A stretch of DNA of 37,742 nucleotides, from positions 1 through 37,742 of the forward strand of contig CAMEQB010000005.1 of assembly GCA_945932505.1 (NCBI GenBank). The letters are read 5' to 3'. The notes beneath the pieces are model-generated. The model was not told the origin of the DNA. It saw only the letters and a list, made by a program, of their open reading frames with translations, and made no database searches. This stretch comes from an uncultured Spirochaetales bacterium. Lineage in GTDB: Bacteria; Spirochaetota; Spirochaetia; Sphaerochaetales; Sphaerochaetaceae. Shown here one piece after another: positions 1 through 37,742 of this stretch (its first letter is position 1; every line of letters begins with the position of its first letter). Position numbers and translations under genes: made by a program.

Positions 1-3
1 AAT

Positions 4-46
4 AAAAAACCCCTCATCGGCAAAAAGGAGGAAACCGTGTGAGGGG
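4..46 (-). terminator. Rho-independent terminator, minus strand
   Basis: A 7-bp stem (10-16 with 40-46, CCCCTCA/TGAGGGG) is continued by CGG/CCG (18-20 with 35-37) around a loop that reads TTTCCTCCTTTTTG on the minus strand. Six T follow on the minus strand (9 to 4). It lies far beyond the hydA stop and after hydA's own terminator, so it probably ends the separate short transcript described here. Confidence 0.7.
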
Positions 47-96
47 AACAAAAGGAGGTTACTGAAACCGAAGAATTAACACTTCTCTCGATTTCT
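4..96 (-). ncRNA. Candidate small RNA with two anti-Shine-Dalgarno stretches
   Basis: A good promoter (131 to 103, minus) would start transcription at an A near 96, and the terminator at 46-4 would end it, giving about 93 nt with no reading frame of note. The RNA would hold a weak 5' hairpin (GAAG/CTTC), then an unpaired stretch with CCTCCTTTT (58 to 50), then the terminator hairpin whose loop carries a second CCTCCTTTT (31 to 23). C/U-rich loops facing ribosome sites are known from Gram-positive regulatory RNAs such as RsaE. The sRNA call here is inference; no family is recognised. Confidence 0.45.
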
Positions 97-102
97 AAGC
101 AA

Positions 103-131
103 AATATAATCATTTCAAAAAAGAATGTAAA
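103..131 (-). promoter_or_regulatory. Sigma-70-type promoter of the candidate sRNA
   Basis: On the minus strand, -35 TTTACA (131-126) and -10 TATATT (108-103) are separated by exactly 17 bp, each one mismatch from consensus. A- and T-rich DNA lies upstream (about 132-170). No gene start follows, only the short terminated stretch. Confidence 0.55.
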
Positions 132-204
132 CCGATAAAACAAAAATTTTTGAAAATTTTTATATTCATTCTGTAATTTCGTTAATTGCAACAAATTGCA
201 CATC

Positions 205-253
205 ACAAAAACTAAAAATTATTGGACACTACAGACATAGTGTCCAAATAATT
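205..253 (-). terminator. Terminator of the hydCBA unit
   Basis: A perfect 10-bp inverted repeat, TTGGACACTA/TAGTGTCCAA (222-231 and 238-247), extends by several A-T pairs past one bulged base. On the minus strand it is followed by AATAATTTTTAGTTTTT. It starts 14 nt after the hydA stop. Confidence 0.8.
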
Positions 254-266
254 AATATCTCACTCT

Positions 267-1949
267 TTATTTTGTATAATCTACATGCAAGAGTTGATGC
301 TCGCGCCCCTTTAGGAGTCTATCATAGCAGGCTTTTACAGCAGGGTTGTCTTCAGAGTGTCTCAGAGAGAGAAGGCTGTCTGTCTCATAGAGGCCTTTTC
401 CTCTCTTCTGTCTCACTTCTGAGTGTACAAATGGCTGACCACCACCAGCAACACATCCGCCTGGACATGCCATGACTTCGATGATGTCGAAGTGTTCGCC
501 GTTCTCTACTCGTTTCAAGACTTTCTCGGCATTCATCAGTCCGCTGACAACTGCGATTTTCACTACAGTGTCATCGTTCCCTATTTCAAACTCTTTGATG
601 CCTTCGTTTCCTCTTACACCAATCTGAGAGATCTTAGACACTGTACCTCTGCTCTTCTCTTCCACAACATTTCTAAGTACAGCTTCAGTTACACCACCGG
701 TGACTCCGAAGATTACACCAGCGCCGCTCTTTCTGTCATATGGAGCGTCAACAGGTTCTGGATCCAAATCTGCAAGAAGGATACCAGCTTCTCTGAGCAT
801 ATGAGTAAACTCTTCAGAAGTGATGACTGCATCAACATTAGGGATGCCATTCTTCTTAAACTCATCTCTCTCAGCTTCGAACTTCTTTGCTGTACAAGGC
901 ATGATTGCAACATGGAAAAGTTCCTTACCCTTCTCTTTTCTCTCTTCCTTAATGATGGATGCGAACATCTGCATAGGAGAGCGGCATGTAGAGACATTGC
1001 CCAAAAGGTTTGGATGCTTCTTTTCACAGTACTGAATCCAACCTGGACAGCATGATGTGATGATAGGAAGCTTTCCGCCATTGTTGAGTCTTTCCAAAAA
1101 TTCCTTAGATTCCTCTATTACTGTGATATCTGCACTAAAAGAAGTATCGTAGACTTCGTCAAAGCCCATTTTTCTGAGAGCGGCAAATATCTTGCCGTCT
1201 ACATTCAAGCCTTCCTTTACACCTTCCATATTTCCCATTGCAACTCTTACAGCAGGAGCTACCTGAACAACAGTCTTTACGTTTGGATCTGCTATTGCAT
1301 TCCATACACGGGCAATATCGCTCTTAGGCATGATTGCTCCTGTTGGACAAGCCACTGCACACTGGCCGCAGCCTACGCAAGGAGTCTCAGAAAGGGGCTT
1401 GCCGAAGGCCGTAGAGATCACCATCTTGGAACCTCTATAAGCAAAGTCTATTGCTCCAACATTCTGTACTTCATGACAAGTTCTTACACAGTCGCCGCAA
1501 AGGATACACTTACCACTGTCGAATGTGATACAGGAACTGGCGTTGGTCACTCTGTTGTCATCACTTCTGTTAGGGAATCTTACACCTTCGATATTAAATC
1601 TCACTGCAAGATCCTGAAGCTTACAAGCCTTGTTGTTTACACATGTAGTACAGTCTCTACAGTGGTTTGCAAGTAATAGTTCAAGAATGTTCTTTCTGTA
1701 TCTTCTGAGTCTGGCTGTGTTTGTCTTGATCTTTAGTCCAGCTTTTGGGGGTGTGGAGCAGGCTGTATATAAGTTGCCCTTCTCGTCCTCAACCATACAC
1801 ATTCTGCAGGCTCCATAGATAGAGAGGTCAGTGTGATAACAGAAGGTAGGGAGTTTGACACCTGTCTTTCTAATAAGCTGAAGCATATTCTTCTCGCCAT
1901 TGATTACTACCGGGATATCATCCACATACATAAATTCAGTTTTGACCAT
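267..1949 (-). CDS. hydA: [FeFe]-hydrogenase catalytic subunit HydA
   Basis: Catalytic subunit of a multimeric cytoplasmic [FeFe]-hydrogenase that reduces protons to H2. Residues about 8-80 form a NuoG-like [2Fe-2S] domain (C37, C48, C51, C64). A His-Cys3 [4Fe-4S] site follows (H96, C100, C103, C109), then two [4Fe-4S] sites (C148/151/154/158 and C191/194/197/201). The H-cluster domain has all three signatures: TSCCPGW (298-304), MPCTAKK (350-356) and the C495/C499 motif MACPGGC. At 560 residues it lacks the extra C-terminal [2Fe-2S] domain of the Thermotoga HydA. ATG follows the hydB stop by one base, with AAGGAGG inside the hydB end. With HydB and HydC it matches the NADH/ferredoxin bifurcating type. 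Maturases HydEFG are not in the window. Confidence 0.96.
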   Translation of the reverse strand: MVKTEFMYVDDIPVVINGEKNMLQLIRKTGVKLPTFCYHTDLSIYGACRMCMVEDEKGNLYTACSTPPKAGLKIKTNTARLRRYRKNILELLLANHCRDCTTCVNNKACKLQDLAVRFNIEGVRFPNRSDDNRVTNASSCITFDSGKCILCGDCVRTCHEVQNVGAIDFAYRGSKMVISTAFGKPLSETPCVGCGQCAVACPTGAIMPKSDIARVWNAIADPNVKTVVQVAPAVRVAMGNMEGVKEGLNVDGKIFAALRKMGFDEVYDTSFSADITVIEESKEFLERLNNGGKLPIITSCCPGWIQYCEKKHPNLLGNVSTCRSPMQMFASIIKEERKEKGKELFHVAIMPCTAKKFEAERDEFKKNGIPNVDAVITSEEFTHMLREAGILLADLDPEPVDAPYDRKSGAGVIFGVTGGVTEAVLRNVVEEKSRGTVSKISQIGVRGNEGIKEFEIGNDDTVVKIAVVSGLMNAEKVLKRVENGEHFDIIEVMACPGGCVAGGGQPFVHSEVRQKRGKGLYETDSLLSLRHSEDNPAVKACYDRLLKGREHQLLHVDYTK

Positions 1950-1950
1950 C

Positions 1951-3834
1951 TTATGCCTCCTTCACTGCACCGAACTTACAGGTTGAAATACAAGATCCGC
2001 AGCGTATACACTTCTCCAGATCAATATGGAACGGCTCTTTGATTTTGCCTGAGATTGCATTGACAGGACACTTTCTAGAACAAGCTGAACATCCTTTACA
2101 AGTAAGAGGATCGATATAGATTCTCTTTAGCTTCTGACACTGTCCTGCTGGGCAGCGTTTATCGCGGATATGGGCCTCATATTCGCTTCTGAAGTTCTTT
2201 ATTGTGCTGACAACAGGGTTTGGTGCCGATTTTCCAAGGCCACAGAGAGCTGTATGGGAAATAGTATCGGAGAGCTCCTCCAAGAGTTCGATATCTCCCT
2301 CCTGTCCGTTTCCTGCAACTATTCTCTCCAATATCTCCAGCATTCTCTTTGTGCCTTCTCTACATGGGACACACTTTCCACAGGATTCGTTCTGAGTAAA
2401 GTGCATGAAGAATCTTGCAACTTCAACCATACATGTGTGGCTATCCATGACAACAAGACCACCAGAACCTATCATAGCCCCGATACTTTTAAGGTTGTCG
2501 AAGTCGAGAGGAAGGTCCAAATGCTCTTTTGTAAGACAAGCACCGCTTGGTCCTCCAATCTGTACAGCCTTAAACTCGCCGTCCCCTCTCATACCTCCAC
2601 CGATATCGAAGATAATCTTTCTCAGTGTAGTACCCATTGGAACTTCAATAAGACCAGTGTTTGTAATATTTCCTGTGAGGGCAAAGGCCTTTGTTCCAGG
2701 GCTATTGGCAGTTCCAATAGAAAGGTACCAGTCTGCACCCTTTCCGATTATCTGGGAAACAGTTGCAAAAGTCTCAACGTTGTTAAGAACAGTAGGAGAG
2801 TCAAAGAGACCATGCTCAGTAGTGCGAGGTGGCTTGACGCGAGGGAAGCCTCTCTTACCTTCGATGCTGGCAGTAAGGGCGGAACCTTCTCCGCATACAA
2901 AAGCTCCAGCTCCCTTTGCAATATGTATTCTAAATGACTTGCCGGAACCCAGGATATCATCACCAAGGATTCCTATTCTCTCGGCCTCAATGATAGCTTT
3001 CTGTAATCTCTTTACAGCCAATGGATACTCGGCTCTTACATAGATATATCCTTCAGTAGCTCCTACAGCAATTCCTGCGATAATCATACCTTCAAGCATT
3101 CTATGGGGGTCGCCTTCCATGATGGAACGGTCCATGAATGCACCTGGGTCGCCTTCGTCACCGTTGCAGACAACGTACTTCTGATCACCCTTTGCTCTTC
3201 TTACCTGCTCCCATTTCTTTCCTGTAGGGAATCCTCCGCCTCCGCGTCCTCTAAGGATAGACTTCTTTATCTCTTCGATAATTTCTTCTTCCTTCATGTC
3301 AAAGAGAGCTTTTTCAAGGGATGCATATCCGCCGATTGCAATATATTCCTCGATACTGTCTGCATCTATTCTTCCACAATGCTCCAAGACGACTCTGTTC
3401 TGCTGCTTATAGAATGGAATCTCTTCCTGCTTTTTATAGAGGACACCTGCTGCAGAATATCCAAGTCTATCGATGTATTCACCTTCAAGCACGGTCTTCT
3501 CAAGAATCTCTTTGCAGTCATCGACTTTGACCTTTGTATAAAGCCAACCCTGTGGTTCTATTCTTACAAGAGGACCCATTTCACAGAAGCCATGGCATCC
3601 GCTCTTTTTTAGTCCTACTTCTTCTCCATGAGGCTCATGCTCAAGAGTGACAGCTACATTGATGCCATTCTTTTCCATGAGCTTTTTTAATGTGTCATAG
3701 ATGTTCAATGAGCCGCCTGCTACGCATCCCGTTCCCCCACAGACGATTATCTTTCTTGTCTGGTTGTCATATGCGTTTTTCCAAAGTGCTCTTGCTTCAT
3801 CAAGGGAGGCCCTTGTCTGGAATTTATCACTCAT
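1951..3834 (-). CDS. hydB: Hydrogenase flavin subunit HydB (NuoF-like)
   Basis: NADH- and FMN-binding subunit of the bifurcating hydrogenase. An N-terminal thioredoxin-like [2Fe-2S] domain carries C32, C37, C80 and C84. The NuoF core follows, with the glycine-rich RGRGGGGFPTG (about 196-206), the FMN/NADH motifs NGDEGDPGAF and GAGAFVCGEGSAL, and the cluster motif ESCGKCVPC near 483. A C-terminal 2[4Fe-4S] ferredoxin module (CKGCSACSRKCP and CIRCGSCISTCK) occupies the last 50 residues. At 627 residues the length is typical for HydB. The start codon overlaps the hydC stop by 4 nt (ATGA) after AGGAGG, so the subunits are probably coupled in translation. Confidence 0.96.
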   Translation of the reverse strand: MSDKFQTRASLDEARALWKNAYDNQTRKIIVCGGTGCVAGGSLNIYDTLKKLMEKNGINVAVTLEHEPHGEEVGLKKSGCHGFCEMGPLVRIEPQGWLYTKVKVDDCKEILEKTVLEGEYIDRLGYSAAGVLYKKQEEIPFYKQQNRVVLEHCGRIDADSIEEYIAIGGYASLEKALFDMKEEEIIEEIKKSILRGRGGGGFPTGKKWEQVRRAKGDQKYVVCNGDEGDPGAFMDRSIMEGDPHRMLEGMIIAGIAVGATEGYIYVRAEYPLAVKRLQKAIIEAERIGILGDDILGSGKSFRIHIAKGAGAFVCGEGSALTASIEGKRGFPRVKPPRTTEHGLFDSPTVLNNVETFATVSQIIGKGADWYLSIGTANSPGTKAFALTGNITNTGLIEVPMGTTLRKIIFDIGGGMRGDGEFKAVQIGGPSGACLTKEHLDLPLDFDNLKSIGAMIGSGGLVVMDSHTCMVEVARFFMHFTQNESCGKCVPCREGTKRMLEILERIVAGNGQEGDIELLEELSDTISHTALCGLGKSAPNPVVSTIKNFRSEYEAHIRDKRCPAGQCQKLKRIYIDPLTCKGCSACSRKCPVNAISGKIKEPFHIDLEKCIRCGSCISTCKFGAVKEA

Positions 3835-4316
3835 TTGGATTCCTCCTTGACTTTAAGACTATAGATGACTTCCATAGCCTTATCTGGGGTCATTGCAGGG
3901 TGAACTACATCATTTACTGTCATTACAGGAGCAAGTCCACATGCTCCGAGACAAGATACTGTCTCAATAGTAAAGAGCTGATCGTCAGTAGTCTTCTTTT
4001 TCTCTGTGACACCTAATTCAGATCTTACCCTTTCAAGAATTGGGACAGAACCTCTTACGTGGCATGCTGTGCCGTCACAGAATTTGATTACATATTTCCC
4101 CTTCTTTTCCAAAGAAAAATTCTCATAGAATGTTGCGACGCTGAATATTCTGGCTTCGCTCATTTCCAGCTTTTTAGAGAGATATGGAAAAGCTTCCTCT
4201 GGGAGATAGTGGTAGTGTTCCTGAATTGTCTGAAGGATTGCTATTATGGCGCTTTGTTTACACCCGCATTTTTCCAATGCAGCATCCACTACAGAATAGT
4301 CGAATGGTTCAGGCAT
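3831..4316 (-). CDS. hydC: Hydrogenase subunit HydC (NuoE-like)
   Basis: NuoE-type thioredoxin-fold [2Fe-2S] subunit, first gene of the hydrogenase operon. The four ligands C80, C85, C122 and C126 are present in the motifs CDGTAC and CLGAC. The N-terminal helical part is typical of the family and the length of 161 residues is normal. The start ATG has AAGGAG nine bases upstream. It passes electrons between the flavin subunit and HydA. A promoter with an overlapping palindrome sits about 50-75 bp upstream. Confidence 0.95.
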   Translation of the reverse strand: MPEPFDYSVVDAALEKCGCKQSAIIAILQTIQEHYHYLPEEAFPYLSKKLEMSEARIFSVATFYENFSLEKKGKYVIKFCDGTACHVRGSVPILERVRSELGVTEKKKTTDDQLFTIETVSCLGACGLAPVMTVNDVVHPAMTPDKAMEVIYSLKVKEESK

Positions 4317-4361
4317 ATGTAGATTCTCCTTTTTTATAAACTGGGCAAAATAACCCCATCA

Positions 4362-4390
4362 ATTATAATTGTACGATAGATAGCGTACAA
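4362..4390 (-). promoter_or_regulatory. hyd promoter with overlapping operator-like palindrome
   Basis: On the minus strand, -10 TATAAT (4367-4362) is a perfect consensus and lies 17 bp from a weak -35 TTGTAC (4390-4385). The sequence 4369-4390 is an exact inverted repeat, TTGTACG-N8-CGTACAA, which covers the -35 and the whole spacer. A repressor bound there would block RNA polymerase. It is not a standard Rex site, which has TTGTGA/TCACAA arms and an 18-bp span, so the regulator is unknown. Confidence 0.55.
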
Positions 4391-4436
4391 AAAGATAGAT
4401 AAATTTTTATTGAATTTAAGTTTTATAATAACTCTT

Positions 4437-5114
4437 TCAGCGTTTTTCTTTTCCGAAACGTTCATCTATATATTTATGGATGTGATAAATATAAGGAAGT
4501 CCTAGATTTGTCTCGATAAGGGAGTTGATGACTAATGTCTCCATTCCAGACTGGCGTATTCCAGTTACAAGGAGTGCTGTCTCCCATCCAAGCTGTACAG
4601 TGATTCCAATAAACAAGAGATACAGAATATTGATCTTCTTTTTGAAGAAAATATTCTCTACTATAAGAATCAAATAACCCACTATCAGGATAAGGGCCAT
4701 TACTCCATGGTATGATGTTGTTGTCCTTGATATAGATATAATAGGCCACGAAGAGCCGAAGTTTTCAGAGAGGAGCGCTTCAGCTATCCAATAGAAAAAG
4801 ATGAATACAGACCATTCCACTCTATATTCGTCTTTATCCAGCATAAGATAAATCCAGGCAAAGTTAGTAAAGCCATAGCTCATGCTGAGCCAAAATAGGA
4901 ATGGGCCTGTGGGTGCTCCCTCTACCACTCTCGCACCTAGAGCTCGATAGAAGATTCCATAGTCTACAATAAAGTATAAGAGACCTCCGAAGAGACCGAA
5001 GAAGAGAGCTCTTCTACGCTTCGAGAAGAACAACATGGCCCCTAGAATCAGAAGAAATACACAATCAATGATTATATATAAACCTGAAAAGACTCTAGAA
5101 GGCACTATGTTCAT
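4437..5114 (-). CDS. Polytopic membrane protein of unknown function
   Basis: I do not recognise this family. About 225 residues with six or seven hydrophobic segments (near 8-28, 35-55, 68-90, 98-116, 132-152, 160-178, with a weaker one near 190-205). A short SKRRRA loop after the first segment suggests a cytoplasmic face there, and the C-terminus is short and basic (ERFGKEKR). A GTG at 5120 overlaps the previous stop, but GAGG lies at the right distance (5 nt) before the ATG at 5114, so the ATG is preferred. It is the last gene of the aminotransferase-pfk unit, coupled to the pRiA4b-like gene. No clear terminator follows, so some read-through into hyd is possible. Confidence 0.7.
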   Translation of the reverse strand: MNIVPSRVFSGLYIIIDCVFLLILGAMLFFSKRRRALFFGLFGGLLYFIVDYGIFYRALGARVVEGAPTGPFLFWLSMSYGFTNFAWIYLMLDKDEYRVEWSVFIFFYWIAEALLSENFGSSWPIISISRTTTSYHGVMALILIVGYLILIVENIFFKKKINILYLLFIGITVQLGWETALLVTGIRQSGMETLVINSLIETNLGLPYIYHIHKYIDERFGKEKR

Positions 5115-5116
5115 AT

Positions 5117-6187
5117 TCACCTCAATATTTTCTTTACATCGATATATGGCTCACGCCAACCTGCTTTCTTTGCATGGTCCAGCATTTCTTCTCTTCCGTC
5201 TCCATGGATTGCCATAATAAACTGGTAGTAGAAGATCTGGTCAGGACCGAATAAGTCGTATCCCTTTTTGTAGATACAATCGGGAGCAGACTCTTTAAGG
5301 ACATATCTCAAGGAATCCAGATACTCGTCAAGGGTGAGATAACCTTCCTTGATGAGGGAGTACACATTGTCTTCCATCGTTATTTCGAAAGTAAAACCTT
5401 CAAAACCTTCTTCTGTGTACTGCATCATCAAGAGTTTATCTGTAAATGGCTTAGGAGCCCATCTTGATACCATTGGTCTCTTTCCCTTTGGCCTTTGGTC
5501 GAAGGAGTATTTCTTCTTTCCTTTTGTTGTCAAAACATCCTTGATCTGCAGGTCTGGAGAGAGGTTGTCGGAAAAGACATATTCATCATTTTCTTTCTCA
5601 AAGGAAGAGAGGAAATCGAGATTTGCAGGGCACTCTGATAGGGATACGTTTCTTCCGTTCAGGTCCAAACCCTTCTCTCTGGCATCTCCAATCTTCTCAG
5701 AAATAGATGTTTGGGCTTCTTCATAACTTCTCTCAGGTGGCATCATCAATGCCGGGATAAGTGGTGGTATCATATTCTTGGAGCCGAATCCCAAATCTTC
5801 CATACATAGGCAGAATGTGGAGTCAGGAGGCGTCTCGAAGATATCTCCACAATGATTAAGATATGTCTCAAGATTGGGGCACAGTCTATCCCAGTCATCG
5901 TCTTCCAAGGCAAAGAAGGATCCCATAAACGATGGTATCAGGCCAAAAGACCTGCTGATTATAGAAGAGAGGACTCCAAGAGGTGTTCTATCGGGAACGA
6001 GAATCCATCTTTCAACGGTTCCATCCTCCACGTTGGCATATTCTTCCAGATTTTCCAAAGCCTCCTCATTCAGCTCGTTAAAAGTCATCTTGACTCTCAA
6101 AGGGACAATCTTGAAAAAAGGCGATGCATCTAGAAAAACCTTATCCAGCTTACTAAGCGGGACGTCAATGTTGGGAGCTTTGGCCAT
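5117..6187 (-). CDS. Probable pRiA4b ORF-3-like domain protein
   Basis: A 356-residue soluble protein. Residues about 28-95 resemble the start of plasmid pRiA4b ORF-3-like domains: a strand, then a VERWILVPDRTPLGVL segment and a helix, as in the usual pattern of PPIWRR-ILVP followed by the helix. The end of the domain appears near 300-350 (QFIMAIHGDG). An acidic, low-conservation insert of about 150 residues lies between. The family occurs in IS1096-type elements and in many chromosomes, and its biochemical role is unknown. SD AAGGAGG lies 4 nt before ATG. It starts 9 nt after pfk and its TGA lies next to the membrane-protein start. No transposase is nearby, so there is no sign of a mobile element. 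Confidence 0.5.
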   Translation of the reverse strand: MAKAPNIDVPLSKLDKVFLDASPFFKIVPLRVKMTFNELNEEALENLEEYANVEDGTVERWILVPDRTPLGVLSSIISRSFGLIPSFMGSFFALEDDDWDRLCPNLETYLNHCGDIFETPPDSTFCLCMEDLGFGSKNMIPPLIPALMMPPERSYEEAQTSISEKIGDAREKGLDLNGRNVSLSECPANLDFLSSFEKENDEYVFSDNLSPDLQIKDVLTTKGKKKYSFDQRPKGKRPMVSRWAPKPFTDKLLMMQYTEEGFEGFTFEITMEDNVYSLIKEGYLTLDEYLDSLRYVLKESAPDCIYKKGYDLFGPDQIFYYQFIMAIHGDGREEMLDHAKKAGWREPYIDVKKILR

Positions 6188-6196
6188 TTTTCCTCC

Positions 6197-7510
6197 TTAG
6201 TTTTTCATGCTTACAGGCTGTCTTGTGTTCTCCAATACGTCTCTCCAAAGTGCTCCTTCAGGATTAACATGGTTACGTTTTGCCACCGCTGCCTTGATAG
6301 GTATATATACGAACCTATTATTTACACTTGATGCTATGCACTGTGTCTTTCCAGCCATTGCTGCGTGTACGGCATGGGCACCAAGACGTGCGCAGTAAAT
6401 AGAATCATAGCTGTTTGCAGGTGTGCTTCTGATAATATATGAAGGGTCGATGTACTTGATTGATACTGGGATATTCTTCTCTTTGAAGTACTCTTTGATC
6501 TTTTCTTTTAAGAATACTCCTATATCCTGATACTTGATGTTTCCACCTGCATCTACTTCTCCTGTTGGAGGAACAAGGTCTGTACCAGCTCCTTCTGCAA
6601 CTAGGATTACTGCGTGTCCTCTATCCAAGATTCTCTTTTCAAGGTGGTGCAACAAGCCATTAGGACCATCCAAGTCAAATGGGTTCTCAGGAATAAGACA
6701 GAAGTTTACGTCGCTCTGTGCAAGGGAAGTATGCGCTGCAATAAATCCAGACTCTCTTCCCATGACCTTCACTAGTCCGATTCCGTTATATGCACTCTTA
6801 GCTTCAACGTGGGCTCCTCTTACAGCAGGAACAGCGGACGCAACAGCAGTATCGAAACCGAAGGATGTGTCGATAAATGACAAATCGTTGTCGATTGTCT
6901 TAGGAACGCCCACTACAGCGATCTTGAGGCCTCTTCTCTTTACCTCTTCCCCGATATCATAGGCGCCTCTCAAAGTACCGTCTCCACCGATGGCAATTAG
7001 GATATTGATATTCTGGCGCTCCAGAGTATCTACTATCTGCTCCACTTCCTTTCCACCGCCTCTAGCAGAGCCGAGGATAGTACCACCCTTTTCCTGGATG
7101 TCGTCCACAACATCTGGAGTAAGGTCGATCATCGGCCATGGAGAGTTTTCCAAGAGACCAAGATATCCGAATGGGATTCCTGTGATTCTTCTTACACCAT
7201 ATCTATACCAGAAACATCTGACAACGCTTCTTATTACGTTGTTAAGTCCCGGGCAAATACCACCACAAGTACAGATGGCTGCATGGACATGGGCAGGATT
7301 GAAATATATCTTCTTTCTTGGACCTGCGAGTTCAAGAACATCTTCCTGGTCCTTTGATTCGTCAGCTTCGTCGTGGTCTATGTTGAGGTATATTTTATCT
7401 GTATCTTCTACATAGTCTGCGCTTCCATCGCCATGGACAGATGACATACGTATCGGATTATCGATCTTTGCTGCTCCGATTCTATCGATTGTGAATTCCT
7501 GTTTAATCAT
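6197..7510 (-). CDS. pfk: ATP-type 6-phosphofructokinase, long form
   Basis: Phosphorylates fructose 6-phosphate in glycolysis. The 437-residue protein has an N-terminal extension of about 70 residues before the core. GGDGT (175-179) has Gly where PPi-dependent enzymes have Asp, which argues for ATP. PKTIDND (203-209) has the catalytic Asp and a Lys where bacterial PfkA has Gly. MGRESGF binds the sugar phosphate. This Gly/Lys mix is known from the long PFK clade of trypanosomes, plants and spirochaetes, which use ATP. A longer frame from a TTG at 7525 exists, but AGGAGG lies 6 nt before the ATG at 7510, so I use that start. It overlaps the end of the ModE-like gene by 8 nt. Confidence 0.9.
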   Translation of the reverse strand: MIKQEFTIDRIGAAKIDNPIRMSSVHGDGSADYVEDTDKIYLNIDHDEADESKDQEDVLELAGPRKKIYFNPAHVHAAICTCGGICPGLNNVIRSVVRCFWYRYGVRRITGIPFGYLGLLENSPWPMIDLTPDVVDDIQEKGGTILGSARGGGKEVEQIVDTLERQNINILIAIGGDGTLRGAYDIGEEVKRRGLKIAVVGVPKTIDNDLSFIDTSFGFDTAVASAVPAVRGAHVEAKSAYNGIGLVKVMGRESGFIAAHTSLAQSDVNFCLIPENPFDLDGPNGLLHHLEKRILDRGHAVILVAEGAGTDLVPPTGEVDAGGNIKYQDIGVFLKEKIKEYFKEKNIPVSIKYIDPSYIIRSTPANSYDSIYCARLGAHAVHAAMAGKTQCIASSVNNRFVYIPIKAAVAKRNHVNPEGALWRDVLENTRQPVSMKN

Positions 7511-7871
7511 TTCTATCCTCCTCAATCAAAGTCTCCACTTTTTCTCTAAATTTAACAAACTCTTTTTCTGCAGCTTCTTTTGCAGAAGTCTGGAATTCTC
7601 TATAGAGTTCCATATAGTTTCGGGCAAAAGGGGTAAGCTCCAAGCCTTCTCTACTGGCTCCTCCCCTCTTTCTCTCCACAAATGGTCTCCCCACCTCTTC
7701 TTCTAGTCTTTTAAGCATACCATAAGCTTTGGAATAAGAAAGACCCATATTTATACTTGCCGAACGAAGCGACTTGGACTTGTCTATTTCTTCCAATAGC
7801 CATAGGACTCCGATGCCCATGTACTTCTTGCCGTCACTGCCTGTTATGTAGAGTTTGGTATCTAGCTCCAT
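7503..7871 (-). CDS. ModE-type winged-helix DNA-binding protein
   Basis: A 122-residue protein matching the N-terminal winged helix-turn-helix of ModE and LysR regulators: LEEIDKSKSLRSASINMGLS followed by the YSKAYGMLKRLEEEVG recognition helix, then the wing (GGASREGLELTPFA) and a dimerisation helix to the end. The molybdate-binding MOP domains of true ModE are absent, so the ligand is unknown. The ATG lies inside the last codons of the aminotransferase gene (10-nt overlap), and its own stop lies 8 nt inside pfk. This arrangement implies coupled translation and a role tied to this carbon/nitrogen operon. Confidence 0.8.
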   Translation of the reverse strand: MELDTKLYITGSDGKKYMGIGVLWLLEEIDKSKSLRSASINMGLSYSKAYGMLKRLEEEVGRPFVERKRGGASREGLELTPFARNYMELYREFQTSAKEAAEKEFVKFREKVETLIEEDRND

Positions 7872-9157
7872 ATCTCCTCTGCCGCCTTATAAACGATCCT
7901 GACCAGGTCTTCAAGGTTCTCTTTCTCAACTGAGCAGTATGCCAGTCTCAGAGTTCTTCCCATAATATTTATAGCACCGACTTCATACTTTGAAAGAAGA
8001 TGCTGTCTAAGCTCCTCAGCGTCTCTTCCCATAGTATCGAAGGCCATGAAATATCCTGAGTTAAATGGATATGGCTGAAGCAGCTTGCTGTCTTTGTATG
8101 CTTCAAGTGTCTTCTGTATGACTCTATATCTCTCACCAACAGTATCGAAAAGGTGCTGCTTGTCTTTATCATACTCCGAGCCCTTCATACCTATCTTCAA
8201 TAGAGACTGGCCGGGTCTGTCACAGTTTGAGACAGTGCATCTTACAGCACCAAGAGTCTTCTTCTCCAAAGCATCCAGCTCCTTTGCTCCAAGAGCCTTT
8301 CCTGCATATGTGATGAATCCTACTCTGAATCCCCATACCATCTCTTCCTTAGTAGCTGCATCGCCTTTTACTGCCAAGATGTTTTCATGAGCGTCAGCGA
8401 AACGGGAAAAGAGTGATTCTTTCTCTGTCTCCTCTTCATAGAAGAGTCCGAAATAAGCATCATCGCTTATTACAAGTATCTTCTTTCCCTTATCTGCTAC
8501 TTCCTTTACAGCCTTTACAATCTCTTCCGCTTCTTTCTTTGATGGTGAGTAACCAGTAGGGTTATTAGGGAAGTTAAGGATCAGTCTAGCTGTATCACCC
8601 TTACACTCCATAAGAGCCTTCTTCATCCCTTCCACGTTGAAGCCGCCATCTTTGAAAGAAGAGAATGTCTTCAATTCTCCTCCGGCAAGATCTTCGAAGA
8701 TCAGCTGATAGTTGTCCCAATAGAGATCAGGGCATACAACTTCATCGCCTTCATCCATAAATAGTGTTGCTATTATGCTGATAGTATGTGTCAGACCTCC
8801 TGTAACAATAGGAGTGGAAGTAAGTTTTCCTTCAAGGGTTGGGTTCTTCTCCACCATGGCCTTCTTCCACATAGCTCTCAATTCTTTATCACCACCGCCT
8901 GGAGCGTAAGAGAAGATTTCTTTCTTTGAGAGGACTCCGGGTACAAATGAAGAATAAATATCGCTGAGGCAGAATGGCTCGCCTTTCTCCTGGGCCAAAC
9001 CTACAGTTGCATTGTATCTTTTGGCCTTCTCTCCAGCTTCAGCAGACTGGGCGACTATACCCTTTGGAAAATACATGTTCTTTCCCTTCTTTCCCAATAA
9101 GTCGTATACACAAGAATCTTTAAGAATATTGTTTAATTCTATTGCCAGTTCCTTCAT
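7862..9157 (-). CDS. PLP-dependent class I/II aminotransferase
   Basis: Fold-type I aminotransferase of 431 residues. Visible landmarks are the cofactor-binding GGLTHTISI, the NFPNNPTGY motif, SDDAYFGLFY with the conserved Asp and Tyr, and the Schiff-base lysine in ATKEEMVWGFRVGF, with an Arg of the substrate site in the same stretch. The pattern resembles aspartate/aromatic aminotransferases, and the exact amino donor cannot be told. A TTG 21 nt upstream extends the frame, but GGAGG lies 6 nt before the ATG at 9157, which is preferred. First gene of a five-gene unit. ligA lies 79 nt upstream on the same strand without a convincing terminator between. Confidence 0.87.
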   Translation of the reverse strand: MKELAIELNNILKDSCVYDLLGKKGKNMYFPKGIVAQSAEAGEKAKRYNATVGLAQEKGEPFCLSDIYSSFVPGVLSKKEIFSYAPGGGDKELRAMWKKAMVEKNPTLEGKLTSTPIVTGGLTHTISIIATLFMDEGDEVVCPDLYWDNYQLIFEDLAGGELKTFSSFKDGGFNVEGMKKALMECKGDTARLILNFPNNPTGYSPSKKEAEEIVKAVKEVADKGKKILVISDDAYFGLFYEEETEKESLFSRFADAHENILAVKGDAATKEEMVWGFRVGFITYAGKALGAKELDALEKKTLGAVRCTVSNCDRPGQSLLKIGMKGSEYDKDKQHLFDTVGERYRVIQKTLEAYKDSKLLQPYPFNSGYFMAFDTMGRDAEELRQHLLSKYEVGAINIMGRTLRLAYCSVEKENLEDLVRIVYKAAEEIWS

Positions 9158-9236
9158 ATTTATCCTCCAGCAAAACAAGATGGAAAAAGAGTAATTATTT
9201 GTTGCCTCTTATGCCAATACTTTCTCAAAAATTCCT

Positions 9237-11351
9237 TTAAAAAAGGAAACCGTCTTGGGGCCCTTCAGACTGCTTTTCACCCAATTTTACGCCTAAAAGG
9301 AGTAAAAACTCATCTTCTGTTATTATTTTGACTCCCAGTTTTTCTGCATCAGCCCTCTTGGAGCCTCCCCCTTTTCCAGCAAGAAGATGGGTTGTCTTAC
9401 TTGTAACGCTGCTTACAGTGCGTCCTCCTCTCATCTCTATCTCTTTCAATGCCTTGGAGCGAGGGTTGAAGTTCTCAAAGGATCCGGTGACACACCAGAC
9501 TTCTCCTGTGAATATCTGAGGCTTATCCTCTTCTTCTTTCTTATCCATTTCTTCCGACACATGGAGACCGATAGCAGTAAGGGCATTAATAGTCGAAAGA
9601 AGGTTGGGGTCTCTGAACGCTTCGATGAGTGTCTTCGCAGTCTCTTCCCCCATCCCTTTAATAGCGAGGAATGGAGCAGTATCTCCCTTCTCTGCTGCAA
9701 GGCGTAGTTTCTCCAAGGAATCGAATCCACCCTCTGAGAGAAGGCGTGCTGTTTTTGTTCCGCAATCAGGAATGCCTAGAGAAGAAAGGACTGTGGCATA
9801 TGGCCTGTTTTTAGATTCCTCAACAGATTTTTTCAGAGCATCCACAGTCTTTTCTCCTATTCCTGGAATCTTCATTTCCAATGCTTTGGAGTAATCGAGA
9901 GTGTAGATGTCTTCTACTCTCTTCAAGAGCTTATTGTTCCATAAAAGCTCAACAGTCTTAGGCCCCATGGAGTCGATATCCATTTGGTCACGGGAAGAGA
10001 AGAAAGATATTCTTCCCTTAGCTTGGTCCGGGCAGTCATAGTTAGGGCAGAAGAGATGAACGCCTTTATGGACAAGCTCAGAGCCGCAGCAAGGGCATGT
10101 AAGAGGTATTTTATAAGTAGTGTTACCCTCTTCATTCTTCTCAACTACTTCTTCTACAGCCGGTATTACGTCCCCTCTCTTTGTAATGGACACTCTGTCT
10201 CCGATAGCAAGTTCAAGGGAGTCTATGTATTCCTGGTTATGAAGAGTAGCGCGCCTAATTGTAGAGCCGCCGAGAGCTACAGGCGCTATCTCAGCCACCG
10301 GTGTTATTCTTCCTGTTCTTCCAACCTGCACAGTGATTCCCAAGAGTGTGGTCTCTGCCTGTGGAGACTCGAATTTATAAGCAATGGCCCATCTTGGGTG
10401 GTGCTCGGTATATCCAAACTCCTGTCTCACATCAAGCTCGTTTATCTTGAACACCAAACCGTCTATTTCATGATCCAGTCCTGGACGCTTTTCTGTCATA
10501 CGTGAAATGTATTCTTTAATATCAGAAAAACCATATCCTGTACCTTCAAGCCCTGCTTCCTTCAGTTTCTCTTCTGCTTCTTCTTTAGTCCTGGAGAAGA
10601 AAGCGAAGTCAGGGTTGATCCTGAAGCCAAGGTCTGAAAGCTTCTTCATTATATGCAAGTGATCTTTTGGGGTAGCCTCCTCGTCTCCCCAGAAGCCTTC
10701 GTAGCAATACATATCCAATGGAATTCTTGCAGCTTCCTGAGACTTTTGGCGTCTTACAGTTCCTGCAGCAAGGTTTCTTGGGTTTGCCGCCTTCTCGTCT
10801 TCAGGTAGTGTTGCATTTACTTTTTCAAACTCTTTCTTTGGAAGATACACTTCCCCTCTTACCGCAATATCCAAAGGCTCTGGAAGAGAGAGGGGGATAG
10901 ATGGTATTGTCACGATATTTGGAGTGACGTCATTTCCAACGCTGCCGTTACCTCTTGTGACAGCTCTGACGAGAATACCATCCTCGTAATAGAGGACCAT
11001 AGATATTCCGTCTATCTTCTCTTCAGCGGCAAAGGAGAGTTCCCCACCCTTTTTTTCAATAGATCTGGAGAAAAAGTCCAAAACGCTTTCATCTGAGTAT
11101 GCTTTATCCAAAGAGAGTACAGGGATAGTGTGCTGCACTTCAGGAAAGTCGTTTGTCAAATCAGAGCCTACTCTCTTTGTTGGGCTATCTGGAGCTGCAA
11201 ACTCAGGGAATTCTTTTTCTAGTGCAATAAGTCTATCTGTAAGTCTATCGTATTCACTGTCTGAAACGAGAGACTTACCTTCTTTATAATATGTATCTTG
11301 GTATATCTTCAGCTTCTGGGCCAAAGAAATCATTTCTTCTTTAACTTCCAT
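9237..11351 (-). CDS. ligA: NAD-dependent DNA ligase LigA
   Basis: Seals nicks in DNA using NAD. The 704-residue protein shows all family domains: N-terminal Ia domain with YYKEGKSLVSDSEYD, adenylation domain with KIDG (catalytic K112), OB fold, a four-Cys zinc finger (about 410-437: CPCCG and CPNYDC), helix-hairpin-helix repeats, and a C-terminal BRCT domain (about 605-690). Length is slightly above the usual 670. The ATG has no Shine-Dalgarno sequence. A TATATT box lies 6 nt upstream, so the message may be leaderless. A second ATG six codons on has AAAGAAG before it but would cut the conserved start. Confidence 0.97.
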   Translation of the reverse strand: MEVKEEMISLAQKLKIYQDTYYKEGKSLVSDSEYDRLTDRLIALEKEFPEFAAPDSPTKRVGSDLTNDFPEVQHTIPVLSLDKAYSDESVLDFFSRSIEKKGGELSFAAEEKIDGISMVLYYEDGILVRAVTRGNGSVGNDVTPNIVTIPSIPLSLPEPLDIAVRGEVYLPKKEFEKVNATLPEDEKAANPRNLAAGTVRRQKSQEAARIPLDMYCYEGFWGDEEATPKDHLHIMKKLSDLGFRINPDFAFFSRTKEEAEEKLKEAGLEGTGYGFSDIKEYISRMTEKRPGLDHEIDGLVFKINELDVRQEFGYTEHHPRWAIAYKFESPQAETTLLGITVQVGRTGRITPVAEIAPVALGGSTIRRATLHNQEYIDSLELAIGDRVSITKRGDVIPAVEEVVEKNEEGNTTYKIPLTCPCCGSELVHKGVHLFCPNYDCPDQAKGRISFFSSRDQMDIDSMGPKTVELLWNNKLLKRVEDIYTLDYSKALEMKIPGIGEKTVDALKKSVEESKNRPYATVLSSLGIPDCGTKTARLLSEGGFDSLEKLRLAAEKGDTAPFLAIKGMGEETAKTLIEAFRDPNLLSTINALTAIGLHVSEEMDKKEEEDKPQIFTGEVWCVTGSFENFNPRSKALKEIEMRGGRTVSSVTSKTTHLLAGKGGGSKRADAEKLGVKIITEDEFLLLLGVKLGEKQSEGPQDGFLF

Positions 11352-11357
11352 AGCTTA

Positions 11358-11363
11358 AATATA
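11358..11363 (-). promoter_or_regulatory. Possible -10 box placing the ligA start at +1
   Basis: TATATT on the minus strand ends 6 nt before the A of the ligA ATG, which is where transcription would begin. No recognisable -35 lies 16-18 bp upstream and no SD is present. Low-confidence evidence for a leaderless message. Confidence 0.3.
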
Positions 11364-11499
11364 GCACAATAACCTTGGTTTAAGGATGATGTAAGTTTTT
11401 ACAATTAGCTCTTTACGATAAAAAACCCTATAACTTTCATATCTCCCCTTTTCGTTTGATTTCTTGCAGGCAGAGGGCAGTAAGTGTTATTGTATTTCT

Positions 11500-13458
11500 A
11501 TGGCTGATCGTAAATCTTTCTCAAGATACACAATGAGATGTGGTATGATTCTTCGTTCTACAGAAGCTGGCAGGAAGCTGGACGGGTTTGATATGCCGGA
11601 ACTTGATTCCAGATTTCTGGTTATAACTGCATCTAACATCCCAGGTAATAACGAAATAAACATAATGGGCACAAAGATGCCTCTTTTGGCGTCTGACTTC
11701 ATCGCATATAAGGGACAACCCTTATTGGTGCTTTTCGGCCCTGATTATGAAAACACCGAGCTTGCTCTTGAGAAGATAAAGGTAAAGACATCTCCCATGG
11801 ATTCCAAGGAAGATTCTTCTGATTTTCCTGATCCCCTGTTCTTCTCTTGGGGACTGGATGAAAACGGAGAGAATGACGAAGAGCGTCAGCAGATGAAGAA
11901 GATTGAGTCCAGCTTTGAGCTTGAGAGCGGAGACGAAGAGTCTTTCAACAGGTTTCCGATCCTCAGCTGGCAGGATTCAAATAATACCATGCATGTAGAG
12001 TGCCCTTCCCAGTGGCAGTCTATGGTAAGAGAGTGTGTGGCATCAGCCCTTAACCGCTCTCCAGAGACTATTACTCTTCATCCAGACAAATATTCTGAAA
12101 AGTATGACGAGTACTTTATAGGCCCTGCTATGTATGCAACCTACACTTCCATAGCTACTTTTATTACAGGAATGCCATGCGAAATGAGGGAATCGTGTAT
12201 TGCAGCAAGGCCTGGAATCTCTTTCCATACTGTCACTTGGATCGATAAAAACAGTAAGCCGAGACATGAAGAGACCACTGTAATAATAGACCAAGGTTAT
12301 TGGGCTATTATGGGAAAGGAACTTCAGAGACAGATAATGGTGAATATTCTTCCAAAATATTCCCTTGAATCTTTCAAAGCCATGATCAGGACACAGCGTA
12401 GTCCAAAGAGGCCAAGTGTATTCTGTGGCTCCATGGTTCATGCAGCATCCCTCTCTTCCCGTGGTATTCATACATCTCGCTTGGCGTTGAAGCTGGATCT
12501 TACTCCTTCTTCTTTTATCCAAGATACAAACAAAGATGCCACAAGGTTCACAGACTGGGCTCCTCGCCATGATCTGACAGATTTAGAAGAGAAAGTAAGA
12601 AGAATATCAAAAGATTCTGATTTCGATAGAAAGTGGTCATCCTCCGCCCTTCACTCCGGGCAGTTTGGTCTTCAAGGATATTTATATGGCATCGGACTGG
12701 CTTCAGGCCTATCAACAGCTGGTTTTTCTACAACTACTGCAAAAGAAAACCAATTTATGGCCCAGCTGTCATATACAACTAAGAAGAATGTAACAGTTTC
12801 AGGATATTTTCCTCAGTCTCTCTCTGGAGACAGAACACTAAAAGAGATTCTGGGTAGGACTTTCTCGGCTACAGACCAGACTGAACTTGTGTTATTTATA
12901 GAAGGGACACAAAAGGCTCCAGACAGCGGTCCTGATATTCTCTCCTTTTATTCTTCTATTTTCCTTACTCAGCTTATGAAGGCCACAATGAAGCTTTCAC
13001 AGCTGACAAGGAAAGAAGACGCTGAGCTTCCTATTACTCTAAGGTTCAACTCACAGAATCTGGCGCTTCCTTGCGAATTTGAGTATTCAGGGTTTGGAAC
13101 AGCAGTGGTGGAGGTGGAAATACCGAAGACTTCTTTGATTCCTGAAGTAAAGAACGTCTGGATTGATATAGCTATAGCCCAGCCTCAGATAAAAGGTCTG
13201 GAACCAAAAATAAAGAGCATCGCACTTGTAGCCTTTGAGAGCCTTGGAGTAAAGTTAGCAAGTAACTTCAACATCAGCGTCAAATGCACTTCAGAAAGAA
13301 AAGATGTTGGAACATACTCTTCTGTAGAGAACTTGGTAAGATCATTGGTGACTTCTGCTCTCTCTTCGGCCTTTTGGCAGGCCACGGGACAAAAGAGCGG
13401 AGTCAAGCTACCTTTCGGCGATAAAGCCATAGAGAGATATTTAGGAGGAGATGAGTAA
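11500..13458 (+). CDS. Molybdenum-hydroxylase-like large subunit, degenerate
   Basis: Resembles the molybdopterin-binding subunit of the xanthine dehydrogenase family. Residues about 8-98 match the a/b hammerhead domain (MILRS, ITASNIPG, YKGQPLLVLFG) and 150-652 follow the two cofactor-binding domains. However, the GGGFGGK-type motif is replaced near 194-205, the RGF-type arginine motif near 330 reads SRGIHTSR, and the GQG motif near 450 reads PQSLSG. A Glu at about 610 may still align with the catalytic Glu. At 652 residues it is shorter than the usual 750 or so. It probably does not bind molybdopterin. Its stop overlaps the next start (TAATG). A frame from TTG 11464 is possible. The ATG at 11500 has no SD but better fits the homologous start. 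Confidence 0.72.
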   Translation: MADRKSFSRYTMRCGMILRSTEAGRKLDGFDMPELDSRFLVITASNIPGNNEINIMGTKMPLLASDFIAYKGQPLLVLFGPDYENTELALEKIKVKTSPMDSKEDSSDFPDPLFFSWGLDENGENDEERQQMKKIESSFELESGDEESFNRFPILSWQDSNNTMHVECPSQWQSMVRECVASALNRSPETITLHPDKYSEKYDEYFIGPAMYATYTSIATFITGMPCEMRESCIAARPGISFHTVTWIDKNSKPRHEETTVIIDQGYWAIMGKELQRQIMVNILPKYSLESFKAMIRTQRSPKRPSVFCGSMVHAASLSSRGIHTSRLALKLDLTPSSFIQDTNKDATRFTDWAPRHDLTDLEEKVRRISKDSDFDRKWSSSALHSGQFGLQGYLYGIGLASGLSTAGFSTTTAKENQFMAQLSYTTKKNVTVSGYFPQSLSGDRTLKEILGRTFSATDQTELVLFIEGTQKAPDSGPDILSFYSSIFLTQLMKATMKLSQLTRKEDAELPITLRFNSQNLALPCEFEYSGFGTAVVEVEIPKTSLIPEVKNVWIDIAIAQPQIKGLEPKIKSIALVAFESLGVKLASNFNISVKCTSERKDVGTYSSVENLVRSLVTSALSSAFWQATGQKSGVKLPFGDKAIERYLGGDE

Positions 13459-13937
13459 TGAAGATAGACTGCACTGTTGACGGTAAGACCCTTACCCTCT
13501 CCCTCAACTCAAATAAACCATTGTCACTGATTCTCCAGGAGAATCTTGATAACCAAAGTAATACAGCACACTGCAAGGGAAGAATGTGTGGACTTTGCGC
13601 TGTCCTTATTGACGGTAAAGCAGAGCTGTCGTGCATGGTACCGGCATTTGAACTGAAAGGAAGAAATATAATGACCTTCGACCAGTTCCAGAAGACCAGG
13701 AACATGAAGGATATAGCCAAGGCTTATGAATTGGAAGGGGTAGAGCCCTGTAAAGATTGTTATGCCTCCCGCTCTATTATTTTTGAGTCTCTTATTTCCT
13801 CGGAGGAAACTACTCCCGATGAAATAAAGAGGACAATGAGCGTGGTCAAATGTAACTGCATGGAGACATCAGACGAAGTGAACATTGTTACAAAAGCTTT
13901 GGACATAAGGAGGAAGAGAAATGTACGAAGGTCTTAA
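13458..13937 (+). CDS. [2Fe-2S] subunit, xanthine dehydrogenase type
   Basis: Small iron-sulphur subunit of molybdenum hydroxylases, 159 residues as usual. All eight ligands are present: C39, C44, C47, C59 for the plant-ferredoxin-like cluster and C98, C101, C132, C134 for the helical-domain cluster. The Gln that precedes the third-quartet Cys in true enzymes (QCGxC) and touches the pterin is a Pro here (EPCKDC), which matches the loss of cofactor motifs in the large subunit. AGGAGG lies upstream inside the large-subunit gene. The gene overlaps the FAD-subunit gene by 17 nt. It likely carries electrons between the FAD subunit and an unknown site. Confidence 0.85.
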   Translation: MKIDCTVDGKTLTLSLNSNKPLSLILQENLDNQSNTAHCKGRMCGLCAVLIDGKAELSCMVPAFELKGRNIMTFDQFQKTRNMKDIAKAYELEGVEPCKDCYASRSIIFESLISSEETTPDEIKRTMSVVKCNCMETSDEVNIVTKALDIRRKRNVRRS

Positions 13938-14835
13938 CTCCCCTTCTATCCATACTCCAGAAAACTTGGCTGAATATAGCCAGACAGTACTCAGATACCC
14001 GAATGTACAGATTTGGGCCGGGGGCACTAATATAATGACACGGCCAAAATCCTACCCATCAAGAAGTACTGACTCAGAGATTGTATATCTTAAGGGTATC
14101 GAGGAACTGAAGAAGATCACAAGAAACGACAGAATGATTGAAATCGGAGCTACCGTCACTTTGGATAGTATTTTGAAAAACCACAGAAACTATATTCCTG
14201 AGGTTTTGAAAGAAAATATCCTTGCCATAGGGAGTCCACTCATCACAGGTCGAGCAACCTTTGGAGGAGCCATAGCTGCCAGAAATCCTATGACTACTCT
14301 CCCTGGCACCCTCATAACTCTTGGAGCCAACGCAGAAGTAAGAAGCGTAAGAAAGAAGACTGTAAAATCCAGGTGGATTCCTATTTCTTTGATGCTCAAC
14401 GAATCAAAGGATGGTATGGTGACTCTCCCTCCAAGAAGTCTCATTACTAGAGTAAGAGTCTCCCTTCTCTCCTCTGACTATTCCTATTTCAGAGAAGAAG
14501 GATCATATATCGACGACCCAGACAATGCTGTGGCAGTGGCATTCACAGCAAGAGAGGGACAGATGGATACTCTCATCAACCCTCACTTTGCCATCACATT
14601 CCCCACCCAGGGCATTGTCTACTCGAAAGATCTTGATAATATTCTTATGCAGCTGCACTTTCCTCTCTCCGAGGAGGAGTTTACGCAGCTATTGCAGATA
14701 ATCTACACCTTCATAAATGCCGTCACTCCCAATATTACCAATCTTCAGAAACGAAGACTCGATAATATTCTTGAAGACATGATCAACGGCATCAACGCAA
14801 AGGTTCTCGCCCCATCTTCAATAGAACAGGGCTAA
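13921..14835 (+). CDS. FAD-binding subunit, xanthine dehydrogenase type
   Basis: FAD subunit of the molybdenum-hydroxylase family (CO dehydrogenase medium-subunit type), 304 residues. The flavin pyrophosphate motif WAGGTNIM (about 32-39) and the second FAD motif RATFGGAIAARNP (about 113-125, usually ATIGGNIA) are kept, as is the IGATVTL strand. The C-terminal domain is short of clear family motifs. SD AGGAGG lies 7 nt before ATG, inside the preceding gene. dnaE begins 15 nt after the stop, with no terminator. It would accept or donate electrons to NAD or another carrier, but the partner reaction is unknown. Confidence 0.82.
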   Translation: MYEGLNSPSIHTPENLAEYSQTVLRYPNVQIWAGGTNIMTRPKSYPSRSTDSEIVYLKGIEELKKITRNDRMIEIGATVTLDSILKNHRNYIPEVLKENILAIGSPLITGRATFGGAIAARNPMTTLPGTLITLGANAEVRSVRKKTVKSRWIPISLMLNESKDGMVTLPPRSLITRVRVSLLSSDYSYFREEGSYIDDPDNAVAVAFTAREGQMDTLINPHFAITFPTQGIVYSKDLDNILMQLHFPLSEEEFTQLLQIIYTFINAVTPNITNLQKRRLDNILEDMINGINAKVLAPSSIEQG

Positions 14836-14850
14836 TTTGAGGAAATAATA

Positions 14851-17800
14851 TTGAGTAATTTTGTTCATCTACACAACCACAGCGACTTTTCACTCCTTGA
14901 CTCAGCAGCTTCTATTCCTCGCTATATAGCGAAATGCAAGGAATATGGCATGAATGCATTGGCACTGACCGACCATGGAAACATGTATGGCGCCGTTACT
15001 TTCTATAAAGCATGCAAAGACAATGGCATAAACCCTTTGGTGGGATGTGAGTTTTACTACACCCACGACAGGCATGTAAAAGATCCATCTGCCAAATATT
15101 ACCATTTGATCCTTATAGCCATGTCAGACAAAGGCTACCACAATCTTATGGAGTTGAACTCTATTGCATGGAAAGAAGGTTATTACTACAAACCAAGAAT
15201 CGACGATGAGAGCCTTTTGTCTCATAGCGAGGATCTTATATGCCTTTCAGCCTGCGTCTCAGGAGAAATTCCTCGCCTTATCTTGGGTGGAAAAATAGCA
15301 GAAGCCAAAGAAAGGATTCTTTGGTTCAAGAATTTATTCGGTGATAGATACTACTTAGAGATACAGAACCATGGACTGGAAGAAGAACAGATTGTTCTGA
15401 GAGAAATGCCAAAGTTATCGAAAGAGATGGATGTTCCTCTCGTCTGTACCAACGATATCCACTACATAGATAAAAGTGACTGGAATGCCCATGACACTCT
15501 TATCTGCATAGGAACCCAATCCAAGAAAACAGATAAGAACAGGATGAGATATAAAGAAGGAGAGTTCTACTTCAGATCCCCAGAGGAGATGGAGGAGCTT
15601 TTCAAAGATTTCCCTGAAGCTATTGAAAATACTGGGAAAATTGCGGAACGCTGCCAGCTTACAATTAACTTCCCGGGTCCTGTCCTTCCTAAGTGTCAGA
15701 TTCCACCACAATATAAAGATGATGCAGAATACCTAACCGCCCTTTCTTATGAAGGTTTGACAACAAGATATCCAAACGCAGAGGGAGAAGAACTGGAGAA
15801 GCTGAAACAACGCCTACAGTATGAATTGGACATCATCATAAAGATGGACTTCCCTGCTTACTTCTTGATCGTCAGAGACTATATTCACTGGGCCAAGACC
15901 CACGATATTCCAGTAGGTCCTGGAAGAGGATCAGGAGCTGGTTCTCTTGTAGCCTACACTACTACGATTACAGATGTAGACCCTATAAAATACAATCTCC
16001 TTTTCGAAAGATTCTTGAACCCTGAACGTGTCTCCCTCCCAGACTTCGACGTCGACTTCTGCTTCGAAAGAAGAGGAGAAGTAATCGACTATGTCACTGA
16101 GCATTATGGACACGACTCTGTAGGACAGATCACTACCTTCGGTACTCTGAAGCCGAAAGCTGTAGTAAAGGATGTATGTAGAGTCCTTGATATTCCTTTC
16201 GACGAATCAAATAAGATTACAGCTTTGGTTCCTGATGAAATTCCTGGAATGAAGAAGTGGCACCTTCCCGACGCCTTGAAGTTTGAGAAGAAGCTTCAGG
16301 ATGTAAGAGACAGAGGAGGTATTTATGAAGAGCTCTTCGATACAGCAATAAGACTAGAAGGCCTTAACAGACACACATCCTTACATGCTGCAGGTGTAGT
16401 CATCGGAAGAGAGCCATTGGACAAATATGTTCCTCTCTGTGTTCCTGATCAGAAGAGCGGAGGACTCGCAAGCCAGTACACCATGCTTCAGATTGAAGAG
16501 TGCGGACTTGTCAAGATGGACTTCTTGGGTCTTAAGACTCTTACTCTCCTAAAGCACGCTGTAGACTTGATACATAAGAGGGAACCAGATTTCGACCTGA
16601 ATAAAATCAGCGATACAGATAAGAATACTTTCGACATGCTTTGCCGTGGAGACTCCGCTTACGTCTTCCAGTTTGAATCGGCAGGTATGCAGGATATTCT
16701 GAAACAGGCCCAGCCAAGCACTATAGAAGAGCTGGTTGCTCTCAACGCCCTCTATAGACCGGGCCCTATGCAGTTTATTCCGAAGTACATCGACTCCAAG
16801 TGGGGAAGAACACCAATCACATACCCTGACCCTGCCCTGGAACCTATATTGAAGACTACTTATGGAGTAATCGTATATCAGGAACAGGTTATGCAGACAG
16901 CTCAGATCATCGCAGGATATACTCTTGGTGAAGCAGATATCCTGAGAAGAATCATGGGTAAAAAGAAGGTGGAAGCCCTAGCAAAGGAGCTTGTAAAGTT
17001 TAAGGCTGGAGCTGTCAAGAAAGGATATACTGAAGAGCACGCTGAAGAAATATTCCACATGCTGGAGCCATTTGCAGGATATGGATTCAACAAGTCCCAT
17101 GCCGTTGCATACTCCATCGTCGCTTATCAGACAGCATACCTAAAGGCAAACTACAACACTGAATTCCTGGCTGCAAACTTGACAAACGAAATGAACAGTC
17201 CGGACAAGTTCAAAGAATATTTGAATCTTGCTCCGAAATATGGAATCAAAGTAGTCCCTCCTTCAATAAATAGATCTGAGACTCAGTTCTCTGTCGATAA
17301 CGGTGAGATTTTATATGGACTAGCAGCCATTAAGAATGTGGGAGCCAACGTAGTAGACTCCATCATCGCAGAAAGAGAGAAGAACGGACCATATAAATCA
17401 TTTATGGACTTCTTGTCTCGTCAGGGAGAGACTACTCTCAACTCAAGACTCGTGGAGTGTCTCATCAAGGCAGGATGCTTCGATGAACTTGGTACAGACA
17501 GGGCAGTGCTTCTTGCAAACCTTGATGAAGCTTTCCGTTTCGACAAGGCCCAGAAATCACAATCCGCCTTCGGTCAGCTCTCACTCTTCGGAGGAGAAGA
17601 AGAGGATATGCTGGGAGAGTTTGAAATGAAGAGTGCAGATCCTCTTCCATTCTTGGAGAAGCTGAAGATGGAGAAGGAGCTCTTAGGTTTCTATATCTCA
17701 GGTCATCCTTTGGATAGTTACGAGAAGGAGATAAACGAGTGTGTGAAAGTAAATGTCTCCGATCCCGATACTATTATTCTTGGCCAAGATACTCAGATTA

Positions 17801-18282
17801 TTGGACAGATCATCGCTCAAAAGGTGGTCATAAGTAAAAAGAGCGGAGGAAAACTTCTCTTCCTGACCATACAGACCCAGGACGGAGATGTGGAGGCTGC
17901 AGTATTTACAAAAGTCTACGAAAAGATCGACGGAAAGACTGAAGTAGATGGAATCTATGGCTTTAAAGGTAGATTCGACAAACGAGACGACAAACTTAGC
18001 TTCGTCATCTCCGATATCGTAGCTCCAACAGAGCTTGAGCCGCTAGCTGTACAGAGAGTCAACATAAAAATAAAAGCAAGCGTAGATATAAACAGAAAGA
18101 CCCTTACAGGCTTGATGGAAGTAATGATACAGAACGAAGGCGGTGTACCTGTTTCTCTCTTTATCAGCGACCTACCTGAGGAGGAATTGAGACTAAAAAG
18201 TACCAGCAGCGTCCAGTATTCACAAAATCTCTACAATAGTTTGATGGAGTTGGATGTTGTCGAAAAGGTCTGGGTAAGCTAA
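14851..18282 (+). CDS. dnaE: DNA polymerase III alpha subunit DnaE
   Basis: Main replicative polymerase subunit. 1143 residues, normal for DnaE1. The PHP domain begins at once (HLHNHSDFSLLD, residues 6-17). The polymerase core shows PGRGSGAGSLVAY (about 355-367), the catalytic pair in PDFDVDF (D398, D400) and the third acid in VKMDFLGL (about D556). Finger, beta-binding and C-terminal OB domains follow. An internal beta-clamp motif is plausible in QLSLFGG (about 910). Start is TTG at 14851 with GAGGA 7-8 nt upstream. No ATG is near, and the first residues match DnaE homologues, so TTG is firm. It follows the hydroxylase-like genes and precedes YggT and recG closely. Confidence 0.97.
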   Translation: MSNFVHLHNHSDFSLLDSAASIPRYIAKCKEYGMNALALTDHGNMYGAVTFYKACKDNGINPLVGCEFYYTHDRHVKDPSAKYYHLILIAMSDKGYHNLMELNSIAWKEGYYYKPRIDDESLLSHSEDLICLSACVSGEIPRLILGGKIAEAKERILWFKNLFGDRYYLEIQNHGLEEEQIVLREMPKLSKEMDVPLVCTNDIHYIDKSDWNAHDTLICIGTQSKKTDKNRMRYKEGEFYFRSPEEMEELFKDFPEAIENTGKIAERCQLTINFPGPVLPKCQIPPQYKDDAEYLTALSYEGLTTRYPNAEGEELEKLKQRLQYELDIIIKMDFPAYFLIVRDYIHWAKTHDIPVGPGRGSGAGSLVAYTTTITDVDPIKYNLLFERFLNPERVSLPDFDVDFCFERRGEVIDYVTEHYGHDSVGQITTFGTLKPKAVVKDVCRVLDIPFDESNKITALVPDEIPGMKKWHLPDALKFEKKLQDVRDRGGIYEELFDTAIRLEGLNRHTSLHAAGVVIGREPLDKYVPLCVPDQKSGGLASQYTMLQIEECGLVKMDFLGLKTLTLLKHAVDLIHKREPDFDLNKISDTDKNTFDMLCRGDSAYVFQFESAGMQDILKQAQPSTIEELVALNALYRPGPMQFIPKYIDSKWGRTPITYPDPALEPILKTTYGVIVYQEQVMQTAQIIAGYTLGEADILRRIMGKKKVEALAKELVKFKAGAVKKGYTEEHAEEIFHMLEPFAGYGFNKSHAVAYSIVAYQTAYLKANYNTEFLAANLTNEMNSPDKFKEYLNLAPKYGIKVVPPSINRSETQFSVDNGEILYGLAAIKNVGANVVDSIIAEREKNGPYKSFMDFLSRQGETTLNSRLVECLIKAGCFDELGTDRAVLLANLDEAFRFDKAQKSQSAFGQLSLFGGEEEDMLGEFEMKSADPLPFLEKLKMEKELLGFYISGHPLDSYEKEINECVKVNVSDPDTIILGQDTQIIGQIIAQKVVISKKSGGKLLFLTIQTQDGDVEAAVFTKVYEKIDGKTEVDGIYGFKGRFDKRDDKLSFVISDIVAPTELEPLAVQRVNIKIKASVDINRKTLTGLMEVMIQNEGGVPVSLFISDLPEEELRLKSTSSVQYSQNLYNSLMELDVVEKVWVS

Positions 18283-18305
18283 CTTTTCTTTGGAGGCGCC
18301 AAAAA

Positions 18306-18911
18306 ATGGTAAATAACGTAATATTAATGAAGCTTTCGCTGTTCCTTGCAAGGCTTTTAAATGCATATTCTATTCTCATCTGGGTAAGAATCATATTCTC
18401 CTGGATTTTTCCTCGTCCTTCACGTCAGAACTGGATCTATTGGATCGGACGTGTAGTAGACCCTTATTTGAGCGCCTTCCAAAGCAAGAAGAGCGTAATA
18501 GGAAGACTTGACTTCTCACCTATCATCGCCATCGGAGTATTATCAGTTGTGGAGAGTATTCTCCAATACTATGGATACTACGGAACTATTACTCTCTCCA
18601 TGTTTTTGTATGTGTTTTTGTATGCTTTTTGGAACTATGGCCTCTCCATTTATTTCTGGATCCTCTTCTTTGCCCTTGTGTTCAAGACAATCGCATCCTT
18701 CTCCCGTAACCCTCAGATGTGGGGAATGGCAGATGGAATAGGAAGCGCAGCAAGGCCTGTCACTGATTTCGTAAGAAGTTTTGCAAAACGAAGAATACTC
18801 AGTGAGAGAGCTGTAAGCCTCATATCTTTGGCCTTGGTCCTTGTTGTCTGGTTCATGGTGAAGTATCTTGTGGCATGGCTTGGAACCATAGTTTTGAGAA
18901 TACCTCTATAA
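18306..18911 (+). CDS. YggT-family membrane protein, two repeats
   Basis: A 201-residue integral membrane protein with two YggT units. The first (about 10-85) has RIIFSWIFP, VDPYLSAF and GRLDFSPIIAI. The second (about 115-195) has FKTIASFSRNP, SAARPVTDFVR and SLISLALVLVV. Four or five membrane spans are expected. YggT proteins have been linked to turgor, cell division and ion homeostasis, without a firm molecular role. SD TTGGAGG lies 9 nt before ATG and sits in a small hairpin (18289-18303). The gene lies 23 nt after dnaE and ends one base before recG. Confidence 0.85.
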   Translation: MVNNVILMKLSLFLARLLNAYSILIWVRIIFSWIFPRPSRQNWIYWIGRVVDPYLSAFQSKKSVIGRLDFSPIIAIGVLSVVESILQYYGYYGTITLSMFLYVFLYAFWNYGLSIYFWILFFALVFKTIASFSRNPQMWGMADGIGSAARPVTDFVRSFAKRRILSERAVSLISLALVLVVWFMVKYLVAWLGTIVLRIPL

Positions 18912-18912
18912 T

Positions 18913-20931
18913 ATGGACGAAAGCATCACTAAAGTCCCCGGAGTGGGAAAAGCACTGAAAGGAGAGTTTGAAAAGCTGGGAGTATCCACATTGATGGATG
19001 CTGTAGAGCTACTGCCTCGTGGCTACGACGACAGAAGAAAAGAAAGAAGAATGAATGACGCTACGGCTCTGGACCCCAGCGTCAACTGTCGCATAACAAT
19101 ACTCTCCCATGAAACTTTCCCCTCTCCCAAGATGGGTATGACACTGAAAGTGAATGCTGAAGACGATGACGGAGAAAGAATAACTCTCCTTTGCTTCAAT
19201 AGGCCTTTTTTGAAGAACCAACTTAAAATCGATTCATCTTGGTACCTCAATGCAACTGTACAGAAGTATAAAGGCCTATACTCTACTTCACGCTTTGAAA
19301 TAAAGAAGACAAAAGAGGAATGTGGAATAGGAAAGATCCTCCCCCTCTACCCTTTAAGTGGGAACCTGAAACAAAAAAATGTGAGGGATGCAACCCGATT
19401 TGCTCTTGTCTCTCTTTCACCCTTTGATGAGATTCTCCCCCAGGAGACAATAGATAGAAATAAACTTGTTTCCAGAACTGATGCTTTTAACTTCGTCCAT
19501 TGGCCAAAGGATGAGACGGAGATAGAAAAAGGAAGAAGAACCCTCGCTTTTACAGAGCTTCTTCTTTTGGAGTTATCTATACTGAGAGAGAAGAAAAATA
19601 AGAAAGCAATAAAGAAGACAAAGCCATCGAAGTTAGAGAAAGCTTTTATCTCATCTCTCCCCTTCTCCCTCACTCCCGACCAAGACAAAGCTATAGATGA
19701 AATAAGAGAAGACTTATCTTCTACTCCTCCAATGTATAGACTTTTGCAGGGAGATGTAGGAGCGGGAAAGACGCTTGTAGCATGGATCAGCGCCCTATCC
19801 ATCATTGAGAAAGGCGGACAGGTTGCATTTATGGCTCCTACAGAACTACTGGCTCGTCAGCATGCGGAGAAGGCCTCAGAGCTTCTTTCTCCCCTTGGAG
19901 TAAGGATTGCTTTTGTTACAGGAGAAGTAAAGGGAAAAGGAAGGAATCTGTTACTTAAGGCATTAAGGGAAGGAGAAGTTGACCTGGCTATAGGTACACA
20001 CGCCCTCTTCTCTTCCGATGTAGTATTTAAAAACCTTAAATATGTAATCATAGACGAGCAGCATCGATTCGGAGTTGAACAGAGAGAAGCTTTGACTAAA
20101 AAGGGAGAGACGCCTCATGTGTTGATGATGACTGCAACTCCTATTCCAAGAACTCTTGCAATGACAGTCTTTGCAGATATGGACACTTCTATAATCCGTT
20201 CCATGCCTAAAGGAAGAAAGCCTATCAAGACTCATACTGTATCATCACAGAACAGAGACAGAATGTATGAAGCGGTGGGAGTGGAATTTCAGCGGGGACA
20301 CCAAGCTTATTTTGTTTATCCAAGAATCGATGATGAAGGGGACTCCGACCTAAGGGATGTCACTACTATGTATTCATTTCTCCAGAAAAAATATCCAGGC
20401 GTTCCTTCAGCATTGATCCACTCAAAACTAGACGAAGAAGAGAAAATAAGAATACTTAGAGATTTCAGAGAAAAAAAGCTGTTGTACCTTGTTTCAACAA
20501 GCGTAGTTGAAGTAGGTATCGACATTCCTGACGCAACATGTATGGTTATTGAGCACGCTGAGCGCTTTGGCCTGGCAGCCCTTCACCAGCTAAGGGGAAG
20601 AGTGGGAAGATCAGACTTACAGTCATATTGTTTCCTTGTATTCGAGCCCAATCTATCGGAGGATGGCAAGGAGAGACTAAAAGTCATGCGTGACACAAAC
20701 GATGGTTTCTTGATAGCAGAAAAGGACTTGGAGATAAGAGGACCTGGAGAGATGTCAGGCAACAAGCAGTCGGGTTTCTTAAAACTTAAGTTCGCTTCAA
20801 TAACAGAAGACCAAGATATTCTGGAAGACGCAAGAAATGAAGCTGAAAGAATATTAAATGAAGACAAGGGCCTTATTAGTGGAGTCAACACTGGCTTGAG
20901 AAAGGCTTTGGAAATGATGAAGAGGGACTAA
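18913..20931 (+). CDS. recG: ATP-dependent DNA helicase RecG
   Basis: Double-strand DNA translocase that remodels stalled forks and Holliday junctions. 672 residues, usual for RecG. An N-terminal wedge/OB domain (about 60-150) precedes superfamily 2 motifs: Walker A GDVGAGKT (about 279-286), DEQH (about 380-383), TATPIPRT, and motifs V-VI (VVEVGIDIP, QLRGRVGRS). The C-terminal TRG element (AEKDLEIRGPGEMSG) is present. The ATG lies one base after the YggT stop with no clear SD, so it is probably translated by coupling. It ends the replication/repair part of the operon. A weak 5-6 bp stem at 20965-20983, followed by a T-rich run, may end transcription. Confidence 0.97.
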   Translation: MDESITKVPGVGKALKGEFEKLGVSTLMDAVELLPRGYDDRRKERRMNDATALDPSVNCRITILSHETFPSPKMGMTLKVNAEDDDGERITLLCFNRPFLKNQLKIDSSWYLNATVQKYKGLYSTSRFEIKKTKEECGIGKILPLYPLSGNLKQKNVRDATRFALVSLSPFDEILPQETIDRNKLVSRTDAFNFVHWPKDETEIEKGRRTLAFTELLLLELSILREKKNKKAIKKTKPSKLEKAFISSLPFSLTPDQDKAIDEIREDLSSTPPMYRLLQGDVGAGKTLVAWISALSIIEKGGQVAFMAPTELLARQHAEKASELLSPLGVRIAFVTGEVKGKGRNLLLKALREGEVDLAIGTHALFSSDVVFKNLKYVIIDEQHRFGVEQREALTKKGETPHVLMMTATPIPRTLAMTVFADMDTSIIRSMPKGRKPIKTHTVSSQNRDRMYEAVGVEFQRGHQAYFVYPRIDDEGDSDLRDVTTMYSFLQKKYPGVPSALIHSKLDEEEKIRILRDFREKKLLYLVSTSVVEVGIDIPDATCMVIEHAERFGLAALHQLRGRVGRSDLQSYCFLVFEPNLSEDGKERLKVMRDTNDGFLIAEKDLEIRGPGEMSGNKQSGFLKLKFASITEDQDILEDARNEAERILNEDKGLISGVNTGLRKALEMMKRD

Positions 20932-20979
20932 ACTTCATAAAAACAACAAATGTATACTTTTCTATCACTTCAAAAGAGA

Positions 20980-21008
20980 GTGACATTATTCTTATTTTTG
21001 TAGAGAAT
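20980..21008 (+). promoter_or_regulatory. Possible promoter of the HD-domain gene
   Basis: GTGACA (20980-20985) and GAGAAT (21003-21008) lie 17 bp apart, 18 nt before the ATG. The -35 is close to consensus and the -10 is weak. Low confidence. Confidence 0.3.
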
Positions 21009-21025
21009 AAATAAAGAGGAAAAAT

Positions 21026-21595
21026 ATGTTCGATAGAAATACTGCTGTAGAGTTATGGCACAAATATAACGAGAGTGAGAGCCTCTGGCATCATGCTCTC
21101 TCTGTAGAAGCTGTAATGAGAGAATTCGCTTCTTATTACTCAGAAGACGAGGAATATTGGGGACTTGTAGGCTTGTTGCATGATATCGACTGGGAAAAAT
21201 TCCCAGAGCTCCACTGTAAGAAAGCTCCTGACCTACTGAGGGAAATCGGAGCTGATGACGATTTTATTCATGCTGTATGTTCCCATGGCTGGTCTATCTG
21301 CGTTGATGTAGAACCCGTGAAAAAGATGGAGAAAGTCCTCTTTACTATAGATGAGCTGACAGGTCTCGTTACAGCAACAGCTCTTATGAGACCAGAGAAA
21401 ATGAAGGGGATCTCCGTTAAGAGCGTAAAGAAAAAGTGGTCAAGCAAAGGCTTTGCCGCCGGAGTAAATAGAGAGATTATTGAAAAAGGTGCAGCACTCT
21501 TGGGAGAAGAGATTCCATTTATCATAGATATGACTATTAAAGGAATGACGAAAGTCGCTCCTGAGATCGGACTTTGGCCTGAGGAGGAAGCGTGA
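21026..21595 (+). CDS. HD-domain metal-dependent phosphohydrolase-like protein
   Basis: A 189-residue HD-superfamily protein. Metal ligands visible are H22 or H23 (WHHALSVEAVM), the HD pair in LLHDIDWEKF (H52, D53), H87 in CSHGWS, and a downstream Asp in DELTGL. The substrate is unknown. The family includes small nucleotide phosphohydrolases, and this single-domain form is often only annotated as HDIG/hydrolase. SD GAGG lies 6 nt before ATG. The stop overlaps the rsmD GTG start by 4 nt. Confidence 0.82.
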   Translation: MFDRNTAVELWHKYNESESLWHHALSVEAVMREFASYYSEDEEYWGLVGLLHDIDWEKFPELHCKKAPDLLREIGADDDFIHAVCSHGWSICVDVEPVKKMEKVLFTIDELTGLVTATALMRPEKMKGISVKSVKKKWSSKGFAAGVNREIIEKGAALLGEEIPFIIDMTIKGMTKVAPEIGLWPEEEA

Positions 21596-22137
21596 GAATC
21601 ACTGGAGGAAAATATTGTAGAAGAAATGTAGTCTGCCCTCCTGGGGTTATAAGACCGGCAATGGATAGAATGAGAGAGTCTCTCTTCTCAATTCTTGGAG
21701 ATCTCACAGGCTGCTCTTTTCTCGATCTTTTTTCTGGTTCAGGCTGCGTTGCCATTGAAGCTGCAAGTAGGGGCGCCAGTCCCATTCACCTAGTTGAGAT
21801 GGATAGAGGAAAGAAAGCTACCATTGAGAAGAATCTTTCTTTTGTAGAAGAAGATAAGAAACTCTTTGTAATGGATGCCGAGAGATATATCCTCTCTTCA
21901 CTCTACAGCTATGATATAGTCTACGCCGACCCTCCATTTCCAATGGAAGGAAAAGTTAATCTATTAAAGAATATCGCAGCCCATCACACAGTGAAAGAGG
22001 GAGGATTATTCATCATCCACTACCCTGTGGAAGAAGAAAAAGAGTGGCCTGAAGAATTGGACGGCTTCTCTCTTTGTGACAAACGTAAGTATGGACGAAG
22101 TATGATAAGAATGTATAAAGCGGGGGAAAAATGTTAA
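21592..22137 (+). CDS. rsmD: 16S rRNA guanine-966 N2-methyltransferase RsmD
   Basis: Methylates G966 of 16S rRNA in the assembled small subunit. 181 residues, typical. It begins MRITGGKY, as RsmD does, followed by RPAMDRMRESLFSIL, the SAM-binding DLFSGSGCVAIEAASRG (45-61), VEMD, and the catalytic DPPF (113-116). Start is GTG in a GTGA overlap with the upstream gene, with GAGGAGG upstream. It overlaps the thioesterase start by 7 nt. Confidence 0.94.
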   Translation: MRITGGKYCRRNVVCPPGVIRPAMDRMRESLFSILGDLTGCSFLDLFSGSGCVAIEAASRGASPIHLVEMDRGKKATIEKNLSFVEEDKKLFVMDAERYILSSLYSYDIVYADPPFPMEGKVNLLKNIAAHHTVKEGGLFIIHYPVEEEKEWPEELDGFSLCDKRKYGRSMIRMYKAGEKC

Positions 22138-22928
22138 ATATCGGACCAGATAATATTGGAAGAGACTCTTCCTATTTTCAGAGCACCGACACAGATGGCT
22201 TCTACACCGTAAAGCCACAGAAATACTTTGGTATCAGCCAGGAAGTGGCAGGAGTGCATGCTACCCTTAAAGGTGCTGGTCTCAAGGACATGCTGGATAA
22301 AGAAGGAAGAACCTGGATGATTCTTCGAACTCAGATGACTATCTCAAAATACGCTTCTTGGTGTGATGAATATGATATAGAGACATGGTGCCAAGAGGGA
22401 TATAGACTATATTGCCCAAGATACGTTGAGGCAAGAGACAAGAAGACAGGAGAGCTTCTTTTCAACTCAAAGAACCTTTGGGTAATAATGGATATGGTGA
22501 AGAACAGGCCTGAGAGACCCAGCTATGTAAATGATAGGCTAGCCTATGCAGATCCAAGCGTCAGGCACTTCGATCCTGCTCTTCCAAAGTTCCCTCAAGA
22601 AGAGGAATATACGATTTCTGAAACTGAGCCTTACTTAGTCAAAGTAAACTATTACGACACAGACTATAATAGGCACGTCAACAATATTGTATATGTCAAC
22701 TGGCTAATGGAGTCTTTCCCTCATGAGTATCTTGACCAGTATCTACCTGAATTCTTTGATGTAGAGTGGAAGAAACAGTGTCATTGGGGAGATGAAATAA
22801 AAGTCGTAACAAAGAAGAAAGAAGGATCTGAAGAGTATTACACCAAGATACTCCATAAAGACTCAGATGGAAACGAAGAAGTAGTATTCCATGCAATAAC
22901 AAAATGGAGAAAGAGGGACTCTATATGA
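22131..22928 (+). CDS. Acyl-ACP thioesterase (double hot-dog)
   Basis: Hydrolyses acyl-ACP to release fatty acids, cytosolic. The 265-residue protein matches the bacterial FatA/FatB-type family. The second hot-dog carries the signature DTDYNRHVNNIVYVNW with N180 and H182, and a Cys at 217 (WKKQCHWGD) in the place of the plant catalytic Cys. The first hot-dog includes LRTQMTISKYASWCDEYDIET. A GGGGG-type SD lies just before the ATG within rsmD. It is coupled by a 4-nt ATGA overlap to the DUF1801 gene. The role in this organism may be chain-length control of lipids or fatty-acid release. Confidence 0.9.
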   Translation: MLNIGPDNIGRDSSYFQSTDTDGFYTVKPQKYFGISQEVAGVHATLKGAGLKDMLDKEGRTWMILRTQMTISKYASWCDEYDIETWCQEGYRLYCPRYVEARDKKTGELLFNSKNLWVIMDMVKNRPERPSYVNDRLAYADPSVRHFDPALPKFPQEEEYTISETEPYLVKVNYYDTDYNRHVNNIVYVNWLMESFPHEYLDQYLPEFFDVEWKKQCHWGDEIKVVTKKKEGSEEYYTKILHKDSDGNEEVVFHAITKWRKRDSI

Positions 22929-23287
22929 GTTTCTCTTCTCTCTCTGAGTATATATCATCATTAGGCGACAAAGAAAAAGAATATATCCTTCGTTTTATTA
23001 ACCTGATGGAAAACGAGTATCCAAACCTGAAACTTCGTTTTTCTTTTTCTATGCCTATGTGGTGGTTTAAAGATAAAATGAGAGACGGATACGTGGGAGT
23101 ATCTGCAACAAAGTCTCGTTTTACTCTCCACGTCTCCTCTGAAAGCTATGTAAAAGATATAGAAAAAGAGAGACCCGAGCTTAAATATGGAAAGCAGTGT
23201 GTCTCTATTTCTTACAAGAGAGAAGATGACTTTCTATTTCTTCAAAAGAAAGCCAAAGAGTTTATATCAATCAATGTTGATCAATAG
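22925..23287 (+). CDS. DUF1801 / YdhG-like small protein
   Basis: A 120-residue protein with the DUF1801 pattern: an N-terminal helix (YISSLGDKEKEYILRFINLM), a P..K..FSFSMPMWWFKDKM stretch, a central strand pair (YVGVSATKSRFTLHV) and a closing KY/FLFLQKKAKEFI helix. The fold is frataxin-like; function is unknown. An ATG seven codons upstream (22904) lacks a ribosome site. The ATG at 22925 has GAGGG 8 nt upstream and overlaps the thioesterase stop, so it is preferred. The 3' end overlaps slyX on the other strand by 7 nt. Confidence 0.72.
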   Translation: MSFSSLSEYISSLGDKEKEYILRFINLMENEYPNLKLRFSFSMPMWWFKDKMRDGYVGVSATKSRFTLHVSSESYVKDIEKERPELKYGKQCVSISYKREDDFLFLQKKAKEFISINVDQ

Positions 23288-23484
23288 TGTGGGGGTTTCC
23301 TGTTGGCCCTCTCGTCTGCAGTCACATCCATAAGGTCTTTGACTTTCTTCTTCATCTCTTCCATCTGTACCATTAAGTGAGTAATAGTCTTACCCTGCTC
23401 TATGACCACTTCATTTAACTCTTCATTCTGCTTTTCCAAATAGCTAATTCTTATTTCAAGTCTATCCAGTTCGTCTTCGTACAT
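23281..23484 (-). CDS. slyX: SlyX-like coiled-coil protein
   Basis: A 67-residue protein with heptad repeats through about residue 55 (LDRLEIRISYLEKQNEELNE, VIEQGKTITHLMVQMEEMKKKV) and the C-terminal PPHY hallmark of SlyX. The molecular role of SlyX is not settled. The ribosome site is weak (AAAGAG, about 12 nt upstream). The gene converges with the DUF1801 gene (7-nt overlap) and is divergent from the WYL regulator. Confidence 0.8.
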   Translation of the reverse strand: MYEDELDRLEIRISYLEKQNEELNEVVIEQGKTITHLMVQMEEMKKKVKDLMDVTADERANRKPPHY

Positions 23485-23541
23485 GTAGATATTATCTCTT
23501 TCTTTCGTTTTACAAACAACTACCTTTCAATGTGTAATATG

Positions 23542-23567
23542 TGTTGCGTTCAACAAAGAATTTGTTG
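23542..23567 (+). promoter_or_regulatory. Operator-like repeats between slyX and the WYL regulator
   Basis: A perfect inverted repeat, CAACAAA-GAA-TTTGTTG (23551-23567), is preceded by a third half-site, TGTTG at 23542-23546, which forms another inverted repeat with CAACA at 23551-23555. A TATACT box lies near 23611, downstream. This arrangement suits an autoregulated transcription factor acting on both divergent genes. Confidence 0.45.
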
Positions 23568-23635
23568 CAGTTTGTTTCATTTTTGCTTTATATATCATTT
23601 TTTTGTTGTTATACTTACAAAAAAGGAGAAGCAAC

Positions 23636-24595
23636 ATGAAAGGAGAGAGGGTTGCACAGCTTGAGCTGTTACTCAGATCGCATCCAGAGGGATTGAGAAG
23701 GGCTGAGATTGCAAGAAGACTTGGAGTCCATAGATCTACAATCTCCAGATATGTAGAGGATTTATCACAGCATATCGACATTTACGAGGAAAACAATCTT
23801 ATAAAAATCAAAGAAGGGGATGACGACTCCCCTATGGAACTCTCCGTTTATGAATCTCTGGCATTTAATATGTCTGCAGAAGCCTTGGCTTCTTCAGTTT
23901 CCATGCAGAATCCTCATCTGGCTTCGGGACTGAGAAAGATTGCGATGAACATGCGTACCTATGCTCCTAAGATCAGTGAGAATATCTTTGTATTGGCAGA
24001 TGCAATAGACAAGAAGATAGAAGAAAGTATGATTGAAACTTCCTCATACAACAAGGTGTTGGAAGTTTTGATAGACTGCTGGGTATCAGGAAGAATCGCA
24101 AAGATCACTACAAATACACCAGGAAACGAAGAGATAGAAATAGCTCCATACTTCATAGGATTCTCAGATAGTATAGATGGAAGAAAACCTATGACTGTCA
24201 CAGGAAGACTGAGACATACAAAAGATATAATCACACTCAACATCGAATCTATCATCTCAGTGCAGATGTTGAATGAAACATATACTATCCCAGATAACCT
24301 TAAGCCATTTACAAAAAAAGAGAAGGAAGACTCCTACGACGCCATTGATATGATTCCGTTGGTATTGAAGGTAAAAGAAAAAAGTGCCCTCAACTCCTTC
24401 TCCACTCTCGTCCATGAAAAACCAGAGATGAGTGAAAATGAAAAGGGAGAGCTTATCTGCAATATCAAAGTCGAGAACTCAATCGAACTATATCTACGTT
24501 TAGTGCAGTGTGGAACAAGCGTTGAGATTATTTCTCCTGAATCATTGAAGACTAGGTTCGTGGAAGAACTAAAGAAAATACTAGCAATGTATTGA
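23636..24595 (+). CDS. HTH/WYL-type transcriptional regulator
   Basis: A 319-residue regulator. Residues about 5-60 are a DeoR/HTH_11-like winged helix (LRRAEIARRLGVHRSTISRYVEDL). A helical linker follows (about 70-150), then a WYL-like Sm-fold domain (about 155-235: APYFIGFSDSIDGRKPMTVTGR) and a C-terminal extension with two beta-rich segments. The literal Trp-Tyr-Leu is not kept. WYL proteins sense nucleic acid or nucleotide ligands, and the ligand here is unknown. Start: AAGGAG lies 7 nt before the ATG at 23636. An upstream in-frame start at 23603 has no support. It stands alone, with its own terminator. Confidence 0.82.
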   Translation: MKGERVAQLELLLRSHPEGLRRAEIARRLGVHRSTISRYVEDLSQHIDIYEENNLIKIKEGDDDSPMELSVYESLAFNMSAEALASSVSMQNPHLASGLRKIAMNMRTYAPKISENIFVLADAIDKKIEESMIETSSYNKVLEVLIDCWVSGRIAKITTNTPGNEEIEIAPYFIGFSDSIDGRKPMTVTGRLRHTKDIITLNIESIISVQMLNETYTIPDNLKPFTKKEKEDSYDAIDMIPLVLKVKEKSALNSFSTLVHEKPEMSENEKGELICNIKVENSIELYLRLVQCGTSVEIISPESLKTRFVEELKKILAMY

Positions 24596-24611
24596 TTGTC
24601 TTACTATTGAA

Positions 24612-24645
24612 TATCCCCTCGAGATGAGGGGATAATTCTTTATTT
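24612..24645 (+). terminator. Terminator after the WYL regulator
   Basis: A 9-bp perfect stem, TATCCCCTC/GAGGGGATA (24612-24620, 24626-24634), with loop GAGAT and ATTCTTTATTT behind it on the plus strand. The stem may also act on the opposing mgl unit, although no T-run follows on that strand. Confidence 0.75.
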
Positions 24646-24822
24646 ACCAAAAAGATAGAAGATTCCATTGGCTTCCAGGATTATCAAAACGACGACAATG
24701 ATCAATACAAAGACACCGATTCCGATAATCCAATCCAAAGTCTTCAAGGAGACGTGGACATGACTGTACCACCCCTCCTTTATGCTTTGCCATCTTTTCT
24801 TCTTTTTCTCTTTATCTGTCAT
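24640..24822 (-). CDS. Small single-span membrane protein of the mgl operon
   Basis: A 60-residue protein, no family recognised. A basic, hydrophilic N-terminus (KEKKKKRWQSIKEGW) is followed by one membrane span (about 31-50, IIGIGVFVLIIVVVLIIL) and a short C-terminal tail. The positive N-terminus predicts a cytoplasmic N-terminus. The ATG overlaps the mglC stop by 4 nt (ATGA), so it is made with the permease. It may be an accessory or assembly factor of the Mgl transporter. This is inference from position. Confidence 0.68.
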   Translation of the reverse strand: MTDKEKKKKRWQSIKEGWYSHVHVSLKTLDWIIGIGVFVLIIVVVLIILEANGIFYLFGK

Positions 24823-25844
24823 TTCTTGGCAATGTACTTTCTGATATCGAGAGCGACAGCAACAACGATGACGACACCCTGTACGACATAGTTGTAGTAT
24901 GGGTTGACGCCCAAGAACTGAAGAACGATCTTCAAAAGTTCAAATACTAAGACACCCACAAGAATTCCAGATACGGTTCCGATACCACCTGTTGTAGAAA
25001 CACCACCGATTGTACAACCAGCGATTGCTTCAAGTTCGTATCCCATACCCATGGAAGCGGAAGATCCACCTGACTTAGCAGCCAATAAGTATCCTGCTAC
25101 TGCATACATGAATCCTGCTGTTGCATAAATTCTGATGAGGGTAGCTGTTGTATTGACACCAGAAACTTCTGCAGCAACTTCATTTCCACCGATTGCATAC
25201 ATATACTTTCCATGACATGTCTTGTTGTAGATGAACCAGAATATTACACCGAAGAAGAGTGCAATAAAGAAGAAGTAAGGAATATAGAAACCTTTTGTGG
25301 ATCCTATTCGTCCAGTGATGAGAGAGATGTACTTCTTCTGGAATCCACCGATAGGCTGAGCATCTGTGAATACAAGACAGATACCGTAGATGATTGTCTG
25401 TGTACCAAGAGTTGCAATGAATGGAGGAACTTTAAGTTTAGCTATGATGATACCGTTGATAAGACCGATACAGATACCTACAGCAACGACGATCAACAAT
25501 ACTAGCCACATGCTCATTTCAGGAACACCCTTCCATAGTCTTCCTGTGTAATCTCCTCTCTGGACAAGAGCGCCGGCAAGACATGCTGCAAGACCGACCT
25601 GTCTTCCTGCCGAAAGGTCAGTTCCCTTAGTGATAAGACAACCTGAGACTCCAAGGGCGATGATAAATCTTATAGCTGTATTGGAGATAAGGTTACCAAG
25701 GTTTCCCCAAGAGAAGAAGTTTTCTACGAAGAATCCGACAATTATACTGACAATTGCCAGAAGAACGACGATGGGGTTTGATTTTGCAGCGCTCAAAGCT
25801 TTTTTGGCCCAAAGCTGAGGTGTGATTTTCTTTGTATTTTCCAT
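24819..25844 (-). CDS. mglC: Galactoside ABC importer permease MglC
   Basis: Membrane permease of the sugar ABC importer, 341 residues, about ten spans (RbsC/MglC family, BPD_transp_2). Visible family features are TKGTDLSAGRQVGLAA, the LKVPPFIATLGTQTIIYG stretch and the NEVAAEVSGVNT coupling region. GGAGG lies 9 nt before ATG and the gene starts 14 nt after mglA. Acts with MglA (ATPase) and MglB (binding protein). Confidence 0.93.
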   Translation of the reverse strand: MENTKKITPQLWAKKALSAAKSNPIVVLLAIVSIIVGFFVENFFSWGNLGNLISNTAIRFIIALGVSGCLITKGTDLSAGRQVGLAACLAGALVQRGDYTGRLWKGVPEMSMWLVLLIVVAVGICIGLINGIIIAKLKVPPFIATLGTQTIIYGICLVFTDAQPIGGFQKKYISLITGRIGSTKGFYIPYFFFIALFFGVIFWFIYNKTCHGKYMYAIGGNEVAAEVSGVNTTATLIRIYATAGFMYAVAGYLLAAKSGGSSASMGMGYELEAIAGCTIGGVSTTGGIGTVSGILVGVLVFELLKIVLQFLGVNPYYNYVVQGVVIVVAVALDIRKYIAKK

Positions 25845-25858
25845 TTTTGCTATCCTCC

Positions 25859-27370
25859 TTATTCAAACTGTGTAGCAAGGGCCATGATGTTTTCCTGTGT
25901 TGCATCCTTGCCTTCCACAAATCCTGTGACTCTTCCATCACACATGACCATAATCCTATCCGACATACCTATGAGCTCACCCATTTCAGAAGAGATCATG
26001 ATAATGCTCTTACCCTGCTTTGCAAGATCTGCGATGATGCAGTAGATTTCATACTTTGCACCAACGTCGATACCTCTTGTAGGCTCGTCCAGAATAAGGA
26101 CGTCAGGATTATTTGCAAGCCATCTTCCCACCAATACTTTCTGCTGGTTTCCACCAGAAAGTGACTTGATCTGAGTTTTGGAAGAAGGAGTCTTGATGGC
26201 CATCTTCTTAACATTTTCCTGAACAAGGTTTTCAACTTTCTTAGAGTTAATACAGATGTTCCAGTCCAAGTATTTCTTCAAACTTGAAATTGAGATATTA
26301 TCTGCAATAGACAATACACCCAAAATACCGGAACCACGTCTGTCTTCTGTAAGCATTGCAATTCCTTGGTCGATTGCATCTTTCGGTCTATTGATCTTCA
26401 GTTCCTTACCTTGATAGTAAATCTTACCTGCACTATGGGAACGAGTACCAAATAAACCTTCCATCAACTCTGTTCTCTGAGCACCGACAAGGCCTCCGAC
26501 ACCAAGAATTTCACCCTTTCTCAGTTCAAAGTTAACATGTCTGAAGCTCTTAGGATTAATGGAAGTAAAGTCTTCAACTTTGAAAACAACATCTCCAGGA
26601 ACATTTTCTCTAATAGGATAAAGGTTTTTAAGCTCTCTTCCGACCATCTTTGTGATGATCATATCTGTTGTAAGTTCCTTTGCTTCCCATGTCCCGATAT
26701 AGTGACCGTCACGCATGATTGTGACTTCATCACTTATTCTCAAGATTTCATCCATCTTATGAGAGATGTATACGATGGCTACGCCTTCAGCCTTCAAGTC
26801 CTCGATAATTCTAAAGAGAGCATCGACTTCATTCTGAGTCAAAGAAGAAGTAGGCTCGTCCAAAATCAGAACTCTACAGTTGGCGCTGACGGCTTTTGCA
26901 ATCTCTACAGACTGCATCTGGGATACACTTAAAGAACCTACCTTGGCCTTTGGATCAAAGTCCATTCTTACTTTCTTCAAAAGCTTGGCTGTATCTTCAT
27001 ACATCTTGGCATGGTCTACCATCGGGATGAAGCCCAGAGCCTTCTTCATAGGGTAACGACCTAAAAAGATGTTCTCACCGATTGTTCTTGCTGGAATAGG
27101 CTGAAGTTCCTGATGGACCATTGCGATACCTTTCTTCAAGGCATCCATCGGGTCTGTAATCACAGACTTCTGTCCATCGATTAAAATCTCCCCTTCATCC
27201 ATTTTGTAGATACCGAACATGCATTTCATCAAGGTGGACTTTCCGGCACCATTCTCACCCATCAGAGCGTGGACCTTTCCAGGGCGTAGGCATAATTGGG
27301 CATGATCCAAAGCCTTTACACCCGGGAAGGATTTACTCACGTCATGCATTTCTAGCAAATACTCAGACAT
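25859..27370 (-). CDS. mglA: Galactoside ABC importer ATPase MglA
   Basis: Double ABC ATPase of 503 residues that powers the Mgl importer. The first half has Walker A GENGAGKST, a signature reading LSVSQMQ and Walker B LILDEPTSSL. The second has a degenerate Walker A (GLVGAQRTE), a strong LSGGNQQK signature and VLILDEPTRGIDVG. This asymmetry is normal for sugar importers. AAGGAGG precedes ATG. A 10-bp hairpin separates it from mglB, which would favour more binding protein than ATPase. The SD region is complementary to the candidate sRNA at 96-4. Confidence 0.95.
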   Translation of the reverse strand: MSEYLLEMHDVSKSFPGVKALDHAQLCLRPGKVHALMGENGAGKSTLMKCMFGIYKMDEGEILIDGQKSVITDPMDALKKGIAMVHQELQPIPARTIGENIFLGRYPMKKALGFIPMVDHAKMYEDTAKLLKKVRMDFDPKAKVGSLSVSQMQSVEIAKAVSANCRVLILDEPTSSLTQNEVDALFRIIEDLKAEGVAIVYISHKMDEILRISDEVTIMRDGHYIGTWEAKELTTDMIITKMVGRELKNLYPIRENVPGDVVFKVEDFTSINPKSFRHVNFELRKGEILGVGGLVGAQRTELMEGLFGTRSHSAGKIYYQGKELKINRPKDAIDQGIAMLTEDRRGSGILGVLSIADNISISSLKKYLDWNICINSKKVENLVQENVKKMAIKTPSSKTQIKSLSGGNQQKVLVGRWLANNPDVLILDEPTRGIDVGAKYEIYCIIADLAKQGKSIIMISSEMGELIGMSDRIMVMCDGRVTGFVEGKDATQENIMALATQFE

Positions 27371-27443
27371 GCATAACCTCCTTTTTATTTATATCCTTCT
27401 TCATCTTTCCCCATTAGAGAAACATGAAGAAAGAAATACTAGA

Positions 27444-27474
27444 AAGCGGGTGAAAGAAAGTATCTCACCCGCTT
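27444..27474 (-). terminator. Intercistronic hairpin between mglB and mglA
   Basis: Perfect 10-bp stem, AAGCGGGTGA/TCACCCGCTT (27444-27453, 27465-27474), loop 11 nt. On the minus strand it is followed by a mixed CT-rich run rather than a pure T-run, so it is likely an attenuator or 3'-end stabiliser of the mglB message, as in many ABC importer operons. Confidence 0.65.
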
Positions 27475-27497
27475 CTTTTCAACTAGATTAAACGGAA

Positions 27498-28502
27498 TTA
27501 TCTGACCATTACGTAGTCGATCCAGTAGTAGTTCTTGATTTCCTTACCATTGAGGAGGTCAATAGCTACGTCGACTGCTGCGTGGGACTGTCCGATGTGG
27601 TCGTTGAGAACTGTACCAGTCATTTCACCCTTTTCAACCATTTCCTGGCACTCAGCAAGTGCGTCTACGCCAACAAGGTAGATGTCCTTACCAACTGTTC
27701 TGCCAGCTGCTGTGATAGCTGCTGCTGCACCAAGAGCCATAGCGTCGTTGTTACAGAATACAACTTCGATCTTGTCGCCATACTTAGCAAGAGCGTTAGC
27801 TGTGATTTCCTGTCCCTTAGCCTGAGCCCAGTTACCAACCTGATCGTCGAGGCATTCAACTGCGATTCCGTTGTCCTTGAGATACTTGATTGAGAATTCT
27901 GTTCTGTACTGAGCATCGATGTTCTCTGGGTCGCCTTCTACCATGATGTAAGAAACCTTTCCGTCTCCGTTGATATCGCCGTGGTTGTCGAGCTCAGCGA
28001 TGATTCTTCCCTGGAAAGAACCAGACTGACGAGCATCAGCACCAACATAACAAACCTTAGGATTGTTGATGATTCCTTCGTAAGCTTCATCGATTGTGTT
28101 TCCATTTGCATCGTAAGCAAGTGGTTCTCTGTTGATGAGTACGAGTGGGATGTCAGCTGCAACGATCTTGTCGATGAAAGCATCTGCACTTGATGTCTGA
28201 ACGAGGTTGAGGATGATTACGTCAACGCCCTGTGTGATAAAGTTGTCGACCTGGTTGGACTGCTCGCCCATGTCGTTCTTTCCGTCAGCCATCAAAACCT
28301 GATACTTGACTGTGTCTGTTTCGAGGGAAGCGAAGTAGCTCTGAATCTCGTTTCTATAGAGAGTCATGAAGTTGTCATCATAAGTGTAGATGCCGACACC
28401 AACTTTGTATGTCTTGACTCCAGATCCTTCAGCTGAGCCCTGTGCGAAGACAGCTGTCAATGCGACGACGGCGATTAAAAGAATTGCCAAAAATTTTTTC
28501 AT
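27498..28502 (-). CDS. mglB: Galactose/glucose-binding protein MglB
   Basis: Periplasmic sugar-binding protein, 334 residues, type I periplasmic-binding fold. The first 20 residues are a signal peptide that ends AVFA, followed by QGSAEG. There is no lipobox Cys, so it is a signal-peptidase-I substrate. The MglB calcium loop is present (D176, N178, D180 region: GDINGDGKV). A second EF-like loop, DANGNTIDE (131-139), is an insertion. NGDEN-type sugar contacts cannot be assigned. AAGGAG lies 9 nt before ATG. First gene of the operon, expected to be the most abundant product. Confidence 0.93.
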   Translation of the reverse strand: MKKFLAILLIAVVALTAVFAQGSAEGSGVKTYKVGVGIYTYDDNFMTLYRNEIQSYFASLETDTVKYQVLMADGKNDMGEQSNQVDNFITQGVDVIILNLVQTSSADAFIDKIVAADIPLVLINREPLAYDANGNTIDEAYEGIINNPKVCYVGADARQSGSFQGRIIAELDNHGDINGDGKVSYIMVEGDPENIDAQYRTEFSIKYLKDNGIAVECLDDQVGNWAQAKGQEITANALAKYGDKIEVVFCNNDAMALGAAAAITAAGRTVGKDIYLVGVDALAECQEMVEKGEMTGTVLNDHIGQSHAAVDVAIDLLNGKEIKNYYWIDYVMVR

Positions 28503-28784
28503 ACTTACAATCTCCTTTTTGTTGTATGTGTAAATTACTTTATCATAGAAGCAAAAAAAGTAAAGGAAATACTTTAGATAAACCGGTTTTAGTCTGTGGA
28601 GTTATTGTTAACAAACAAGAAATTATTAGACGTTTTGACTGTTATAAAACGTTTTGTTTTTTCTATTTATTTATACAGTCAAAAAGTATTGTGTAGGGGA
28701 AATGAATGTCAAAATTCTTTAGTAGAAATCGGACAATAGTGTTTTAAACAACTCTATTTTCAAGTAATTGCGGGTTGTAAACAT
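28503..28784 (-). promoter_or_regulatory. mglB upstream region: promoter, operators, long inverted repeat
   Basis: This gap between gdhA and mglB has no gene. A TATGAT -10 (28547-28542, minus) has a poor -35. AAACCGGTTT (28580-28589) and AAAACGTTTT (28646-28655) both match the LacI/GalR core AANCGNTT and lie 66 bp apart centre to centre. TTGTTAACAA (28605-28614) is a third perfect palindrome. A 15-bp imperfect inverted repeat with one bulge (28633-28648 with 28670-28684) surrounds the second operator. Confidence 0.5.
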
Positions 28785-28811
28785 AAAAAGGCCCTGGATT
28801 TCCCAAGGCCT
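28785..28811 (-). terminator. Terminator of gdhA
   Basis: Minus-strand stem AGGCCTTGG/CCAGGGCCT (28811-28803 and 28797-28789; one G-T pair), loop GAAAT, followed by TTTTTATG. It lies 21 nt after the gdhA stop. Confidence 0.85.
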
Positions 28812-28831
28812 GGTTTCACATATAATGAGGA

Positions 28832-30169
28832 TTAATATCCCTGCTGGCACATTGCATCTGCAACTTTCTTGAAGCCTGCAATATTTGCACCTTTGACGTA
28901 ATCAATGTAGCCGTCAGCGCATCTTCCTTCCTTGACACATGCATTATGGATGTTCTTCATAATGCCATGGAGTTTCTGATCAACCTCTTCGCTTGACCAG
29001 TTATAATGCTGAGCATTCTGGCTCATTTCTAAGCCTGATACAGCGACTCCACCTGCGTTTGCAGCTTTTCCAGGAGCGAACGGGATTCTAGCCTTCTGGA
29101 ATGCTTCTATAGCTTCTGGGCAGCATCCCATGTTGCTTGTCTCCACCACATACTTGACGCCGTTTTTAATAAGCATCTCAGCGTCTTCCCCTGTCAATTC
29201 ATTCTGGAGGGCACATGGGAATGCCATATCAACCTTTACTTCCCAAGGCTTTCTACCTTTGACAAATTTGGCACCGAATCTCTCTGCATATGGTTCAACG
29301 ATATCGTTGTTGGATGCTCTGAGTTCCAGCATATAAGCTATCTTCTCAGGAGTGTTGATTCCTTCTTCGTCGAGAACATATCCGTCTGGTCCGCTGATAG
29401 TAACAACCTTTGCACCAAGCTGAGAAGCCTTTGTAACGGCACCCCATGCTACGTTGCCGAAGCCAGAGATTGCAATTCTCTTTCCCTCAAAAGAGTCACC
29501 ATGCTCTTTGAGCATCTCGGAAGCGAAGTACATTGTTCCGAAGCCTGTAGCTTCAGGGCGAACAAGAGATCCACCCCATCCCCAGCCTTTTCCTGTAAGG
29601 ACACCGGTATTTTCATCTCTGATCTTCTTATATTGACCATAGAGATATCCAATTTCTCTTCCGCCGACACCCAGGTCTCCTGCTGGAACGTCTGTGTCAG
29701 GACCGATATACTTCTGAAGTTCAGTCATGAATGCACGGCAGAATCTCATGATCTCCTGGTCGCTCTTTCCCTTTGGAGAGAAGTCTGAACCACCCTTACC
29801 GCCACCCATAGGGAGAGTTGTGAGAGCATTCTTGAAGATCTGCTCGAAGCCCAAGAACTTCAGAGTTCCGAGAGTAACGTTAGCATGGAATCTAAGTCCA
29901 CCTTTATATGGGCCCAAAGCATTGTTGTATTGGACACGATAACCTCTATTTACCTGTAACTCATGGTTATCGTCTTCCCACTCTACCTTGAATGTGATGA
30001 TTCTATCTGGCTCGATAATGCGGTCGAGGATCTTGTTTTTAAGATAAAGAGGGTTGGAATTGACTGTATCAATAACAGAGGCAACTACTTCTCTTGCTGC
30101 CTGAATGAATTCCGGCTGTGCAGGGTTTTTTCTTTCTACTTCAGCCATGAACGAATCGAGATCGTACAT
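28832..30169 (-). CDS. gdhA: Glutamate dehydrogenase GdhA
   Basis: Interconverts 2-oxoglutarate plus ammonia and glutamate; hexameric cytosolic enzyme. 445 residues, matching the short NADP-type family. Key features are LPMGGGKGGSDF (substrate Lys), PAGDLGVGGREIGYLYG and the Rossmann motif SGFGNVAWG. An upstream ATG at 30190 adds seven residues, but AAAAGGAG lies 4-5 nt before the ATG at 30169, which is preferred. Coenzyme choice is inferred from length and cannot be proven here. It stands alone with a strong terminator, divergent from the phosphatase gene. Confidence 0.95.
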   Translation of the reverse strand: MYDLDSFMAEVERKNPAQPEFIQAAREVVASVIDTVNSNPLYLKNKILDRIIEPDRIITFKVEWEDDNHELQVNRGYRVQYNNALGPYKGGLRFHANVTLGTLKFLGFEQIFKNALTTLPMGGGKGGSDFSPKGKSDQEIMRFCRAFMTELQKYIGPDTDVPAGDLGVGGREIGYLYGQYKKIRDENTGVLTGKGWGWGGSLVRPEATGFGTMYFASEMLKEHGDSFEGKRIAISGFGNVAWGAVTKASQLGAKVVTISGPDGYVLDEEGINTPEKIAYMLELRASNNDIVEPYAERFGAKFVKGRKPWEVKVDMAFPCALQNELTGEDAEMLIKNGVKYVVETSNMGCCPEAIEAFQKARIPFAPGKAANAGGVAVSGLEMSQNAQHYNWSSEEVDQKLHGIMKNIHNACVKEGRCADGYIDYVKGANIAGFKKVADAMCQQGY

Positions 30170-30437
30170 ATTTTCTCCTTTTGTGCCCATAGGTTAAATC
30201 GGGTTTTAATATACGTCAATCTTTATTTTTACGTTGATATTTTTTATTTTTTTGATGGTTTCATTACAGTTTTTATAAAATATTGAGTAAATCATAAAGT
30301 TTTATAAAACATGTATTTACAATAACATAATTCTTATATCTTTTTATAATACAAAGAATTATCTTTTTATTAACTCGGTTAACAAAATAATGCATATATA
30401 CACTGAAAATATAGTAAAATACTAAAAAAGAGGTGTT
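30170..30437. promoter_or_regulatory. Divergent AT-rich region, gdhA / phosphatase
   Basis: No gene. For gdhA, a TATATT box (30213-30208, minus) lies 38 nt before its ATG, with a poor -35. For the plus strand, a TAAAAT box lies near 30415 with no good -35. An inverted repeat TTAAC-TCG-GTTAA sits at 30370-30382. Promoter assignments are tentative. Confidence 0.3.
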
Positions 30438-31190
30438 ATGTCCGAAACAGAAACCAGAAGCAGAAGAGTAATAGACTTTCATAGTCATGTACTTCCAAAT
30501 ATAGATGACGGTTCTTCATCTCTCGAGATGAGTCGGGAGATAATGGAGGAAACCAGAAGGCAGAAAGTGAAGAAGATGGTGGCCACTCCCCACTTCTATC
30601 CAGATAGGATGTCGCTGGACATTTTCCTTTCAAAAAGAGAAAAGGCAGCCAAAGCTCTTTTGAGTGTCCATGACATAGATACGTGCCCATCTATATTCCT
30701 TGGAGCGGAAATAGCATATTACGAAGGAATTGGAGATAGTCCCTTCTTAGGTGATTTGACTATTGTAGGAACGAACTCCCTGATGATAGAAATGCCTTTT
30801 CATAAATGGAGCGGCAAAGAAATATCGGAGATATTAAGTATATCTCTCTGTTCTCCTTTCTCTGTCATTCTCGCCCATATAGAAAGATACCTTAATTGGC
30901 AGGATCCTGATACCATAAACAGGCTACTGGATGCAGGAGTATTTATCCAATCGAATGCTGAATTCTTTATAGAAAAAGAGACGAGGAACAAAGCTCTATC
31001 AATGTTGAAAGATGCACAAATACACATCCTTGGTTCTGACACACATAACACTGACACAAGGCCTCAAAGGATAGGAGAAGCAAAAGCAATAATCAAAGAT
31101 AGCTTGGGAGAAGGTGTAATAGAAAATATGCTTTATCACTCAAAGACTCTTTTGGATGGTGCACTATCCATAGACCAAATGGGGTTTTGA
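30438..31190 (+). CDS. CpsB/YwqE-type tyrosine-protein phosphatase (PHP)
   Basis: A 250-residue PHP-fold metal-dependent phosphatase of the CpsB/Wzb-analogue family, which removes phosphate from tyrosine-autokinases that steer capsule or exopolysaccharide export. Motifs: DFHSHVLPNIDDGS (H15, H17), ATPHFYP, GAEIAYYEG, LAHIERY, QSNAEFF and LGSDTHN, all metal or substrate contacts of the family. SD AGAGGTG precedes ATG. No tyrosine kinase or polysaccharide gene is in the window, so the target is unknown. It heads a plus-strand run with the membrane peptide and the receiver-ATP-grasp protein. Confidence 0.88.
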   Translation: MSETETRSRRVIDFHSHVLPNIDDGSSSLEMSREIMEETRRQKVKKMVATPHFYPDRMSLDIFLSKREKAAKALLSVHDIDTCPSIFLGAEIAYYEGIGDSPFLGDLTIVGTNSLMIEMPFHKWSGKEISEILSISLCSPFSVILAHIERYLNWQDPDTINRLLDAGVFIQSNAEFFIEKETRNKALSMLKDAQIHILGSDTHNTDTRPQRIGEAKAIIKDSLGEGVIENMLYHSKTLLDGALSIDQMGF

Positions 31191-31221
31191 TAATTATCAT
31201 TAACACAATACGGAGAATAAA

Positions 31222-31401
31222 ATGTTAGATAAAATTTTTAAGATTTCTATGATTCTTTCAGGTGTTCTTCTCCTGCTTCTCATTGTCCTTACAGCCGCAA
31301 TCGGAGCTGAAGAGATGACTCTGAAGATAATAGGTTGGATAACTGTAGTCCCTCTTTTATCATCATTAATTACATTCCTACTTATTAGAACAAAGAAATA
31401 A
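31222..31401 (+). CDS. 59-residue two-span membrane protein
   Basis: A small gene easily missed. ATG at 31222 with CGGAG 6-7 nt upstream; TAA at 31399-31401; one base then separates it from the next ATG. The product has a short basic start (MLDKIFKIS), a first span of about residues 10-28 (MILSGVLLLLLIVLTAAIG), an acidic turn (AEEMTLK), a second span (about 36-54) and a basic end (RTKK). Both ends should face the cytoplasm. No family is recognised. Tight packing against the receiver-ATP-grasp gene suggests a shared task. Confidence 0.72.
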   Translation: MLDKIFKISMILSGVLLLLLIVLTAAIGAEEMTLKIIGWITVVPLLSSLITFLLIRTKK

Positions 31402-31402
31402 T

Positions 31403-34327
31403 ATGCATTATCAACTGGACGAAACTTGGATTCCTTTCTCTTCTTTGATGTTGAAGCATGTATATAACGTGCTTCTCATCTGCTCTGACTACGACCGATT
31501 CATGCTTGAAGAAGACGGAAGAGTGGAAGAAGAGCTATATAAAGAATATACAGCCTTGGGGCTCTCAAACCCACCTAAAATTACACATACATCAAGTGAA
31601 GACGAAGCTTTAGAGTACCTGAAGAATGGTAAGTTTGATCTCGTAATATCTATGCTGGAGCTGGGATCAGGGAGAGTTGAAGCCTTGGCTGAAGCTGTGA
31701 AGAAATATGATTCATCTCTTCCTTTTATAGTCCTCTCCCCTTCTCCTGACCATAGGAGAGTAAAGGAACTAAAGGGTGAAAATTGTCCTTACATCGATTA
31801 CATGTTCTATTGGATGGGAGACCCGTCTGTATTCCTTGCAATGATAAAGCTTATTGAGGATGCCATAAATGTAGACCATGACACTGAGGAAGCTGACGTA
31901 GAAGTCATTCTCTTTGTAGAAGACTCGGTCAAGTTCATATCCTCTTATCTTCCCCAGCTCTATATGCTTTTGATCCAGCAAAACAGAGCCTCTATTCTCG
32001 AAGCCCTCAACGAGTGGGGAATGAAGCTGAGAATGAGGGGAAGACCAAAAATCATCCTCGCTAGAAACTATAATGAAGCTTGGGCTCTCTACAATAAATA
32101 CAGAGACAATATCCTGGGAGTAATAACTGACCTCTCATTTCCTTCCCCTTACGGAGACAAAGAGGGAGGGAAAGAGCTGGGAAAGGCAATTAAGAAAGAT
32201 AACCCGGAAATCCCAGTGCTCTTGCAGTCTACAGATGAAAACGCAGAAATAATCGCCAAAGAAATAGGTGCAGACTTTATTTGGAAACTTTCTCCAGATA
32301 GATATCATTTCTTAGAGTCATATTTTAAAACAAAATATGACTTCGGAGCTTTTAATTTTATAGACCCAGCTACAGGGGAGACTATAGCCACAGCCTCTAC
32401 AATGAAGGAGCTGCAGGATAAGATGATGGAGGTTCCTATCTCATCCTTTGCCTACCATGTAAGAAAGAATGATCTCTCCAGATGGCTTAGAGCCCAATCT
32501 CTCTATCATCTTGCTTCTATTTTAAAGCCCATAACTATGAAGAGCGATGGAAGCGACGCAGAGAAGACAAGAGAGCTTATATACACAACTATAAAAAGCT
32601 ACAGAAAAGAAAGGACAAGAGGCTCTATAGCTGAATTCAACAGAAAGAGTTATGACGAGACCTTCCTTTTTACCAGAATCGGTAAAGGTTCCTTGGGAGG
32701 AAAAGGTAGAGGACTGGCATTCATTGCTATGGAGATGAAGGCTGATGGAATAGGCAAGAGATATAAAGATGTCTACGTCTCTATTCCTCGCACTGTTGTA
32801 ATATCTACAGAGCTTTTCGATAGATTCCTCGCCCTCAACGACTTCTGGCCAGGAGATTTTGTAGATAAGAAAGACGATGAAATACTCTCTATTTTTCTTA
32901 GTGCAAAGCTGCCCGAGGATCTTGAATTAGACTTAAAGAGAATCGTCGAAGTAATAAAAGTCCCAATTTCTGTAAGATCCTCTTCTCTTCTTGAGGACAG
33001 CCACTTCCAACCCTTTGCCGGAGTCTATCAGACATCCATGATTCCAAATAAGGGAAGCGACGAGAAGAGGCTTGAAGACTTGGAGAACGCTGTAAAGACA
33101 GTGTGGGCTTCAACGTACTTTGAGGGAGCGAGAGAGTATCTGAAGCGTACAGGCCATAGCACTGAAGAAGAGAAAATGGCTGTAATAATCCAGCAGATTA
33201 CTGGAAGCGACCATGACGGATTGTGGTTTCCAAATATATCAGGAGTAGCAAGAAGTCTTGATTATTATCCATCGGGAAACAGAAAAGCGGAGGATGGACT
33301 GGGAATGCTTGCCTTCGGTATGGGAAAAACTATTGTGGATGAGGGCGCAGCCTTCAGATTCTGCCCAGCAAAGCCTCAGATTCCTGTAACATCCCTTACA
33401 GGTCGCGGTTCTTCCCAGCGCTACTTTTATGCCCTGGACACCAATAAGCCTTTCTCTCCTCTCTGTGATATAGACAACCTCGTCCAGCTTCCTCTCTCAA
33501 AGGTATCTAAATATCCGAGAGCCACTATGGGAATAATGTCTGTAATGAGAAGCGACGGATTTGTCTCAGAAAACCCATATGACGAAGGCTTCAGAAGTCT
33601 TACATTCAACGGCGTCGTAAAGTATGAGATGTTGCCTCTGGCGAGAATTATCGACAACATGTTGAAGCTGGGAACCAGAACTATGGCGGAACCTGTGGAG
33701 ATTGAGTTTGCTGTAAACACAGAGCATAGCGGTATGCCTGACTTCTCTATCCTACAAATCAGGCCTATATCATCTACAGACAGATTCGAAAACATCCAAG
33801 TCACAGACGAAGAACTTAAGAGTGCTCTGGTCTCTTCTGAGAAAGTTATGGGGAACGGCAAAGTCAGCGGAGTGAGAGATATAGTCTCTATACTTCCTGA
33901 GAAATTTAATAGAAGCGAGATGACAGAGATGGCTGAGGAGCTTGAAAGGATAAACAAGCGCTTAGAAGAGCCATATGTCCTTATTGCAGCAGGAAGGCTG
34001 GGATCAAGTGACAAGTGGCTTGGCATTCCTTGTTCATGGCCCCAGATTTCAAAGGCGAGAGTAATTGTAGAGACGGGACTTGAGGAGTTACAAGCAGAAC
34101 CAAGCGAGGGTTCCCACTTCTTCCAGAACGTAACAAGTCTAGGTTGCCTGTACCTTACCAACAACCCTATAGACGGAGAAGGCAGGGTCGACTACGAGGG
34201 AATAAAGAAACTTCATCTTGTTGAAGAGACTAAGCACTTTATCCATGTAAGAAGCGAAAAAGAGCTTTTGATCAAAGCAGATGGAAGCGAAGGAAAAGCT
34301 GTAGTAATGGAGAAGAATAATGACTGA
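31403..34327 (+). CDS. Receiver-receiver-ATP-grasp (PEP-synthase N-domain) protein
   Basis: A 974-residue protein. Residues about 20-155 form a receiver-like fold in which the phospho-acceptor is M84 instead of Asp. Residues about 165-315 are a second receiver with E173/D174, D243, S276/T277 and K295 all in place. After a linker (SSFAYHV, WLRAQ), residues about 420-770 match the nucleotide-binding domain of PEP synthase/PPDK: GSLGGKGRGLA, VRSSSLLED, FAGVYQT and ILQIRPIS. The phosphohistidine and PEP/pyruvate domains are absent. The C-terminal part has SSDKWLGIPCSW and EPSEGSHFFQN, seen in related orphan proteins. It is probably not a PEP synthase. It may be a receiver-controlled phosphotransferase of unknown target. 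Coupled to the 59-residue gene. Confidence 0.85.
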   Translation: MHYQLDETWIPFSSLMLKHVYNVLLICSDYDRFMLEEDGRVEEELYKEYTALGLSNPPKITHTSSEDEALEYLKNGKFDLVISMLELGSGRVEALAEAVKKYDSSLPFIVLSPSPDHRRVKELKGENCPYIDYMFYWMGDPSVFLAMIKLIEDAINVDHDTEEADVEVILFVEDSVKFISSYLPQLYMLLIQQNRASILEALNEWGMKLRMRGRPKIILARNYNEAWALYNKYRDNILGVITDLSFPSPYGDKEGGKELGKAIKKDNPEIPVLLQSTDENAEIIAKEIGADFIWKLSPDRYHFLESYFKTKYDFGAFNFIDPATGETIATASTMKELQDKMMEVPISSFAYHVRKNDLSRWLRAQSLYHLASILKPITMKSDGSDAEKTRELIYTTIKSYRKERTRGSIAEFNRKSYDETFLFTRIGKGSLGGKGRGLAFIAMEMKADGIGKRYKDVYVSIPRTVVISTELFDRFLALNDFWPGDFVDKKDDEILSIFLSAKLPEDLELDLKRIVEVIKVPISVRSSSLLEDSHFQPFAGVYQTSMIPNKGSDEKRLEDLENAVKTVWASTYFEGAREYLKRTGHSTEEEKMAVIIQQITGSDHDGLWFPNISGVARSLDYYPSGNRKAEDGLGMLAFGMGKTIVDEGAAFRFCPAKPQIPVTSLTGRGSSQRYFYALDTNKPFSPLCDIDNLVQLPLSKVSKYPRATMGIMSVMRSDGFVSENPYDEGFRSLTFNGVVKYEMLPLARIIDNMLKLGTRTMAEPVEIEFAVNTEHSGMPDFSILQIRPISSTDRFENIQVTDEELKSALVSSEKVMGNGKVSGVRDIVSILPEKFNRSEMTEMAEELERINKRLEEPYVLIAAGRLGSSDKWLGIPCSWPQISKARVIVETGLEELQAEPSEGSHFFQNVTSLGCLYLTNNPIDGEGRVDYEGIKKLHLVEETKHFIHVRSEKELLIKADGSEGKAVVMEKNND

Positions 34328-35498
34328 ATACTATACACCTACCAGAGTTCTATTCGGGAAAGGAGCTGAAACCAAACTAGGAGAGACTCTAAAGAAAGAT
34401 GGATATAAGAGGGCGCTGTTGCACTATGGAGGAAAGAGTGCAGTACAGTCTGGTCTCTTGGATAGAATCGAAGCAGACCTAAATGAAAACGGAATCGATG
34501 TAATAAAGGTAGGAGGAGTAGTACCAAACCCAAGAGTAACAAAGGTAAGAGAAGCCATAGAAAAAGCAAAAGAACACAAATCCGAGATAATAATAGCTCT
34601 CGGAGGAGGTAGTGTAATCGATAGCGCTAAAGCTATTGCTTACGGCTTATTTAATCATGATGGTGATATTTGGGACTATTATTTGGGAGAAAGAAAAGTA
34701 AAAGGAGCTTTCCCTTTGGCTGTCATTCTCACACTCTCTGCCACCGGTAGCGAGATGAGCGCTTCAAGCGTCATATCAAACGACGAAGGACCAGGATATA
34801 AGCGTGGACTCAACTCTGAATGGGGAAGACCTAAGTACGCTTTCCTTAACCCTGAGCTTACCTATTCTGTTTCCCGTTATCAGACAGCAAGTGGATCAGC
34901 AGACATAATGATGCATACTTTAGAGCGTTTCTTTCATAGTGGAAACGGCCTTATGCTGACAGATGATCTAGCAGTATCACTACTAAAAACTGTTATGATT
35001 TATACTCCAATAGCTATTTCAGACCCTTCAAACTATGAAGCAAGGGCTAACTTAATGTGGGCAGGAGCACTATCCCACAACGGTCTGATGAATATGGGTG
35101 CAGATAGCCGCGGCGACTGGGCATGCCACCAAATGGAGCATGAACTCTCTGCAAAGTTTGATGTAGCTCATGGAGCAGGACTGACTGCCATTTGGTCAAG
35201 CTGGGCTAGGTATGTATTTCCTTCTATAGAAGATAGACTATGTATCCTTGGGGAAAAGCTCTTCTCTCTAGAGGGAGAAAAAGAGAAAATTGCTAGAGAA
35301 ACGATTTATGAAATGGAGAAGTTTTTCTTATCTATCGATATGCCTATTAGAATAGATGGCCTTGGAATAGATTTGACAGAAGATGATATTTCGGATCTTT
35401 CTTATGGTGCTACATTCCACAGAAAGAGAACAATCGGAGACTCATTCAAGCTTGGAGAGAAAGAGATATCAGATATATACAGATTGGCTAGAAGCTGA
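34320..35498 (+). CDS. Iron-type alcohol dehydrogenase (butanol dehydrogenase/YqhD group)
   Basis: NAD(P)H-dependent reduction of aldehydes to alcohols, cytosolic, 392 residues. The nucleotide motif is GGGSVIDSAK (95-104). Metal ligands are D195, H199, H270 and H284 (SADIMMHTLE, CHQMEHELSA, DVAHGAGL), with the YqhD/BdhA spacing. GGAG lies 7 nt before ATG, and the start overlaps the previous gene by 8 nt. Substrate range cannot be told from sequence. It probably removes reducing equivalents in fermentation. Confidence 0.93.
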   Translation: MTEYYTPTRVLFGKGAETKLGETLKKDGYKRALLHYGGKSAVQSGLLDRIEADLNENGIDVIKVGGVVPNPRVTKVREAIEKAKEHKSEIIIALGGGSVIDSAKAIAYGLFNHDGDIWDYYLGERKVKGAFPLAVILTLSATGSEMSASSVISNDEGPGYKRGLNSEWGRPKYAFLNPELTYSVSRYQTASGSADIMMHTLERFFHSGNGLMLTDDLAVSLLKTVMIYTPIAISDPSNYEARANLMWAGALSHNGLMNMGADSRGDWACHQMEHELSAKFDVAHGAGLTAIWSSWARYVFPSIEDRLCILGEKLFSLEGEKEKIARETIYEMEKFFLSIDMPIRIDGLGIDLTEDDISDLSYGATFHRKRTIGDSFKLGEKEISDIYRLARS

Positions 35499-35534
35499 CT
35501 ATCATTTTCCTCTTTCAAAAGCTAAGATATCACT

Positions 35535-37571
35535 ATGATTGAATTAGCATTACCGGCAGGAAGTTTATCTGGAGCATTGACGGCACTGCAGAATGGAGCA
35601 GATGCCGTTTACTTTGGTCTTAAAGACTTCTCTGCAAGAAAAGGGGCTGTCAACTTTTCAGAAGAAGATCTATCCAAGATCAGACGCTATAGCCTTGAAA
35701 ACAATAAAAAGACATATATAACAATAAACACTCTCATAGATGACGAATCTATGCCTTCCCTTATCGACACCCTTGATATGGTTGAGTTCTATGGAACAGA
35801 CGGCATAATCGTACAAGACTTAGGGGTAGCTGATATTGTGAGGAAATACTATCCATCTATTCCCCTCCACGCATCAACTCAGCTTGCTGTACATACAACA
35901 CAAGGTGTCAAGGTTCTGCAGGATTTAGGCTTTGAAAGAGTGGTGCTATCACGAGAGCTAAATCTAAAAGAAATAGAAAAGATCAGAAGAGATTGCCCTG
36001 ATATAGAAATAAAAGCCTTTATACATGGAGCCCTTTGTTATGGTTTCTCTGGGCTATGCTCAGCATCTGCCATCAAATGCCATAGATCTGCCAATGGTGG
36101 AGAATGTGCCCAGATCTGTAGGTCTTGGTTCACAGATGAAGAGACAGGTAAAAAAGGATACTTCTTCTCCATGGAAGATATGGATGCAGGAGAAGAGATA
36201 CTGGCTTTGGACAGAATGGGCATAGACAGCGCAAAGGTGGAAGGAAGATTAAAGAGCCCTGAATACTACGCATATGTAGCCAGATACTATAGAGGTATTC
36301 TTGATAGGGGATATGTCGACGAAAAAGAGAGAGAAAACGCTGCAGTAACATTCCTTAGAAAGAGCGGCGACGGTTATCTTAACTACAAGAAGGACCGACC
36401 TTCCCTCCTCTCCGGTGGATACCCAGGCCATATGGGCGTAAGAGTGGGAAGAATTGTAAAGGAAGAAGGAAACATCAGGACAATAGAATCGGAAGTGAAC
36501 ATAGAGTCTCATGACGGCCTTCAGTACTTCACTCTTGATAAAAACTCTCTTCCTGTTTCAGAAAAATTCTCCGCTAACGTAGTAGGAAAAAACAGAGGAT
36601 TTATTAAAGTCAAAATCGACTCTAGAGATAAGCTTGTTGGGAAAGAAGTCTATAAAATATCAGACTCTACGAAGAAAGAAAAAATACAGAGTACGAATAT
36701 TCCTCTCTACAGAAAGCCTGTAGATATTTCCATCTCTCTTGAAAATGATAGGATAATCGCAAAGGCACTAGGCGTTTCAAAGGAGAAAGAAGTGACTCTA
36801 AGCGAGTCCAAGTCGGAAGTAAAAGCAGAGGATAGAATAGAGAGTGCATTCAGAGAATCAGGAACTTCAAAGTACACTCTTTCTACTCTAACTTATACAA
36901 ATAATTCTGGCCTGACAAACCCTTTTATTCCTCCTTCAATACTTAAGGAATTCAGAAGATCTTTCTACGAATCTTTGGATCAAATAAAAAGAGAAAAGAA
37001 AAAGATCAAAGAAACAAAAGAGGAAATAAAATCCATTTCCCTTCCAGATAGGAAGCTTCTTTCCTCCGATCTTCCTTGGTCTATTGAACCTAAAACCATC
37101 GGAGATAGAACCTACATCACACTTCCTCCTGTATCTTTTGATGAAGATAAAGTCTGGAATATGGCACTTAAGAATGTTGAAGGAAAGGAGAATGTAACAA
37201 TAGGCCTAAACAACGTCGGGCAGATAAACTTTGCTAAAGCTCATCCTGAGTTTTCTTATTTCATCGACATATGGCTCTATGCATCTAATAGATTTACATC
37301 CCTTCTTTTCTATGAAAATATACCTTCATTGGTAGGAGGATACCTTTGGTTCGAAAGAAAACAATGTCCTGATAATTGGATTTGGTCTCCTTCTGTGACG
37401 AATTTTGAGCCACCGTACTTCATTTCACGCACCTGTTACCGTCACGATGCCCTAGGGGAGGAGTGCAAAGGGTGTAAGGGAAAATATGACTATAAGCTAT
37501 ATCAAGCACCGGATCACTTCACTCTAAAGGTACGTTCATGCCTTACTGTTTTGGAGCGGACCTCTCAATAG
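35535..37571 (+). CDS. U32-family protein (peptidase U32 / RNA-hydroxylation type)
   Basis: A 678-residue U32 protein. The N-terminal TIM-barrel-like part starts ELALPAGSLSGALTALQNGADAVYFG. The U32 signature is KAFIHGALCYGFSGLCSAS (about 155-175), followed by further Cys (C183, C192, C196 region) that can hold a cluster. A C-terminal half of about 330 residues carries a beta-barrel part and a last block with CYRHDALGEECKGCKGKYD. Related proteins (RlhA, TrhP) act in 23S rRNA or tRNA hydroxylation, but the exact RNA target here is open. The ribosome site is weak. It stands 36 nt after the alcohol dehydrogenase gene. Confidence 0.87.
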   Translation: MIELALPAGSLSGALTALQNGADAVYFGLKDFSARKGAVNFSEEDLSKIRRYSLENNKKTYITINTLIDDESMPSLIDTLDMVEFYGTDGIIVQDLGVADIVRKYYPSIPLHASTQLAVHTTQGVKVLQDLGFERVVLSRELNLKEIEKIRRDCPDIEIKAFIHGALCYGFSGLCSASAIKCHRSANGGECAQICRSWFTDEETGKKGYFFSMEDMDAGEEILALDRMGIDSAKVEGRLKSPEYYAYVARYYRGILDRGYVDEKERENAAVTFLRKSGDGYLNYKKDRPSLLSGGYPGHMGVRVGRIVKEEGNIRTIESEVNIESHDGLQYFTLDKNSLPVSEKFSANVVGKNRGFIKVKIDSRDKLVGKEVYKISDSTKKEKIQSTNIPLYRKPVDISISLENDRIIAKALGVSKEKEVTLSESKSEVKAEDRIESAFRESGTSKYTLSTLTYTNNSGLTNPFIPPSILKEFRRSFYESLDQIKREKKKIKETKEEIKSISLPDRKLLSSDLPWSIEPKTIGDRTYITLPPVSFDEDKVWNMALKNVEGKENVTIGLNNVGQINFAKAHPEFSYFIDIWLYASNRFTSLLFYENIPSLVGGYLWFERKQCPDNWIWSPSVTNFEPPYFISRTCYRHDALGEECKGCKGKYDYKLYQAPDHFTLKVRSCLTVLERTSQ

Positions 37572-37626
37572 TATGGCTATGGTTAACAATAACTATAAAT
37601 GTAGTGGCTAAATTCAACCTCGGTAG

Positions 37627-37655
37627 TTGACAGGCAACTTTTTCCATGCTTAGAT
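37627..37655 (+). promoter_or_regulatory. Possible promoter after the U32 gene
   Basis: A consensus -35 TTGACA (37627-37632) lies 17 bp from TTAGAT (37650-37655), a poor -10. Transcription would begin near 37662. The -35 also forms a short hairpin (AGTTG/CAACT) followed by TTTTT, a weak terminator candidate. Confidence 0.3.
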
Positions 37656-37707
37656 GAAATCAGATTAAAGTTTGGGATTTTCAGACCCTTTTCCGTATAT
37701 ACATGTG

Positions 37708-37736
37708 AGAGCTGGCAATGCCAGCTCTTTCTATTT
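37708..37736 (+). terminator. Terminator at the right end
   Basis: A 9-bp perfect stem, AGAGCTGGC/GCCAGCTCT (37708-37716, 37720-37728), loop AAT, followed by TTCTATTTC. It ends the U32 transcript or a short RNA from the possible promoter at 37627. Confidence 0.75.
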
Positions 37737-37742
37737 CAAAAG

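Follow-up and report, generated by a model that had tools for sequence, protein, structure and literature searches.

A two-receiver ATP-grasp protein with a putative histidine swivel domain is encoded beside glutamate dehydrogenase in several phyla

Introduction

VadK (Rv1127c) of Mycobacterium tuberculosis is a PPDK cut down to an ATP-grasp domain and a His domain. It autophosphorylates on histidine, has methylcitrate synthase and dehydratase as interaction partners, and alters flux while leaving transcription of these methylcitrate-cycle enzymes as it was (PMC12636432, preprint 2025). Related machinery is arranged differently elsewhere. Rifampin phosphotransferase (RPH; 5hv1, 5fbu) has a drug-binding domain between its ATP-grasp and swivel domains, and the split dikinase HpeHI (9goj; PMC12167813) divides its function between proteins, with the swivel domain placed with the substrate-binding subunit. 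Among response regulators, PorX- and PleD-type proteins combine tandem receivers with a PorX or GGDEF output domain.

Here we describe a protein, which we call the dikinase, that brings elements of these systems together. It has the tandem-receiver layout of PorX/PleD-type regulators, but its output is a dikinase core instead of a PorX or GGDEF domain. Like VadK, it has an ATP-grasp domain and a His domain (the latter provisional) and no pyruvate/PEP barrel. VadK, however, is a PPDK derivative whose His domain is recognizable as that of PPDK, and no receivers are reported for it; the sequences of the dikinase family have diverged much further, and receivers or other modules occupy their N termini. 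The partners of VadK are methylcitrate-cycle enzymes; dikinase genes are instead linked to genes for glutamate dehydrogenase (GDH). By analogy, the best reading of the dikinase is that it works like the truncated PPDK VadK.

Results

A conserved gene for a probable two-receiver dikinase

The dikinase gene occupies positions 31403..34327 (+ strand) of the window, the 37,742-nucleotide stretch of uncultured Spirochaetales DNA analyzed here, and encodes a 974-residue protein. Its assignment draws on open-reading-frame calls, on conservation in the genus and in related phyla, and on an AlphaFold2 model. Whole-genome searches found an orthologue with 58-97% identity in all 35/35 same-genus relatives searched and relatives with ~26-57% identity spread over numerous further families within the phylum; named public genomes that carry the gene include Spirochaetales, Bacteroidota, Delongbacteria, and records labelled Chlorobiota. 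Presence throughout the genus set and in other phyla thus marks a conserved gene and no chance frame. The full-length model, built with 49 sequences, had a pLDDT of 84.6 and a pTM of 0.74. Scans for promoters, terminators, and repeats around the gene gave results at chance level or were uninformative. Tandem pairs of paralogous dikinases occur in many Bacteroidales (L092, L094, L096, L097, L103, L117, L131, and others), and in one Delongbacteria locus (L089) a GDH gene lies between two dikinase copies.

A pseudo-receiver precedes a complete receiver

Receiver 1 (residues ~18-158; 31454..31876, + strand) was modeled over residues 20-157 as a fold that matches the PorX and PmrA receivers with Z scores of 12-13. 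The position of the phospho-accepting aspartate is occupied by Met84 (codon 31652-31654), and this position is Met in 44/48 homologues and Asp in none, which marks the domain as a pseudo-receiver. Receiver 2 (residues ~165-315, extending to 317 in the model; 31895..32347, + strand) matches Spo0F and PorX at Z ~13 and retains every phosphorylation residue: Glu173, Asp174, Asp243, Ser276, and Lys295 are present in 49/49 aligned homologues. Of the acidic pair, Asp, Thr/Ser, and Lys that characterize a response regulator, receiver 2 thus has the full set and receiver 1 departs from it at Met84, as a sequence-only reading of this gene had proposed for both domains. That reading had also named beforehand a lack of D243 conservation as evidence against itself; the phospho-acceptor D243 (32129-32131) is invariant, also in a wider set of 26 family members. 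No cognate histidine kinase was found among the typed neighboring genes.

The ATP-grasp domain retains the catalytic residues of dikinases

A mostly helical linker (residues ~316-420; 32348..32662, + strand), helical in the model, joins the receivers to the core. It shows weak similarity to DUF5752 (PF19027), which was matched by 11/26 family members at E < 0.01, with a best value of 2.8e-5. In the literature searched, neither DUF5752 nor the combination of PPDK_N with GDH came up.

The ATP-grasp domain that follows (residues ~421-790; 32663..33772, + strand) was assigned from Pfam, VIA fold comparison, and residue counts. PPDK_N was matched over residues 430-800 with E = 8e-39, and comparison of the model placed the fold with RPH, PEP synthase, and PPDK at Z scores of 17-25. 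The best VIA match was RPH (Z 25.5), and HpeI, the ATP-grasp unit of HpeHI, was also close (Z 18.9). Lys434, Arg525, Glu768, and Gln785 are invariant in every aligned member of all three subtypes of the family, and position 787 is Arg or Lys. The titles of PDB entries for the PPDK mutants K22A and R337A point to important residues of the PPDK fold; by our mapping, which was made by motifs and not by coordinate superposition, Lys434 would correspond to Lys22 of PPDK and Arg787 to Arg337. The nucleotide domain of PEP synthase that had been recognized in the open reading frame is therefore present, with its catalytic residues invariant.

The C-terminal domain resembles a phosphohistidine swivel

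The sequence-only reading held that the protein lacks the phosphohistidine domain and that the domains carrying phosphate to pyruvate are absent. Several results indicate that only part of this description is right, and that the last domain (residues ~791-974; 33773..34324, + strand), assigned from a domain model, VIA, and His905, is probably a divergent phosphohistidine swivel.

First, the C-terminal 187 residues (788-974), modeled alone, gave a confident structure (pLDDT 89.2, pTM 0.88), and each of the first eight VIA rows for this isolated domain was a swivel-type domain or a chain aligned through one, with Z scores of 7.2-5.9. The top row was RPH residues 756-867 (Z 7.2, 112 residues). 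It was accompanied by two pyruvate kinase C-terminal domains (7.1, 6.9), which we take to be PEP-utilizer-like, a second RPH (6.6), the phosphoryl-carrier domain of PPDK (6.2), Enzyme I (6.1), and two PPDKs (5.9). Second, residues 421-971 of the full-length model align with PEP synthase (2ols, residues 8-467) and with PPDK (1dik, residues 2-511), so that the order of domains, ATP-grasp and then swivel, is the one found in those enzymes. In RPH, by contrast, the drug-binding domain intervenes, whereas the two domains of the dikinase are contiguous; and in HpeHI the swivel domain is housed with the substrate-binding subunit, whereas that of the dikinase is housed with the ATP-grasp domain. Third, the model places a strand at 885-891, a loop, a helix at 905-912, and a strand at 916-921, which matches the strand-loop-His-helix-strand arrangement of swivel domains. 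His905 (codon 34115-34117), the histidine of the SEGSHFF segment, opens the helix and stands where the catalytic histidine should be. Finally, His905 is invariant in all three aligned sets (26/26, 49/49, and 18/18 sequences), and Gly864, Arg865, Gly867, Ser901, Gly903, and Phe906 in the C-terminal motif regions are invariant as well.

Sequence comparison gave a different picture. The motif around His905 is SxG[S/T]H; the canonical swivel motif, T/SxxGGxxxH (PMC12167813), is absent there, and two residues before the histidine the dikinase has Gly where PPDK and PEP synthase have Thr. Pfam found no PF00391 match in the dikinase or in any of 26 family members, an HMM of the C-terminal region run against solved structures found no phosphohistidine domain, and profile-profile comparison in two hhalign set-ups detected no likeness to the canonical swivel domains of related genomes. 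Foldseek alone gave no significant match for the C-terminal domain; the likeness to swivel domains was revealed by VIA. Pfam likewise found no PEP/pyruvate-binding barrel (PF02896), and the protein ends with the swivel-like domain. The dikinase shares with PPDK and PEP synthase a PPDK_N ATP-grasp domain in which the catalytic residues are kept, and a swivel-like domain after it; it differs from them in lacking the barrel and the PF00391 signature and in carrying N-terminal receivers.

The missing PF00391 similarity and canonical motif, the Z scores below 8, and the Foldseek result would suit a protein in which the C-terminal domain is no phosphohistidine carrier and the ATP-grasp domain acts directly, in a ligase-like manner or by phosphorylating a protein, with His905 serving a structural or substrate-binding role, as the sequence-only reading supposed. 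We regard this as improbable. Swivel domains fill the best VIA rows, the domains follow one another as in PPDK and PEP synthase, the succession of strands and helices matches the swivel, and the invariant histidine opens the right helix. Z scores of 6-7 are indecisive alone; together with the domain order, topology, and invariant histidine, the modeled structure makes it likely that the domain is a phosphohistidine swivel. The SSDKWLGIP and EPSEGSHFFQN motifs are real and conserved, but instead of forming an uncharacterized catalytic or binding region they probably belong to a divergent His-bearing swivel domain. On this view the protein would have its phosphate carrier and lack the PEP/pyruvate barrel alone. 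A hidden swiveling domain was the outcome that the sequence-only reading had itself named as contrary to it.

Three subtypes share the core and differ at the N terminus

Members of the family share the catalytic core and His905 and differ in their N-terminal regions. Type A proteins have two receivers. Type B proteins (~860 residues) have another N-terminal module, which resembles a KaiC-type domain that lacks the Walker A motif, a lead that Pfam does not confirm. Type C proteins (~1050 residues; L042:5748-8909 on the - strand, L198, L200, L201, and L203) have yet another N terminus, and in 2/4 members tested, those of L042 and L198, Pfam also matched a C-terminal Pol-beta nucleotidyltransferase. 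The presence of a nucleotidyltransferase beside GDH calls to mind protein nucleotidylylation of a nitrogen enzyme. An HTH-cupin regulator gene lies upstream of several type B dikinases (L183:6220-7614, L193:10451-11719); its product is similar in sequence to a type B dikinase (63-72 bits), presumably to the N-terminal module of the latter. Near one type B dikinase and its GDH is an oxidoreductase pair (L183:4075-6334) like NfnAB or the glutamate-synthase small subunit, and clusters similar to this pair occur in up to nine type B loci.

Dikinase genes are linked to GDH genes

GDH links carbon to nitrogen metabolism, and in gut and rumen bacteria it is a major enzyme of ammonia assimilation. In the window, a GDH gene of the ELFV family (28832..30190, - strand; Pfam E = 3e-87), the proposed partner, lies 1.2 kb upstream of the dikinase gene and is divergent from it. 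This arrangement recurs. Clustering of neighboring genes at ~92 two-receiver loci placed GDH, checked with the GDH sequence, in 51 of them. Within 5 kb, GDH was found at 18/23 and 41/80 type A loci in two sets (12/15 and 13/26, respectively, when only loci with full flanks were counted), at 21/25 type B loci, and at 8/8 type C loci, against a chance expectation that we roughly estimate at ~1% of loci. Half of the well-flanked type A loci on genome contigs therefore have no GDH within 5 kb. Median gaps between the two genes are 42-211 bp, and orientations are divergent, co-directional, or convergent; for type C the median gap is ~42 bp and the partner belongs to a different, second GDH subfamily. 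When 130 loci were pooled, the GDH cluster was near 77, covering all three subtypes, and the next neighbor family was near 10, in one subtype.

The association extends to gene content. In the phylum, 60/61 genomes with a dikinase have an ELFV dehydrogenase when compared by hand, the exception being a genome that is 77% complete (G239). Many genomes have GDH and no dikinase, as expected if the dikinase is a dispensable regulator. Among 47 paired and 20 unpaired GDHs, no residue separated the two groups, and the comparison thus yields no candidate phosphosite in GDH. The linkage shows a functional association, not catalysis on GDH, and this conserved pairing, which the sequence-only reading had missed, is the strongest clue to the target of the dikinase.

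The gene order could have been inherited or GDH could be hitch-hiking, the real target being another protein such as the iron-containing alcohol dehydrogenase encoded immediately downstream (34320..35498, + strand; Pfam E = 1.6e-44), whose gene overlaps that of the dikinase by 8 bp. The overlapping or abutting arrangement is conserved in Spirochaetales (neighbor cluster c2, 12 loci), and GDH is not near every dikinase locus. The alcohol dehydrogenase is an operon mate of the dikinase in this lineage only, however, whereas GDH recurs across phyla, subtypes, orientations, and two GDH subfamilies, and we consider hitch-hiking very unlikely. A CpsB/CapC-type PHP phosphatase gene lies between GDH and the dikinase (30438-31190) and is no recurrent neighbor in other dikinase loci. 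Farther away, genes matched by Pfam as an [FeFe] hydrogenase large subunit and a NuoF-like subunit stand side by side (267-3834), in an arrangement like that of electron-bifurcating hydrogenases.

Proximity to GDH suits a shared pathway as well as regulation, and the nearest ATP-grasp folds, RPH and HpeI, are those of small-molecule dikinases. As in RPH or HpeHI, a small molecule such as glutamate or 2-oxoglutarate, bound in the linker domain or on a separate subunit, might then receive the phosphate from His905, and GDH would be a neighbor in glutamate and ammonia metabolism rather than a target; split dikinases of this sort are known (PMC12167813). Against this reading, the dikinase has no recognizable acceptor domain, a core-only member of 564 residues adjoining GDH in L042 has no room for one, and a constant core with N-terminal modules that vary by subtype is the pattern of a regulator. 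We judge a small-molecule dikinase to be unlikely. The core-only member beside GDH instead indicates that the phosphate acceptor is probably supplied in trans.

The Bacteroides dikinase as a candidate trans-acting factor

Baggio & Morrison (1996) reported that GDH activity in Bacteroides depends on one or more trans-acting genes lying downstream of gdhA. In our survey, the dikinase gene was present in 57/60 Bacteroides genomes and GDH in 60/60; 57/57 of the genomes bearing the dikinase also have an ELFV dehydrogenase. When both genes were on the same contig, one GDH lay within 6 kb of the dikinase in 35/40 cases, and 34 of these pairs were divergent. Six Bacteroides genomes have a second GDH, convergent with the dikinase at no more than 331 bp, which places the dikinase immediately downstream of that GDH (15-331 bp). 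Bacteroides GDH made in E. coli is said to have been inactive without a downstream DNA segment, although the gene was transcribed; the complementing segment was reportedly ~3 kb, and the dikinase gene is of that size. From these parallels we propose the dikinase as a candidate for the trans-acting factor of Bacteroides GDH.

The reported inactivity of GDH made without the downstream segment, and the co-conservation of the two genes, would also suit a factor for the assembly or activation of GDH, one that binds the enzyme and spends ATP on a conformational task without passing a phosphoryl group to it. An invariant His905 and a complete dikinase catalytic set would then have no clear reason, and GDHs from genomes without a dikinase show no distinguishing residues. 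A pure assembly or activation role seems to us an improbable alternative to phosphotransfer.

Discussion

The mechanism that we propose starts from the domain anatomy, conservation, predicted fold, and gene linkage of the dikinase. Its input section consists of the pseudo-receiver, the true receiver, and the linker; the ATP-grasp engine and the probable His-bearing swivel follow, and the chain includes no acceptor domain of its own. A histidine kinase would phosphorylate D243 and so alter the position or freedom of the C-terminal half. The ATP-grasp domain, given its invariant catalytic residues, would then phosphorylate His905, probably releasing AMP and Pi as in PEP synthase and RPH, and the swivel domain would hand the phosphate to a partner in trans. 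That partner would most likely be GDH, with its activity switched or tuned to nitrogen or carbon status; autophosphorylation, the identity of the target, and the direction of the effect are steps that we infer.

We find it marginally probable that the protein is such a receiver-gated ATP-to-His dikinase, truncated and regulated, which phosphorylates or otherwise controls GDH and finds its acceptor in trans. The general idea of a two-component output that phosphorylates a protein or small molecule, already voiced from the open reading frame, fits the data; the architecture by which phosphate is carried had been misread. A more inclusive proposal can be offered tentatively, as plausible and somewhat short of probable. 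It holds that several phyla share a previously unrecognized family of dikinases whose input modules are interchangeable (receivers, a nucleotidyltransferase, or another N-terminal module), that this family reversibly modifies GDH by an ATP-to-phosphohistidine relay, that it is the missing trans-acting regulator of Bacteroides GDH, and that it includes a receiver-gated dikinase acting on a metabolic enzyme.

With relatives beside GDH genes in several phyla, the dikinase is probably a long-missed switch for this enzyme. If so, the engine of PEP synthase would have become a regulator of a metabolic enzyme, wired to a two-component receiver, in an event apparently separate from the one that gave rise to VadK. 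The conserved dikinase partner also makes the question raised in 1996 about the trans-acting gene(s) of Bacteroides GDH directly testable.
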